From: Candidatus Eremiobacterota bacterium
GTDB lineage: Bacteria > Vulcanimicrobiota > Vulcanimicrobiia > Vulcanimicrobiales > Vulcanimicrobiaceae
Assembly (NCBI GenBank): GCA_019235885.1
Contig: JAFAKB010000042.1
Span: forward strand, 1 to 56,587
Direction: 5' to 3'
Length of the DNA stretch: 56,587 nt
Shown here: positions 1 through 56,587 of the stretch, piece by piece
Numbering within the stretch: the first letter of the stretch is position 1
Layout of the letters: every line of letters starts with the position of its first letter
Made by a program: the position numbers and the translations under genes
The notes under the pieces: model-generated
Seen by the model: only the letters and a program-made list of their open reading frames with translations
Database searches by the model: none
What the model was told of the DNA's origin: nothing

Positions 1-324
1 ATGCCCTCGATCCGCACCCACTACCTGCGCTCGGCCGAGGCGCTGCTCGAGCGCGGCAACTACCCCGGGATCGCGACGCACGACGAGCGCATCATCGCGG
101 CGGTCGAGACGTTCGTCCGCGAGCGCGGGATCGCGCGCGACGCGTTCGAGTTCCAGATGCTCTACGGCGTGCGGCCCGAGCTGCAGCGGCGGCTCGTCTC
201 CGACGGCTATCGCGTGCGCGTCTACGTTCCGTACGGAACGCATTGGGCCGGCTACTTCTACCGCCGCATCACCGAGCGCAAGGAGAACCTCGTGTTCGCC
301 GTGAGCTCGCTCATCCGCCGCTAA
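1..324 (+). CDS. Proline dehydrogenase, C-terminal part (cut by window edge)
   Basis: The last 107 residues match the C-terminal end of the proline dehydrogenase (PRODH) barrel. The stretch FEFQMLYGVRP, then YVPYGTHWAGYFYRRITER, is the hallmark in which the paired arginines of the YFxRRxxER motif hold the proline carboxylate. The enzyme is a flavoprotein that oxidises proline to pyrroline-5-carboxylate and passes electrons to quinone. The ATG at base 1 is almost certainly internal, since a monofunctional PRODH is about 300 residues long, so the gene begins upstream of the window. It converges on the next gene with a 4-nt overlap of the two 3' ends. Confidence 0.93.
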   Translation: MPSIRTHYLRSAEALLERGNYPGIATHDERIIAAVETFVRERGIARDAFEFQMLYGVRPELQRRLVSDGYRVRVYVPYGTHWAGYFYRRITERKENLVFAVSSLIRR

Positions 325-1826
325 CGGTCGGGGAGGCGCTCGACGCGCGTCATGCGGTCGAGTTCGATCAGGCGGCCCAGCGTCGAGAAGCCGCTCTCGA
401 CCTCGCCGAACACGGTGAAGTCGCGGTTCAGGTGGAGCTGCGGCGAGAGCGTGATGTAGAACTGCGTTCCGGCGGAGTCGCGGATCGCGTGCGCGTCCGG
501 CGGATCGGTGTAGTTCAGCCCCATCGAGATCACGCCGGAGCGCTGCTCGAGCGGGTTCTCTTCGGCCGGGATCATGTAGCCGGCGTCGCCCTCGCCGTCG
601 TCGTGCGGGTCGCCGGTCTGCACGACGAAGTCCGGGACGATGCGGAACCAGCGCAGGTTGTCGTAGTAGCCGCGGTCGACGAGGTTCAAGAAGTTTGCGA
701 CCGTGAGCGGCGCCCATTCGGGATAGAGCCGCACCACGATCGGCCCCTTCGTCGTGCCGATGCGCACGCGGGGGTGCGGACCCGGCATCGGGCCGTCCAT
801 CAGCGCGCTCGTGGCGGGCCGCAGCGGCAGATCGAGCCGCGCGTCGGCCGGCAGCGGTCTGCTCGGCTTCGACAGCCCGCTCGGCCGCGGCAGCGGCGGC
901 TCGGTGTTCGCCGGCGCGGGTGAAGGCGTGACGACCTCGGCCGGGATCGCGCCGAGGTGATCGGTGCGCTGCAATCCGGCCAGCACCTTGATCGTCTCGT
1001 GCGCCTGCTCGCGCACCCGCCACGACGGATCGTTCAGCAGCGGCTGCACTTGCCGGATCGCCGCCAGCTGCTTGCGGCGCGCGATCAAATCGACGAACTG
1101 AATTCGCACCAGCTCTTCGCGGTCGGCGAGCCCGGCGCGAATCGTCGCCGGATCGGTCTGCAGCGCGAACGCGCGGCGCAGCGTCCAGGCGAGGTGCCAT
1201 CGCACGGTCGGGCTTTTCTCGCGCGCCAGCGCGCGCTGCAGACCGGCCGCGAGCGCGCGCGCGTTCGGCGCGTCCTTCCAGCCCGACAGCGCCGTGGCGG
1301 CGCGGCCGCGCACGATCGGATCGGCGTCGCGGGCCGCCAGCGCCAGCAGCGGTGCGGCGAGGGCGCCGGCGCCCGGGTTCTTCGCCGCTTGGGCCCGCCA
1401 GGCGGCGTCGGCGGCGGCGATCCGGACCGGCCCGGCCCGGTCGGCAAGGAAATGAGCAACCAACTTGGTTTCGAGAGGGGTTTTAGCAGCCATAAGACCG
1501 TATCCGTACACAGCGAGGGCCCGCAGCGAAACGTCCTGGGCTGCGGTCGCGTTCTTTAGGGGCCCGGCCGCGCGAGGATCTCCGGATCTCCCGAGGGCCA
1601 GCGCCGCCCGCCCCGCCAACCGAGCGTCGTCCGACGCGAGAGCCGCGGTCAGCTCGTCGGAAAACGTCCGGGTGCTTTCGAGCTCAACCAACCTCCGGTA
1701 GCCCGGCTGCTCCCCCGGGGCAGCTCCGACCGGCGTGAGGACCAAGCCTCCCGCGGATACGACCCCCGCGAGGGCGAGGACCGCCCGAACCTTGATGCAA
1801 GCGCGACTCCGGCCGATAACTTCCAT
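321..1826 (-). CDS. HEAT-repeat protein fused to cyclophilin-type peptidyl-prolyl isomerase
   Basis: The 501-residue protein has a hydrophobic N-terminal segment (about 13-35, probable signal peptide), tandem HEAT/armadillo-like helical repeats (about 45-275), a Pro-rich linker and a cyclophilin domain (about 345-501). Cyclophilin hallmarks are FRIVPDFVVQTGDP with the catalytic Arg, GTQFYITLSP, and FTVFGEV. The domain isomerises X-Pro bonds; the HEAT part probably binds a partner or client. Export is inferred from the leader, so it may assist folding of envelope proteins. No clear Shine-Dalgarno precedes the ATG. The fusion is uncommon compared with single-domain cyclophilins. Its client is unknown. 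Confidence 0.88.
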   Translation of the reverse strand: MEVIGRSRACIKVRAVLALAGVVSAGGLVLTPVGAAPGEQPGYRRLVELESTRTFSDELTAALASDDARLAGRAALALGRSGDPRAAGPLKNATAAQDVSLRALAVYGYGLMAAKTPLETKLVAHFLADRAGPVRIAAADAAWRAQAAKNPGAGALAAPLLALAARDADPIVRGRAATALSGWKDAPNARALAAGLQRALAREKSPTVRWHLAWTLRRAFALQTDPATIRAGLADREELVRIQFVDLIARRKQLAAIRQVQPLLNDPSWRVREQAHETIKVLAGLQRTDHLGAIPAEVVTPSPAPANTEPPLPRPSGLSKPSRPLPADARLDLPLRPATSALMDGPMPGPHPRVRIGTTKGPIVVRLYPEWAPLTVANFLNLVDRGYYDNLRWFRIVPDFVVQTGDPHDDGEGDAGYMIPAEENPLEQRSGVISMGLNYTDPPDAHAIRDSAGTQFYITLSPQLHLNRDFTVFGEVESGFSTLGRLIELDRMTRVERLPDR

Positions 1827-1884
1827 GGGTTCGCTTACGTTACTGAGACAGGTCGATTTTCATCCACGAGGTTCACCCCCACTA

Positions 1885-2223
1885 ATGTCAACCCCAGAAC
1901 GCAAGTCCGGCAGCGGTATGTCCGTTCGTGAAGCCGGCCAAAAAGGCGGCGAGACCGTCAAGAAAAAATACGGCCCCGAGTTCTACGAGATGATCGGGCG
2001 CAAGGGCGGCCAAGCCACCAAGAAAGCCCACGGCCATGCCTTCTACGAGGCGATCGGCAAAAAGGGCGGCAAGAAGGGCGGCGAGGCGACCCGCGATCGT
2101 TACGGCCCGGAATTCTACGAGACGATCGGTCAGAAGGGCGGCCAGAAGGTCAAAGCTCTGATCGAGCAAGGCAAGAAGGCCGCAGCCGAAGCAGCCGAGG
2201 CAGCGGAGAAGAAGGCCAGCTAG
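1885..2223 (+). CDS. KGG-repeat general stress protein
   Basis: This is a small basic protein of 112 residues from the ATG at 1885; a second ATG at 1918 (MSVREAGQKGG) is also plausible. It consists of about four KGG modules (GQKGGETVKKKYGPEFYE and similar) with the consensus GxKGGxxxxxxyGxEFYexIG, ending in an Ala/Lys tail. Such KGG proteins (B. subtilis GsiB, E. coli YciG type) are hydrophilic stress-induced proteins resembling plant LEA proteins and are thought to protect against desiccation or heat. That is family knowledge and not shown here. The start lies 58 nt from the divergent HEAT-cyclophilin gene, so both promoters share this spacer. Confidence 0.88.
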   Translation: MSTPERKSGSGMSVREAGQKGGETVKKKYGPEFYEMIGRKGGQATKKAHGHAFYEAIGKKGGKKGGEATRDRYGPEFYETIGQKGGQKVKALIEQGKKAAAEAAEAAEKKAS

Positions 2224-2227
2224 GAGG

Positions 2228-2830
2228 ATGCCCGGCGTCCGCCGGACGGCCGTCCTTGCGACGGCCTTCCTCCTTTTTTGCGCGTCTTTTGCGACCGCCG
2301 CAACCCCGCCGCAACACGTGTTGCCTACCGGGACGGCGGTCGTCTTCGTGACCGACGCCCCGCTCGACGCCGGTCGGCGCGACGGCGACGTCGTCGCGGT
2401 CCACCTGCGTGACGCCCTCGTCCTCGACGGGACCACGCTGGCACCGGCGGGGGCCAAAGCCGTACTTCTCGTCAGCCGTTCCGTCACCGCCAGCGGGAAG
2501 CGCGTCGAATCCGTTTCGCTCGAGCGCTTCTCGGTCAGCGCCGGCTTGCTGCCGGTGCGGGCCGTGGACCCGATCGTTCCGCCGGTCCCGGCCGGCGCCG
2601 TGATCGAGGCGCGCACGTTGGCCGAGGTCGACCATCTCGGCGACCGCTATTCGATCCGCACCCCGTTTCCGTTCCGGCTCTCGGGCGACCAGCCGGCCTC
2701 CGCGTACACGCCGACCCCGGCGCGCACCGCGCCGCCGTTCGCGCGCCCCGGCGGACCGCCTCCCACGCGCCCGACGCCTGCGCCCAGCAGCCCGCCGATG
2801 CCGTCGCCGACCGCGCCCCCGCCGCCGTAG
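2228..2830 (+). CDS. Exported protein of unknown function with Pro-rich tail
   Basis: The 200-residue product starts with a clear signal peptide (positive MPGVRR, hydrophobic core to about residue 24, cleavage near ATA-ATP). A beta-rich globular part (about 30-150) is followed by a Pro/Ala/Thr-rich tail of about 45 residues, typical of a disordered spacer at the cell surface. The ATG sits directly against TAGGAGG, only 4 nt after the KGG gene stop, so translation is probably coupled to that gene although the Shine-Dalgarno spacing is unusually tight. No family is recognised. Confidence 0.72.
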   Translation: MPGVRRTAVLATAFLLFCASFATAATPPQHVLPTGTAVVFVTDAPLDAGRRDGDVVAVHLRDALVLDGTTLAPAGAKAVLLVSRSVTASGKRVESVSLERFSVSAGLLPVRAVDPIVPPVPAGAVIEARTLAEVDHLGDRYSIRTPFPFRLSGDQPASAYTPTPARTAPPFARPGGPPPTRPTPAPSSPPMPSPTAPPPP

Positions 2831-2870
2831 GCCACGAAGATACCAGCCCCCTGAACGCGAACGGCGACGC

Positions 2871-3608
2871 ATGATGATGCGGCGCCGTCCTCTGCTTTTG
2901 CTCGCGTGCGCGTTCGCGCTCGCGCCGCTCGCCGCGAGCGCGCAAACGACGCCGGCGACGCCGATGGCGATGCCGGTGCCGAGCGCGCGCCCCGCGCCGA
3001 CGCCCGCGCCTTCGCCGAACGCCGCCGAAGCCGCGTTCGTCAAGCGCATCATGACGAATCTGCCGAAGCGGTACGCGAATCCGCAAGCCGCCAACGCCGC
3101 CGGCTACAAGCGGTATTCGCGCGAGGACCGCACCGGCGCGATCAGCTACGTCAACCCGCAGTACTGGGACACGACCGATCCCGATCATCCGGCGCAGCTC
3201 TGGTACGACGTCAACGGCCGGCTCCTCGGCGCCGACTTCAGCGTTCCGCAAGCCGAGTCGACCACCGGACCGCCGAACCGGTTCGGGATCGATGCGTCGC
3301 GCTGGTTCAAGCTGCCCGCGCACATCCACTACGTGCAGCGCAACGCGAACGGCACGCTCGCGTACGGCAAGGGAATGTCGGCCGCGAAGTACGCGGCGGC
3401 GAACGGGGGCGATTACTCGCACCCGACCGCCGAAGGGCTCGTCGCCGCGAAGGTCGTGCCCGATGCGGCGAGCGTCCCGTTCGTGTTCCTTTATCCGGCG
3501 ATCTGGGACGTGACGGTGTGGGTCGTCCCGAACCCGCTCGGCCAGTTCGCGGACGCGAACCCCGCCGTCACGCCGAGCCCGAACGCCGGCCGCGGCGAAG
3601 ACATGTAA
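2871..3608 (+). CDS. Exported protein of unknown function
   Basis: The 245-residue protein begins MMMRRRP with a strong signal peptide ending near ASAQ, then a Pro/Ala linker (about 26-48). The mature part contains conserved-looking Tyr/Trp-rich stretches such as SYVNPQYWDT, HPAQLWYDVNGRLLGADF and PAHIHYVQRN. The two His in HIHY could bind a metal, but that is a guess. It lies in the same direction as the previous gene and 3 nt before the next, suggesting an operon of exported proteins. The family is not recognised. Confidence 0.75.
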   Translation: MMMRRRPLLLLACAFALAPLAASAQTTPATPMAMPVPSARPAPTPAPSPNAAEAAFVKRIMTNLPKRYANPQAANAAGYKRYSREDRTGAISYVNPQYWDTTDPDHPAQLWYDVNGRLLGADFSVPQAESTTGPPNRFGIDASRWFKLPAHIHYVQRNANGTLAYGKGMSAAKYAAANGGDYSHPTAEGLVAAKVVPDAASVPFVFLYPAIWDVTVWVVPNPLGQFADANPAVTPSPNAGRGEDM

Positions 3609-3610
3609 CC

Positions 3611-4462
3611 ATGCGGTGCGCGAAGCTCGGCGCGGCGCTGGGCGCGCTCGCCGTCGTCTGCGGCTCCGCGCTGAGCGCGCTCGCGCAGACCGCGCCCGCG
3701 CCGCAGCCGGCCGCCTCGGCGCTACCGATCATCGGCGGAACGCACTCGCGCGGGCTGTGCACGACGCTGCGCGACAACGTCGCGCCGATGGTGCTCGGCA
3801 TGATCAAGAGCGACGAGCTGGTCGGCGCCGGACACCGCGCGCTCATGAAAGCGGGTGACGACCAGCGCATCGCCGGGCGCAGCGGGCCGCGCGCCGCGCT
3901 CGACCTCGATGAAGTGTATCTGCGGCGCACGGCCGACGCGATGGCGCACAACCTCGGCGTGATCGACAAGCTGCTCGCCGACGAGAAGCGCTTCCCCAAG
4001 AGACCGCCGGCGACCGACGACGAGCGGATCGCGCAGCAGATCAAGACGCAGCTGCAGGCCGTCGCCGCGCAACAGCGCGCCGCGCTGAACACGCTTGCGA
4101 ACGCGCTTGATCAAGAAGACCTGGGCCGCATGCAGAACGACTTTCCTACCGGGCTTTCTGCGATCAATTCGGGGCCTTCGTCCGGAGTCGGAGCGCTGGT
4201 GAACGGCACGCGCGGGCCCGACGTCGACGGCTCGTTCATCGGCGTCTCGGGGCTGCTCATGCCGCAGAAGATGACCCCGCCTCCGGCGGCGCGCGGCATC
4301 TCGTCCACGCGCGGCAACACGGTATGGGACCACCTCGCCTCGGCGGTTGAGATGCACCAAGCAGCGATCGCCGGCGCGGAGCAGCAGCTCACGCCGACGA
4401 TCGTCGCGCTCTCCGTCGCCTGCCGCGACGAGCTTTCGCCCTCGCCGTCTCCAAAACCGTAG
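3611..4462 (+). CDS. Exported helical protein of unknown function
   Basis: This 283-residue protein has a signal peptide (MRCAKLGAALGALAVVCG to about residue 27, cleavage after ALAQ) and a mature part dominated by predicted helices, including AQQIKTQLQAVAAQQRAALNTLANAL, which looks coiled-coil forming. The ATG at 3611 is 3 nt after the preceding stop, so I prefer it over the much longer reading frame open upstream. Two Cys (residues about 50 and 272) could form a disulfide after export. It appears to be co-transcribed with the two exported proteins before it. The function is unknown. Confidence 0.72.
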   Translation: MRCAKLGAALGALAVVCGSALSALAQTAPAPQPAASALPIIGGTHSRGLCTTLRDNVAPMVLGMIKSDELVGAGHRALMKAGDDQRIAGRSGPRAALDLDEVYLRRTADAMAHNLGVIDKLLADEKRFPKRPPATDDERIAQQIKTQLQAVAAQQRAALNTLANALDQEDLGRMQNDFPTGLSAINSGPSSGVGALVNGTRGPDVDGSFIGVSGLLMPQKMTPPPAARGISSTRGNTVWDHLASAVEMHQAAIAGAEQQLTPTIVALSVACRDELSPSPSPKP

Positions 4463-4470
4463 AAAACGAA

Positions 4471-4491
4471 AGGCCCGCGTTTCGCGGGCCT
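4471..4491. terminator. Bidirectional intrinsic terminator between convergent genes
   Basis: A perfect 9-bp stem, AGGCCCGCG paired with CGCGGGCCT, closes a 3-nt TTT loop. Read on the minus strand it is followed by TTCGTTTTCT, so it mainly ends rpoD transcription. Read on the plus strand the T-tract is weaker, but it can still end the exported-protein operon. Confidence 0.85.
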
Positions 4492-4497
4492 CGTCTC

Positions 4498-5670
<1,173 letters not shown>

Positions 5671-5735
5671 GCTGGTCTTCACCTCCTTCCTCGGCGGTTG
5701 GTCGGAACCGGAAGAGTCTCGCGGTTCGGGAGAGG

Positions 5736-7526
5736 TTATCCTTTCAACTCGGCGGCGAGTGCCGCGTGTTCGGCGCGGAGATCGCTGGGGACCGGTTCGC
5801 CGGCTTCGAAAAGCCGGTCGATCCGCTCGTCCAGTTCACGGTACCGGCGCTCGGCGTCGTCGCGCGCAAAACGCACGACGACACGGTCGAGCTTCGCGCG
5901 CCGTTCTTCGGTGTCGGCTAAACGCACGACGCCGGAAACCGACGCGAGCGTGGCCGCCGCATCTTCATCTCCTGCAAACAGCGCGTGAACGTCGGATGGT
6001 TGCACCAGCGAGCGAGCGTGCTCCCGGAGGCGTTCCCAGAGCGTCCGAAAGCGCGGGTTGTCGAAGCGTCCCGCGGGGATTCGGTCGGCGTACTCGGCGA
6101 GCAGCGAGGGCTCGTCGAGCACGATCGCCAGCACCTCGCGCTCGAACGAGGGCCGTTCCATCGCCGCCGGCACGAGGTGGCGCGACGCGTTCGCCTCGCC
6201 GGCGCGCGGCGCGAAGTGCACGGGGTTGAGCAGCAGCCGAGCCTTGCGCAGATCGTCGACCGAGAGCCCCAGCCGGCCGGCGGCGTAGACGCGCCAGCGG
6301 TCCTGCTCCTCCGGCGGCGCCAGCCGGCGGATCGTCTCTTCCGCCCAGCGCGCGAGCGCGGCGCCTTGCGCGCGCCCGCCGCGCCGCTCGATCTCGGCGT
6401 CGATCTTCACCTGCGTCGCGGCCAGCGGCTTCGCGAGCAGCGCGCGGAACGCGTCGGCGCCGTTGCGGCGCACGAACTCGTCGGGGTCTTTGCCGTCGGG
6501 GATGCGCAATGCCGAGGCGACGATTCCTTCCGCCGTCAGCACGTCGATCGACTTGAGCGCCGCTTCGCTCCCCGCCGCGTCGGCGTCGAAGCAGAGAATC
6601 GCGTGCGAGGCGATCTTGCGCAGCTCGCGCGCCTGCTCGGGGGTGAACGCGGTTCCGAGCGCCGCGACCGCGTTCGCGAAGCCGGCTTGGTGCAGCGCGA
6701 TGCAGTCGAGATAGCCCTCGACGACGATCACGCCGTCCTCTTTCGCCGCGGCGCGGCGCGCGACGTTGAGCGCGAAGAGATACCGCCCTTTGGTGTACAC
6801 CGGCGTCGTGGAGGTGTTGAGGTACTTCGGCTCCTGGTCGCCGAGCGCGCGGCCGCCGAAGGCGATCGTCTCGCCGGTCGTCGCCAGCGTCGGGATCATC
6901 AGGCGGTCGCGGTAGAAGTCGTAGAAGCCGCCGCGCTGGCTCGGTTTGAGCAAGCCGGCTTTCACCGCCAGCGCGAGGTCGACGTCGTTGCGGCGCAATT
7001 CCGTCGTGAGTCCGTCCCAGCCCTCGGGCGCGAAGCCGAGCGAGAACCGCTCGATCGTCTCGCCGGTGATGCCGCGGTTCGCGCAGTACGCGCGCGCCGC
7101 GGCGCCTTCGCGCGCGTCGAGCAGCATGCGGTGGAACCACGCGCGCGCGACCTCGTTCGCGTGGTAGATCGCCTCTTTCTCGCTGCGCACCCGGGCCGCG
7201 CGCGGGTCTTCGCTCTCGACCTCGACGCCGTAGCGCTTGCCCAGCATCCGCAGCGCGTCGGGAAACGAGACCGACTCCTGCTTCTGCAGAAACGTGAAGA
7301 CATCGCCGGCCGCGCCGCAGCCGAAGCACTTGAAGAAACCGCGGTCGGGATGGACGTGGAACGACGGAGTCTTCTCGCCGTGGAACGGGCACAGCCCGAC
7401 CAAGTCGTTGCCGCGCTTGCGCAGCGTGACGTACGCCCCGATCACCTCACCGATGTCGGCGCGCGCAAGAATCTCCCGCTTCACACCGTCGTCGATCCGC
7501 ACGGAACGTACGTTCGACGCTAACAC
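5736..7526 (-). CDS. dnaG: DNA primase
   Basis: The enzyme makes RNA primers for chromosome replication with the replicative helicase. The 596-residue protein shows the N-terminal CHC2 zinc finger ([11 protein letters not shown] ... [10 protein letters not shown], about residues 46-77), the RNAP-like core ([14 protein letters not shown]) and the TOPRIM fold (VIVVEGYLD with the catalytic Glu, then FDADAAG). The C-terminal third is the helicase-interaction region and is poorly conserved, as usual. The GTG start at 7526 is supported by GAGGAG 10 nt upstream. It is the first gene of the dnaG-rpoD pair and is divergent from the DJ-1 gene by 68 nt. Confidence 0.97.
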
Positions 7527-7594
7527 CGTACAAGACTCCTCGGCCGCGCCTTGCGTACCATGCCGTTACACGCTGCTGCAGCCGGAGAACCGCC

Positions 7595-8308
7595 ATGATG
7601 CGTCCCCGATTTCTTGCCGCCCTCGCCGCCTCGGCGGCCGGCTCCGCGATCCTGCGGCCCGGCCGCGCCGGCGCGACCGAGAACCCAAAGGACGTGCGCG
7701 CGACGATGCGCGCCGGCCAGCGACTCGTCGCCGTCGTGGTCACCGAGGGCGCGACGGTGATCGACTTCGCCGGCCCGTGGGAAGTCTTCGAAGCTACGCC
7801 GCTCCCGAGCCGCGACGACCAAGCCGCGTTCTACCTGTACCTCGTGGGTCCGTCGATGAGCGCGGTCGAAGCGACCGGCGGGATGCAGCTCCTGCCGCGC
7901 TACACCTTCGCGAACGCGCCGCGCCCCGACGTCGTCGTGGTCGGCGCGCAGCGCGGTGCGCCGGAGCTGATCCCGTGGCTGCAGTCGCAGGCGAAGGGCG
8001 GCGCGCTGATGATGTCGGTCTGCACGGGCGCGTTCAAGCTCGCGCAGGCCGGTCTGTTCGACGGCAAGCGCGCGACGACGCATCACGACTACTACGACGC
8101 CTTCGAGAAGCAGTTTCCCAAGGTGAAGCTGGTGCGCGGCCCGCGCTTCGTCGACGAAGGGCAAGTGGTCAGCGCCGGCGGGCTGACCTCGGGAATGAAC
8201 CTCGCGCTGCACGTCGTCGAACGCCTGCACGGCAAGAAGCACGCCGACAACGTCGCCGCGTACCTGGAGTTCGTGCGCACCGAGCGGCCCGCGGCGGAGA
8301 CGGCGTAG
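7595..8308 (+). CDS. Exported DJ-1/PfpI family protein
   Basis: The 237-residue product has a DJ-1/PfpI (class I glutamine amidotransferase-like) fold with the nucleophile elbow SVCTGAF carrying the reactive Cys, preceded by VVVGAQRGAPEL and followed by TTHHDYYDAF. The N-terminus (MMRPRFLAALAASAAGSAILRPGRAGA) resembles a signal sequence, which is less usual for this family. Members include isonitrile hydratases and the sensor half of GlxA-type AraC regulators. Here a separate AraC gene follows at once, so the pair looks like a split GlxA-like arrangement. The reaction and ligand are not predictable. Confidence 0.85.
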   Translation: MMRPRFLAALAASAAGSAILRPGRAGATENPKDVRATMRAGQRLVAVVVTEGATVIDFAGPWEVFEATPLPSRDDQAAFYLYLVGPSMSAVEATGGMQLLPRYTFANAPRPDVVVVGAQRGAPELIPWLQSQAKGGALMMSVCTGAFKLAQAGLFDGKRATTHHDYYDAFEKQFPKVKLVRGPRFVDEGQVVSAGGLTSGMNLALHVVERLHGKKHADNVAAYLEFVRTERPAAETA

Positions 8309-8375
8309 CATCGTTCGCGAGCTGCCGCCGGGGACGTTCTACGGGCGCACCACCTCGCTGCGCCGCTGCGACGCG

Positions 8376-9152
8376 GTGCTCTCGGAAGTGCGCCACGACC
8401 GCGCGCGGATCTGCGAAGAGCACGTCCACGAGGCGGCGTACTTCTCGCTGCTGCTCGACGGGCGCTACCGCGAGACGTCGGGCGCGGTGACGGTCGACTA
8501 CCGCCCGTTCACGATCGCCTTCCACCCGCCGCGCACCTCGCACAACGACGTGATGGGCGACGCGACGCGAGTCTTCATGATCGAGCTGGGCGGGTCGTGG
8601 CTCGACGTGATCGCCTCGTACGGCATGCCGATGCGCGAGCTGCAGCAGGTCCACGGCGAAGATGCCACCTGGCTCGCGGTCCGCCTGCACCAGGAATATC
8701 TACGCGGCGAGGACGCGAGCGACTTCACCATCGAGTCGCTGCTCTTCGAGCTGTGCGGCACGGTCGCGGAGGGCGGCGCGCGCCCTGAGATCGCCGTTCC
8801 GGGCTGGCTCGCCGCCGTCGAAGCGCGGGTCGAAAGCGATCCGGCGGAGCGCTTCGACTTGCGCGAGCTCGCGGCAACGGCCGGCGTGCACCCGACCCAC
8901 CTCGCGCGCACGTTCCGCCGCTTCCACGGCCGCTCGATGGGCGACTTCGTCACCGGCCTGCGCGTGCAGCACGTCTGCCGCGCGCTGGCGCAAACCGATG
9001 TCGCGCTGGCAAAGATCGCTGCCGACGCGGGCTTCGTCGACCAAAGCCACCTCACGCGCGTCTTCCGCGAAACCCTCGGCACGACGCCCGCCAAATACCG
9101 CCGCCTCCACGCGGCGCACACGAACGGATTGCCCGGGTCAGATCCCCTCTGA
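8376..9152 (+). CDS. AraC family transcriptional regulator
   Basis: The C-terminal ~100 residues form two AraC helix-turn-helix motifs (LRELAATAGVHPTHLARTFRRFHG and LAKIAADAGFVDQSHLTRVFRETLG), ending in TPAKYRRLH. The N-terminal ~140 residues are a cupin-like ligand domain (EEHVHEAAYFSLLLDGRYRE). The GTG at 8376 is the first acceptable start in this frame, but the frame is open back to the end of the DJ-1 gene and RELPPGTFYGRTTSLRRCDA reads like real protein, so translation may begin about 20 residues earlier from a non-standard codon. The regulator probably controls the DJ-1 gene or itself. Its 3' end overlaps the convergent gene by 15 nt. Confidence 0.9.
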   Translation: MLSEVRHDRARICEEHVHEAAYFSLLLDGRYRETSGAVTVDYRPFTIAFHPPRTSHNDVMGDATRVFMIELGGSWLDVIASYGMPMRELQQVHGEDATWLAVRLHQEYLRGEDASDFTIESLLFELCGTVAEGGARPEIAVPGWLAAVEARVESDPAERFDLRELAATAGVHPTHLARTFRRFHGRSMGDFVTGLRVQHVCRALAQTDVALAKIAADAGFVDQSHLTRVFRETLGTTPAKYRRLHAAHTNGLPGSDPL

Positions 9153-9755
9153 GCCGAAGTCGTTCTTCCCGATCTCACTGAACGCAGCGCGCTCGCGATT
9201 GAGCCGTGCCAGCAGGATTTGCTCGTGCATGTAGTCTTGATGCATTCGTGAGAGCGTCGACGCCAATGCCGGCGACCCGATTCCGAACAGGTCGTGCAAG
9301 ATCTCGTTGATCAGCGCTATGATGCCGTCCAACCAAGGCGCCACCACAGGGTGGAATATTCCAAGAAGGACCTTGATGATCTTCTTGATCTCGGCGATGA
9401 TTCCGGATACGCTCAGCCTCGCGGTCGTCGAGCTCAAGTTTCGGGACAGCGTCGCGACTCCGGAAAAGAGAGCCGAGCTTCCGCTCATCGTTACGACACG
9501 CGAGACTTCCGCTTGGGCTTGAGGACTCAGTCGCGAGTGCTCGTCCCGAAGATACGCCGAGAGTCCCTGAATTTGCGCCCGAAAAGCATCGCCGTACGCT
9601 TTGATCGCAGCCTTGTGATCCTCGTCGGTCGTTTGACGGTTCATGCCCTCGATGATTTGGCCCGGAACCGCTTCCAGTGAGGTGAGAAACTGGAGGAAGG
9701 GATTGGTTCTGTCACCGCCGCCGTCGGCTGGCTTACCTTCGATCTTTTCGGACAT
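9138..9755 (-). CDS. Unknown protein with amphipathic/hydrophobic helices
   Basis: The start is set at the ATG at 9755, which has GGAGGAG 7 nt upstream, rather than the longer open frame to 9863. The 205-residue protein has a polar N-terminus, a helical middle (TDEDHKAAIKAYGDAFRAQIQGLSAYL) and a long hydrophobic stretch at about residues 115-160 (IIAEIKKIIKVLLGIFHPVVAPWLDGIIALINEIL, quoted in part) that could insert in or lie on a membrane. Base composition is less GC-rich than in the neighbours, suggesting recent acquisition. I do not recognise the family. The segment 9756-9905 upstream holds only its leader and no gene. Confidence 0.7.
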   Translation of the reverse strand: MSEKIEGKPADGGGDRTNPFLQFLTSLEAVPGQIIEGMNRQTTDEDHKAAIKAYGDAFRAQIQGLSAYLRDEHSRLSPQAQAEVSRVVTMSGSSALFSGVATLSRNLSSTTARLSVSGIIAEIKKIIKVLLGIFHPVVAPWLDGIIALINEILHDLFGIGSPALASTLSRMHQDYMHEQILLARLNRERAAFSEIGKNDFGSEGI

Positions 9756-9905
9756 GGACGGTCTCCTCCGTTCCAGCGGAGACGCTGGAGACGCTGTGAA
9801 GCGCACCCGCTCCCGAGGAGAACCGTGCTCCCCCGAAAAGCGGAGCTGGAGGAGCTTCCACACGCTCTCCTTCTGGACCTTCCCTGCTTACCGTGCTAGC
9901 GACGT

Positions 9906-10240
9906 TCACGAAGCCGCGGTGAGCCTCGTCAGAATCGCGCGGATGCGCGGCTTGTCGGCGTCCGTCGTGAGCTCAAGCGCGCGTCGGTACGCAACGATCG
10001 CGTCGACGCGCCCTGCCGCCTCGAGTCAGCGACGGAATGCGCGCGTCGAGATCGGCGACCTCGCGGTCGAACGACGCCGCGTCGATTGTATTAAACGGCG
10101 CCGGATGGGGTGGTGCGAATCGCCTGCGCCAGCACGCGCAGATCGTCTCGAAGCTCCGCGGCCGGCACGCCGTCCTGCGCATTAATGCCGACGGGCCTCA
10201 GGAGCGCGCACAGCAACGCCGCTATCACGAAGAACCGCAT
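9906..10240 (-). pseudogene. Internally deleted remnant of an exported S41-type peptidase with TPR tail
   Basis: Reading the minus strand from the ATG at 10240 gives a signal peptide (MRFFVIAALLCALL ... NAQ) and the first ~25 residues of a domain (ELRDDLRVLAQAIRTT). The frame then shifts by one at a CCCC run near 10110, continuing as HPAPFNTIDAASFDREVADLDARIPSL. Near 10025 it jumps in a third frame to a TPR-like ending, EAAGRVDAIVAYRRALELT ... LTRLTAAS, stopping at 9906. The order signal peptide, S41 N-terminus, TPR C-terminus is that of the intact peptidase at 53923-55563, but the whole catalytic middle is missing. The neighbouring stretch 10241-10331 holds no gene. Confidence 0.72.
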
Positions 10241-10331
10241 CGCCGCGTTTTCGCCTAATTCGTTAGGGCACCTCGCCGGAATCGGCATGGCAGTTTCGCG
10301 GCAGCGCTGCAAGCGATCACCACAGCCCGCA

Positions 10332-12455
10332 TCAGCTCGACAGCTGGCTCCAGAAGAACGCATACCGCTCCGCATCCGCCTCCACGCGCTGCTGCAGTGA
10401 GTTCCCGATGCCATGGCCCTGCCCACTCTTCTGCAATAAAAGGATCAGGTGCGGTGAGGACGAGTCGGCTTGCAGCAGGGCGATCATCTTGCGCGAGTTG
10501 TACGGGTCGACGCGCGGGTCGTTCTCGCCGGTCGTCATCAGGACCGCGGGATAGGCGACGCCTTTGCGGACGTTGTGGTACGGCGACTGCTTGAGCATCC
10601 AGGCGAACTGCGCGGGATCGGTCACCGTGCCGAACTCGGGCGTGTTGAACGCGCCGTTCGGCGTCAGCTCGACGCGCAGCAGATCGTAGATACCCACCGC
10701 GGAATCGACAGCGCGGTAGAGCTGCGGATCGCGCGTGAGCGCCAGGCCCATCAAGAACCCGCCCGCGCTGCCGCCGGCGATTCCGAGGTGCTTGGCGTCG
10801 CCGTAGCCGTTCGCGCCGAGCCACTTCGCGCACGCCGCAAGGTCGTCCGCACTGACGGTTTTCGTCGCGAGCCGCGCGGCTTGATGCCATTGCTCGCCGT
10901 ACTCCCCGCCACCGCGGATCATCGCCTCCGCCAGCGCGCCGCCGCGTTCGAGCCACGCCAACGCGGTCGGGTTGAAGCGCGGCCGCGTGATCGTGCCGTA
11001 CGCGCCGTACGCGCCGAGGATCGTCGGCGTGCGCGCGCCGCGCGCGTTCGGCCCGCTGACGATCTCGAGCGGAATCTTCACGCCGCCGTCGAGCGAGGCG
11101 ACGAGCACGCGCTGTACGCGCACGCGCGAGAAGTCGCCGGGTGACGTCGTGCCGATCGACGTCGGCACGAGCGCGTTGCGCGCCGGGTCGTAGCGGTACC
11201 ACCGCCGCGGCGCGGTGTAGCCTTCGTAACCGACGATCACTTCGCTCCCCGACGGATCGGACGCGAAGTCGTCGATCGTCGAGACCGGCGGAATCGGCAC
11301 GGTGCCGCGCGGCGTGCCGTCGGCGCCGAACGTGCGCATTCCCGAGTCGCCGCCGTCGACGTCGAGCGTTGCGAAGCCGCCGGGAATCGCGGCGAGGTCG
11401 TCGATCACCAGATCGCCGGCAGGCACCAGCGTCTTCGCCGTGTCGACCGTTTGTCCGGGACCGATCCCGAGCACCGCGCCGCGCGGCGTCTTTCCTTTTG
11501 CGATCACGGCGAGCACGTTGCCGACGAACGCGGCTTTCGCATCGGCGCTGTTGCCGATCCCCGCGGCCGGCGTCGCAACCTGCTCGAAGGCGCCGGCGCC
11601 GCGCCGGAGGTACACCGACGCCGCGACACCGTCGCCCTCTGCGACGATCGCGGCGAGCGCGCTGCCGTCGCGCGAGGCGAGCAGATGATACTCCGCTTTC
11701 GGTGAAAGGCCGCGTCCGAAGACGTACGCGTCGCTCGCCGGATCGCTGCCGAGCGCGTGGTGCACGAGCACGATGCCGTCCTTCGCGTACGTGCCGTCCG
11801 CGTTGCGCGGAAGCGCGGTGTGGGTGAAGCCTTTCTCGTTGCCGTCCCACGCCAGCGCGACGGGCGTCGTTCCGCCGCCGACGTGCGCGAGCGTGTCGGC
11901 GAGCGTCGTCCCCGAGCCGACCTCGATGACGTGCAGCGTCTCGTCCTCGCTGCCGCCTTGCTGGGTGGTGAACGCGACATAGGTGCCGTTCGGCGAAGGA
12001 TAGACCGAACCGATCGCCGGCGGCGTCCCGGTCGCCGAGGCGGCGGGATCGTAGAGCACGCGCTCCGGCGCACCTTCGCCGTCGCGCACGGCGAGCGCGG
12101 GCTGCGGCGCCGGCGGCGTGCGGCGCAGATAAAACCAGTGCCGCCCGGCAATCTGCAAGCCGCTGCGCGAAGGTGAGCCGTGCTCCAGCGCCTCGACCCG
12201 CGCGCGGATCAGCGCGTACGCCGGCTGGCCGTGGATGAAGCGCCGCGCGAGATCTGACTCGGCCTGCGCCCACGCGCGCGTCTTCGGATCGTTCGGATTC
12301 TCCAGCCCGCGATACGGATCGGCGACTTGCGTGCCGAAGTACGTGTCGGTCGCCGGACTCGGCGGCGCGGGCGGATAGACCAGCCGCGGTGGTGCGGCGG
12401 CGCCGAGCAGCAGCGCGGAGGCGAGCAGCGCGACGAGCGGGCGTTGGAACGGCAT
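10332..12455 (-). CDS. Prolyl oligopeptidase family serine peptidase (S9A), exported
   Basis: The 707-residue protein begins with a signal peptide (MPFQRPLVALLASALLLGAA) followed by the S9A opening PPSPATDTYFGTQVADPYRGLEN. A beta-propeller occupies about residues 70-430 and the alpha/beta hydrolase domain about 450-707. The nucleophile is Ser563 in AGGSAGG, with the acid in TTGENDPRVDP and the His in GQGHGIG. These enzymes cleave short peptides after proline, the propeller acting as a size filter. The start at 12455 was chosen for the signal peptide; longer frames upstream run into the divergent HD gene. Confidence 0.93.
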   Translation of the reverse strand: MPFQRPLVALLASALLLGAAAPPRLVYPPAPPSPATDTYFGTQVADPYRGLENPNDPKTRAWAQAESDLARRFIHGQPAYALIRARVEALEHGSPSRSGLQIAGRHWFYLRRTPPAPQPALAVRDGEGAPERVLYDPAASATGTPPAIGSVYPSPNGTYVAFTTQQGGSEDETLHVIEVGSGTTLADTLAHVGGGTTPVALAWDGNEKGFTHTALPRNADGTYAKDGIVLVHHALGSDPASDAYVFGRGLSPKAEYHLLASRDGSALAAIVAEGDGVAASVYLRRGAGAFEQVATPAAGIGNSADAKAAFVGNVLAVIAKGKTPRGAVLGIGPGQTVDTAKTLVPAGDLVIDDLAAIPGGFATLDVDGGDSGMRTFGADGTPRGTVPIPPVSTIDDFASDPSGSEVIVGYEGYTAPRRWYRYDPARNALVPTSIGTTSPGDFSRVRVQRVLVASLDGGVKIPLEIVSGPNARGARTPTILGAYGAYGTITRPRFNPTALAWLERGGALAEAMIRGGGEYGEQWHQAARLATKTVSADDLAACAKWLGANGYGDAKHLGIAGGSAGGFLMGLALTRDPQLYRAVDSAVGIYDLLRVELTPNGAFNTPEFGTVTDPAQFAWMLKQSPYHNVRKGVAYPAVLMTTGENDPRVDPYNSRKMIALLQADSSSPHLILLLQKSGQGHGIGNSLQQRVEADAERYAFFWSQLSS

Positions 12456-13751
12456 CGTCCCAGGCTTCGCGCGGCGGCGTTCGAATACCGCCGCATCGAC
12501 GTACTCAAATCGTCCGAGAACGCGCTCAAGGCGAAGCGCATCTACGACCCGATCCACCGCTTCATCGAGCTCGACGCGGGCGAGGTCGCGCTGCTCGCTT
12601 CGCCCGCGGTGCAGCGCCTGCGCCGGCTGCGGCAGCTGGGTCTCGCGTATCTGGCGTTCCCGTCGGCGGAGCACTCGCGCTTCTCGCACGCGCTCGGCGC
12701 GCTGGCGAGCGGCACGCGCGCGTTCGACGCGCTGCGCACGCACTCACCCGAAGCCTTCGCATCGGAAAGCGAGCTGCGCGCGAAGCGCAAGCTGCTGCGT
12801 GCCGCCCTCTTGCTGCACGACCTCGGACACGGCCCGTTCTCGCACGCCTGCGAAGCGGTCCTCGGCGTGCGCCACGAGCAGCGCACGCACGCGATCTTGG
12901 CGCTGCCCGAGCTGCGCGAGGCGCTCGCGCGCGTCGACGCCGATCCCACCGACGTGCTGGGCTTGATCACGGGCGCGCCCGACGCGGATCCCGTTCTGCG
13001 CGAGCTGGTCAGCGGCCCGAACCTGGACGCCGACCGGATGGACTATCTCTTGCGCGACGCGTACTTCACCGGCGTCGCCGGCGGAACGTACGACGCCGAG
13101 CAGCTGATCGAGTCGCTGCGGGTGATCGAGGTCGACGGCAGCGCGCAGCTCGGCGTCGACGGGCGCGGCGTCGTCGCGCTGGAGTCCTTCGTGCTGGCGC
13201 GCTACATGATGTTCGCGACCGTGTACTTCCACCACACGACGCGCGCGTTCGAGCGCGTGCTGAACGACGTGCTGCGCGCGCTGTGGCCGAACCCGCGCGC
13301 GCTCGACGAGGTGGAGGAGTTCCTCGCCTGGGACGACTTTCGCGTGCTCGACGACATCCGCGAGATGGACGGCGAAGGCGTGCGCGCCCTCCGCGAGCGC
13401 CGCACGGTGTACGGCCTCGCCGCGGAGTTCAACGCCGAGCACGACCTGCAGACGTTCGAGCTGTGCGAGCACGCGCTGCGCGCGCGCTGGGGCGACGCCG
13501 TGTGGAGCGACTCGCAAGAGCAGATGATGCACCGTCTGCCGCTCGGCACCGCAGGCACCGCGCCGACGGTTCGCGTGCGCTTGATGGGCCGCGTCGTAGA
13601 CGCGCGCGAGGCGTCGGACTTGATCGCGAAGCTGTCGGGGAAATCGTACTGGCGCAAGCTCTTCGTGCGCACCGACGTCGCCTCGGTCGACGAGGCGCGC
13701 GCAATCTGCGCGGAGATCATCGCCACCGGCGGCCAGCCGCGGCTCCTGTAG
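12444..13751 (+). CDS. HD-domain phosphohydrolase (SAMHD1/YdhJ-like)
   Basis: The HD superfamily signature is clear: KRIYDPIHRFIELD, PAVQRLRRLRQLG, FSHALGA, then LLHDLGHGPFSHACE with the metal-binding HD pair, and LDADRMDYLLRDAYFTG. The family includes deoxynucleotide triphosphohydrolases and related nucleotide phosphatases with two metal ions; the substrate here is unknown. Strong similarity begins near base 12530. No ATG or GTG lies close upstream, so I use the TTG at 12444, which overlaps the 5' end of the divergent prolyl oligopeptidase gene by 12 nt. The next ATG (12327) would overlap it by 129 nt. The start is therefore uncertain. Confidence 0.88.
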   Translation: MERHRPRLRAAAFEYRRIDVLKSSENALKAKRIYDPIHRFIELDAGEVALLASPAVQRLRRLRQLGLAYLAFPSAEHSRFSHALGALASGTRAFDALRTHSPEAFASESELRAKRKLLRAALLLHDLGHGPFSHACEAVLGVRHEQRTHAILALPELREALARVDADPTDVLGLITGAPDADPVLRELVSGPNLDADRMDYLLRDAYFTGVAGGTYDAEQLIESLRVIEVDGSAQLGVDGRGVVALESFVLARYMMFATVYFHHTTRAFERVLNDVLRALWPNPRALDEVEEFLAWDDFRVLDDIREMDGEGVRALRERRTVYGLAAEFNAEHDLQTFELCEHALRARWGDAVWSDSQEQMMHRLPLGTAGTAPTVRVRLMGRVVDAREASDLIAKLSGKSYWRKLFVRTDVASVDEARAICAEIIATGGQPRLL

Positions 13752-13775
13752 CCCCGGCGGCAAGCGCCGTACGAG

Positions 13776-14012
13776 CTATGCCATCCCGCGCTCGGGCGTG
13801 CCGCGTGAGCCGCGGTTCGCCGCGCATAGGTCGTGCGCGCACTCGCAGCCGGCGGCGAGCGACGCCTTCCCGCGCTCGACGTCCGCGAGCTCAACCGTAT
13901 TCACGGAGCACCACTCCGCGCAGGGCCCCGCGCTCACCAAGTCGTTGCAGCCGCACGCCGCATTGATGCACTGATGGGCGGGTGCAGGCGGCGGATCGAT
14001 CGACGCACTCAT
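13776..14012 (-). CDS. Small Cys-rich metallothionein-like protein
   Basis: The 78-residue protein has eight Cys at positions 15, 20, 22, 31, 35, 56, 58 and 63, plus His13 and His60, arranged as CxxxxCxC, CxxxC and CxCxHxxC. This spacing resembles bacterial metallothioneins of the SmtA/BmtA type (PF02069) and related small zinc-binding proteins, which sequester Zn or Cd in the cytoplasm. There is no signal peptide. The last 15 residues are not Cys-bearing. Its 3' end faces the HD gene. The assignment rests on Cys spacing only, and a small zinc-ribbon protein of other function is possible. Confidence 0.68.
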   Translation of the reverse strand: MSASIDPPPAPAHQCINAACGCNDLVSAGPCAEWCSVNTVELADVERGKASLAAGCECAHDLCAANRGSRGTPERGMA

Positions 14013-14118
14013 GCAAACCCTTGTACCCGCCGGGCCCCCGCGCCGCTACCCGGTGCGGCGAGCTCTTAAACTTGCAGGCTCCACGAAATTGTGCACGCTG
14101 TCCACCGTGATGTGCGGA

Positions 14119-15399
14119 TCAGCGTGCAAGCGGGAGGAGGGCGCCGTAAGTGCGCTCGCCGTTCAGCTCGGCGAAGATCCCGTCCAGCGGGAGCAGGACC
14201 GTCCAGGGCTCGTTCGCTTCGACCGCCGCGCGCAGCTCGCCGAGCGCTTCGGTCTTCTCGCCCAGTCCCATTCGCGCGTAGGCGCGCAAGTAATGCGGCG
14301 GGCGCCGCGCGTGGCGTGAGGCGTCCAAGAAGCGGCGCGCCGGCGTGGGGTCGCCGGACCGGCCGGCGGCGTACGCGGTCAGCGCGGTGTAAGAGTCGCG
14401 CGATTCGACGGCGCGCAGCACGTGGAGGTGGTCCAGCGCTTCGGCGTAGCGGTGCGTGGCGGCCAGCAGCCGCGCCAGCTCGTAGCGGGCGAACGAAAAC
14501 TCCGGATCGAGGTCGAGCACTTCGGTCAGATGCCGCAGTCCCTGCTCGTGCGCGCCCTGCAGGTGGGTCGCGATCCCGAGCGTGGTCTGCAGCTCCAGCG
14601 CGTCGGGCGCGTGGCCCAGCGCGGCGCGCAGGTGGTCGAACGCGGCCGGAAAGTCGTCGTTGATCATCGCGTGCCAGGCGGCGAAGTGGTGCGCCGTGCT
14701 GTACGTCGGGTCGATCGAGAGCGCCAGGTCGAACGACTCCTTCGCGCGCCGCAGGTCCTTGCGCCCGAACATGTGCAGGTCGGCGAGCGTCGCATGCAGC
14801 TCCGGCAAGGTCGGGTCGATCCCGAGCCCCGACTCGACCGCGGTCTGCGCGTCGTGGAACGCCTCGAGCGGATCGCGGATGAGGTACTCGCCCATCAGCA
14901 GGTGCACGTCGGCGACGCCGGCGTACGCGCGGGCGAACGTCGGGTCGATCTCGAGCGCGCGCTCGAAGTAGCGGGCCGCGCGCTGCAACGCGGCGGTCGT
15001 GCGGTGCTTCCACAGATAGCGGCCGCGCGCGACCAGCGCCAGCACGTCGAGGTTCTCCGAGGCGCGCTTGGGCGGGGTCGTGCGCGTCACGGCGTCGATC
15101 TCGGCGGCCACCGCGGCGACCGCGGCGGCGCGGTAGCGGAAGAACGAGCGCTCCGAGAGATGGGTCTCGTCGGCGACGATCTGCGAGCTCTCGCCGTCGA
15201 CGTCCACGCGCCGCACGATCGTCCAGTAGACCGACGGGTAGTCGCGCAGCGCGCGCTCCGCCAGCGTAAGGACGGCATCGCGAACCGAGGCCGCGCCGGT
15301 GAGCCGGCACAGCGTCATCGCCAGCTCGTCGTCCTGAATCGCGCCCGGCGTCCGAAGCTTTCGCAGCAGTTGGCGGACCCGTCGATACCCCCACTCCAT
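14119..15399 (-). CDS. TPR-repeat protein, probable regulator
   Basis: The 426-residue cytoplasmic protein carries an N-terminal domain (1-115) with a short helix-turn-helix-like segment (ETHLSERSFFRYRAAAVAAVAAEI), then seven or more tetratricopeptide repeats (for example AARYFERALEIDPTFARAYAGVADVHLLMG and LRHLTEVLDLDPEFSFARYELARLL). The layout, an N-terminal effector or DNA-binding region with TPRs, resembles signal-integrating regulators. DNA binding is inferred and not certain. AGGAGG 8 nt before the ATG fixes the start. Nothing else is seen in the 212-nt gap to msrA apart from a hairpin. Confidence 0.78.
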   Translation of the reverse strand: MEWGYRRVRQLLRKLRTPGAIQDDELAMTLCRLTGAASVRDAVLTLAERALRDYPSVYWTIVRRVDVDGESSQIVADETHLSERSFFRYRAAAVAAVAAEIDAVTRTTPPKRASENLDVLALVARGRYLWKHRTTAALQRAARYFERALEIDPTFARAYAGVADVHLLMGEYLIRDPLEAFHDAQTAVESGLGIDPTLPELHATLADLHMFGRKDLRRAKESFDLALSIDPTYSTAHHFAAWHAMINDDFPAAFDHLRAALGHAPDALELQTTLGIATHLQGAHEQGLRHLTEVLDLDPEFSFARYELARLLAATHRYAEALDHLHVLRAVESRDSYTALTAYAAGRSGDPTPARRFLDASRHARRPPHYLRAYARMGLGEKTEALGELRAAVEANEPWTVLLPLDGIFAELNGERTYGALLPLAR

Positions 15400-15574
15400 G
15401 CCGAAACCTCCTAGTTTGTTAGTAGCACATACGGCTCGACTATGGAACTAGTTTCACCTGGCGCTTTCCCGGCACCAAAGCGGCACTTTCGGAAAGCTTG
15501 CCCCGGCTAGCGAGCAAACCGTGGACGGCCCGCGCTCAACGCGAGCGTGCCACGCAGATGTGAAATAACCGTGT

Positions 15575-15598
15575 GGAGCGCCGTGGGGATGGCGCTCC
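15575..15598 (-). terminator. Possible terminator of msrA
   Basis: An 8-bp perfect stem, GGAGCGCC with GGCGCTCC, encloses an 8-nt loop 14 nt beyond the msrA stop. The run after it on the minus strand (ACACGGTTATTTC) is only partly T-rich, so efficiency is doubtful. Confidence 0.45.
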
Positions 15599-15611
15599 GG
15601 CCGGGGTCCGG

Positions 15612-16247
15612 CTAGGCGTGGGCCTTCAGCAGCCCGGGGTACTTCTCGCGCAGCGTCTTCAGCTTCGGCAGGTCGTTGTAAACGACGTACGGATAGTCGG
15701 GGTTCCTCGCGACGAAGTGCTGGTGGTACGCTTCGGCCGGATAGAACGCGCGCAGCGGGACGAGCTTGGTGACGATCGGCGCGTTGAACGCGTGCGCCGC
15801 GGTCAGCTCGCGGATCTCCGCTTCGGCGACGCGCTTCTGCTCCGGGCCGGCGTAGAAGATCGCCGAGCGGTACTGCGTCCCGTGGTCGGGGCCTTGGTAG
15901 TCGAGCTCCGTCGGGTCGTGCGCGACGGTGAAGTACACCTGCAGCAGCTGCTTGTACGAGACGACGGCCGGGTCGTAGGTGATCTCGACCGACTCGGCGT
16001 GCCCGGTCGTGCCCGTACTGACCATGTCGTAGTGCGCGGTGGCGCTCGCGCCGCCGGAGAAGCCGGAGACGACGTTCGTGACGCCGCGCAGCTCGTCGAA
16101 GACGGCCTCCATCCCCCAGAAGCAGCCGCCGGCGAGGACGGCCTTCTCGGTGCGGGGCGCGGCCGCGGCGGGAACGCCGGCCAGGGCGCTCAGGAGCCCC
16201 GCGAGCGCGAGCGCGGCGGCGGTGCGGAGTGCGGTCAGGTGCGTCAC
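15612..16247 (-). CDS. msrA: Peptide methionine sulfoxide reductase A, exported
   Basis: It reduces the S-epimer of methionine sulfoxide in damaged proteins. The catalytic motif GGCFWGMEAVFDELRGV is intact, with the reactive Cys, followed by the substrate-pocket segments GHAESVEITYDP and DPTELDYQGPDHGTQYRSAIF. A hydrophobic leader (THLTALRTAAALALAGLLSAL ... AAAA, quoted in part) indicates export, so this copy serves the envelope or periplasm. I use the GTG at 16247 because it puts the leader at the very N-terminus; an ATG 13 codons upstream is the alternative. No msrB is adjacent. A recycling Cys near the C-terminus is not obvious. Confidence 0.95.
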   Translation of the reverse strand: MTHLTALRTAAALALAGLLSALAGVPAAAAPRTEKAVLAGGCFWGMEAVFDELRGVTNVVSGFSGGASATAHYDMVSTGTTGHAESVEITYDPAVVSYKQLLQVYFTVAHDPTELDYQGPDHGTQYRSAIFYAGPEQKRVAEAEIRELTAAHAFNAPIVTKLVPLRAFYPAEAYHQHFVARNPDYPYVVYNDLPKLKTLREKYPGLLKAHA

Positions 16248-16307
16248 GATCCCATCGTAGCACCGCGGGGTTCGCGCGTGCTGCAAGCGCGCTTACAGGG
16301 CGGGCGG

Positions 16308-16337
16308 TTGACGGGAGCCGTCCGGCCGTGGTAAGAC
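16308..16337 (+). promoter_or_regulatory. Possible promoter of the aromatic leader/pheA-aroF transcript
   Basis: TTGACG and TAAGAC are separated by 18 nt, placing the transcription start close to the leader-peptide ATG at 16346. The -35 is good, the -10 weak (3 of 6). If it is used, the leader peptide would be translated almost leaderless, which fits the lack of a Shine-Dalgarno before it. Confidence 0.35.
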
Positions 16338-16345
16338 CGTCGCAC

Positions 16346-16411
16346 ATGACCCGTGCGACCTGGTCCTACCGGTATTTCTCCTACGCCTCGCGGAGCGCGC
16401 CGGCGCGGTAG
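16346..16411 (+). CDS. Aromatic-rich attenuation leader peptide
   Basis: This 21-codon reading frame contains the run TWSYRYFSY, in which five of eight successive codons from 16361 encode Trp, Tyr, Tyr, Phe and Tyr. That density matches classical leader peptides of aromatic biosynthesis operons, whose translation rate reports charged tRNA levels. Its TAG stop (16409-16411) lies inside a predicted RNA stem, 37 nt before an intrinsic terminator and 86 nt before the DAHP synthase fusion gene. No Shine-Dalgarno is visible. The peptide itself is presumably not functional. Confidence 0.75.
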
Positions 16412-16478
16412 GCCTTTGCCGTAACGAGTCCGAGCGGACCGAAACTGCAAGAGCCCCTCGCCGAGCGAGGGGCTCTTT
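16365..16478 (+). promoter_or_regulatory. Transcription attenuator with mutually exclusive stems
   Basis: Four segments can be laid out by eye. Segment 1 (16365-16371, CCTACCG) lies within the aromatic codons and pairs perfectly with segment 2 (16406-16412, CGGTAGG). Segment 2 extended (16411-16419, GGCCTTTGC) can instead pair with segment 3 (16447-16455, GCAAGAGCC) with one mismatch and one G-U pair. Segments 3 and 4 (16449-16460 and 16466-16477) form a perfect 12-bp stem with loop CCGAG, then TTTATCTT, an intrinsic terminator. Stalling at the aromatic codons would mask segment 1, free segment 2 to hold segment 3, and allow read-through. The 3:4 terminator is certain; the alternative pairing is inferred. 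Confidence 0.72.
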
Positions 16479-16497
16479 ATCTTCTCGGGAGTGCATC

Positions 16498-18288
16498 ATG
16501 ATCAGCGTCCAGCCCGCGAACGGCGAGCAGCCCCCCATCCTGACCCTGACCGCGGCCTTCGAAGGGATCGAAGGCTCGTACTCGCACGCCGTGCTGAACG
16601 CGTACGCCGAGCGGCGCAGCGTCGTGTTCGCGCCGATGGGCTGCTCCTCGTACCGCAGCGTCGCGCACGCCGTCCTCTCGGGCCGTGCCGACCTCGGCCT
16701 GCTGCCGGTCGACAACGCGATCGCCGGCACGATTCGCGAAGGCTACGACGTCCTTGCCGAGTACGAGCTCGATCTTCTGGCGGAGATCACCTGGCGCATG
16801 GAGCACAAGCTGCTCGGCGTCCCGGGCGCGACGCTCGACGGCTTGCGCGTGATCGACTCGCATCCGGTCGTGCTCGCCGAGTGCGGGCGCTTCCTCGGGA
16901 CGCTCCCCGACGTGCGGCGCGTCCCTGTTCCCGACACCGGCGTCGCCGCGCGCGACGTCGCGGCGGCGCAGGATCTCACCCGCGGCGCGATCGCTTCGTC
17001 CGAAGCGGCACGGCGCTACGGCTTGATCGAGCTCGCCGACACGATCGCCGACCACCCCGACAACTTCACCCGCTTCGTGCTCTTCCGCGCGCGCAACGCG
17101 CGCGGTCCGGCGGCGGACTTCGAGCCGGCGGAAGACTTCGCCAACCGCAAGACCTCGCTCGTGTTCTCGGTCGCCGACGCGCCGGGGGCGCTCGGGCACT
17201 GTCTTTCGATCCTCGGCGCGAACGGGCTGAACGTGTCGAAGCTGGACTCGAAGACGCGGCTCGGAACGAGCGGTCAGTCCTCGTTCTACGCCGATGTCGA
17301 CGGCGACGTGCGCGAAGAGCGCTTCGCCGGCGCGCTGCGCGCGCTGCGCGAGGTGACCGTCGCGTTGCACGTGATCGGGAGCTACGACGCTGCGAGCGCG
17401 CCGCCGCGCGAGCGGCGCGCGCCGGCGATCGTGATCGACGAGACGCCCCCGGTCGTGCCGAAGCCGGGCGCGGTGAAGCATCCGAAGGCGCAGCGCCAAG
17501 ACGAGAACGTGCGCTCGCGGGTGATGGTCGGCGACGTCGCGGTCGGCGACGGCCACTTCGTGGTGATCGGCGGACCGTGCAGCGTCGAGTCGCGCGACCA
17601 GATTCTCGCCACGGCGCAAGCGGTTGCGGCGGCCGGCGGCGCGATGCTGCGCGGCGGCGCGTTCAAGCCGCGCACCTCGCCGTACGCGTTTCAAGGGCTG
17701 CGCTGGGAAGGCGTCTCGCTGCTCGCGGAAGCCAGCCGCGCAACGGGCTTGCCGACCGTCAGCGAGGTGATGAGCATCGAGCAGGTCGAGCGGATGGCGG
17801 CCTCGGTCGACGTGCTGCAGATCGGGGCGCGCAACATGCAGAACTTCGACCTGCTCAAAGCCGTCGGCAAGACGGATCGCCCGATCTTGCTCAAGCGCGG
17901 GATGTCGGCGACGATCGACGAGCTGCTCTCGTCGGCGGAGTACATTCTGAGCGAAGGCAATCCCAACGTCATCTTGTGCGAGCGCGGGATTCGCACGTTC
18001 GAGACCTCGACGCGCAACACGCTCGACCTCTCGGCGGTCCCGGTGCTGCGCGAGCGGACGCATCTCCCGGTGATCGTCGACCCTTCGCACGGCGTCGGCG
18101 TGCGGCGCTGGATCCGCCCGCTGTGCCGTGCCGCGAAGGCCGTCGGCGCGCACGGCCTGCTCCTGGAAGTCCACCCGAACCCGGCCGAAGCGATGTGCGA
18201 CGCCGACCAGGCGCTCACGTTCCGAGACTTCGCCAGCATCATGGCGGAGCTGGCGAGCCTGCCGTCGTTCGCGGAGATCCACGCCTAG
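16498..18288 (+). CDS. Prephenate dehydratase-ACT domain fused to DAHP synthase
   Basis: One 596-residue protein joins the first enzyme of the shikimate pathway to a late phenylalanine step. Residues ~15-200 are a prephenate dehydratase ([20 protein letters not shown], and the catalytic NFTRF). Residues ~218-300 are an ACT domain ([18 protein letters not shown] ... LDSKTR). After a linker, residues ~350-590 are a type I-beta DAHP synthase ([44 protein letters not shown]). Phenylalanine binding to the ACT domain could therefore restrain both ends of the pathway. DAHP synthases of this type usually carry a ferredoxin-like or chorismate mutase domain instead. The attenuator upstream adds transcriptional control. 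Confidence 0.95.
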
Positions 18289-18330
18289 CGAGCGGCCGAG
18301 CACGCGGTCTCAGCCTTCTCACAGGACTCT

Positions 18331-18386
18331 CATGGGGCGTTCTGCGTTTCTCGCAGTACGGCGCTTGACCGCGCCGCTTCCCCATG
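18331..18386 (+). promoter_or_regulatory. Compact three-way-junction element in a 5' UTR
   Basis: An outer 7-bp stem (CATGGGG 18331-18337 with CCCCATG 18380-18386) encloses two perfect hairpins: CTGCG-TTTCT-CGCAG (18342-18356) and CGGCGC-TTGACC-GCGCCG (18359-18376). Joining strands are 4, 2 and 3 nt. The outer stem ends on the first base of the Shine-Dalgarno GGAGGA (18386-18391) of the gene starting at 18398, so folding could govern ribosome access. The pairing is seen directly; the regulatory role is inference. Confidence 0.5.
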
Positions 18387-18397
18387 GAGGAGCAAGC

Positions 18398-19009
18398 TTG
18401 AGGCCTCATTCTATCGTTCGAACCCTGGCGGCAGCGGCGCTGCTGCTGGTGCCGACGGTCGCGCTCGCGGCGCCGGATCAGAACACGCGCAATTATCCAA
18501 ACAACGGCAACAACGGCTGCCCGAGCGGGCAGTGGCGCAATCAGTCCGGCCAGTGCGGCGTCTGGAACAACAACGGCCAGTACAACAACGGCCAGTACAA
18601 CAACAACGGCCGCCACCGCGATCGCGACCGTGACGACCGCGGCAACAGCCGCGATCGCGACGACCGGAACAACCGGAACAACAACTACCCGTACAACGGG
18701 CAGTACAACGGCGGTTACAACAACGGCGGCTATTACGGCAACGGCGGTTACTACGGGAACGGCGGCTACAACAACGGCCGCTACGGAAACCTCGGGAACC
18801 AGCTGAGCGGGACGGTCTCCTCGTTCTCGCCGTACAACCTGTACCTGAGCAACGGGACGCACGTCGAACTGCACGACGGCACGGTGATCAACCCGAGAGG
18901 CACGAACCTGACCGGGGGACAGCGCGTCCGGATCATCGGCAACTGGAACGGCGACGGCACGTTCAACGCGAACGAGATCGACGTCATCGGCAACGGCTAC
19001 CGCTACTAG
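18398..19009 (+). CDS. Secreted Asn/Gly/Tyr-rich protein with C-terminal beta domain
   Basis: The TTG start at 18398 has GGAGGAG 5 nt upstream. The 203-residue product has a signal peptide (RPHSIVRTLAAAALLLVPTVALAA), a low-complexity middle of Asn/Gly/Tyr repeats (NNGQYNNGQYNNNG, YGNGGYYGNGGYNNGRYGN) interrupted by an Arg/Asp-rich stretch, and a C-terminal ~65-residue beta domain (LSGTVSSFSPYNLYLSNGTHVELHDGT) like the small OB/DUF5666-type folds of exported proteins. Two Cys flank WRNQSGQ near the mature N-terminus. It is probably a surface or matrix protein; the function is unknown. Confidence 0.78.
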   Translation: MRPHSIVRTLAAAALLLVPTVALAAPDQNTRNYPNNGNNGCPSGQWRNQSGQCGVWNNNGQYNNGQYNNNGRHRDRDRDDRGNSRDRDDRNNRNNNYPYNGQYNGGYNNGGYYGNGGYYGNGGYNNGRYGNLGNQLSGTVSSFSPYNLYLSNGTHVELHDGTVINPRGTNLTGGQRVRIIGNWNGDGTFNANEIDVIGNGYRY

Positions 19010-19038
19010 ACACCGACTTCGTCCTCCGACACGCCGGC

Positions 19039-19071
19039 GGCCGCCGGGACTCGATGGGAGTCCCGGTGGCC
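19039..19071 (+). terminator. Terminator after the Asn/Gly-rich protein gene
   Basis: A 14-bp stem with one G-U pair (GGCCGCCGGGACTC with GAGTCCCGGTGGCC) and a 5-nt loop lies 30 nt past the stop codon, followed by GTCTTCGAATCT. The stem is strong but the T-tract poor. Confidence 0.55.
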
Positions 19072-19114
19072 GTCTTCGAATCTAGCGGTTCCGCTCGTCT
19101 CCAGGAGACCGCCG

Positions 19115-19888
19115 ATGACCGCTACCGCCGCCCCAAGTCTTGCCCCCGCTCGCGAACGCGTCTCCGACGAGGAATGGCAGGTCCGCGTCGACCTCGCCGC
19201 CGCGTACCGGCTGGTCGCGCACTACGGCTGGGACGATCTCATCTTCACCCACATCTCGGCGCGCGTCCCTGGGCCGGAGCACCACTTCCTGATCAATCCC
19301 TACGGGCTGCTGTTCGGCGAGATCACCGCGTCCTCGCTGCTCAAGGTCGACCTCGACGGAAACCTGGTCGAGCCCACCTCATACCACTTCAACCCGGCGG
19401 GGTTCACGATTCACAGCGCGGTGCACGCCGCGCGCGAGGACGCGAAGTGCGTGCTGCACCTGCACACCGTCGCGGGCGTCGCCGTGTCGTGCCAGGAGCA
19501 CGGGCTGCTTTCGCTCGAGCAGACGGCGATGCTGCTCAACGGCGAGGTCGCGTACCACGAGTACGAGGGGGTCGCGCTGCTGCTCGACGAGCGCCCGCGG
19601 CTGGTCGCCGACTTGGGCGCGAAGAAGGCGATGCTGTTGCGCAATCACGGGACGCTGACGGTCGGCGAAACGGTCGCAGACGCGTTTCTGACGATGTACT
19701 TCCTGGAGCGCGCGTGCGCGACGCAGGTCGCGGCGCTCGCCGGCGGCGCGCAGCTGCACCATCCGTCACCGGAATTGCAGGAGGTCGTACGAAAGCAGGC
19801 GTCGGTCGGGATCGGTCCGGTCGCGAAGCTTGCGTGGGACGCGCAGCTGCGCTTGCTCGACAAGAAAGACCCGAGCTACAAGACGTAG
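19115..19888 (+). CDS. Class II aldolase/adducin family protein
   Basis: The 257-residue protein has the class II aldolase/adducin fold: WDDLIFTHISARVPG near the N-terminus, the metal-binding HLHT, and a distal His in LLRNHGTLTVG. The family cleaves or decarboxylates small hydroxy-carbonyl compounds with a divalent metal; bacterial members like this, about 250 residues with an N-terminal extension, are often of unknown substrate. AGGAGA lies 8 nt before the ATG. The GST gene follows after 4 nt, so both are likely on one transcript. Confidence 0.9.
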   Translation: MTATAAPSLAPARERVSDEEWQVRVDLAAAYRLVAHYGWDDLIFTHISARVPGPEHHFLINPYGLLFGEITASSLLKVDLDGNLVEPTSYHFNPAGFTIHSAVHAAREDAKCVLHLHTVAGVAVSCQEHGLLSLEQTAMLLNGEVAYHEYEGVALLLDERPRLVADLGAKKAMLLRNHGTLTVGETVADAFLTMYFLERACATQVAALAGGAQLHHPSPELQEVVRKQASVGIGPVAKLAWDAQLRLLDKKDPSYKT

Positions 19889-19892
19889 CCCG

Positions 19893-20849
19893 ATGGCCGT
19901 GAAGACGCAGTTCCCCGAGGAGACGGTCGACGGCGCGTGGGTGCGGCAGGACGACGCGTTTCGCGAGTGGGTGCGCGCCGACGGCTCGACGCCGTACCCG
20001 GTCGAGTCCGGGCGGTATCATCTGTACGTCTCGCTGGCTTGTCCGTGGGCCCACCGCACGATCATCGTGCGCGCGCTCAAAGGACTCGAAGACGCCGTCG
20101 GGATGACCGTCGTCGACCCGATCCGCGACGAGCTCGGCTGGCGCTTTCGCGACGGCGCCGGCTTCACCGCGGACCCGATCAATGGCTTCCGCTACCTCGC
20201 CGAAGCGTATCAGGCGACGGACCCGCACTACCACGGCCGCATCACCGTCCCCGTGCTGTGGGACATGAAAACGAAAGGCATCATCAGCAACTCCGACGAC
20301 GACATCATGCGGATGTTCGAGACGGAGTTCGACGCGCTGGCCCGGCACGACGTCGACTTGTATCCGGCCGAGCACCGCAAGGAGATCGACGAGCTGAACG
20401 AGCGGATCTACGAGACGGTGAACGACGGGGTCTACCGCGCCGGCTTCGCCGGGACGCAAGAGGCGTATGAAGAGGCGGCGTACCGGCTGTTCCACTCGCT
20501 CGACGCGCTCGAGGAACGGCTGGCGCTCCGGCGCTACCTGTTCGGCAACGCGCCGGTCGAGACCGACTGGCGCCTGTTCGTGACGCTGGTGCGGTTCGAC
20601 GCGGTCTACCACGGCCATTTCAAGTGCAACCTGCGCCGCATCGCGGACTACCCGAACCTCTACGGCTACCTGCGCGATCTCTACCAGATCGACCACATTG
20701 CGACGACGGTGAACTTCGATCACATCAAGTGCCACTACTACGTGACGCACGACGAGATCAACCCGACCCGCATCGTCCCGATCGGCCCCGAACAACACCT
20801 CGACGCCCCCCACCACCGCGAACGGCTGTCGACGAACCGCTTCGCCTAA
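19893..20849 (+). CDS. Glutathionyl-hydroquinone reductase-type glutathione S-transferase
   Basis: This is an ECM4/YqjG/PcpF-type (xi class) glutathione transferase of 318 residues. The N-terminal thioredoxin fold has the catalytic CPWAH (LACPWAHRTIIVRALKGL), and the C-terminal part shows NGVYRAGFAGTQEAYE-like and DWRLFVTLVRFDAVYHGHFKCN sequences typical of this class (the first reads NDGVYRAG here). Known members reduce glutathionyl- or chloro-hydroquinones using two glutathiones. The ATG at 19893 is 4 nt after the aldolase stop. A glutathione or other thiol partner is implied but not shown in this window. Confidence 0.92.
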   Translation: MAVKTQFPEETVDGAWVRQDDAFREWVRADGSTPYPVESGRYHLYVSLACPWAHRTIIVRALKGLEDAVGMTVVDPIRDELGWRFRDGAGFTADPINGFRYLAEAYQATDPHYHGRITVPVLWDMKTKGIISNSDDDIMRMFETEFDALARHDVDLYPAEHRKEIDELNERIYETVNDGVYRAGFAGTQEAYEEAAYRLFHSLDALEERLALRRYLFGNAPVETDWRLFVTLVRFDAVYHGHFKCNLRRIADYPNLYGYLRDLYQIDHIATTVNFDHIKCHYYVTHDEINPTRIVPIGPEQHLDAPHHRERLSTNRFA

Positions 20850-20953
20850 CGGTATTCGCGGACGGTCGGTTTCCGCGGTTATCCCAGCTTCCTCGCAGGG
20901 TACACCACCTTGCGCCCGTAGCGGTCGCGCGCGGGCGCGGGTGGAGGCCCTGG

Positions 20954-23491
20954 ATGCAGCACGAGGTCGACAACGTACCGGCAACCGCCCTGGAGGCGGT
21001 GCTTGCCGCGGCCAGCGCGCTGCTCGATCCGGAAAAGCTCGCCAGCTTGGCCGTCGATCACGTCAAGCAGCTGCTGCACCTCGACGGCGCGGCGCTGTAC
21101 TGGTGGGACGCGCACGAAGAAGTCCTCACCGCGCTCGCCGACAACGATCCGCGCGTGAGCATCCCGATCCCGGTGATCAACCCGGGCCAAGGGATCACCG
21201 GCAAGGCGTTCGCCGAGGACCAAACGCTCACGACGGCCGACGAGGGAATCCCCGACGAAGGACCGGTCTGGATGCGCGAGCTGCACATTCGGGCCGGCGC
21301 GGCCGTGCCGGTTCGGGTCGAGGGCCGGCCGCGCGGCGTGCTGGTCGCGCGCTCGTACACCGAGCGCACCTTCAGCGAGCAGGACCTGGAGACAATGCGG
21401 ACCGCCGGCGAGCAGATCGCGCCGACGCTCGCGAACATGGGCTTGCTCGCGCGCGCGCAGCGCGAGCGAAACGTCGCGCACGCGCTGGCCGAGCTGATGC
21501 GCGCGGCGACCCTCGCCGAAGACGTCGATGCGCTGATGAAGCTGATCGTGCGCTACGCGACGCGGCTGCTCGGCGCGGACGACGGCTGCATCGAGACCCA
21601 CCACGGCGCACCGCGCGGCGCGAGCGACGGCGAACCCTCGCTCGCCGGCGACGGGGACGGCGGTGAGACGCTGTGCGTGCCGATCGAGACGCCGAAGCGC
21701 GCTTTCGGCCGGCTGGTGCTGCGCTTCCGCACCGACGTGACGATTACGCGCCCGCAAGAAGTCATCGCTGCGACCCTGGCCGGGTTCGCCGCCAGCGCGC
21801 TCGATCGCGCGCACGTCGACGCCGCGGTGCTGCGCCATGAAGCGTTCCTGCGCTCGGTGCTCAAGACGGCACCGGTCGCGTTTCTGGCCGTCGACCGGCA
21901 CTGCCGCGTGACGTTCCGCGAAGGGATCGATCTCGTGCGCCTCGGGCTTGACGGCACCGAGGTCGGCGACGAGCTCCCGGACCGCGCGGGCGCCGTGCGC
22001 GCGCTGCGCGAGACCGCGCTGCGCGCGCTGGCGGGCGAGGAGGTCGTCGAGGCGATCTCGAGCGACAGCGTCGCGCTCGAGATGCGGTTCGCGCCGTTTC
22101 GCGACGCGCGCGGCGAGATCGCCGGTGCGACGGGCGTCGCGATCGACCTCTCCGAGCGGCGCGGCCTCGAAGCGAAATTGGCGTTCCGCGCCACGCACGA
22201 CGCGCTCACCGAGCTGCCGAACCGCGAGCTGTTCCTCGACCGCCTCGAGCAGTCGCTGCTCACCTCGCGCCGCACGCGCGATCCGCTGGCCGTCGTGGTG
22301 CTCGACGTCGAAGATTTCGCGGACGTCAACGCGACGCTCGGCCCGCGCGGCGCCGACACCGCGCTGCGCGAGCTCGCCGCGCGCTTGGCGCAGCGCACGC
22401 AGCGCATCGGCGCGACGCTCGCGCGCATCGACGGCGACCGCTTCGGCTGGATCCTGCCGGGCGCCGGCGAGCCCGAGACGCTGGCCTTCATCCGCCGCAT
22501 CGCGACGGTCGCGGACGATCCGTTCCGCGTCGACGGCCACGTCGTCGGCCTGCGCGTGACGCTGGGGATCGCGCACGCCGCCGGCGCGCTGACCGAGGCC
22601 GCGGAGCTGACGCGCCACGCGATCATCGCGATGCAGCGCGCGCGCGACGAGCACGCCGGGTTCGCCGTGTTCGATCCGGCGATGGACCGCGATCCCGACG
22701 CGCTGGCGGTGGTGACCGAGCTGCGCGACGCGGTCACGCGCGACGCGCTCGCGCTGCGCTACCAGCCGGTGATCGCGCTCGACGTGCGCCGCACGGTGTC
22801 GGCCGAGGCGCTCGTGCGCTGGGTGCATCCCGAGCGTGGCATGCTCGGGCCCGACTCGTTCGTCGCGGTCGCCGAGCGCGTCGGCTTGATCGGCCGCGTC
22901 ACCGCCTGGGTGCTCGACACGGCGCTACGCGACCTCGCCCGCTGGCGCGCCGAAGGGCTGCGCTGCAACGTCGCGGTGAACCTCTCGGCGTGGGACGTCG
23001 CCGATCCAGCGCTCCCCGAGCGCTTCGCGGCGCTCGCCGGCCGCCACGGCATCGACCCCTCGGAAGTGCAGTTCGAGATCACCGAGAGCGCCGTAATGTC
23101 GGATCGCCCACTCACGCTCGACGTCCTGCGGCGGCTCACGGAAACCGGCGCGACGGTCGCGCTCGACGACTTCGGCACCGGCTACTCCTCGTTCGCGTAC
23201 TTGCAGCGCTTGCCGATCACGTGCATCAAGATCGACCGCTCGTTCGTGCGCGATCTGCACGATCGAATCGACAGCCGGGTGATCGTCGGCGCGCTGGTGC
23301 ACGTCGGCCACGACCTCGGCCTGCACGTTGTCGCCGAAGGCGTCGAGGACGAACAGCAGCTCGCGCTGTTAGAGATGATGGGCTGTCCCTGCGCGCAAGG
23401 CCATTTGTTCGCGCGCGCGCTGACCGCCGAGGAGTTGTTGGCGCGCCTGCGCGCGGAGGCGGGTCTGACCGTGGAAGAGTCAACCGCCTGA
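20954..23491 (+). CDS. Cyclic-di-GMP phosphodiesterase with GAF, PAS, degenerate GGDEF and EAL domains
   Basis: The 845-residue cytoplasmic protein has a GAF domain (about 10-165), a second GAF-like segment (about 190-290), a PAS domain (about 300-410), GGDEF (about 415-575) and EAL (about 590-835). The GGDEF signature is DGDRF (493-497), so diguanylate cyclase activity is probably lost and the domain may serve as a sensor. The EAL domain keeps E618-A-L-V-R-W, EITESAVM, D738-D-FGTGYSS, KIDRSFV and EGVED, so cyclic-di-GMP hydrolysis is expected. GAF/PAS inputs probably read a small ligand or redox state. It stands alone, 105 nt after the GST. Confidence 0.93.
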   Translation: MQHEVDNVPATALEAVLAAASALLDPEKLASLAVDHVKQLLHLDGAALYWWDAHEEVLTALADNDPRVSIPIPVINPGQGITGKAFAEDQTLTTADEGIPDEGPVWMRELHIRAGAAVPVRVEGRPRGVLVARSYTERTFSEQDLETMRTAGEQIAPTLANMGLLARAQRERNVAHALAELMRAATLAEDVDALMKLIVRYATRLLGADDGCIETHHGAPRGASDGEPSLAGDGDGGETLCVPIETPKRAFGRLVLRFRTDVTITRPQEVIAATLAGFAASALDRAHVDAAVLRHEAFLRSVLKTAPVAFLAVDRHCRVTFREGIDLVRLGLDGTEVGDELPDRAGAVRALRETALRALAGEEVVEAISSDSVALEMRFAPFRDARGEIAGATGVAIDLSERRGLEAKLAFRATHDALTELPNRELFLDRLEQSLLTSRRTRDPLAVVVLDVEDFADVNATLGPRGADTALRELAARLAQRTQRIGATLARIDGDRFGWILPGAGEPETLAFIRRIATVADDPFRVDGHVVGLRVTLGIAHAAGALTEAAELTRHAIIAMQRARDEHAGFAVFDPAMDRDPDALAVVTELRDAVTRDALALRYQPVIALDVRRTVSAEALVRWVHPERGMLGPDSFVAVAERVGLIGRVTAWVLDTALRDLARWRAEGLRCNVAVNLSAWDVADPALPERFAALAGRHGIDPSEVQFEITESAVMSDRPLTLDVLRRLTETGATVALDDFGTGYSSFAYLQRLPITCIKIDRSFVRDLHDRIDSRVIVGALVHVGHDLGLHVVAEGVEDEQQLALLEMMGCPCAQGHLFARALTAEELLARLRAEAGLTVEESTA

Positions 23492-23507
23492 CGCGCGGCC
23501 GGCGACG

Positions 23508-23663
23508 CTATTCCGGCGGCTCGTCCTCGCGCCGTGTCGGAACGTCGTGGTCGTCGCGATCCCACTTGAAGAAGAACTGGCGTGCCACCGCACCGACGCC
23601 TGCGATGAGTATCAGAGCCCAGCACAACAGCAGGATGAGCGCGATCGTGTTGATGTTCTTCAC
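23508..23663 (-). CDS. Small single-pass membrane protein
   Basis: The 51-residue protein begins at a GTG that overlaps the TGA of the esterase gene (GTGA), so it is translationally coupled to it. One transmembrane helix (NTIALILLLCWALILIAGVGAVA) is followed by a charged tail (FKWDRDDHDVPTRREDEPPE). The longer open frame upstream overlaps the esterase and is Arg-rich shadow. The function is unknown; the coupling suggests a role beside the esterase. Confidence 0.6.
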   Translation of the reverse strand: MKNINTIALILLLCWALILIAGVGAVARQFFFKWDRDDHDVPTRREDEPPE

Positions 23664-24631
23664 GCGACGTGAGCGCCGAGTGCTTTCCCGACCGTCCGCC
23701 CGGCGTAGGTTACGGCTTCGCGGCCTTGGTCGAAGATGCCGATGAACGAGAAGAACGCGTGGATCATTCCGGGGTAAACGCGCACGTCGGCCGGGACGCC
23801 GTCGGCGCGCAGCCGTTCGGCGTACTTCAGGCCTTCGTCGCGGATCGGATCGCACTCGGCGAAGATCAGCGTCGCCGGCGGCAGGCCGCGCAACGTTTCC
23901 GCGCGATCAGCGAAAACGTACGGCACGTCCGCCAGCTCCGGACGCGGCATGTGACAGCGGTCGTAGAACGCAATGCGCTCGGCCGTAAGGAAATAGCCGT
24001 CGCTGTAGAGCCGATATGATTCGCTTTGCGTCACGCCGCCGCCGACGGCCGGATACACCAGCAGCTGGTGCGCGATCCTCGGACCGTTCGCGTCGCGCGC
24101 TTTCAATGCGACGCCGGCGGCGAGCCCGCCGCCCGCGCTGTCGCCGCCGATCGCGAGCCGGCTCGCGTCGGCGCCGAGCTCGCCGGCATGCGCGGCGAGC
24201 CATTCGAGCGCCGCGTAGCAGTCTTCGAACGGCTCAGGCGCCGGGTGCTCCGGGGCCAGGCGATAGTCGACGGAAGCGATGGTGCAGCCGCTCTCGCGCG
24301 TCAGCAGCCGGCACACCGAGTCGTAGCTGTCGCGGCTGCCGCACACCCAGCCGCCGCCGTGAAAATACACCAGCATCGGGCGGGGCTCGGCCGCACCTTC
24401 CGGCGTGTAGACGCGAATCGGAATCGCACCTCGCGGTCCCGGCGCCGTCACCTCCGCGACGCGGCCGACCGGAAGCGGCGGACCGCCGAGGCGCGTGAAC
24501 GCCTCTTCGAACAGCGCGCGCACCTCGTCGAGCGGCATCGTCTCCAGCGGCGGACGGTTCAGCGCCGCGATGTAGTCGAGAAACGCGCGCGCCTGCGGGT
24601 CGACTTGCGGCGGCGTGTCGTTCTGCGTCAT
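23660..24631 (-). CDS. Alpha/beta hydrolase, hormone-sensitive-lipase family esterase
   Basis: The 323-residue enzyme shows the HSL (family IV) signature: oxyanion-hole VYFHGGGWVCGSRDSYD, VDYRLAPEHPAPEPFED, nucleophile Ser in IGGDSAGG, acid in FAECDPIRDEG and His in YPGMIHAFFSF. It hydrolyses short-chain or aromatic esters. The ATG at 24631 overlaps the TGA of the upstream aldolase (ATGA) and has GGAGAAG nearby. Lying next to a possible aromatic-acid decarboxylase and the protocatechuate operon, it may release aromatic acids from esters; this is inference. Confidence 0.93.
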   Translation of the reverse strand: MTQNDTPPQVDPQARAFLDYIAALNRPPLETMPLDEVRALFEEAFTRLGGPPLPVGRVAEVTAPGPRGAIPIRVYTPEGAAEPRPMLVYFHGGGWVCGSRDSYDSVCRLLTRESGCTIASVDYRLAPEHPAPEPFEDCYAALEWLAAHAGELGADASRLAIGGDSAGGGLAAGVALKARDANGPRIAHQLLVYPAVGGGVTQSESYRLYSDGYFLTAERIAFYDRCHMPRPELADVPYVFADRAETLRGLPPATLIFAECDPIRDEGLKYAERLRADGVPADVRVYPGMIHAFFSFIGIFDQGREAVTYAGRTVGKALGAHVA

Positions 24632-25331
24632 GCTACTTCTCCGGCGAGCGCGCGCCGCCACAACTCCCACGCGCGTTCGATCTGCCCGGCGTTCGACTCG
24701 CTGGAGCGCTTGGACTCCAGCTCGCTCAAGAAGGTCACCGCACCGCCCATGTTCGTCGCTTCGCGCTGCAAGCGCGCGTTGACTTCCGTGTAGACCGCGC
24801 GAAACACCGCTTCGCGCAGCGTGCGGCCGACCGTCGTGGAGCCGTGGCCGCGCATCAGCACGACCGTGCTCGAACCGAGCGTCGCTGCCAGCGCGTCGCC
24901 GAGCCGTTCGTCGCGCACGAGCAGGTCGTTGTCCGGTCCGGCGGCGTCGCGAATCTCGAACACCGGCGTCTCAGCGGCGCCGAGGAACGAAGCCATGTGA
25001 AAGACCGGCCGCAGCCCCGCGCCCGCGACGATTCCGAACGGGATCACGGCGGGCGAATGCGAGTGCACGACCGCGTTGACGTCCGGACGCGCGCGGTAGA
25101 TCGAGCCGTGGATGAACCGTTCCAAGTACGGCGGGCGCGCGTCGCCGCCGAGCGCGGTGCCGTCGAGCGCGAACGTCATCACGTCGCCGGCGGTGACGAG
25201 CGCCGCGGCATGCTGCGCGCGAGCAGAAAGCGCTGCGGATCGTGCTCGTCGCGCACGCTGACGTGGCCGAACCCGTCGACGACCCCGCGGTCATAGAGGA
25301 TCCGGTTCGCCAGAACGAGCTCGTCGATCAC
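24628..25331 (-). pseudogene. Frameshifted class II aldolase/adducin gene (possible aromatic decarboxylase)
   Basis: The N-terminal part reads from the GTG at 25331 ([19 protein letters not shown], then [21 protein letters not shown]) and then stops out of frame. The rest (AALVTAGDVMTFALDGTALGG ... RGHGSTTVG, quoted in part) continues in the next frame to 24628. One missing base near 25212 explains the break. Metal-ligand HSHS and the distal RGHG His are both present. The family includes phthalate-pathway 3,4-dihydroxyphthalate decarboxylases, which make protocatechuate, as well as sugar-phosphate aldolases. It is divergent from ligK, with 80 nt between. A sequencing error cannot be excluded. 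Confidence 0.72.
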
Positions 25332-25411
25332 GCCCGCGTCTTAGGGCCGGCGGCGGTCGACGCCTTTTTCACCGGCTGCAACGCACGGTCCAGGAGGCCG
25401 GGCGCCGCGCT

Positions 25412-26140
25412 GTGAAAACCGGGCGTCTGATGAGCGGAGCCGTCGTCCGAACCATCGCGCGCACGCCCCCCGCCGAGCTGGCGCCGCTGGCCGAGCGCGG
25501 GGTGGCTACGGTTCACGAAGCGATCGGCCGCACCGGGCTGATGCACGCGTACATGCGCCCGATCTACCGCGGAGCGTCGATCGCGGGGAACGCGGTCACC
25601 GTGACGGTGCCGCCGGGCGACAACACGATGATCCACGTCGCGGTCGAGCTGATGCAGGAAGGCGACGTGCTGGTCGTCGTCCCGACCTCGCCGTGCGAGG
25701 ACGGCTACTTCGGCGATCTGCTCGGCGGCTCGCTGAAAGCGCGCGGCGTGCAGGGACTGATCATCGAGGCCGGCGTTCGCGACGTGCGAACGCTGAAAGA
25801 GATGAGCTTTCCGGTGTGGTCGAAAGCGATCTTCGCGCAAGGGACGGTGAAGGAGACGCTCGGCGACGTCAACGTGCCGGTGGTGTGCGCGGGGCAGCGC
25901 GTCGAGCCGGGCGACGCGATCGTCGCCGACGACGACGGCGTGCTGGTCGTGCCGCGCGCGCGCGTCGCCGAAGCGCTCGCCGCGTCCGCGGCCCGGATCG
26001 AAAAAGAAACGAAGAACCGCGCGCGGTTCGCCGCCGGCGAAGTCGGCTTGGACGTGTACGGGATGCGCGAGAAGCTCGCCGCGAAGGGCTTGAAATACTA
26101 CGAGGACGCGCGCGCGTTCGCGGAAGGGCGAAGCTCGTGA
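25412..26140 (+). CDS. ligK: 4-carboxy-4-hydroxy-2-oxoadipate aldolase/oxaloacetate decarboxylase
   Basis: The RraA-like fold protein of 242 residues (GTG at 25412; the ATG at 25430 is an alternative, with CAGGAGG further upstream). Key segments are [58 protein letters not shown] (the RraA-type substrate and metal site) and [23 protein letters not shown]. The enzyme performs the last step of protocatechuate 4,5-cleavage, splitting CHA to pyruvate and oxaloacetate, with Mg. It is the first gene of the operon and its TGA overlaps the ligU start. Confidence 0.93.
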
Positions 26141-27291
26141 CGCAGACGGCGATCCCGTGCACGCTGATGCGCGGCGGCACCTCGAAGGGGCCGTTCTTCC
26201 TCGCCTCCGATCTGCCGAGCGATCCGGACGTGCGCGACCGCGTGCTGCTCGCCGCGATGGGCTCGCCCGACGTGCGGCAGATCGACGGGATCGGCGGCGC
26301 CGACACGCTGACCAGCAAAGTGGCAATCGTGTCGCCGTCGACGCGGGCGGACGCTGACGTGGATTATCTTTTTCTGCAAGTGATTCCGGACGAGCCGCGC
26401 GTCGATGCGTCGCAGAACTGCGGGAACATGCTCGCCGGGATCGGGCCGTTCGCGATCGAGCGGGGGCTCGTGACTGCGACCGGCAATGAGACGAAGGTCC
26501 GCATCAACATGGTGAACACCCGCAGCATCGCCGTCGCGACGGTGCAGACGCCGGGCGGGCGCGTGCGCTACGACGGCGACGCGCGGATCGACGGAGTTCC
26601 GGGAACCGCCGCGCCGATCGTGATCGACTTCCTCGACATCGCCGGCTCGAGCACCGGCGGCGCGCTGCTGCCGACCGGCAACGCGCGCGACGTCGTCGAG
26701 GGAATCGAGGCGACGCTCATCGACAACGGGATGCCGGTGGTGGTGATGCGCGCGTCCGACTTCGGCAAGACCGCACACGAATCGCCCGCGGAGCTGGAGG
26801 CCGACGCGGAGCTGAAAGCGCGCGTGGAGGAGGTGCGGCTCGCCGCCGGCAAGCTGATGAACCTCGGCGACGTGACGAACAAGACGGTGCCGAAGATGTG
26901 TCTGGTCGGCGCGCCGCAGCACGGCGGCGCGGTGTCGACGCGCAACTTCATCCCGCAGAAAGTGCACAAGGCGATCGGCGTCTTCGGCGCGGTGAGCGTC
27001 GCCACGGCGTGCGCGTATCCGGGAACGGTCGCGGCGGAGATCGCGGGCGGCGGCGGACAGCTCGGCGCACGCAGCCTGGAGATCGAGCACCCGACCGGGT
27101 TCTTCACCGTGGAGATGGTCCTCGTCGACGACGGCACCGGCAAGCCCCGCGTCGAGCGCTCCGCGCTGCTGCGTACCGCGCGCGCCTTGATGCGCGGTGA
27201 GGTACTGGTTCCCACCGACGTTGTCGCCCTGAGCTTGTCGAAGGGCGAGCCAACGTCGTACGCGACATCGCCACACGGAGCACCGGCGTGA
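26137..27291 (+). CDS. ligU: 4-oxalomesaconate tautomerase (PrpF family)
   Basis: The 384-residue protein belongs to the PrpF/diaminopimelate epimerase-fold family: [19 protein letters not shown] at the start, [19 protein letters not shown] with the active-site Cys, and TACAYPGTV near the end. Pathway placement between ligK and ligJ identifies it as the keto/enol or double-bond isomerase of 4-oxalomesaconate (LigU/GalD type). The GTG start overlaps the ligK stop (GTGA), and its own TGA overlaps the ligJ GTG. The last ~25 residues ([11 protein letters not shown] ...) come from a palindromic repeat inserted at the 3' end, so the natural C-terminus was probably shorter. Confidence 0.92.
27224..27248 (+). 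repeat. 25-nt palindromic repeat, copy 1
   Basis: TCGCCCT and AGGGCGA flank an 11-nt centre, GAGCTTGTCGA. It lies within the 3' end of ligU and is translated. Copies 2 and 3 (30551 and 47290, the latter inverted) match at 21 or more of 25 positions. Confidence 0.85.
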
Positions 27292-28322
27292 TCGTCGACT
27301 GCCACGGCCACTACACGACCGCGCCCAAGCCGCTGCAAGACTTCCGCGAAGCGCAGCTCACCGCGCTCGACGATGCCTCGAAAGCGCCGTCGCCGGACAG
27401 CATTCGGATCAGCGACCATGCGATTCGCGAGAGCCTGGAGAACGCGCAACTCAAGTTCCAGCGCGAGCGCGGCACCGATCTGACGATCTTCTCGCCGCGC
27501 GCCTCGGCGATGGCGCACCACGTCGGGACCGAAGCGACGAGCATGGCGTGGACACGCGCCTGCAACGACCTGATTGCGCGCGTGTGTGCGCTGTACCCGC
27601 AGAACTTCGTCGGCGTCTGCCAGTTGCCGCAATCGCCCGGCGCACCGCCGGCGAACAGCGTCGCCGAGCTGGAGCGTTGCGTGAACGAGCTCGGCTTTGT
27701 CGGCTGCAACATCAACCCCGATCCGTCGGGCGGTCACTGGACGAGCCCGCCGCTGACCGACAAGCACTGGTATCCGCTCTACGAGAAAATGGTCGAGCTG
27801 GACGTCCCCGCGATGGTTCACGTCAGCGCGTCGTGCAACCCGAACTTTCACGCCACCGGCGCGCACTACCTCAACGCCGACACAACGGCGTTCATGCAGT
27901 TCCTCACGTCGGATTTGTTCAAGGACTTCCCGACGCTGCGCTTCGTGATCCCGCATGGCGGCGGCGCGGTGCCGTACCATTGGGGCCGCTACCGCGGGCT
28001 CGCGCAGGACATGAAGCGCCCGCCGCTCGACGAGCTGCTGCTGAACAACGTCTTCTTCGACACCTGCGTGTACCACCAGCCGGGGATCGACTTGCTCGCG
28101 AAGGTGATCCCGGTCGAGAATATCATCTTCGGCTCGGAGATGGTCGGCGCGGTTCGCGGGATCGACCCGGAGACCGGCCACAACTACGACGACACAAAGC
28201 GCTACGTCGACGCGCTCCCGCTGAGCGAGGCCGACAAGCGCAAGATCTTCTCCGAGAATGCCGCGCGCGTGTACCCGAGACTGGCGCCGAAGCTGGCGAA
28301 GCTTGCGGAGGTCGCACGATGA
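27288..28322 (+). CDS. ligJ: 4-oxalomesaconate hydratase (amidohydrolase family)
   Basis: The 344-residue amidohydrolase-fold protein begins [12 protein letters not shown] with the metal-binding HGH, and carries VGCNINPDPSGGHW, PAMVHVSASCNPN, FVIPHGGGAVPYHWGRYRG and FGSEMVGAVRGIDPETG, all characteristic of LigJ-type hydratases and distinct from the PIG-L-fold GalB. It adds water to 4-oxalomesaconate to give 4-carboxy-4-hydroxy-2-oxoadipate, the LigK substrate. The GTG at 27288 overlaps the ligU stop, and its stop overlaps the ligI ATG, so all three are translationally coupled. Confidence 0.94.
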   Translation: MIVDCHGHYTTAPKPLQDFREAQLTALDDASKAPSPDSIRISDHAIRESLENAQLKFQRERGTDLTIFSPRASAMAHHVGTEATSMAWTRACNDLIARVCALYPQNFVGVCQLPQSPGAPPANSVAELERCVNELGFVGCNINPDPSGGHWTSPPLTDKHWYPLYEKMVELDVPAMVHVSASCNPNFHATGAHYLNADTTAFMQFLTSDLFKDFPTLRFVIPHGGGAVPYHWGRYRGLAQDMKRPPLDELLLNNVFFDTCVYHQPGIDLLAKVIPVENIIFGSEMVGAVRGIDPETGHNYDDTKRYVDALPLSEADKRKIFSENAARVYPRLAPKLAKLAEVAR

Positions 28323-29211
28323 CGGCGGCGTTCACGATGGACGCGAACTACCGGCCGTACCATCCGAACCCGCGCATACCGGCGTACGCGCCGCCGATGG
28401 GTGCGGTCGATGCGCACTGTCACGTCTTCGGCCCGGGCGATGTGTTCCCATATGCGCCCGAGCGCAAGTACACGCCGTGCGATGCGCCCAAGGAGAAGCT
28501 CTTCGGGCTGCGCGACTTTCTGGAGTTCAGCAAGAACGTCATCGTGCAGGCCAGCTGCCACGGGCGCGACAACTCGGCGCTCGCCGACGCGCTGCGCGCG
28601 TCCGGCGGCAACGCGAAGGGCGTCGCCGTCGTGCGCTACGACGTCTCCGACGACGAGCTCAAGGAACTCGACGAAGCCGGCGTCCGCGCGGTTCGGTTCA
28701 ACTTCGTCAAGCGGCTCGTCGACGCGACGCCGCGCGACAACTATCTGCGCGTCGCGGAGAAGATCGCGCTGCTCGGCTGGCACTTCGTGGTCTACTTCGA
28801 GGCGCCCGAGCTGGAGAGCCTCACGCCGTTCTTGACCTCGTTGCCGGGGACGATCGTCGTCGACCACATGGGACGCCCGGACGTCTCCAAGGGCATCAAC
28901 CATCCGGACTTCCAGCGTTTCGTGCAACTGCTCGACGAGCACGCAAACATCTGGACGAAGGTGACCTGCCCGGAACGGCTCACCGTTGAGGGCCCGCCGT
29001 ACAACGATGTCGTTCCGTTCCAGCGTCTGCTGGTCGAACGGTTTCCGGACCGCGTGCTGTGGGGCACCGACTGGCCGCACCCGAACATGACCTGGATCGT
29101 CCCCGACGACGGTGAGCTGGTCGACATGATCCCGCGCATCGCGCGAACGCCGGAGCTGCAGCAGAAACTGCTCGTCGACAACCCCAACCGCCTGTACTGG
29201 CCCGAGTCGCG

Positions 29212-29215
<4 letters not shown>
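28319..29215 (+). CDS. ligI: 2-pyrone-4,6-dicarboxylate lactonase
   Basis: The 298-residue amidohydrolase superfamily protein has GAVDAHCHVFGPGDVFPYAPER at its N-terminus (quoted in part elsewhere as VDAHCHVFGP), then NVIVQASCHGRDN, GTIVVDHMGRPDV, and LWGTDWPHPN with the catalytic Asp. LigI works without a bound metal and opens the pyrone ring to 4-oxalomesaconate. It starts at an ATG overlapping the ligJ TGA and ends in the ligA ATG. Length and motifs match Sphingomonas LigI. Confidence 0.94.
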
Positions 29216-30538
<1,323 letters not shown>

Positions 30539-30550
30539 CTCGCACGTTTG

Positions 30551-30575
30551 TCATCCTGAGCTTGTCGAAGGGCGA
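30551..30575 (+). repeat. 25-nt palindromic repeat, copy 2, at the ligC ribosome-binding site
   Basis: This copy fills most of the ligB-ligC gap. Its GAAGGG segment (30567-30572) is the only Shine-Dalgarno-like sequence before the ligC GTG at 30582, so the repeat appears to supply the translation signal. The left arm is TCATCCT instead of TCGCCCT, so the outer stem is weaker than in copy 1. Confidence 0.85.
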
Positions 30576-30581
30576 CCCATC

Positions 30582-31523
30582 GTGAAAATAGCCCTCGCGG
30601 GCCAAGGCGCGTTCGGCATCAAACACCTCGAAGCGCTCGCGAACATCGAAGACGTCCAGGTGATCTCCCTCGCCGGCGGCAGCCCCGACGGCACCGAAGA
30701 AGTCGCGCGCAAGTGGAACATCCCCCACTGGACGACCGACCTCGCCGAGACGCTGGCGATCCCGGAAGTCGAAGCGGTGATCCTCGCGACGCCAACGCAG
30801 CTGCACGCCGCGCAGGCCGAGCAGGTGATGCGTGCCGGCAAGCACGTGGAGATCGAAATCCCGATCGCCGACAATCTCGCCGACGCGGAGCGGCTCGTGC
30901 AGGTGCAGCGCGAAACCGGCGTGGTGGCGATGGGCGGCCACACCCGCCGCTTCAACCCGAGCCACCAATGGATTCACAACCGCATCAAAGCTGGCGAGCT
31001 GAACATCCAGCAGATGGACGTGCAAACGTACTTCTTCCGCCGCACGAACACAAACGCGCTCGGCAAACCCCGCAGCTGGACGGATCACCTCCTCTGGCAC
31101 CACGCATGCCACACGGTAGACCTCTTCCAATACCAAAACGGCGAAACCGCCTCGCAAGCGATCGGCGTCCAAGGCCCGACCCATCCACAGCTCGGCATCG
31201 CCATGGACATGGCCATCCTGCTAAAAGTCCCAAACGGCGCGATCTGCACGCTGTCGCTGTCCTTCAACAACGAAGGCCCATTCGGCACGTTCTTCCGCTA
31301 CATCTGCGACAATGGCACCTACCTAGCCCGCTACGACGACCTCGTCGACGGCAACAACAACAACATCGACCTAACCGGGGTGGACCTCTCAATGAATGGG
31401 ATTGAGCTGCAGGATCGGGAGTTCATTGCAGCGATCTGCGAAGCGCGAGAGCCAAACGCAAGCGTGGCCCAATGCCTGAGCGCAATGCGGACGCTACATT
31501 TCATCGAGCGCACACTAGATTAA
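30582..31523 (+). CDS. ligC: 4-carboxy-2-hydroxymuconate-6-semialdehyde dehydrogenase
   Basis: The 313-residue Gfo/Idh/MocA-fold NADP-dependent enzyme has GQGAFGIKHLEAL (dinucleotide binding), ATPTQLHAAQAEQ, GKHVEIEIPIAD and LLWHHACHTVDLFQY, a pattern typical of LigC. It oxidises the hemiacetal form of CHMS to 2-pyrone-4,6-dicarboxylate, which LigI then opens. It is the last gene of the lig operon. The coding sequence is noticeably richer in A towards the 3' end. The GTG start depends on the repeat-derived GAAGGG. Confidence 0.94.
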   Translation: MKIALAGQGAFGIKHLEALANIEDVQVISLAGGSPDGTEEVARKWNIPHWTTDLAETLAIPEVEAVILATPTQLHAAQAEQVMRAGKHVEIEIPIADNLADAERLVQVQRETGVVAMGGHTRRFNPSHQWIHNRIKAGELNIQQMDVQTYFFRRTNTNALGKPRSWTDHLLWHHACHTVDLFQYQNGETASQAIGVQGPTHPQLGIAMDMAILLKVPNGAICTLSLSFNNEGPFGTFFRYICDNGTYLARYDDLVDGNNNNIDLTGVDLSMNGIELQDREFIAAICEAREPNASVAQCLSAMRTLHFIERTLD

Positions 31524-31622
31524 CTCCGCACAGCGTTGCCACCGATCCGTGAGGCAGGTCGGCTGGGCAAGGTCCGGTCGAAGGCTCTTCAGGCGACCGC
31601 ACGGCTGGATTCCGCCCGCAGC

Positions 31623-31646
31623 TGGTGCAGAATGGCGGATTCGAAC
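31623..31646 (-). other. tRNA 3'-end fragment, possible attachment site
   Basis: On the minus strand these 24 nt read as the 3' end of a tRNA: G53, loop TTCGAAT, CCGCC (61-65), ATTCTGC (66-72), discriminator A and CCA. The matching 5' half is absent: position 52 no longer pairs and no GCAGAAT acceptor strand lies ~75 nt away. Such 3' fragments are typical att sites left by integration. The broken side faces the accessory patch at higher coordinates. The rest of the 232-nt gap (31524-31755) shows no gene. Confidence 0.45.
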
Positions 31647-31755
31647 AGGCGTCTAGTCTACGGCGGCGTAGCCCTTTCGGGCGATGATGGTCCCCGTTCG
31701 TACCCTTACTGCGCCGACCGGAATTGCTTCTTCTGGCGGCGCAACGACGTGCGGC

Positions 31756-32010
31756 TCAGCCCTGAAGCGCTTTCTCTCCGCCCTTCGCAAGAAACTGCTC
31801 CCAGTCGGCCGCACTGATACGCATACCGGCTATCGCTTCGGCTCTCAATTTCCAAACACAGTTGCCGTCGTTGCACATCAAGGCGCCCGACCCATTCTCA
31901 ATTCCCCGCAGGACAGCTGCGACAGACGGCGGAGCAAGGTTGGTTCGGATCTCCGCACCCGAAATGAGCACGATCGTGACGGGGACGGTAGGCGCGTTTG
32001 TCTGGGACAT
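31756..32010 (-). CDS. Small protein of unknown function
   Basis: The 84-residue product (MSQTNAPTVPVTIVLISG ... ADWEQFLAKGGEKALQG, quoted in part) has a short beta-like start, two Cys in LMCNDGNCVWKL, and an amphipathic helical end. It reads as a compact globular domain. It is divergent from the SIR2 gene with 32 nt between the starts, so the two probably share a control region. It shares the lower-GC composition of the accessory patch. It could be a partner or modulator of the SIR2 protein, but nothing proves that. Confidence 0.55.
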   Translation of the reverse strand: MSQTNAPTVPVTIVLISGAEIRTNLAPPSVAAVLRGIENGSGALMCNDGNCVWKLRAEAIAGMRISAADWEQFLAKGGEKALQG

Positions 32011-32042
32011 GGCTCCATTATGCCCCGCGCCGAGCGCTAACG

Positions 32043-33734
32043 ATGAACCCCTTGGCGAAGCTCGCGGTCGCCCTCGCCGACGGCAATGGTCGCTATGCGG
32101 TCCTCATCGGCTCGGGTGTTTCACGGGCCGCAGGGATGCCCACCGGATGGGAGGTTGTTGGGGACTTAATTACCCGGTACGCGATCGCCGAGGGAGAAGG
32201 CGCTCCGTCGGATCCATTCGCTTGGTACCGAGCCCGCTTTGCCGACGAGCCATCGTACTCGCAGCTTCTCGATCGACTCGCGCCAACACAGGCTGAACGT
32301 CAGGCGGTACTAGAAGCGTATTGGCTTCCAACTGACGAGGACAGAGAACGTGGGCTGAAAATTCCCTCGATTGCCCATCGCGCCATAGCAACACTCGCCC
32401 AGCGCGGAGCCGTCCGGATCATCCTCACGACAAACTTCGATCCATTGACAGAACAGGCCCTCGAAACTGCCGGCGTTCCCTTCCGTGTAATCTCGAGTGG
32501 CGACGACGCTGAGGGTGCCCCGCCTTACGTTCATGGCGGCGTCTACGTGGTTAAAATCTCGGGCGACTACCGTGACACGCGTATCGCCAATACCTTAGCA
32601 GAGCTCTCGGTGCTCGATCCCCGGCTCGCCGCTTACTTGGAGCGCATCATCGATGATTTTGGCCTCATTGTCTGCGGCTGGAGCGGTGAGTGGGACATCG
32701 CGCTAGTTGAGACGATTCTCGCAGCACCGAACAGACGCTACACGATGTGGTGGGCCAGCCGGGGCAAGCCACGGACGAAGGCGGCGGAGATCATTACGAA
32801 GCGCGATGCGGAGGTCATTGGGATCGCGGATGCCGACACGTTTTTCGGGGAACTCACCGCGCGCGTGGAAGCGCTAATCGACCTACGTGCACCGCGCCTA
32901 GAGGACACCGAGCAGGCGTCCGCGCTCGTCAAGCACCTTCTGCCTCGTGCCGACGGCCTGATTCGACTACGAGAACTCGTCATACGAGAAGCGGACCGGG
33001 TCAAAGAGGTGATCTATTCATTCCCGGTAGAGTCATATCCGTCGGGTGTGGAGTTCAAGGCGAGTTTTGAGCGTATAGAAGCCGCCGTGGCGGTACTGGC
33101 CTCGATGCTCGCGACCATCGCTTTCTATGGCGACCACATCCTTTATGGAACCATTGTGGCCGATGCGGTTCGCAGATTCGTCCCCTCAATGCCGGGCACT
33201 GGAAACCCGTTACTCTTGAATCTACGCGAGCGCTGGGCAGCTCAAGTACTGGCGAACGCGGTCTCTGTGGGTGCCTACTTCGGAAACAAGCCTGCGTTCT
33301 TTGCCTCTGCCTACGGAGGCTTGTTTTGGCATAACGGCCGCACGAACTACTTTGCGTCCATGATCGCAAATGACTGGTGGGACCGAGCAGTGGACAAATG
33401 CCTTTCGGGTCAAGAATACTATTGCGGCTGGACGTACCGTCTGCGGGAACTCGCGCGTAACCTTATTCCAATACTCGCGCTTCGTGCCGACGACTTCGAC
33501 CGTGCCTTTTTCCGCATGGACTACGTCCGTAGCGTACTCATCCGACGGTTAACAGACGGCGCGATTCTGGCCTTCGGAGAAGGCGTGAGGCGGTCCGAAA
33601 TTCGCGACGAGGTCGAGAGGGAGCGCCAGGAGGCTGGGACCGAATGGCCGCCATTCCGGACCGGTATCATGTCGCATGCCGACTGGACAAAATATTCCAG
33701 CGAAAGCGTTTACGACGCCAGCGTCGGAGACTGA
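32043..33734 (+). CDS. SIR2-family protein, candidate NAD-depleting defence effector
   Basis: Of 563 residues, the first ~275 form a SIR2-like NAD-binding domain: AVLIGSGVSRAAGMPTGWEV (residues 19-38), ILTTNFDPLTEQAL, KISGDYRDTRIANT and LIVCGWSGEWD. The rest is a helical domain with no recognised family, ending DASVGD. Stand-alone SIR2 proteins of this kind are often antiphage effectors that hydrolyse NAD+ after sensing infection. In related proteins the motif is normally K-hydrophobic-H-G-D-Y; here residue 173 is Ser (KISGDY). The nearest His is His164. The ATG at 32043 is preferred over a TTG at 31998. Codon use and GC differ clearly from the lig genes. Confidence 0.85.
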   Translation: MNPLAKLAVALADGNGRYAVLIGSGVSRAAGMPTGWEVVGDLITRYAIAEGEGAPSDPFAWYRARFADEPSYSQLLDRLAPTQAERQAVLEAYWLPTDEDRERGLKIPSIAHRAIATLAQRGAVRIILTTNFDPLTEQALETAGVPFRVISSGDDAEGAPPYVHGGVYVVKISGDYRDTRIANTLAELSVLDPRLAAYLERIIDDFGLIVCGWSGEWDIALVETILAAPNRRYTMWWASRGKPRTKAAEIITKRDAEVIGIADADTFFGELTARVEALIDLRAPRLEDTEQASALVKHLLPRADGLIRLRELVIREADRVKEVIYSFPVESYPSGVEFKASFERIEAAVAVLASMLATIAFYGDHILYGTIVADAVRRFVPSMPGTGNPLLLNLRERWAAQVLANAVSVGAYFGNKPAFFASAYGGLFWHNGRTNYFASMIANDWWDRAVDKCLSGQEYYCGWTYRLRELARNLIPILALRADDFDRAFFRMDYVRSVLIRRLTDGAILAFGEGVRRSEIRDEVERERQEAGTEWPPFRTGIMSHADWTKYSSESVYDASVGD

Positions 33735-33791
33735 GGCGGCGACGTTAAGGGTGTGCGCCTTGTAGCTCGACGAAAAACTTCCTTTAGTGCA

Positions 33792-33820
33792 TTGATTCGA
33801 ACGCATGCTCGCGCTATAAT
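33792..33820 (+). promoter_or_regulatory. Strong sigma-70 promoter
   Basis: TTGATT and a perfect TATAAT are separated by exactly 17 nt, by far the best promoter match noticed in the window. It points at the reading frame at 33900, leaving a ~73-nt untranslated leader. Confidence 0.8.
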
Positions 33821-33827
33821 ACTAGTA

Positions 33828-33890
33828 AGCGAAATTTCTTCGCTATTAAACAGTAAGCGGCCCAGCCGGTGTTAGAGCACCGGCCGAGCC
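33828..33890 (+). promoter_or_regulatory. Structured 5' leader with two hairpins
   Basis: Hairpin A is AGCGAA-ATTTC-TTCGCT (33828-33844). Hairpin B (33859-33890) has inner stem GCCGGTG/CACCGGC with loop TTAGAG, a symmetric CCA/CGA internal loop and outer GGC/GCC. Both sit between the strong promoter and the ATG at 33900. There is no T-tract, so these are not simple terminators. The function is unknown. Confidence 0.5.
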
Positions 33891-33899
33891 CGTCACCCG

Positions 33900-34304
33900 A
33901 TGAAGGTTCCATCGAATGACAATCTCCAAATTCGACGTACTGACGTCGAGCCCTCGGCGCGGGCTTTCCGGCGCCGAACATCGTCCGTTTCATCATCGCC
34001 TTTGGGTGATCGCATGATGGCGTTACTTACCGAGTTCCACGCCTCGATGGCCGATGTCACGGACGAAAACCACGAGAACAGGGCCGGCTTGGTGCAGGCT
34101 GACGACTTCAATGCCGAGGTCGTCGTACGGTTCCTGCGCGACAACGGTGTCGACGCGTCGGTCGACGAGTCGACCGGCGGCTTTCGCTACATGGCCGCGG
34201 ATCCCGCGCGTGCTTCCGACGTGCGCTTCGCCTGCGTCTGCCTGCGCGCATCGATCAGCTACGCGCTGGAAGCTGCCTTCTGGTGCATTAAGGCGAAGCG
34301 ATGA
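33900..34304 (+). CDS. Unknown protein coupled to an XRE regulator
   Basis: The frame from the ATG at 33900 gives 134 residues, but the first ~38 are low-complexity and the pair of ATGs at 34014/34017 (MMALLTEFHASMADV) is an equally good start, giving 96 residues. The later part (DDFNAEVVVRFLRDNGVDASVDESTGGFRYMA) looks like an alpha/beta fold, ending ALEAAFWCIKAKR. Its TGA overlaps the ATG of the XRE gene (ATGA). The strong promoter at 33792 drives both. No family is recognised. Confidence 0.58.
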   Translation: MKVPSNDNLQIRRTDVEPSARAFRRRTSSVSSSPLGDRMMALLTEFHASMADVTDENHENRAGLVQADDFNAEVVVRFLRDNGVDASVDESTGGFRYMAADPARASDVRFACVCLRASISYALEAAFWCIKAKR

Positions 34305-34840
34305 TCAACAAGCATTCGTACTCGCCCCATGCTCCGCGCTGGAACGGACAACGAAGAACCGCGCCGGTAGAGTCGCTATCGGCACGCGTCCTCCGCCTCC
34401 GCATCGCGCGCGGCTACAGCGCCTCCGATCTGGCAACGGAAGCCGGCGTCTTGTCGGGCACGATCCGCCGGCTCGAGTCCGGCAAGCCCGTCGACAAGCG
34501 CATCCTGTCGGCGGTGGCGGTGGCGCTCGGCGTGCCGTACTGCCGTCTTCTCTGCGGCGAGCACAGCTGCGCCGAACGCGCCTGCGTTCCGCTGCGGTCG
34601 ATCCCCGAGCCCAGGCGCAGCCGCGCCGATCACCGCAACCGACCTCGACGCGAAAAAGGGCGGCCCAGAGGCCGCCCTTCGCGTTTCGTGCCAACCTACG
34701 CCGACACCACGTCATGCGATGGTGGCGGACCGGGGTGGCCTGCGACCACCGTTTGCCGGTTTGTGGAGCGAAGCAAGCGCTCGAAATACAATCGTTGGGC
34801 CTTCGATGGGTTGCGTTTAGGGCATTTTAGTTGCATTTAG
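34301..34840 (+). CDS. XRE-family HTH regulator with doubtful C-terminal half
   Basis: Residues ~26-85 form an XRE/Cro-type helix-turn-helix (SARVLRLRIARGYSASDLAT, EAGVLSGTIRRLESGKPVDK, LSAVAVALGVPYCRLL). After CGEHSCAERACV the sequence turns Arg/Pro-rich and reads straight through a perfect terminator hairpin at 34656-34679, so the true 3' end is suspect: a frameshift near 34580-34620 or a run-on open frame is likely. It presumably autoregulates the operon with the upstream gene. All three frames are open here, so composition alone does not decide. Confidence 0.6.
   Translation: MINKHSYSPHAPRWNGQRRTAPVESLSARVLRLRIARGYSASDLATEAGVLSGTIRRLESGKPVDKRILSAVAVALGVPYCRLLCGEHSCAERACVPLRSIPEPRRSRADHRNRPRREKGRPRGRPSRFVPTYADTTSCDGGGPGWPATTVCRFVERSKRSKYNRWAFDGLRLGHFSCI
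34656..34679. terminator. Intrinsic terminator inside the XRE reading frame
   Basis: A perfect 10-bp stem, AAGGGCGGCC with GGCCGCCCTT, has loop CAGA, an A-run just before (AAAAA) and TTCGCGTTTCG after. It works on both strands. Its location within the annotated XRE frame is the odd point. Confidence 0.75.
34813..34840 (+). repeat. Tandem operator-like repeats upstream of the antitoxin
   Basis: GCGTTTAG, GCATTTTAG and GCATTTAG begin at 34813, 34822 and 34833, about one helical turn apart, overlapping the presumed -35 of the antitoxin promoter. Such direct repeats typically bind an autoregulating antitoxin. The binding protein is inferred. Confidence 0.55.
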
Positions 34841-34859
34841 GACGTTTCCGCGGTATGGT
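34831..34859 (+). promoter_or_regulatory. Probable antitoxin promoter
   Basis: TTGCAT and TATGGT are separated by 17 nt, giving a start near 34866 and a ~23-nt leader before the ATG at 34889. The -10 matches 4 of 6, the -35 3 of 6. Confidence 0.45.
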
Positions 34860-34888
34860 GTCGGCACCAGCCAAGCAAAGGACCACCC

Positions 34889-35338
34889 ATGGCGACAAAG
34901 GGTCCGGCTTCGGACGTCATTCAACCGGTAGCGGCAGACAACGCGGCCCTCGATGCGCTCGAGGCCGCGCTATCACGCGTCGCGGGAAGTACGTCATTTT
35001 GCCTTTCTGGACCGGACACGGCGCCGATCGAGCTTCCTGAGTCGCTATACCGCGCTCTTAGGGACGCCGCTCATATCTTGCGTCAAGGATCAGCCGTCGT
35101 TATCTCGCCTCTGCAGCGACGACTATCGACGACGGAAGCCGGCGATTTGCTCGGTGTGTCCCGGCAATACCTGACGCGCCTCATCGACAAGGGCGAGATT
35201 CCATGCGATCGCACAGGCCGTCATCGGCGATTGAAGCTGAGCGACGTTCTCGAATACAAGCGTCGTCGTGACGAGGCTCGCGGGGCGTTTCTGGACGACC
35301 TCACGGCGGAATCTGCGGACGCGGGGTATTACGACTAA
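34889..35338 (+). CDS. Antitoxin with excisionase-type helix-turn-helix
   Basis: The 149-residue protein has an N-terminal helical part (ALDALEAALSRVAG, LPESLYRALRDAAHILRQG) and a C-terminal HTH_17/excisionase domain: LSTTEAGDLLGVSRQYLTRLIDKGEIP, CDRTGRHRRLKLSDVLEYKRRRDEA, DDLTAESADAGYYD. This arrangement is the antitoxin of a common two-gene module whose partner is a PIN-domain ribonuclease starting just after it. AAAGGA lies 7 nt before the ATG. Here the expected partner is gone except for its first codons. Confidence 0.82.
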   Translation: MATKGPASDVIQPVAADNAALDALEAALSRVAGSTSFCLSGPDTAPIELPESLYRALRDAAHILRQGSAVVISPLQRRLSTTEAGDLLGVSRQYLTRLIDKGEIPCDRTGRHRRLKLSDVLEYKRRRDEARGAFLDDLTAESADAGYYD

Positions 35339-35343
35339 TTTTT

Positions 35344-35385
35344 CGGTTCACCGTTGTACTCGACATGATCGCAGCTGCGTCCTGA
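35344..35385 (+). pseudogene. Remnant of a PIN-domain toxin
   Basis: Directly after the antitoxin stop the sequence reads RFTVVLD, the characteristic first residues of PIN toxins paired with this antitoxin (normally followed by an A-x-V-L-Y-P-like stretch), then MIAAAS and a TGA at 35383. Everything after the seventh residue is lost. The 68 nt beyond, up to the kelch gene, hold nothing recognisable. Confidence 0.58.
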
Positions 35386-35453
35386 ACGACCTCAGCTTAA
35401 TGTGACATAGACCCACGATCGTTCCGCGTCACGCGTGCGAATCTCCGAAGATA

Positions 35454-36386
35454 CTACCACGTCGTGGCGCTGTAGACGAACAGCGTCGTCGACTGGCTTC
35501 CGCCGGGAGTCGGGCCGCCGCCGGGAACGTATAGACGATCACCGATTGTCGCGGCGCCGGTGCCGTGGCGGCCTTCGGGGAGCGGCGCGAGTACCGTCCA
35601 GGCGTTTGCGCGCGCGTCGTACGCTTCGTTGTTGGTGAAGACGCCGCTGGGTTCTTCGCCGCCGATCGCAAGGATGCGCTCGTGATACACCGCGACCGCC
35701 ATCCCGCTGCGGCGCGAGGGCATCGGCGCGCACGCCGTCCAGCGGTCGGCCGCCGGATCGTACACGTCGCAGAACGACGTGTCGTGCGCGTAGTCGTCGA
35801 CCCGCCCGCCGATCGCGTACAGCTTGCCGCCGTACGCGGCTAGCCCCATGTGATCGCGCCCGACCGGAAGCGGCGCGGCGCGCGCGTACGCGTTCGTGCG
35901 CGGATCGTACACATCGTGCGTCGTCACGCTGCGCCGTTCGTGCCCGCCGACCAAGTGAATCGCGTCGCCGAGAACCGCGACCGAGATCGATCCCCGGGCG
36001 GTCGGCACCGGCGCCAACGCGCGCCAGCGGTCGGCGCCGGGATCGTACACGAACGCGTCCGCCGACGGCGCACCGTTCTCCGCCCCGAATCCGCCGAACG
36101 CGTAGAGCTTTCCGTCGAAACTCGCGAGGCCGACATGGTTGAGCCCGCGCGGCAGCTCGGCGCGCTCGCGCCAGCGTCCGGTGGAGGCGTCGTACTCCTC
36201 GGTGAGCCGCTGGTTGCCGCCGCGCGCGAACCCGCCGACCACGAAGACGCGCGCGCTGATCGCCGCCACCGCAACCTCGCTACGCGCGGTCGGCATCGCT
36301 GCGCCGGTCGTCCACCGGCCGGGGTCGACCGTCGTGGATGCCGCGAGCAGCAGCACCGCGGCGGACGCTGCAAAGACCGAGTTCAT
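35454..36386 (-). CDS. Exported kelch-repeat beta-propeller protein
   Basis: After a signal peptide (MNSVFAASAAVLLLAAS) come six kelch repeats of ~48 residues with the VGG/YAFGGF pairs and the downstream Tyr-Trp spacing (GLNHVGLASFDGKLYAFGGF, VGRDHMGLAAYGGKLYAIGGR, RRSGMAVAVYHERILAIGGE). They fold as a six-bladed propeller; the role is unknown. The ATG at 36386 lies exactly 6 nt from a TATACT -10 box (36393-36398), suggesting a leaderless mRNA; a GTG 18 nt upstream would sit on the other side of that box. It is a paralog of the gene at 44908. Confidence 0.9.
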   Translation of the reverse strand: MNSVFAASAAVLLLAASTTVDPGRWTTGAAMPTARSEVAVAAISARVFVVGGFARGGNQRLTEEYDASTGRWRERAELPRGLNHVGLASFDGKLYAFGGFGAENGAPSADAFVYDPGADRWRALAPVPTARGSISVAVLGDAIHLVGGHERRSVTTHDVYDPRTNAYARAAPLPVGRDHMGLAAYGGKLYAIGGRVDDYAHDTSFCDVYDPAADRWTACAPMPSRRSGMAVAVYHERILAIGGEEPSGVFTNNEAYDARANAWTVLAPLPEGRHGTGAATIGDRLYVPGGGPTPGGSQSTTLFVYSATTW

Positions 36387-36488
36387 TTCATCAGTATAGC
36401 CCACAGCTGCGCCGAACGCGCTCCAGGCGAAACCTTACGAACGCGGCGCGCAGTCTACCGGGAACACCGGCCAAAGAAGCAGGGCATT

Positions 36489-36905
36489 ATGCAACAATCG
36501 CAATCCGGCATCCGCCCTTCGCAGGGAATTACGCTGACGCATTTCATCACGTCGGCCGACGTGAAGCGTTCCGCGGAATTCTACACGCGGGTGCTCGGTG
36601 GCACCGTCGTCATGGAAGGCGAACCGACGATCGTCCAGCTCGCGAACAGCTACGTCATCATCAACGTCGGAGGCGGCCCGACCGATGACAAGCCCACCGT
36701 CACGCTCAGTCCGCCGGACGATCCGGACCACGTGAGCAGTTTCCTGAACATCCGCGTGGCGGACATCGCCGAATGCTACAAGCTCTGGAGCGGTCGTGGG
36801 GCGCATTTCTTGACCGAGCCGAAAGTGCATGCCCGTGAGATCCGGTGCTACATGCGCGACCCCGACGGCTACTTGATCGAAGTCGGTCAATCGACGACGG
36901 CATAG
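36489..36905 (+). CDS. VOC family protein (glyoxalase/bleomycin-resistance fold)
   Basis: A single-module vicinal-oxygen-chelate protein of 138 residues: THFITSADVKRSAEFYTRVLGG at the start and IRCYMRDPDGYLIEVGQ at the end, with the terminal Glu and the N-terminal His as likely metal ligands. The family covers dioxygenases, isomerases, lyases and drug-binding proteins, and the substrate cannot be read from the sequence. The ATG at 36489 has AGGGC close upstream. It is divergent from the kelch gene. Confidence 0.9.
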   Translation: MQQSQSGIRPSQGITLTHFITSADVKRSAEFYTRVLGGTVVMEGEPTIVQLANSYVIINVGGGPTDDKPTVTLSPPDDPDHVSSFLNIRVADIAECYKLWSGRGAHFLTEPKVHAREIRCYMRDPDGYLIEVGQSTTA

Positions 36906-36969
36906 CGTCGGCTACCGCACGCGGCCGGACCGACCCGGACACCCGAGCGACCGCCTCGAACGGGACGCC

Positions 36970-37995
36970 ATGAGGGTCGCGGTCGACGCGCACAACCTGC
37001 TGACCGACCGGCGCGGTATTAGCGTCTACGTGCGCGCGGTCTTGCGCGAGTGGTATCGCGCCAGAAGCTGCGATCCGGTCCTGATCGTCAAGCACCCGTT
37101 TCCGGCGCTGCTGAAGCGACGGCTCGCGCGAATCGTCGGCTGCGACGGGGTCCGCGTCGCCGCGCGCGTTCCGCGTGATGCAGGCGTCGTATGGCATCCC
37201 TGGAACGGCACCTTCATCGACACCGACAAACGCAACGTCGTTACGATCCACGACGTCACGCCGTTCGCGTATCCCGACCCCAAGCCCGAGAAGCGCAGGC
37301 ACGAACAAGAACCGTTCCTCCGCAGCGCCCGCCGCGCGGACGCGATCATCACGGATTCCGCGTTCAGCGCCGGCGAAATCGTCGCGCACTTAGGCATCTC
37401 CCGCGAGCGCATCACGGTGATCCCGTTGGCCGCCGATGCGGAGTTCTCACCAGGACCTTCGCTCACGTTGCGCAGCGATCTCGTGCGCGACGGCTACGTG
37501 CTCTACGTCGGCGCGCACGACGAACGCAAGAATCTCCGGACCCTCGTCGAGGCGTGGCGCGGGACGCTGCAGCCGCGCGGTATCCCGCTCGTGCTGATCG
37601 GCACGGGGATCCGCGTCGACGGCGCGATCTCGCTGGAGAACATCCCCGCGCCCGAGCTTCGGGACTTGTATCGCGGCGCGCTTGCGGTCGCCGTGCCCTC
37701 AACGTACGAGGGCTTCGGTCTGCCGGCGCTCGAGGCATTGGCCTGCGGCGCGCCGCTGATCGTCTCGCGCGCGGCGTCGCTCCCCGAAGTCGCCGGCGAC
37801 GCGGCACACTACGTCGAGAACCCGCTCAGCGTCGCCGAATGGTCCGACGCCCTGACGCGCCTCGCCGCAGACGAGCCCTATCGCGAGCAGCTTCGGCTGG
37901 CCGGCCCAATCCGCGCGTCGTCGTACTCATGGTCACGAACCGCGGCTCTCACGCTTGACGTGCTCGAGAATCGGATACGAGCGACTCAGATCTGA
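36970..37995 (+). CDS. Glycosyltransferase family 4-type (GT-B)
   Basis: The 341-residue retaining GT-B transferase shows VDAHNLLTDRRGISVYVRAVL at the acceptor side, VVTIHDVTPFAYPDP, IITDSAFSAGEIVAHLGI, YVLYVGAHDERKNLRTLVEAW, and the donor-binding VPSTYEGFGLPALEALACG with the E-x7-E pattern. It probably transfers a sugar from a nucleotide sugar onto a polysaccharide or lipid carrier. It stands alone, so the product is unknown. It converges on the protease gene with a 10-nt overlap. Confidence 0.92.
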   Translation: MRVAVDAHNLLTDRRGISVYVRAVLREWYRARSCDPVLIVKHPFPALLKRRLARIVGCDGVRVAARVPRDAGVVWHPWNGTFIDTDKRNVVTIHDVTPFAYPDPKPEKRRHEQEPFLRSARRADAIITDSAFSAGEIVAHLGISRERITVIPLAADAEFSPGPSLTLRSDLVRDGYVLYVGAHDERKNLRTLVEAWRGTLQPRGIPLVLIGTGIRVDGAISLENIPAPELRDLYRGALAVAVPSTYEGFGLPALEALACGAPLIVSRAASLPEVAGDAAHYVENPLSVAEWSDALTRLAADEPYREQLRLAGPIRASSYSWSRTAALTLDVLENRIRATQI

Positions 37996-39185
37996 TCGCG
38001 CAGCGTGACGACGTACGCGAGCTCACGATCGTTTCGCCGCACCGTCGTGCGGATGCGCGAGCCGGGCGCGGTCCGGGCCAGATAGGCTCTCAATTCGTCG
38101 ATGGGCCAGGCGCGCGTGGGGCGGCCGTTGATCGTGCGCACGACGTCGCCGGCCCGAATTCCGGCTCGTGCCGCCGGGCCGTTCGGGACGAGGCCGCGCA
38201 CGAGGTCGCCGTCGGATTGCGGGCTCAGCCACAGCCCCGATCGATCATACGCGTCCTGCACGCGGTGCGCGCGGCTCGGCCACGCGGTGATCGTTTTGCG
38301 CGGATAGTCGTAGATCACGTTGAAGCGGTTGAGCACGCCGCCGCCGATGCTGCCGGACTGCGGAGCGGTTTTGAAAACGCCCGCGCGCTGGCGCGACGCG
38401 CGCGTCGTGACGTCGCGTAGCGTCGCCCCGAAGACCTGCAGGCGAGGCAGGCGCAAGACGTCGCCGTAGATCGGCCCGCCAACGCCGAACCCGGTCAACA
38501 CGCGCGGCAGCGTATGAGGCCGCTCGTAATATCCGTGGCGCTTCGCGAAGCCGGCGAAGAGCGTGAACGAGGACCGATCGCCGGTGTCGACCAAAACCGT
38601 GCCGGGGACGCCGTCGATGACGGCCGCAACAACGGGCAGCTGGCCGGTGAATGCGACCGTGCGCGCGCCGGCCGGGATAGCGAGCGCGCCGCGCGTCAGG
38701 GTGACGGTGCGCCGGTCGACGTCGATCTCCGTCTTGACGTCCTTGAGCGCGGGATAGCCGATGATGCCGTCGAGGTGCGGGAAGCCGATGCCGCGTTCGA
38801 TCTCACCGAGATCGAGCACGGTGACCATTCCCGGGTGGAACGTCATCGTGCCGAGCCCGACCGCTCGCACGGGAGCGCTGCCGATCCGCACCGCGTGCTC
38901 GCCGGCGCCGCCGGCGTTCGCCGGCGGCGACCAGCGAATCGGCAGGCGCAGCGCCTCGGCGACCCGCGTCGTGAGCACAACGTCGATCGACCCCGTGTCG
39001 AGCACGAGCAGGTACGGCCCGCGCCCATCGATCGTGCACCGCACCATCGGACGGTTGTCGAACATCACGAACGGCACCGTCGTGCTCGACGTCGCACCCG
39101 TGTCGCTCCCGGCCGCAACGCTCCCCGTCGCAGCAGGCGCAAGCAGCGCGCCGAGGACCAGGACCGCGGCTAGTCTCGTCGACAT
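37986..39185 (-). CDS. Exported retropepsin-like aspartic protease with PDZ domain
   Basis: The 399-residue product has a signal peptide (MSTRLAAVLVLGALLAPAATG) and two aspartic half-domains, with LLVLDTGSIDVVLT and GTVLVDTGDRSSFTLF supplying the catalytic Asp pair. Further motifs are LDGIIGYPALKD and GSIGGGVLNRF, and a C-terminal PDZ domain follows (VRGLVPNGPAARAGIRAGDVVRTINGRP, quoted in part). Both halves in one chain make it a pepsin-like monomer. It acts outside the cytoplasm; substrates are unknown. The start is placed at the ATG at 39185, giving a proper signal peptide. Confidence 0.9.
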   Translation of the reverse strand: MSTRLAAVLVLGALLAPAATGSVAAGSDTGATSSTTVPFVMFDNRPMVRCTIDGRGPYLLVLDTGSIDVVLTTRVAEALRLPIRWSPPANAGGAGEHAVRIGSAPVRAVGLGTMTFHPGMVTVLDLGEIERGIGFPHLDGIIGYPALKDVKTEIDVDRRTVTLTRGALAIPAGARTVAFTGQLPVVAAVIDGVPGTVLVDTGDRSSFTLFAGFAKRHGYYERPHTLPRVLTGFGVGGPIYGDVLRLPRLQVFGATLRDVTTRASRQRAGVFKTAPQSGSIGGGVLNRFNVIYDYPRKTITAWPSRAHRVQDAYDRSGLWLSPQSDGDLVRGLVPNGPAARAGIRAGDVVRTINGRPTRAWPIDELRAYLARTAPGSRIRTTVRRNDRELAYVVTLRDQI

Positions 39186-39281
39186 GGCGCGCGCTTCGCG
39201 CCGGCGGCGAAATTCCCGTTCACCGCCGGCGGGACCGAACGCCAAAAGACTGTCAGGGACTCGTCGCCTGTGCGGCCTCCG

Positions 39282-39986
39282 CTACCGCGGCCCACTTCTT
39301 GTCGGACGACTGGTCGACCCGTAGTTGTCGTGCCAGTTCCACCACGTGTAGGGCTCGGTCTGAGGGTAGCCCTCGGGCGAGTTCTCCCACTGTTCTTGGC
39401 GGCCGAGCGCGGTGATGTCGAGGTAGTTCCACGTGCCGCCCATCTGCTCGTCGCCGCGGTTGTTGACGAAGTACGTCCGGAACACGCGCTCGCCGTCGCG
39501 GAAGAACACGTTCGTGCCGTGCCACTCGTTCACACCGAAGTCGGTGTCGAAATCGTCGATGATCGTGTACCACGGCATCTCCCAGCCCATCCGCGCCTTC
39601 ACGCGCGCGATCTCCGCCTGCGGCGCGCGCGAGGCGAACGCGAGCGTCGTGTCGCGCGCGTTCAGGTGGGCGACGTGCGCGACTTGATCCGCAACCATCG
39701 AGCAGCCGCGACACGCATGCTCGGGCCAGCCGAACACGCCAGGCTCGAAGAACGCGCGGTAGACGATCAGCTGCCGGCGGCCCTCGAACACGTCGAGCAG
39801 GCTGACCCGGCCGTGAGGGCCGTCGAACGCGTACGCCTTCTCCACGGCCAGCCACGGCATGCGCCGGCGCTCGGCGGCGAGCGCGTCGCGCGCGCGGGTC
39901 AACGCCTTCTCCTGCACGAGCACCCGCTCGCGCGCAGCCTCCCACTCCACGGCCGAGACGATCGGCCGCGTTCGCATCGCCGTCAC
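39282..39986 (-). CDS. DUF899 family thioredoxin-like protein
   Basis: The 234-residue protein has the DUF899 pattern: RRRMPWLAVEKAYAFDGPHG, LLDVFEGRRQLIVYRAFFEP, HACRGCSMVADQVAHVAHLN with its CRGC pair, and GTWNYLDITALGRQE. The fold is thioredoxin-like; the biochemical activity of the family is unknown. The GTG start overlaps the stop of the SRPBCC gene (GTGA). Gene order arsR-SRPBCC-DUF899 is a recurrent bacterial module. Confidence 0.9.
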   Translation of the reverse strand: MTAMRTRPIVSAVEWEAARERVLVQEKALTRARDALAAERRRMPWLAVEKAYAFDGPHGRVSLLDVFEGRRQLIVYRAFFEPGVFGWPEHACRGCSMVADQVAHVAHLNARDTTLAFASRAPQAEIARVKARMGWEMPWYTIIDDFDTDFGVNEWHGTNVFFRDGERVFRTYFVNNRGDEQMGGTWNYLDITALGRQEQWENSPEGYPQTEPYTWWNWHDNYGSTSRPTRSGPR

Positions 39987-40441
39987 GATTCGACGACGCT
40001 GCCGAGCTGATCGACGATCATCGTCCAGCCGTGCTCGTGACGGTCGCGCGACTCGACGCTGGCGAGCTTCTCGTGGGTGAGCACGAGCTCGGTTCCGCCG
40101 TTGCGCTCGTTGAAGTCCAGGCTCAGCAGCGACTCGTGCTCGTCGGCCGGATCGTCTTCTTCCCAGCTCCAGGTCATCACGAGCCGCTCCGGCGCTTTCA
40201 CTTCGAGATACGTGCCGCGCGCCACCAGGCGGCCCATTTCGGGCGAGAGCATGGTGATGCTATAGGCGCCGCCGGTCTTGACGTCCATCGTGATGTCGGC
40301 CGCCTTCGTATCGCCTGGGCCCAAGAACCGGGCCGCGATGTCCGGATTGGTCCACGCGGCGAAGACGCGTTCTCGCGGCGCGTTGTAGACGCGGCGCAGA
40401 ACGATCGCCGGCACGGCCGCCGGCTGCTGCAAGTTCGTCAT
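39983..40441 (-). CDS. SRPBCC (AHSA1-like) domain protein
   Basis: The 152-residue START/Bet v1-fold protein has IVLRRVYNAPRERVFAAWTNPDIAARFLGP, MDVKTGGAYSITMLSPEMG, and RLVMTWSWEEDD in the order of Activator-of-Hsp90-ATPase-like bacterial proteins. These form a hydrophobic ligand pocket; the natural ligand is unknown. It is fully enclosed in the operon: its ATG overlaps the arsR stop, and its TGA the DUF899 start. Confidence 0.92.
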   Translation of the reverse strand: MTNLQQPAAVPAIVLRRVYNAPRERVFAAWTNPDIAARFLGPGDTKAADITMDVKTGGAYSITMLSPEMGRLVARGTYLEVKAPERLVMTWSWEEDDPADEHESLLSLDFNERNGGTELVLTHEKLASVESRDRHEHGWTMIVDQLGSVVES

Positions 40442-40785
40442 TTCGTGTTCTTCTTTCGAGCGGGAGGTTCGTTGAGGACGTCGCCGAGCCGGTCGAGCAC
40501 GCGATTCCAGAATGCCGTCTGCTTTTCGATCCAGCCCGCCGCAGCGTTCATCGCGTCCGGCGCGAGGCTGCAGTGGTGAACCCGGCCGACGACGCGGCGC
40601 GCGAGGACACCGGAGTCTTCAAGCACGCGAACGTGCCGCGAGATCGCCGGCTGCGAGATGGGAAATTCGGCGGCGATCTCGCCCACCGTCAGCGACCCGC
40701 GCGCGAGGCGCTCGACGATGCGGCGCCGCGTCGGATCGGAGAGGGCGGCAAAGACCGCGTCGAGCTTCCCCGGGCTGTTAACCAT
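40438..40785 (-). CDS. ArsR-family transcriptional repressor
   Basis: The 115-residue winged-helix protein has LDAVFAALSDPTRRRIVERLARGSLTVGEIA, then FPISQPAISRHVRVLEDSGVLARRVVGRVHHCSL. No metal-binding Cys cluster is present, so it belongs to the SRPBCC-associated ArsR group and not the arsenic-sensing one. The ATG at 40785 is chosen because the longer start (40806) lies inside the -10 box. It probably represses its own operon through the palindrome at 40790. Confidence 0.93.
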   Translation of the reverse strand: MVNSPGKLDAVFAALSDPTRRRIVERLARGSLTVGEIAAEFPISQPAISRHVRVLEDSGVLARRVVGRVHHCSLAPDAMNAAAGWIEKQTAFWNRVLDRLGDVLNEPPARKKNTK

Positions 40786-40789
40786 CTTG

Positions 40790-40810
40790 TGATATAACCA
40801 TATCATTATA
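40790..40810 (-). promoter_or_regulatory. arsR promoter -10 and palindromic operator
   Basis: TGATAT-AACC-ATATCA (40790-40805) is a perfect inverted repeat, touching a perfect TATAAT -10 on the minus strand (40805-40810). A repressor bound here would cover the transcription start. No good -35 is seen at the right distance. Confidence 0.7.
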
Positions 40811-40865
40811 TGTCCGCGCCGTCAACACCGCCGCGCGCGCGCCCGCGTTCGGGCACAAAGAAAAA

Positions 40866-40893
40866 GCCAGCCTCGGCAGCTTGCCGTGCTGGC
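40866..40893 (-). terminator. Terminator of the small gene at 40972-41250
   Basis: GCCAGC (40866-40871) pairs with GCTGGC (40888-40893) around an inner CGGCA/TGCCG stem. On the minus strand the hairpin is followed directly by TTTTTCTTTG, a proper intrinsic terminator. A further GC-rich hairpin lies in 40898-40921. Confidence 0.7.
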
Positions 40894-40971
40894 GCAAGCG
40901 ACGCGGCGGAGCCGCGACGCGTGACCGTCTCGCGCTAGCCCGACCGAGCTAGCGCGCCGAAGGGAGAAAGA

Positions 40972-41250
40972 CTACGCCGCGTGCTCGAGCGCGGTGCGGC
41001 CGAAGTAGTCCAGGATTTGCTGCGACACGCGCTCGATGTCGGCGGGCTGCGCCTCACCGTTCGCGGCGACGAGCTCCTTGGCGCCTCTCGGCCCGAACTG
41101 CACGCGGAGCGTCAGCGAGTCGAGCAGCACGTACTGGTCGTGCGATGCCGACCACTGGGTAAGCGTGCCCTTGTTGCGGTGCTTGAAATTGTCGCCGCGC
41201 TGAGCGTTCACCCGATCGATGATTTTGCGGTTCGCGATGGAGTGGATCAT
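40972..41250 (-). CDS. Small conserved-looking protein of unknown function
   Basis: The 92-residue product (HSIANRKIIDRVNAQRGDNF, then DQYVLLDSLTLRVQFGPRG and QQILDYFGRTALEHAA) reads as a genuine globular protein with an alpha-beta-alpha pattern. It has its own terminator. It is divergent from the oxidoreductase gene. The family is not recognised. Confidence 0.6.
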   Translation of the reverse strand: MIHSIANRKIIDRVNAQRGDNFKHRNKGTLTQWSASHDQYVLLDSLTLRVQFGPRGAKELVAANGEAQPADIERVSQQILDYFGRTALEHAA

Positions 41251-41378
41251 GCAGGAAGGATACGTCGCCCTTCCTCTTTACCCCTCCCCTATGGGGGAGG
41301 TCCATTCGGCTCCTTGCTTTTGGCAGGGCGGCCGAGAGCTCGCTTGGGCTCAGGGTCGGGCTTTTCGAACCCGCAGCC

Positions 41379-42179
41379 ATGGAATCGCTCGGCACAAGCT
41401 TCGCGGTGCTCGGCCTGGGTGAAGCCGGCTCGCTGATAGCGCGCGACCTCGTGCGCGGCGGCGCGGCGGTGCGCGGCTGGGATCCCGACCTGCACGGCGA
41501 CCTGAGCGAGATCCCGCTCGCCCCCAGCTTCGCCGCGGCGGTCGACGGCGCGCGTGTCGTTCTCTCGGTCAACTGGGCGAGCGCCGCCCTGGACGTCGCG
41601 CGAGAAGCGCTTCCGTTCCTGCGGCCGGGCACGATCTACGCGGACTTGAACACCGCCGGCCCGGCGCTGAAGCAGCAGCTCGCCGCGATCGTCTCTCCCT
41701 CCGGCGCGGCGTTCGTCGATGTCGCGATGATGGCGCCGGTTCCGCCGCTGGGGATTCGCGTCCCGATGTTTTTCGCCGGCGCGGGCGCGCACGCGTTGGC
41801 CGAGCTGCTGCGCCCGTTCGGCACGCCGGTGGAGATCGTCGGCGCGCAGCCCGGCGACGCGGCGGCGCGCAAGCTCACGCGCTCCGTGTTCTTCAAAGGA
41901 ATGTCCAGCGCGATCTGCGAGGCGCTCGACGCCGCGCGCGCGGCGGGCGTCGAGGACTGGCTGCGCGGCGACATCGTCCGCACACTGGCCGGCGCCGACG
42001 CGACGCTGCTCGAGCGCATCGTCGAGGGCACCTACAAGCACGCCAAGCGCCGCGCGCACGAGATGCGCGACGCCGCCGCGCTTCTCGACGACCTCGGCGT
42101 CCCCGCGCCGATCACGCGCGCGAGCGCCGAGTCGCTCGAGCGCATCGCTCAGCCGTCTTCTTCGTCGATCTCGCGGTAG
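41379..42179 (+). CDS. NAD(P)-dependent oxidoreductase, 6-phosphogluconate dehydrogenase-like with DUF1932
   Basis: The 266-residue protein has an N-terminal Rossmann fold (FAVLGLGEAGSLIARDLVRGG, RVVLSVNWASAALDV) like the beta-hydroxyacid dehydrogenases, and a helical DUF1932 C-terminal domain (ARKLTRSVFFKGMSSAICEALDAARAAG). The family oxidises small hydroxyacids; the substrate here is unknown. A 7-bp hairpin (41283-41300, CCTCCCC/GGGGAGG) lies in the 128-nt upstream gap. The 3' end overlaps the convergent PcaC-like gene by 31 nt, which is unusually long. Confidence 0.85.
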   Translation: MESLGTSFAVLGLGEAGSLIARDLVRGGAAVRGWDPDLHGDLSEIPLAPSFAAAVDGARVVLSVNWASAALDVAREALPFLRPGTIYADLNTAGPALKQQLAAIVSPSGAAFVDVAMMAPVPPLGIRVPMFFAGAGAHALAELLRPFGTPVEIVGAQPGDAAARKLTRSVFFKGMSSAICEALDAARAAGVEDWLRGDIVRTLAGADATLLERIVEGTYKHAKRRAHEMRDAAALLDDLGVPAPITRASAESLERIAQPSSSSISR

Positions 42180-42535
42180 ACGCCGGCGGCGTGCGCGAAC
42201 GCCGAGTTCGCCGCCGGGACGCCGGCGTACACGGCGACCTGCAACAGCACTTCCTTCACCTCGTCGCGCGTCACGCCGGTGTTGCGCGAGCCGCGCACGT
42301 GCAGGCGCAGCTCTTCCCAGCGCCCGAGCGAAGCGGTGATGGCGATCGTCAGCAGGCTGCGCGTCTTGCGGTCGAGTCCCGGCCGGCTCCAGACGTCGCC
42401 CCACGCGTAGCGGGTGAGCAGCTCCTGAAAGTCGCGCGTGAACTCCGTCGTGCCGGCCTGCGCGCGGTCGACGTGCTCTTCGCCGAGCACCGCGCGCCGC
42501 ACGATCATCCCGCGGTCGAACTTTTCGTCAGGCAT
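42149..42535 (-). CDS. Carboxymuconolactone decarboxylase family protein (PcaC-like)
   Basis: The 128-residue protein follows the whole PcaC pattern: RGMIVRRAVLGEEHVDRAQ, RYAWGDVWSRPGLDRKTRSLLTIA and ELRLHVRGSRNTGVTRDEVKEVLLQVAVYAGVPAAN (quoted in parts). PcaC decarboxylates gamma-carboxymuconolactone in the beta-ketoadipate (3,4-cleavage) branch. No other pca gene is present in the window, so the substrate may differ. It is followed (upstream on this strand) by a GntR regulator 22 nt away, suggesting a two-gene operon. Confidence 0.88.
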   Translation of the reverse strand: MPDEKFDRGMIVRRAVLGEEHVDRAQAGTTEFTRDFQELLTRYAWGDVWSRPGLDRKTRSLLTIAITASLGRWEELRLHVRGSRNTGVTRDEVKEVLLQVAVYAGVPAANSAFAHAAGVYREIDEEDG

Positions 42536-42557
42536 CGTCCAGCCTCCGGAAAATGCG

Positions 42558-43238
42558 CTACTTGAGCCAGTGGCGCGCGGCGTTGCGCACGTGCGCGCGC
42601 GCGATCCGCTCGGCCTCCTCGCCGTCGCCGGAGCGAATCGCCGCCAGGATGCGCGTGTGCTCCGTCGCCGAGGAGGCGAGCCTTCGGCCTTCTTTCTGCG
42701 CCCGCGTGTAGACGACTTCAGACGCCATGCGGACCAGCGGGACGAACTGCTGCAGCCGCGCGTGGCCGGTCGCTTCGATCAGCTTGGTGTGGAATTCCGC
42801 GTTCAGCACGAGGTAGCGCTGCTTGTCGCTGCGCGTCGTGCGCATCTCCTTCGCCATCGCGCTCAGCTCCAGGTCGAGCTCCTCGCTCAGCCCGCGCTCG
42901 GCGAGAAGCCGCGCGGCGAGCCCGTCGACCAGCTCGCGGACGTCCATGATCTCGCGCGCGTCGCGCGTGTCGAGCGCGGGGACCGACGCCGCGCCGCTCG
43001 GCGCGATGACGATCAGCCCTTCTTTCTCGAGCGCGATCAGCGCCTCGCGCAGCGGTGTGCGGCTCACCTGCAGCTGCTGCGCGAGATGCTCCTGCCGCAG
43101 CACCGTGCCGGGCTCCAGCGTCCCCGCGATGATCAGCCGGCGCAGCTCGTCGACGATCCGCTCTTTCATGCGCGGCTGGCGCACCATCGCGATCGGGCGC
43201 ATCGCCGCCGCCGGCTGGACCTCGCGCCTCATCGCCAT
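42558..43238 (-). CDS. GntR-family regulator, FadR/FCD subfamily
   Basis: The 226-residue regulator has an N-terminal winged helix (RIVDELRRLIIAGTLEPGTVLRQ, LAQQLQVSRTPLREALIALEKEGLI) and an all-helical FCD ligand domain with the metal-binding pattern (D in MDVRELVDG, H in LNAEFHTKLIEATGH, and the late His in SATEHTRILAAI). FCD regulators commonly sense organic acids. I place the start at the ATG at 43238, 15 nt beyond a TATAAC -10 (43260-43265), preceded by GAAGG. It probably controls the PcaC-like gene. Confidence 0.92.
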   Translation of the reverse strand: MAMRREVQPAAAMRPIAMVRQPRMKERIVDELRRLIIAGTLEPGTVLRQEHLAQQLQVSRTPLREALIALEKEGLIVIAPSGAASVPALDTRDAREIMDVRELVDGLAARLLAERGLSEELDLELSAMAKEMRTTRSDKQRYLVLNAEFHTKLIEATGHARLQQFVPLVRMASEVVYTRAQKEGRRLASSATEHTRILAAIRSGDGEEAERIARAHVRNAARHWLK

Positions 43239-43279
43239 ACCTTCATCCGGGTTTCCGACGTTATATCCAAATAGGAAAA

Positions 43280-43305
43280 GCGCCCGGGGCCGAAACCCCG
43301 GGCGC
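43280..43305 (-). terminator. Terminator of the beta-barrel protein gene
   Basis: A perfect 10-bp stem (GCGCCCGGGG with CCCCGGGCGC) has a 6-nt loop; on the minus strand it is followed by TTTTCCTATTTGG. It lies 18 nt after the stop of the 43323 gene and just upstream of the GntR promoter. Confidence 0.85.
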
Positions 43306-43322
43306 ACGTTCCGTCCGCTGAC

Positions 43323-44630
43323 TTAGTGGAAGAACGTGTTGGTGTCGAGGTGGAACGTACCGATAACGTCCCACGAGCCGACGTGGATGTGGTTGGGCTG
43401 AACGAACGGCGTCCCTTGCGTCGCCAGCGAGTGGTAGTCCGAGTGGCGCAGCCCCAGCGTGAAGCCCGGGCTGAACCGCTTGTTCAGCAGGTACGTGAGC
43501 GCCGAGCTCCAGCGGTACGGTTCACCGATCGTGGTGCCGAACAGCGGGTTGAGCGTCGGGTTCTCGTAGAAGTTCAGCGCACCCCAGCGCTCGTTCAGCG
43601 TGAACGTCGTGCCGTGCTTCACGTCGACCGGGAGAATCCACGTGACGCCCTGGGTCGACTCGTAGTACGTGCTCTGGGCCGGGTTCTCGTCGTAATAGCC
43701 GACGTTGCCGATGCCGTTCGGGCACGAGAGCTGACGAATGTTGCCCGCCTTGGTGAACGTCGCGATCAGCGCGTTGCTGCAGACCATGCCGACGTGGTGG
43801 TCGACGTTCTGCCTGTCGAGCGTCTCGCTGATCGCGAACGCGCTGTTCCAGAGGTCTTTGAACGGCTTGGTCGTGTAGGTGAAGCCGAGGTAGCCGAAGT
43901 GATGCTCGGTCGAGCTGACCGTGCAGTTCGGTCCGGTGGAGCGGCCGTTGTTGTTGCACAGGTACGGCACGGTGCTCACGCCGTTGGCGCCGTTGGTCCA
44001 GATGCGGTGGCGGAACGAGTCGCCGACGTCCATCGTGACGTAGCGGTCGAACGCGTACGTCGCATGGTACTGGAGGAGGATGTCGCGCGTGTCGCTGGGA
44101 CACACGCGCGCCGCCGCGCCGCCGGGCGCCGCAGGCTGCAGCACGCACTCCAGCGGCTGGTTGATCGTGCCTTCGGTGATGCGGTCGAAGAGCAGGTTCA
44201 GCTTGCGCGTCACCGGGATGCGCACCGTGCCGCCGAGGTCGAGCGGATCGTACCTGTTGACCGGGCTCAGCCCGGTGATCGGGACCGCGTTGCGGTTTCC
44301 GTAGTACGCCGGCTGCGTGAAGGTGACGACGAAGTCGATGATCGGCCAGTGGCCCAGCGGCGGCGGAGCCGGAGGTCGGACCGGCGCCGCGCTCGGCGTT
44401 TGGCCGACCGTCTTCGGCGCGCCGGCGGTCGTGGCCGGCGCGGTCTGATCGGCCGGCGTCGCGTTCGGTGCGGTCGCGGGGGCCGCCGCAGCGGGTGCGG
44501 CCGGAACCGTCTGCGCGTCCGCGGTGACGACCGTCCCCGCGAACAGCACGGCGGCGGCGCAAAGCGCCGTGGCGAGACGGTTCAGCGTCGAACCCGTCGC
44601 CCCGGCACGGCGCGTGTGGGAAGAATCCAT
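43323..44630 (-). CDS. Probable outer-membrane beta-barrel protein
   Basis: The 435-residue protein has a signal peptide (about 20-40, ending TADAQ), a Pro/Ala/Thr linker (about 41-95) and a mature part rich in alternating polar/aromatic strands (HWPIIDFVVTFTQPAYYG, ILLQYHATYAFDRYVTMDVGDSF, FGYLGFTYTTKPF). The chain ends in alternating residues with a C-terminal aromatic pair, TFHLDTNTFFH, resembling the beta-signal of diderm outer-membrane proteins. Four Cys lie in loops. GGAGAG lies upstream of the ATG. No specific transport function can be assigned. The 277-nt region up to the next gene holds no convincing gene. Confidence 0.72.
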   Translation of the reverse strand: MDSSHTRRAGATGSTLNRLATALCAAAVLFAGTVVTADAQTVPAAPAAAAPATAPNATPADQTAPATTAGAPKTVGQTPSAAPVRPPAPPPLGHWPIIDFVVTFTQPAYYGNRNAVPITGLSPVNRYDPLDLGGTVRIPVTRKLNLLFDRITEGTINQPLECVLQPAAPGGAAARVCPSDTRDILLQYHATYAFDRYVTMDVGDSFRHRIWTNGANGVSTVPYLCNNNGRSTGPNCTVSSTEHHFGYLGFTYTTKPFKDLWNSAFAISETLDRQNVDHHVGMVCSNALIATFTKAGNIRQLSCPNGIGNVGYYDENPAQSTYYESTQGVTWILPVDVKHGTTFTLNERWGALNFYENPTLNPLFGTTIGEPYRWSSALTYLLNKRFSPGFTLGLRHSDYHSLATQGTPFVQPNHIHVGSWDVIGTFHLDTNTFFH

Positions 44631-44907
44631 AGGGAGAGTCTCTCCTGCCTAAGTGTCCGCGGAAGAAGCTCTTACGCGGATTCTGCGGGAAAAGCGCTCC
44701 TGGGTGCATATCGACGCCGGCGATCTTTCACGGCCCGTCGTCGCATCGCGCCCGGGAAGCGCAGTGGCGCTGGATACCAGGATCCAGATTGGTACCGCCC
44801 ATTCTCGCAACGCCGGAGCCTTCCTGTGCAGTCGGCGTGCGAGACCGGACAAACCGGAAACGCAGCCGCGACGGTGAACGTCGGCAGGCGATGGGTATTT
44901 TGGCACT

Positions 44908-45897
44908 ATGAGGCGGTGGATCGCCGTCGCCGCCGCGTGCGCTTCCGTACTGATCGCAGCCGCCGCGGGCGCGCAGTCGAATTATCTGGGAACATGGTCC
45001 CAGGGACCGCAGCTTCCGCAGTTGCGCAGCGAAGATTCGGTCGCGGCGGTCGGCAACACGATCTACGTCATCGGCGGCTACGCGCCGGCCGGACCGCACC
45101 CGACCGCGCTCGACTCGACCGGCGCGGTCGACGTCGACGAACCGCTCGTACAGGCGTTCGACGTCGGACAAGGGCGCTGGTCGGATCGCGCGCCGCTCCC
45201 GCGCGGGCTGAACCACGTCGGCGTCGCGGAGCTCGGGGGCAAAATCTATGCGTTCGGGGGGTTCACCGGGCAGAACCGCGACCCGGTCACCGACGCGAAC
45301 GTCTACGACCCCGCGGCCGACGCGTGGGCGGCGCTGCCGCCGCTCCCGAACGCGCTCGGCTCGATCGCGGTCGCCGCGCTCGACGGCAAGCTGCACCTGG
45401 TCGGCGGGCGCGACGTGCACAGCGTCGCCACGCACCTGATCTTCGATCCCGTGACGAAGCGCTACACGAGCGCCGCGCCGCTCCCGGTCGGGCGCGACCA
45501 CATGGGCCTCGTCGCGTTCGGGGACAAGCTCTACGCGATCGCCGGCCGGATCGACGACTTCAACCACAACACTTCGTACGTCGACGTCTACGATCCGAAG
45601 GCGAACCGCTGGACGGCCGGCGCGCCGATGCCCTCGCAGCGCAGCGGGATGGGCGTGGCCGTCTACCGCAACCGGATCCTCGCGATCGGCGGCGAGCGCG
45701 CCGGCGGGACGTTCACCAACAACGAGGGCTACGACCCACGCACAAACTCGTGGACCGCATTTACCGCGCTGCCCGAAGGCCGGCACGGCACCGGCGCGGT
45801 CGTCGTCGGCGATCGTCTGTACCTGCCGGCTGGCGCGCCGGTGAACGGCGGCAGCCGCCAGACGGACACGCTGTTCGTCTTCGTGCAGCCATCCTGA
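44908..45897 (+). CDS. Exported kelch-repeat beta-propeller protein (paralog)
   Basis: The 329-residue protein with signal peptide (RRWIAVAAACASVLIAAAAG) and six kelch repeats is closely similar to the gene at 35454: shared blocks include PLPRGLNHVG, YAFGGF, APLPVGRDHMGL, FTNNE and LPEGRHGTGA. A TATTTT -10-like box ends exactly 6 nt before the ATG, the same spacing as in the paralog, so this too may be a leaderless message. The function is unknown. Its TGA overlaps the likely CTG start of the VanZ-like gene. Confidence 0.9.
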   Translation: MRRWIAVAAACASVLIAAAAGAQSNYLGTWSQGPQLPQLRSEDSVAAVGNTIYVIGGYAPAGPHPTALDSTGAVDVDEPLVQAFDVGQGRWSDRAPLPRGLNHVGVAELGGKIYAFGGFTGQNRDPVTDANVYDPAADAWAALPPLPNALGSIAVAALDGKLHLVGGRDVHSVATHLIFDPVTKRYTSAAPLPVGRDHMGLVAFGDKLYAIAGRIDDFNHNTSYVDVYDPKANRWTAGAPMPSQRSGMGVAVYRNRILAIGGERAGGTFTNNEGYDPRTNSWTAFTALPEGRHGTGAVVVGDRLYLPAGAPVNGGSRQTDTLFVFVQPS

Positions 45898-46322
45898 AAC
45901 CGGCGCTGCGCGTCGCGCTGGTCGTCGTCGTGCTCGCGGCGCTGCTGTGGGCCGCGACGAGTCACCGCGTCTACCACCGCACGGTGCCGTTCCACGTGCT
46001 GATGCGCGTCTTCGGCGAGGACGATGCCGGAACGGTGGCGACGTTGCTGCGCAAGTTCTACAGCGTCGTCGCGTTCGCGCTGCTCGGCTTCATCGTTCAC
46101 CTCGCGCTGCCGCGCACGCGGCGACCGGAGCTGCGCGCGGCGCTGATCGTCGCGGGGTTTTCCGCGGTGATCGAGGTCGTGCAGAGGCTCGACGGCGCAC
46201 ACGAGGGATTGCTCTCGAACGCGATCGACGTCGCATGCGGCGCGCTCGGCGGCTGGCTCGGCGCCGCTATTTTTTCGCGCGCTTCGGCTTTCCGGCGGTA
46301 TTCGCGGCGACCGCGGCTTTGA
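45894..46322 (+). CDS. VanZ-like membrane protein
   Basis: The 142-residue product has four predicted membrane segments (LRVALVVVVLAALLWAA, FYSVVAFALLGFIVHLAL, LRAALIVAGFSAVIEVVQ, AIDVACGALGGWLGAAIF) and the VanZ-type pattern of a Glu-x-x-Gln in helix 3 followed by R/D-rich loop and N-A-x-D. No ATG/GTG/TTG lies at a suitable place; the CTG at 45894 would overlap the kelch stop as CTGA, in keeping with the many ATGA/GTGA junctions here. The start is uncertain. The family function is poorly known (VanZ confers teicoplanin resistance). Confidence 0.68.
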   Translation: MKPALRVALVVVVLAALLWAATSHRVYHRTVPFHVLMRVFGEDDAGTVATLLRKFYSVVAFALLGFIVHLALPRTRRPELRAALIVAGFSAVIEVVQRLDGAHEGLLSNAIDVACGALGGWLGAAIFSRASAFRRYSRRPRL

Positions 46323-46343
46323 CCAGCGCCGCGAGGCTTTTCG

Positions 46344-47273
46344 TCAAATGCGGACTTGCGTCGGGAGCGGCTTGCGGTCGAGGTAGGCGATCAGGTTCTC
46401 CGCGGCGAGCATTGCCATGCGAGTGCGGGTCTCGATCGTCGCGCTGCCGACGTGCGGGACGATCACGATGTCGTCGCGCGCGTAGAGCGGGTGGTCGGGC
46501 GGAAGCGGCTCGGGGTCGGTGACGTCGAGCGCCGCGCCGGCGATCTGCTTGCGCTCGAGCGCGCGCAGCAGCGCGCCGGTGTCGCAGACCGCGCCGCGCG
46601 CCGCGTTCACGAAGGTCGCGGTCGGCTTCATCCGCGCGAAGGCGGCGTCGCCGAACATGCCGCGCGTCTGCGGCGTCAGCGGGAGCAGCGCTACGACGCA
46701 ATCCGACTCCGCCAACAGATCCTCGAAGCTGCGGTAGGACGCGCCGGTGTGCGCGTCGTCGTCGCGCGGGGTGCGCGTGTGGTAGACGACGTGCATCCCG
46801 CTGGCGTGCGCGCGACGCGCGAGCGCGTGGCCGATCGCGCCGAAGCCGACGATCCCGACCGTCGCGCCGGCGAGGTCGTGGCTGTACGGCATGTCGCCTT
46901 CGGCGAGCCAGCGCCCCGAGCGCGCCCACGCCATTGCGGGACCGAGTTGCCGCACCGCGATGATGACGAGCCCGTACGCCAGGTCGGCGACCGCTTCGAC
47001 CAGCGAGCCGCGCGAGTTCGTCAGCACGATCCCGCGCTCGCGCAGCACCGACAGGTCGACGTTGTCGTAGCCGACCGACTGCATCGCGACGATCTTCAGC
47101 GCGGGCGCCTCGGCGAAGAACGCGGCGTCCAGCGGAACATTCGAGCTGGCGAGCACCCCGACGATGTCACGCAACGCGGGTCCCCATTCGGTTCGTGGGA
47201 CGGCGGCGAGATCGACCACGGTGAAGCGCTCGCGCAGGCGCGCCAGCACGGCGTTGGGGACGCGGAACAACAC
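46344..47273 (-). CDS. D-isomer-specific 2-hydroxyacid dehydrogenase
   Basis: The 309-residue enzyme has an NAD(P) Rossmann motif (GATVGIVGFGAIGHALARRAHA), the substrate Arg in FVNAARGAVCDTGAL, the Glu in DVTDPEPLPPDHPLY and the catalytic His in IVPHVGSAT. This is the GhrB/glyoxylate-hydroxypyruvate reductase-like group. It lies last in the TRAP-transporter operon, separated from the tartrate dehydrogenase gene by a palindromic repeat. It probably interconverts a 2-oxoacid and a D-2-hydroxyacid produced by the operon. Confidence 0.92.
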   Translation of the reverse strand: MLFRVPNAVLARLRERFTVVDLAAVPRTEWGPALRDIVGVLASSNVPLDAAFFAEAPALKIVAMQSVGYDNVDLSVLRERGIVLTNSRGSLVEAVADLAYGLVIIAVRQLGPAMAWARSGRWLAEGDMPYSHDLAGATVGIVGFGAIGHALARRAHASGMHVVYHTRTPRDDDAHTGASYRSFEDLLAESDCVVALLPLTPQTRGMFGDAAFARMKPTATFVNAARGAVCDTGALLRALERKQIAGAALDVTDPEPLPPDHPLYARDDIVIVPHVGSATIETRTRMAMLAAENLIAYLDRKPLPTQVRI

Positions 47274-47289
47274 GGCGACGGCTGGTCGC

Positions 47290-47334
47290 TCACCCTTCGA
47301 CGAGCTCAGGGTGACCCCACTTCGCTCAGGGTGA
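47290..47334 (-). repeat. Palindromic repeat, copy 3, with extra half-site
   Basis: TCACCCT (47290-47296) and AGGGTGA (47308-47314) flank an 11-nt centre; a second AGGGTGA (47328-47334), preceded by CTTCGCTC, forms an additional half. The main unit is the same 25-nt family as at 27224 and 30551, in inverse orientation. It lies between two genes of one operon. Confidence 0.85.
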
Positions 47335-47345
47335 CGAAACCCCGA

Positions 47346-48425
47346 TCAGACGGCGCCGGCGGTGGGCTGGGCGGCGGCGTCGGCGATCGCTTTGCCGACC
47401 TCTTCGGTGCTCGCGCTCCCGCCGATCTCACGCGTGCGCGGGCCGCTGGTCAGCACGGACTCGATCGCGCGCATCACTTCGGCCGCCGCCTCGGGCTCGC
47501 CCAAGTGCTCGAGCATCATCGCGCCGGACCAGATCTGCCCGATCGGGTTGGCGACGTGCTTGCCCGCGATGTCGGGCGCGGAGCCGTGCACGGGCTCGAA
47601 CAGCGAGGGGAACTCGCGCTCGGGGTTGATGTTCCCCGAGGGCGCGATCCCGATCGTTCCGGTCGTCGCCGGGCCCAGGTCGGAAAGGATGTCGCCGAAC
47701 AGATTCGAGCCGACGACGACGTCGAACCAGTCGGGGTGCTGCACGAAGTGCGCGGTGAGGATGTCGATGTGGTACTGGTCGGTCTTCACGTCCGGGTACT
47801 CCGCGCCGACCGCCTTCACGCGCTCGTCCCAGTACGGCATCGTGATCGCGATCCCGTTCGACTTCGTCGCCGAGGTCAGGTGCTTCTTCGGCCGGCTGCG
47901 CGCGAGCTCGTACGCGTAGCGCAGGATGCGGTCGACGCCGCGGCGCGTGAAGACCGTCTCCTGCATCACCGTCTCGTGCGGCGTCCCCTCGAAGATGCGC
48001 CCGCCGATCGAGGAGTACTCGCCTTCGGTGTTCTCGCGCACGATCCAGTAGTCGATCTCGCCGGTGTTCCGCCCCGCGAGCGGCGAAGCGATCCCGGGCA
48101 TCAGCCGCACCGGGCGCAGGTTCACGTACTGGTCGAAGCCGCGCCGCATCGGGATCAGCAGACCCCACAGCGAGACGTGGTCCGGCACGCTCGGAAACCC
48201 GACCGCGCCGAAGAAGATCGCGTCGTAGCCTTTGATTTGCGCGAGCCCGTCGGGCGGCATCATCGTGCCGGTCTGCGCGTAGCGCTCGCAGCTCCAGTCG
48301 AAGTAGTCCCAGCGGAACGCGAACCCGTGCCGCTTTCCGATCGCGTCGAGCACGCGCACGCCTTCCGGCAGCGTCTCCTTGCCGATGCCGTCGCCGGGGA
48401 TCGTCGCGATACGATAGGACTTCAC
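47346..48425 (-). CDS. Tartrate/D-malate dehydrogenase (isocitrate/isopropylmalate dehydrogenase family)
   Basis: The 359-residue protein has IATIPGDGIGKETLPEG, LRPVRLMPG, IVRENTEGEYSSIGGR (substrate loop), TSATKSNGI, and GSNLFGDILSDLGPATTGTIGIAPSGNI. The GSNLFGD and ENTEGEYS forms are those of tartrate/D-malate dehydrogenases (TtuC/DmlA) rather than LeuB. It oxidatively decarboxylates a 2-hydroxydicarboxylate with NAD. The GTG is one nt after the TRAP permease stop. Tartrate, D-malate or an isopropylmalate-like acid are all possible substrates. Confidence 0.9.
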   Translation of the reverse strand: MKSYRIATIPGDGIGKETLPEGVRVLDAIGKRHGFAFRWDYFDWSCERYAQTGTMMPPDGLAQIKGYDAIFFGAVGFPSVPDHVSLWGLLIPMRRGFDQYVNLRPVRLMPGIASPLAGRNTGEIDYWIVRENTEGEYSSIGGRIFEGTPHETVMQETVFTRRGVDRILRYAYELARSRPKKHLTSATKSNGIAITMPYWDERVKAVGAEYPDVKTDQYHIDILTAHFVQHPDWFDVVVGSNLFGDILSDLGPATTGTIGIAPSGNINPEREFPSLFEPVHGSAPDIAGKHVANPIGQIWSGAMMLEHLGEPEAAAEVMRAIESVLTSGPRTREIGGSASTEEVGKAIADAAAQPTAGAV

Positions 48426-48426
48426 G

Positions 48427-50331
48427 TTACTGGCCCGCGCCCTTTCCGAGGAAACCGAGTGAGACCCACGGCACGTACGCGACGATAAGCAGCCCCACGA
48501 TCAGCGCGATGAAGTAGGGGAGCAGCGGCCGGACGACGTCCTCGGGATTGGCCTTGCCGATCGCGCTCGCCGAGAAGAACCCGATCCCGACCGGCGGCGA
48601 GAACAGGCCGACCCCCATCGCGAGCACCACGACGATCGCGTAGTGCACTTCGTTGATCCCGGCGGCGCGCGCGATCGGAAACAGCAGCGGCCCGAAGAGC
48701 ACCATCGCCGGGATCCCCTCGAGCACCGAGCCGAGGAAGATGAACATCACGATCGAGAGCAGCATCAGACCGGCTTTCCCGCCCGGCGCGTGCCCGAGAA
48801 TGTCGGCGAGCTGCTGCGCGAAACCCGACTGGGTGAGCGCCCAGCCCATCGCCGTCGCGGTCGCGATGATGAAGAGGATCGCGCCGGCGAGCGAGACCGT
48901 CTCGACCAGCGTCGGATAGACGGTGCGCCAGTTGAACCCGCGATAGATCAGCACGCCGACCAGGATCGTATAGATGATCCCGACGACGCTCACCTCGGTC
49001 GCGGTCGCGATCCCGGCGACGACGAAGTAACGGATCACCAGCGGCAGCACGAGCCCGGGGATCGCGACGAAGAACGCGATCGCGACCGCGCGCACCGGGG
49101 CGCGCTGCGAGAGCGCGACGTTCTCGCGCTTGGCGTCCCACAGCGCGACGGCGACGAGCAGCAGCGAGATCAGAAACGCCGGCAGCAGCCCGGCGGTGAA
49201 CATCGCTTGAATCGAAACCCCGGTGACGGAGCCGATGATGATCAGCACCAAGCTCGGCGGAATCGTCTCGGCCATCGCGCCCGAGGTCGCGAGCAGCGCA
49301 ATCATCGACGTCCGCTTCTGCCCGCGGCGCTCCATGTCGGGGAACAGGACCGGAGCGACCGCCGCCATGTCGGCGATTTTCGAGCCGGAGATGCCGGAAA
49401 CGAGATACATCGCGCCGACGAGCACGATGCTCAGGCCGCCGCGCAGGTGCCCGACCAGCGCGGCCAGCGCGCCGACCAGCCGCTGCGCGATCCCGGCGGT
49501 CTCCATCAGCAAGCCCAGGAAGATGAAGAGCGGGACCGCGAGCAGGACCAGATTCGAGACCCCGGCGAGCATCTGTCCGGAGACGGTGTTCAGCGGGACG
49601 GAGGTCACGATCGCCAGATAGCTGACCGTCCCGAGGCCGAACGAGAACGCGATCGGGACGCCGATCGCGATGCACGTTCCCGTCAGCAGCACGAAGAAGA
49701 CGACCAAGTTCACGTTGCCGAGCCCGGCGAACGCACCGCGTCCGAGATAGCATGCCAGGCTCAGCACGACCGCGCCCGCGACCACCCCGGCGACGGCCCC
49801 GAGGTTCATCTCGGAGAGCCGGAGCAGCGCGAGGATCAAGATCAGCACCAGGCAGATCATGATCGCGAGGACTTCGTACGAGCGCGGCAGGCTGAGCGCG
49901 GGCGTGAGGTCGATGCGCTCGATGTCGAAGAACTTCAGCGTCGCCGGGATGAGCTCGATGACGAACACCACCACGACGACCGCCGCGATCGCCTCGAGCA
50001 CGTCGCGGACCCGGCCGCTCGAACGCCGCACCAGCACCGAGAGGCTGATGTGCTCGCCGCGCCGGTACGCGACCACGGCGCCGAGCATCGCGATCCAGAG
50101 GAAGACGAACGTCGCGAGCTCGTCGCTCCAGACGAGCGGGTTGCGCAGCACGTAGCGCGTGAAGACGCCGGCGGCGAGGATGACGATGTCGACGACGACG
50201 AGCAGCGCCGCGAGCGGCTCGACGACCGCGCCGATCCCGCGGTCGACCGCCGCCGCCCAGGGCCGCCGCAGCGCGACCGGGCCGTGGAGCGCCGCTACCT
50301 CGGCTTCGCGAACCGCCTCGACGCCGCTCAT
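48427..50331 (-). CDS. TRAP transporter fused small/large membrane subunits (DctQM)
   Basis: Of 634 residues, ~20-200 form the DctQ part with four helices (VFTRYVLRNPLVWSDELATFVFLW is its signature, quoted here in part as RYVLRNPLVWSDELA) and ~205-630 the DctM part (FFVLLTGTCIAIGVPIAFSFGLG, VSGISGSKIADMAAVAPVLFP, VGLFSPPVGIGFF). It moves an organic acid into the cell with a sodium gradient, using the periplasmic protein encoded next to it. Starts 6 nt after dctP. Confidence 0.95.
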   Translation of the reverse strand: MSGVEAVREAEVAALHGPVALRRPWAAAVDRGIGAVVEPLAALLVVVDIVILAAGVFTRYVLRNPLVWSDELATFVFLWIAMLGAVVAYRRGEHISLSVLVRRSSGRVRDVLEAIAAVVVVVFVIELIPATLKFFDIERIDLTPALSLPRSYEVLAIMICLVLILILALLRLSEMNLGAVAGVVAGAVVLSLACYLGRGAFAGLGNVNLVVFFVLLTGTCIAIGVPIAFSFGLGTVSYLAIVTSVPLNTVSGQMLAGVSNLVLLAVPLFIFLGLLMETAGIAQRLVGALAALVGHLRGGLSIVLVGAMYLVSGISGSKIADMAAVAPVLFPDMERRGQKRTSMIALLATSGAMAETIPPSLVLIIIGSVTGVSIQAMFTAGLLPAFLISLLLVAVALWDAKRENVALSQRAPVRAVAIAFFVAIPGLVLPLVIRYFVVAGIATATEVSVVGIIYTILVGVLIYRGFNWRTVYPTLVETVSLAGAILFIIATATAMGWALTQSGFAQQLADILGHAPGGKAGLMLLSIVMFIFLGSVLEGIPAMVLFGPLLFPIARAAGINEVHYAIVVVLAMGVGLFSPPVGIGFFSASAIGKANPEDVVRPLLPYFIALIVGLLIVAYVPWVSLGFLGKGAGQ

Positions 50332-50337
50332 CCGCCG

Positions 50338-51348
50338 CTACGCGAGCTTGTTGGCGTACTTCTCGAGCGCCGCCCAGGCCTTCGGGCCGAACTTGTCGCG
50401 CCAGCGCTCGTAGTACTTCGCCTCGACGAGCTTCTGCTTGAAGCTGTTCTTGTCGACGTCGTTGAACTTCATCCCGCGCCGGACCAGCTTGTCGCGCACC
50501 GAGCGGTTGAGGATCACGTTGTCGCTGCGCGCGGCCAGCGTCGCTTTCGCCATCTCGCGCGCGATGACGTCCTGAATTCCTTTGCCCAGCTTGTTCCAGA
50601 CGTCTTGGTTGAAGAGCGTCCAGTAGCCGGACCAGATGTGGTCCGACATCGCGACGTACTTCTGGACCTCGTAGAACTTCTGCTGGTCGATGAGGAGCAG
50701 CGGGTTCTCCTGCGCGTCGATGACGTGCGTCTGCAGCGAGGTGTAGAGCTCGCTGAGCGCGATCGGCGAGGGCGAGGCGCCGAGCGACTTGAAGGTGTCG
50801 ACGCGAATCTCGCCCGGCGAGACGCGAATCTTCAAGCCGGCGAGGTCGTTGACGTTGTGGATCGGCTTGGTCGAGGTGGTGATCTCGCGGAAGCCGTTCT
50901 CCCAGATCTTCTCGAGCACCACCATGCTGCCGCGGCTCTGAATGTCGTCGCGCACGACCTTGCCGAGATCGCCGTCCATCGCGCGGAAGACCGTGTCGCG
51001 GTTCGGGTAGGCGTAGGCGAGGTTCTCGATCGACGCCAGCGGCGCGATCTGGTTGAGGAACGCGCCCGGCATCGCAAGCGATTCGATCGCGCCGGACCGG
51101 AGCTGCGCGATCATGTTCGGATCGCTGCCGAGCTGGCTGGTCGGGAACGACTTGATGTTGACGCGTCCGTTGGTCGCCTTGCGAATGCGCCCGAACGCCT
51201 CGACCGAGCGGACGTTGATCGGGTGCTCCGGCGGCAGATCGTGCCCGTACTTGAGCTCGAACTCGGCGGCCCGCGCCGGCGTGACGATCCCGAGCGTGGC
51301 GAACGTCGCCGCGGTGCCGAGGACGAAACCTTGACGGGTGACGGACAT
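50338..51348 (-). CDS. TRAP transporter substrate-binding protein (DctP)
   Basis: The 336-residue binding protein has a signal peptide (QGFVLGTAATFATLGIVTPARA) and the DctP pattern: YGHDLPPEHPINVRSVEAF, LGSDPNMIAQLRSGAIE, and DLAGLKIRVSPGEIRVDTF with the conserved Arg that binds the ligand carboxylate. TQLQTHVIDAQENP-like region reads SLQTHVIDAQENPLLL here. It delivers a carboxylate to the DctQM permease. AGAGGAG lies 6 nt before the ATG. Neighbours suggest a hydroxy-dicarboxylate ligand. Confidence 0.95.
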   Translation of the reverse strand: MSVTRQGFVLGTAATFATLGIVTPARAAEFELKYGHDLPPEHPINVRSVEAFGRIRKATNGRVNIKSFPTSQLGSDPNMIAQLRSGAIESLAMPGAFLNQIAPLASIENLAYAYPNRDTVFRAMDGDLGKVVRDDIQSRGSMVVLEKIWENGFREITTSTKPIHNVNDLAGLKIRVSPGEIRVDTFKSLGASPSPIALSELYTSLQTHVIDAQENPLLLIDQQKFYEVQKYVAMSDHIWSGYWTLFNQDVWNKLGKGIQDVIAREMAKATLAARSDNVILNRSVRDKLVRRGMKFNDVDKNSFKQKLVEAKYYERWRDKFGPKAWAALEKYANKLA

Positions 51349-51393
51349 GGAAGCTCCTCTGGTCGGAACGCGAGGTGGGTTCGTGTGCGGGGC

Positions 51394-52653
51394 TTACGTC
51401 GTCCCGGTGCGCCTGTCCCGGTAACGAGGGTCGGCGATCGCGCCGGACGCCGCCAACTCTTGCAGCTCGGCCGCGGACAAGCCCAAGTCGCGGCTCAACA
51501 CCTCGGCGGTGTGCGCGCCGACCTGAGAAGGCCCGGGCTCCAGCGGCGGCGCGCCGGCCCGCTCGAAGCGCGGAAACGCGTTGTTGATCACCACCTCGCC
51601 GAGATCCGGATCGTGCAAGCGAGCGAGCGAGCCGCGCGCGGCGATCTGCGGGTTTTCGAAGACCGAGTCGATCGACTCGAGCGGGCCGACCGCGCAGCCG
51701 GCGCCGGTGAGGATCTCGATCACCGCGTCGCGCGGGCGCCCTTCGCAGAACCCCTCGACGATCGCGTCGAGCGCCGCGCCGTTCGCGACGCGGTCCGCGT
51801 TGGTGCGAAAGCGCGGATCGGCCACGAGCGCGTCGCCGCCGACCGTGCGCAGGACGCGCTCGGCGACTTCTTGCGTGCTCCCGGAGAGCGCGACGTAGCG
51901 GCCGCCCTCGCAGCGGTAGGCGCCGCGCGGCGCGGTGTCTTCCATGCGGTTGCCGAGCCGGCGGTGCAGCGTGCCGTTCGCGGCGTACTCGGTGAGCTGC
52001 GACTCGACCAGCTTCATCACCGCCTCGTAGATCGCGAAGTCGATCACCTCGCCTTCGCCGGTTCGCAGGCGGCGCACGTACGCGGCGCAGACCGCGGCGG
52101 TTGCGGCTTGCCCCGCCATCACGTCGGCGAGCGGAAACGCCGGGAGCAGCGGCGGGCGGTCCTCGTAGCCGGAGACCGCGGCGATCCCGGTCATCGCTTC
52201 GGCGAGCGTGCCGAAGCCGGCGCGGTCGCGGTACGGACCGTCTTGCCCGAACGCGGTCACGCGCAGCACGACGAGCTGCGGCGCGGCGGCGAGCAATCGC
52301 TGCGGCGCGAGATTCCAGCGCTCGAGCGTGCCCGGCCGGAAGTTCTCGACGAAGACGTCGAACGAGGGGAGCCAGCGCAGCAACAGCGCCTGCGCGCCGG
52401 GCGAGTGCAGGTCGAGCGCGACGCTCTTCTTGTTCCGCGCCAGCGCCTTCCAGTACAGGCCGATCCCGCTCTTCGTCGCGCCGTAGCGGCGAACGTGGTC
52501 GCCGGAGCCGGGGCGCTCGAGCTTCACGACCTCGGCGCCGAAGTCGGCGAGCATCGCGGCGGTCGACGGCGCGGCGATCATCGTCGAGGCGTCGAGAACC
52601 CGCACGCCGGCGAGCGGCCCGCGGCCCTCCGGGATAGTACCACTTGCGCTCAT
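51394..52653 (-). CDS. CoA-transferase family III (CaiB/BaiF)
   Basis: The 419-residue protein has GVRVLDASTMIAAPSTAAMLADFGAEVVKLE (quoted in parts), SVALDLHSPGAQALLLRW, FVENFRPGTLERW and QDGPYRDRAGFGTLAEAMTG; the catalytic Asp lies in the LPAFPLADVMAGQAAT stretch. Family III enzymes move CoA between carboxylates. As first gene of the operon, with TRAP uptake and tartrate-type dehydrogenase, it may activate an imported dicarboxylate. The ATG at 52653 is preferred; a TTG six codons upstream overlaps a CTGTACAG palindrome that could be a regulator site. Confidence 0.93.
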   Translation of the reverse strand: MSASGTIPEGRGPLAGVRVLDASTMIAAPSTAAMLADFGAEVVKLERPGSGDHVRRYGATKSGIGLYWKALARNKKSVALDLHSPGAQALLLRWLPSFDVFVENFRPGTLERWNLAPQRLLAAAPQLVVLRVTAFGQDGPYRDRAGFGTLAEAMTGIAAVSGYEDRPPLLPAFPLADVMAGQAATAAVCAAYVRRLRTGEGEVIDFAIYEAVMKLVESQLTEYAANGTLHRRLGNRMEDTAPRGAYRCEGGRYVALSGSTQEVAERVLRTVGGDALVADPRFRTNADRVANGAALDAIVEGFCEGRPRDAVIEILTGAGCAVGPLESIDSVFENPQIAARGSLARLHDPDLGEVVINNAFPRFERAGAPPLEPGPSQVGAHTAEVLSRDLGLSAAELQELAASGAIADPRYRDRRTGTT

Positions 52654-52736
52654 GCTGTACAGTAAGTGCAACAGGGGAGCGTCGCGCGCCTTGGCGTGCG
52701 CGTCCTGAATCGTTGCCGCGATTGGAACGTGACACC

Positions 52737-52949
52737 ATGTTGAAGATGGTTCGCATCACTTCGCCGCGCCCGTCGGCGAAGATCGGACGTTACGAGATCG
52801 TCATCACCCGCACCGGCGAGGCGCCGGTCCGCCTCCTCGGCGCCTCGAGCGCCGACCTCGCCAGATCGGCCAGCGCCGTCGTCGCGCACAGCGACGCCAA
52901 CGCGTGCGACCTGCGCACCGCGATGCGCGCCGTGTACGGCGAAGCCTGA
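52737..52949 (+). CDS. Small protein of unknown function
   Basis: The 70-residue protein (MLKMVRITSPRPSAKIGRYEI, then RTGEAPVRLLGASSADLARSA and RTAMRAVYGEA, quoted in parts) has a beta-beta-alpha look, with an N-terminal strand pair and a helical end. The ATG at 52737 is chosen because the frame upstream overlaps the CoA-transferase promoter region and is Arg-rich. It stands alone between two minus-strand genes. I cannot name the family. Confidence 0.5.
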   Translation: MLKMVRITSPRPSAKIGRYEIVITRTGEAPVRLLGASSADLARSASAVVAHSDANACDLRTAMRAVYGEA

Positions 52950-52970
52950 CGCGGCCGCCGAGCACGGCGC

Positions 52971-53819
52971 TCAGGCGCGCGCCAGCGCGACGATTCCGCC
53001 GAACATCAGCGCGGCGGCGGCGCCGCGCCGGACGGCGTCGCCTTCGCCGAACAGCCGCGCGCCGAGCAGCGCGCCGAAGACGATGCTGATCTCACGCGCC
53101 GGCGCGACGAGGCTCACCGGCGCCTGCGCCAGCGCGAAGAGCACCAGGACGTAGGCGATCGGCGAGAGGACGGCGATCCCGGCGATCTCGCGCCTGCACG
53201 CCGACCAGGTCGCCATGACGGCGGCGCGCCGCTCGCGGCCGGCGACCAGCGGCGCCATCACGGCGCACTGCACGACGGAGCGCGACACCTCGTAGAGGAT
53301 CGGCGAGAACGCCAGCGCGGCGACGACGTGCTTGTCCCACAGCGTGTACGCCGCGATCGTCGCGCCGGTCGCCACCCCGTACACCACCGAGGTGCGGACG
53401 TGCGGAACGCGCAGCGTCGCGCCGGTCGCGAGAAAGATTCCGCCGAGGATCGCCGCGATCCCGAGCGCGCCGAGCACGCCGGGCCGCTCGCCGAGCCACA
53501 CCACCGCGGCAATCGACGAGAGCAGCGGCCCCGTGCCGCGCGCGAGCGGATAGACCAGCGAGAGATCGCCGTCGCGGTACCCGCGCTGCAGCGCCAGAAA
53601 ATACAGCGAGTGCAGCACCGCCGTGCCGACGATGAACGCGAGCACGACGGCGTCGAGGCCGCGCGCCGGCCGCGCGAGAACGACGTACACCGCGACGAGC
53701 GGAACCCACAGCGCCGCTGAGGCCGCCGTGCACAACCAGACGAACGCGCTCGTACTCGCCGGCCGCGCGCGCTTCGCGAGCGCGTTCCACGCCGCGTGCA
53801 TCAGAGCCGCGCTCAGCAC
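52971..53819 (-). CDS. DMT-superfamily (EamA) transporter
   Basis: The protein has about ten membrane segments in two EamA halves (MHAAWNALAKRARP, DLSLVYPLARGTGPLLSSIAAVVWLGERP, then SLVAPAREISIVFGALLGARLFGEG). These permeases export amino acids, metabolites or drugs. With the GTG at 53819 the first helix is cut short; in-frame sequence upstream (ERTPLTPVVLALV) looks like its natural beginning, but offers no standard start, so translation may begin further up. The substrate is unknown. Confidence 0.9.
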   Translation of the reverse strand: MLSAALMHAAWNALAKRARPASTSAFVWLCTAASAALWVPLVAVYVVLARPARGLDAVVLAFIVGTAVLHSLYFLALQRGYRDGDLSLVYPLARGTGPLLSSIAAVVWLGERPGVLGALGIAAILGGIFLATGATLRVPHVRTSVVYGVATGATIAAYTLWDKHVVAALAFSPILYEVSRSVVQCAVMAPLVAGRERRAAVMATWSACRREIAGIAVLSPIAYVLVLFALAQAPVSLVAPAREISIVFGALLGARLFGEGDAVRRGAAAALMFGGIVALARA

Positions 53820-53922
53820 GAGCGCGAGAACGACGGGCGTCAGCGGCGTGCGCTCAAGGGCCTTGACGGCCTTCGCAGTCCGGCGTACGATACACCGAAA
53901 GAATTAGGTTTTTCGAGCGGAG

Positions 53923-55563
53923 ATGCTGATGCGAGCACTCGTCGCGGTTGTCTTGTTTTTCTGTGCCCTCCTCCCGATCAACGAACCGGCGCGCGCCGCC
54001 GGTGAGCGTTTTCCCGGGATGACGGCCGCACGCTGGCGCGCCGATCTAGAGACGTTCGCAAAGCTCGCGCCCGAGCGCCACGGCAACCTCTACCGCTTCA
54101 TGACGCCGGAAGCGTTCGCCGCGGCGGTGCGCGCGCTCGAGGACAAGCTGCCGCAGCTCGACGACGACGACGCCGTCGTCGCCGGACTTGCGCGCATCGT
54201 CGCCTCGATCGGCGACGGGCACGACCACGTCTTCGAGCCGTGCGGAAACGGGACGTCGACGAACTACCCGCTTCGGCTGGCGCGCTTCAGCGACGGTGTT
54301 CTGGTTACCGCGGCGCCGCACGCGCTCGCGCCGGTCGTCGGCTCGCGCCTCGTCGCGCTTGAAGGGAAACCGATCGCTGCGGTGTGGAATGCGCTGGTGC
54401 CGGTGATCCCGCACGATCACGACAACGACAGCGCGAGCTCGGACGCGACGACGTTCTTGACCTGCTCGGGACTGCTGCACGGGCTGGGTCTGATTCCGCG
54501 CCCGAGCGAAGCGGCGTTCACGTTCGAGCGCGACGGCAAGCGCACCACGCTGCGGCTGCAACCGCAGGTCTCGTGGGAGTCGACGTACGGGCTGCCGCCC
54601 CGCGATTGGGATCTCTTCGTGGGCGCGCGGGTCCCGCTGGTGCGCTCGTCGCGGGATCTGGCCTGGTTCCGCTGGATCGAAAGCGACGGCGTCCTGTACG
54701 TGCAGCTCAACGCGATCGCGAACCCGCCCGGGACGACGCTGGCGGCGTTCGCCGACGACGTGTTTCGCGCCGCCGACTCGCATCCCGTTCGCACCTTCGT
54801 GCTCGACCTGCGCAACAACGGCGGCGGCGACAACACGCTGGAGAAACCGCTGATCGTCGGAATCGTGCGCCGCCCGGCGCTCTCCGAGCGCGGGCACCTC
54901 TTCGTCATCACCAGCCCCGCCACGTTCTCCGCGGCGCAAAATCTGATCAACCGCCTGCAGAACTATGCCGAGCCGACGTTCGTCGGCGAGCCGTCAGGAG
55001 AGAACGTCAACTTCTACGGCGACACGGCGCACGTACAGCTGCCGAACAGCGGGCTGACGATCGCGCTCGCCCACCTCTACTGGCAGGACATGGACCCGCG
55101 CGACCGGCGCACCGCGACGTTTCCGGAGCTCGCGGCGCCGGCCACGCTGCGCGATTACCTTGAGGGCCGCGACCCGGCGTACGAAGCGATTCTCGCGCAC
55201 CGCGACGACCCGCCGCTCGAGCAGACGCTGCGCACCGCCGCGCAGGCCGGCTACGACGCGGCGCTGGCGGCGTACGACACGTTCACGCGCGATCCGGTCC
55301 ATCGCTACGCCGAGGTCGAGCTCCGCGTCAACAGGCTGGGGTACGTGCTGCTCCGCGCGGGCGATCACAGCGCCGCGATCGCGCTCTTTCGCGTGAACGT
55401 GGAGCGTCACCCGCAATCGTGGAACGCCTGGGACAGCCTGGGCGAAGGCTACGCCGCGGCCGGTGACAAGCCGCGCGCGATCGCGGCCTACGAACGAAGC
55501 CTGGAGCTGAACGCCGACAACGCCGGCGGCCGCGACGCGCTGCAGCGCTTGCGCGGCGGCTAG
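53923..55563 (+). CDS. Exported S41-family peptidase with C-terminal TPR
   Basis: The 546-residue protein has a signal peptide (LMRALVAVVLFFCALLPI), an N-terminal helical cap (about 30-110), a PDZ-like segment (GSRLVALEGKPIAAVW), the S41 catalytic core (TFVLDLRNNGGGDNTLEKP, then ITSPATFSAAQNLIN with the nucleophile Ser, and GEPSGENVNFYGD) and a C-terminal TPR pair (AYAAAGDKPRAIAAYERSLEL). S41 enzymes are C-terminal processing-type serine proteases. ATG at 53923 or 53929. A collapsed gene of the same architecture lies at 9906-10240. Confidence 0.88.
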   Translation: MLMRALVAVVLFFCALLPINEPARAAGERFPGMTAARWRADLETFAKLAPERHGNLYRFMTPEAFAAAVRALEDKLPQLDDDDAVVAGLARIVASIGDGHDHVFEPCGNGTSTNYPLRLARFSDGVLVTAAPHALAPVVGSRLVALEGKPIAAVWNALVPVIPHDHDNDSASSDATTFLTCSGLLHGLGLIPRPSEAAFTFERDGKRTTLRLQPQVSWESTYGLPPRDWDLFVGARVPLVRSSRDLAWFRWIESDGVLYVQLNAIANPPGTTLAAFADDVFRAADSHPVRTFVLDLRNNGGGDNTLEKPLIVGIVRRPALSERGHLFVITSPATFSAAQNLINRLQNYAEPTFVGEPSGENVNFYGDTAHVQLPNSGLTIALAHLYWQDMDPRDRRTATFPELAAPATLRDYLEGRDPAYEAILAHRDDPPLEQTLRTAAQAGYDAALAAYDTFTRDPVHRYAEVELRVNRLGYVLLRAGDHSAAIALFRVNVERHPQSWNAWDSLGEGYAAAGDKPRAIAAYERSLELNADNAGGRDALQRLRGG

Positions 55564-55576
55564 CGCGCCCGCGCGT

Positions 55577-56479
55577 TTACGGTGCGGGCGTGAACTTCTG
55601 GACGAAGTCGCCTTTGCCGTCGCGGTCGCCCCACACGGCGAAGACCGCGTGCGTCTTCGGGTCGACCGCGAGCGTGTGCACGCCGGGCGCGACGGTCACC
55701 GTGTCGAGCTGCTTCGGCGCGGCGCCGCGCTGCAGCTGAAAGCGCGTGATCCCGCCGTCGCCGGCGCAGGCCAGCACGTGCTGCGTCGGGTCGAGGTCGC
55801 ACTGGTCGAAGCGGCCCGCAGGCAGCTCGCCGAGCTTCTTCCCGCTCGGCGCGTAGGCGCTCATCACCCCGCCGCCCGCGACGACGATCTCGTCGTACTG
55901 CGGATCGTACTGCAGCGGGTGGTTGTGCTTGATCTCGGGCGTGGGGATCGTGCGGCTGACCGCCATCGTCGCGGGATCGACCACCGCGATCTCCGAGTCC
56001 GAGTCGATGTTCTGGTAGACCTCGTGCGTCTTCGGGTTGATCGCGAGGTACTCGGGCTTGTGGCCGGGGATCGCGATCGTCTTGATCACCTTGAACGTCT
56101 TCGCGTCGACGACCCAGATGCGCGTGCCGTCGTCCTCGTCGGCGTAGATGCGGCCGTTCGAAGGATCGTACGCGATCGCGTCCACCGAGCCGCCGACGTC
56201 GACGTGGTTCACCACTTTGAGCGCGACCGGGTCGACCTCGCTGACCTCGTTGTCGCCGGTGCCGGTGTAGACGTGTCCGCTCGCCGGGTCGACCGCGACG
56301 CCGTGGACCGGTCCGACGCGCACTTGTCCGACGACCTTGCCGGAATCGGCGTCGACGATCAGCAGCCGCTGCGAGCCGCCGTGCGCGGCGTAGACGCGCC
56401 GGCGCTGCGCGTCGACGGTGACGTAGTCGAATCCGGAGTACACCGGGACGGGCTGGGGCGGCATGGCAGGCGTAAGCAC
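55577..56479 (-). CDS. YVTN/YncE-type beta-propeller protein
   Basis: The 300-residue protein consists of about seven ~40-residue propeller repeats (VYAAHGGSQRLLIVDADSGKVVGQVRVG, VYTGTGDNEVSEVDPVALKV, IYADEDDGTRIWVVDAKTF; quoted in parts). The GTG at 56479 is supported by GGAG 5 nt upstream; the ATG at 56464 is too far away. No signal peptide is seen, though most relatives are exported, so either the N-terminus is mis-set or the protein is cytoplasmic. The function is unknown. The 108 nt beyond hold its promoter region and no gene. Confidence 0.85.
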   Translation of the reverse strand: MLTPAMPPQPVPVYSGFDYVTVDAQRRRVYAAHGGSQRLLIVDADSGKVVGQVRVGPVHGVAVDPASGHVYTGTGDNEVSEVDPVALKVVNHVDVGGSVDAIAYDPSNGRIYADEDDGTRIWVVDAKTFKVIKTIAIPGHKPEYLAINPKTHEVYQNIDSDSEIAVVDPATMAVSRTIPTPEIKHNHPLQYDPQYDEIVVAGGGVMSAYAPSGKKLGELPAGRFDQCDLDPTQHVLACAGDGGITRFQLQRGAAPKQLDTVTVAPGVHTLAVDPKTHAVFAVWGDRDGKGDFVQKFTPAP

Positions 56480-56587
56480 GGGCTCTCCGTTCGGATGCGT
56501 CCGTTGCGCTCCTCTCGGCGCACGTGGTGCGCCTTTGCGGAACGAAGTTTAACGCTATGCTAAGTCGTGGAACGTGCGCTTCGGCGC

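What the first reader, a model, noticed from the sequence alone, without database searches (positions are those of the whole stretch)
16346..16478. Ribosome-mediated attenuator with Trp/Tyr/Phe leader peptide ahead of a DAHP synthase fusion gene
A 21-codon leader with five aromatic codons in eight is followed by a perfect 12-bp terminator. Between them lie complementary segments that could form either a pause/protector stem (7 bp, overlapping the aromatic codons and the leader stop) or an anti-terminator. Reading three different aromatic amino acids at one site suits a gene acting at the common entry point of the pathway. Classical attenuators of this kind are best known from Proteobacteria and Actinobacteria; finding one in what seems to be a deep, poorly studied phylum is notable. 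The leader, stems and spacing are seen directly; the switching is inferred.
Basis: partly seen in the sequence, partly recalled or inferred. Interest (0 to 1): 0.85.

Follow-up and report, generated by a model that had tools for sequence, protein, structure and literature searches.

The report
Aromatic amino-acid attenuator in Eremiobacterota
A tiny peptide gene packed with tyrosine, phenylalanine and tryptophan codons, followed by an RNA stop signal, almost certainly lets this little-studied bacterium switch on aromatic amino-acid synthesis only when those amino acids run short, and the same switch, with other codons swapped in, sits before many other amino-acid genes of its relatives.

Summary
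In detail: a 21-codon leader (16346-16411, W-S-Y-R-Y-F-S-Y) and a perfect 13-bp terminator (16449-16477) precede a prephenate dehydratase-ACT-DAHP synthase fusion gene; 40 simulated windows contain no such ORF. The reading is supported and extended. Of 19 family genomes (this one included), 18 keep the leader, a roughly 17-bp antiterminator that takes up the terminator's 5' arm, and a protector helix made by the aromatic codons; one genus lacks the element. Cognate segments pair better than segments swapped between genera. Ribosome geometry fits. Two points were missed. The leader is probably leaderless: TTGAC lies 36-42 nt upstream in 76 of 86 elements and Shine-Dalgarno-like motifs are nearly absent. 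It also belongs to an order-wide set with codon-matched leaders before aroA, DAHPS, tyrA, trpD, ilvB/C/A/E, leuA, hom, ask, metY, ssuA, sulfite reductase and a Tyr-only unknown protein; four are in this genome. The mechanism is a known kind (trp type; Corynebacterium aroR; leaderless leaders in Actinobacteria). The phylum, target and breadth appear unreported in the library searched. No RNA data exist.

The parts
16308..16313 (+). -35 element TTGACG
   Evidence: TTGAC lies 36-42 nt upstream of the leader start in 76 of 86 attenuators, chance about 0.6% per locus; the strict sigma-70 scan did not report it because the -10 is weak
16329..16337 (+). extended -10 (TGG-TAAGAC), 18-nt spacer, 8 nt before the leader ATG, so transcription probably starts at or next to the ATG
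   Evidence: alignment of promoters of 18 genomes; inferred, no TSS data
16346..16411 (+). leader peptide [24 protein letters not shown], probably leaderless (no Shine-Dalgarno)
   Evidence: aromatic codons 95/252 in frame against 22 and 23 in the other frames across 18 leaders
16361..16384 (+). sensor codons 6-13 (TGG TCC TAC CGG TAT TTC TCC TAC)
   Evidence: geometry
16365..16371 (+). segment 1 of the protector helix (CCTACCG), lying inside the aromatic codons
16401..16422 (+). segment 2 (CGGCGCGGTAGGCCTTTGCCGT): pairs either with segment 1 or with segment 3; contains the leader stop
16425..16441 (+). small apical hairpin between segments 2 and 3 (GTCC/GGAC core)
16444..16463 (+). segment 3: 3' strand of the antiterminator, overlapping the terminator 5' arm and loop
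16449..16477 (+). intrinsic terminator hairpin, 13 bp, loop CGA, followed by TATCTTCTCG
16487..16491 (+). Shine-Dalgarno-like GGGAG of the structural gene
   Evidence: sequence
16498..18288 (+). structural gene: prephenate dehydratase (PF00800) - ACT - DAHP synthase type I (PF00793) fusion, 596 aa; the only DAHP synthase found in this genome

Best explanation
This is a ribosome-mediated transcription attenuator. RNA polymerase starts at or next to the leader ATG, and a ribosome most likely begins on the leaderless 5' end and follows it. If charged Trp-, Tyr- or Phe-tRNA is short, the ribosome stalls within codons 6-13. It then covers segment 1 (16365-16371) and leaves segment 2 (16401-16422) free. 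Segment 2 pairs with segment 3 (16444-16463), which takes up the 5' arm and loop of the terminator, so the polymerase reads on into the prephenate dehydratase-DAHP synthase gene. If all three are plentiful, the ribosome runs to the stop at 16409, covers segment 2 but not segment 3, the terminator (16449-16477) forms and transcription ends. With no ribosome, segments 1 and 2 pair and the terminator also forms. The input works as an OR gate: lack of any one aromatic amino acid turns on the first step of the shared pathway plus the Phe branch. Shown by computation: the parts, their conservation, cognate pairing and geometry. Inferred: transcription start, translation of the leader, termination and response.
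For: Leader and terminator verified and not expected by chance. 18 of 19 family genomes read (this one included) keep an aromatic leader plus terminator before the same fusion gene. Covariance model R1, built from those 18, found further fusion-gene copies such as L038, L044, L049, L055, L069 and L225. Antiterminator in the same register in all 18: mean -22.1 against -19.9 kcal/mol for pairs swapped between genera, permutation fraction 0.002 with one member per genus; mean z -2.5 against shuffled segment 2. Double changes that keep pairing, e.g. L012 GGUACGCGC/GCGCGAACC and L009 CUGUGUAG/CUAACAG. Protector: cognate -20.0 against -16.1, 0 of 20,000 permutations. Geometry: with the last aromatic codon in the A site the ribosome edge lies short of segment 2 in 14 of 18 leaders; in the other four (L006, L008, L016, L018) only a stray later aromatic codon breaks this. 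At the stop the edge lies at nt 69-96, before segment 3 (nt 89-99), in all. Aromatic codons 95 of 252 in frame against 22 and 23 out of frame. Structural gene makes DAHP and phenylpyruvate. Elements of the same architecture carry leader codons that match the product of the next gene.
Against: No transcript, TSS, ribosome-profiling or reporter data. The U-tract is interrupted (TATCTTCTCG) and weak in some relatives (L002, L003), so termination strength is uncertain. In genus g18 (L017, L103) the fusion gene lacks the element. The protector region alone folds no better than shuffles in this copy (z +0.57). Column-wise pair counts on the MAFFT alignment are modest because of indels.
Confidence: 0.9

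Rival explanations
1. Translational attenuation: the same alternating helices control ribosome access to the structural gene rather than termination. Stalling would free the GGGAG at 16487-16491; otherwise the hairpin hinders initiation.
For: The U-tract after the hairpin is interrupted here and poor in L002/L003; the SD lies only about 10 nt downstream of the hairpin.
Against: The hairpin does not include the SD. Most elements of the set have T-rich tails. The structure (GC hairpin plus T-rich tail, z -5.4) is the classical terminator form.
Confidence: 0.07
2. A plain promoter-proximal terminator plus a chance ORF, with no regulation by translation.
For: Constitutive terminators are common; no expression data.
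Against: The neighbouring msrA-like gene is divergent, so there is no upstream transcript to insulate. Conservation, codon matching, three-way pairing and geometry across genera.
Confidence: 0.02
3. A riboswitch, T-box or protein-binding attenuator, the ORF being incidental.
For: Regulated terminators before amino-acid genes are often of these kinds.
Against: No Rfam family reaches its gathering score in the window; the best sub-threshold match over this exact stretch is Leu_leader, itself a peptide attenuator. Leader codons follow the product of the next gene across the classes.
Confidence: 0.01

Closest known systems
aroR-aroF attenuator of Corynebacterium glutamicum (Neshat et al. 2014, as described in PMC11802643; also PMC4046766)
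   Same: Aromatic leader peptide (Phe-Tyr-Phe) before a DAHP synthase gene; read-through on Phe limitation; an attenuator at the entry of the shikimate pathway.
   Different: Another phylum; a PDT-DAHPS fusion instead of aroF; a Trp codon as well; no sequence homology was tested. In C. glutamicum Tyr supply had no effect, whereas here Tyr is the constant codon.
trp, pheA, his, leu and thr attenuators of enterobacteria (Rfam Trp_leader, Phe_leader, Leu_leader RF00512, Thr_leader RF00506)
   Same: Order of parts: leader ORF, protector, antiterminator, terminator. Leu_leader aligns end to end over 16345-16478 at 26.6 bits.
   Different: Score is below the gathering cut-off of 50, so not a member of that RNA family; enterobacterial leaders have Shine-Dalgarno sites (own knowledge), this one does not.
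Leaderless leader peptides of Actinobacteria (Streptomyces lividans trpL1, leuL, ilvL, metL in PMC8079986; comparative predictions in PMC1262725)
   Same: Leader peptide apparently translated from the 5' end of the RNA; several amino-acid specificities in one genome.
   Different: There the elements differ from one another and several lack clear terminators; here one layout with a terminator recurs across all specificities.

Membership tests
Ribosome-mediated transcription attenuator (trp-type) | Short leader ORF with clustered codons for the end product | tested here: met
   18 of 19 family genomes, this one included
Ribosome-mediated transcription attenuator (trp-type) | Intrinsic terminator between leader and structural gene | tested here: met
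   13 bp, z -5.4
Ribosome-mediated transcription attenuator (trp-type) | Mutually exclusive antiterminator that uses the terminator 5' arm | tested here: met
   cognate better than swapped, permutation fraction 0.002
Ribosome-mediated transcription attenuator (trp-type) | Protector helix broken by a stalled ribosome; stop codon placed so that a finishing ribosome hides segment 2 | tested here: met
   the main codon cluster fits in 18 leaders, with stray later aromatic codons in four of them
Ribosome-mediated transcription attenuator (trp-type) | Structural gene in the pathway of the sensed amino acid | tested here: met
   PDT and DAHP synthase domains
Ribosome-mediated transcription attenuator (trp-type) | Amino-acid-dependent termination that needs leader translation | not testable with these tools
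   No expression data; bench test proposed
Leaderless leader peptide | Transcription start at or within a few nt of the leader start codon, no Shine-Dalgarno | tested here: inconclusive
   Promoter spacing strongly implies it (76 of 86 with TTGAC 36-42 nt upstream; SD-like motif in 5 of 86) but no 5' end was mapped
Rfam RF00512 Leu_leader | Score at or above the curated gathering score | tested here: not met
   26.6 against 50 bits
T-box or known riboswitch | Rfam match at gathering score | tested here: not met
   0 matches in the window
Corynebacterium aroR attenuator | Homology of leader RNA or peptide | not tested
   No aroR sequence was compared; only functional resemblance is claimed

The most novel reading that the evidence does not exclude
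One leaderless attenuator scaffold has spread by duplication and re-coding through the genomes of an order of Eremiobacterota: the same promoter spacing, segment 2/3 core and terminator are reused, and only the leader codons are swapped. It senses aromatic, Tyr-only, Trp, branched-chain, Ile, Thr/Met, Cys and Cys/Met supply and is a main amino-acid regulator of these bacteria, reaching genes of unexplained link to tyrosine (a haem-oxygenase-like protein) and to cysteine (a peroxiredoxin).
Probability: 0.4. Interest if true: 0.75.

Novelty: new member of a known kind. Interest (0 to 1): 0.6.

Why it matters
Ribosome-mediated attenuation is best documented in Proteobacteria and Actinobacteria. 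In the searched library I found no report of it in Eremiobacterota. A codon-matched set of at least ten targets in one order gives regulon predictions for a phylum with very few cultured members (Vulcanimicrobium alpinum was the first, PMC9758169). It links an uncharacterised protein to tyrosine and a peroxiredoxin to cysteine, and offers a natural series for asking how attenuators evolve new specificities and whether leaderless initiation is fast enough to couple ribosome and polymerase.

Tried and rejected
Rfam at gathering and at relaxed thresholds: no membership, only sub-threshold Leu_leader and Thr_leader. Column-wise pair counts on the MAFFT alignment gave modest support because indels shift the register; replaced by cognate-against-swapped duplex tests. 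An upstream GTG at 16328 as leader start was rejected because it lies in the -10 region. The fusion genes of other phyla (L104-L109) carry no aromatic leader immediately upstream; in L105-L107 and L109 the upstream sequence reads as a chorismate-mutase-like stretch (recognised by eye, not by a profile).

Full report
WHAT WAS CHECKED. The stretch 16346-16478 reads as described. The leader is [21 protein letters not shown], with W, Y, Y, F, Y in codons 6-13. The hairpin at 16449-16477 is 13 perfect pairs with a three-base loop and a T-rich but interrupted tail; it folds at -25.3 kcal/mol, z -5.4. The window has one ORF of 8-40 codons with at least five aromatic residues in eight; 40 simulated windows have none. 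The structural gene (16498-18288) is a prephenate dehydratase-ACT-DAHP synthase I fusion. This genome has one type I DAHP synthase, this one, and no type II enzyme, so the element controls the only detected entry to the shikimate pathway (the assembly is 95% complete).

WHOSE GENOME. The window is contig 42 of a 4.5-Mb assembly. Contigs of its relatives have the same lengths as public contigs titled Candidatus Eremiobacterota (G009:C90 and PMOG01000187.1, 17,810 bases; G002:C13 and PMOS01000011.1, 134,165 bases; G022:C4 and DAIDGS010000004.1, 39,530 bases). NCBI files the phylum as Vulcanimicrobiota.

RELATIVES OF THE FUSION GENE. Upstream regions of the gene were read in 19 genomes of the family, this one included (L010 was cut by a contig end). 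Eighteen have an aromatic-rich leader, a GC-rich hairpin and the same promoter spacing. The exception is genus g18 (L017; also L103), whose genes have no TTGAC in the 400 nt upstream and no such leader. A covariance model of the 18 (R1) found more copies before fusion genes in the family.

ALTERNATIVE PAIRINGS. Segment 2 and segment 3 form a long imperfect helix in the same register in all 18 sequences. It consumes the 5' arm and loop of the terminator. Pairs from the same genome are stronger than pairs swapped between genera (one member per genus: permutation fraction 0.002). Where the core UUUGC/GCAAG has changed, the partner has changed too: L012 has GGUACGCGC with GCGCGAACC, and L009 CUGUGUAG with CUAACAG. 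Segment 1, inside the aromatic codons, pairs with segment 2 in a way that is again specific to each genome (-20.0 against -16.1 kcal/mol; 0 of 20,000 permutations). In L012 all three segments have shifted together. In this copy the antiterminator stretch folds at -30.9 kcal/mol (z -3.6) and the terminator at -25.3 (z -5.4); the protector region alone is not more stable than shuffles (z +0.57). Simple column counts were weaker because of indels.

GEOMETRY. With an assumed edge of about 14 nt ahead of the A-site codon, a ribosome stalled on the last aromatic codon ends short of segment 2 in 14 of 18 leaders (edge nt 39-57, segment 2 starting at nt 49-61). Four leaders (L006, L008, L016, L018) have one stray aromatic codon further on, although their main cluster fits. 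A ribosome at the stop ends at nt 69-96, and segment 3 starts at nt 89-99, so it hides segment 2 but not segment 3 in every leader. Across 18 leaders Tyr codons total 53, Phe 28 and Trp 17; Tyr is the only one present in every leader, and L018 and L019 have no Phe. The input is therefore best described as Tyr-centred with Phe and Trp added, working as an OR gate (inference).

LEADERLESS START. TTGAC lies 36-42 nt (mode 38) before the leader start codon in 76 of 86 catalogued elements, against a chance of about 0.6% per locus, and an SD-like four-mer is found in only 5 of 86. In the window, TTGACG (16308-16313), an 18-nt spacer and TGG-TAAGAC (16329-16337) leave 8 nt before the ATG, so the transcript should begin at or next to it. 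The structural gene, by contrast, has GGGAG at 16487-16491. No 5' end has been mapped, so this is an inference. Caveat: for the non-fusion elements the presence of TTGAC was one of the sorting criteria when several start codons were possible, so the 76 of 86 is somewhat favoured; the 18 fusion-gene leaders were chosen without it and all have it.

A SET OF RE-CODED ELEMENTS. Lower R1 hits, and a second model from non-aromatic leaders (R2), lead to elements with the same layout and codon-matched leaders (gene families). Aromatic: EPSP synthase (own genome, MSARAYSYRYYGCT), stand-alone DAHP synthase, prephenate dehydrogenase. Trp: trpD (MYLVHWCVHWCS). Branched chain: ilvB, ilvC, leuA-like, class IV aminotransferase. 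Ile: a PALP-ACT enzyme of the threonine deaminase type (MFASSSIIIASRIII). Thr/Met: homoserine dehydrogenase (own genome, MFGLCVTTTTTMTTTS) and an aspartokinase-like protein. Cys/Met: metY (own genome, MDACCMAMMAMC) and sulfonate-binding SsuA. Cys: a sulfite/nitrite reductase-type protein (MLLCCCLLMAC), TauE and a peroxiredoxin. Tyr only: a 256-aa protein with a weak Haem_oxygenas_2 match. Own genome: four elements. R2 at E <= 1e-5 hits 45 of 147 genomes of the phylum, all in the same order. R1 also finds an aromatic leader before DAHP synthase in a different family of the class (L209). Antiterminator-type pairing is stronger than in shuffles across 68 elements (mean z -2.05). That models built from one class find the other classes over their full length suggests common descent, but convergence on one workable layout is not excluded.

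COMPARISON. The parts and logic are those of trp-type attenuators. The nearest functional parallel is aroR-aroF of C. glutamicum (PMC11802643, PMC4046766). Leaderless leader peptides are known from Streptomyces lividans (PMC8079986), and comparative prediction of attenuators from Actinobacteria (PMC1262725). Rfam Leu_leader aligns over the whole element below threshold. I found no paper on leader peptides or ribosomal attenuation in this phylum, within a library that lacks most subscription journals.

VERDICT. A real, conserved ribosome-mediated attenuator; a new member of a known kind in a new phylum, and part of a set whose breadth is the more interesting result.

Noticed in passing
L061:878-1645 (-) and L054, L056, L059, L070, L072, L087, L217, L228: Tyr-only leaders (e.g. 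MFVLHSDAYYYYYYGYFDRS) precede a conserved ~256-aa protein with no Pfam, NCBIfam or PDB match at the usual cut-offs; only a weak iron-containing redox enzyme (Haem_oxygenas_2) hit. Role in tyrosine metabolism unknown.
   Followed up: partly
L219 (G005:C19:22128-22251): A Cys-rich leader (MFETGRSAMCCCLC) with terminator stands before a peroxiredoxin (AhpC/TSA) gene: cysteine supply may control a peroxide-defence gene.
   Followed up: partly
L230 (G000:C85:48498-48640) and L204: Homoserine dehydrogenase leaders with six to eight Thr codons (MFGLCVTTTTTMTTTSLG) in this genome and a congener.
   Followed up: partly
L092 (G000:C47:1946-2079) and L263: Cys/Met leader (MDACCMAMMAMC) before an O-acetylhomoserine sulfhydrylase (metY) gene, in this genome and a congener.
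   Followed up: partly
L105, L106, L107, L109 upstream of the fusion gene match: In other phyla the PDT-DAHPS fusion has a chorismate-mutase-like sequence directly upstream; the Eremiobacterota version lacks it.
   Followed up: no
L017 (G027) and L103: Genus g18 keeps the fusion gene without leader, TTGAC promoter or terminator: a natural loss (or absence) of the attenuator.
   Followed up: partly
window 15612-16286 (-): A divergent peptide-methionine sulfoxide reductase (msrA)-like gene shares the intergenic region with the attenuator promoter.
   Followed up: no
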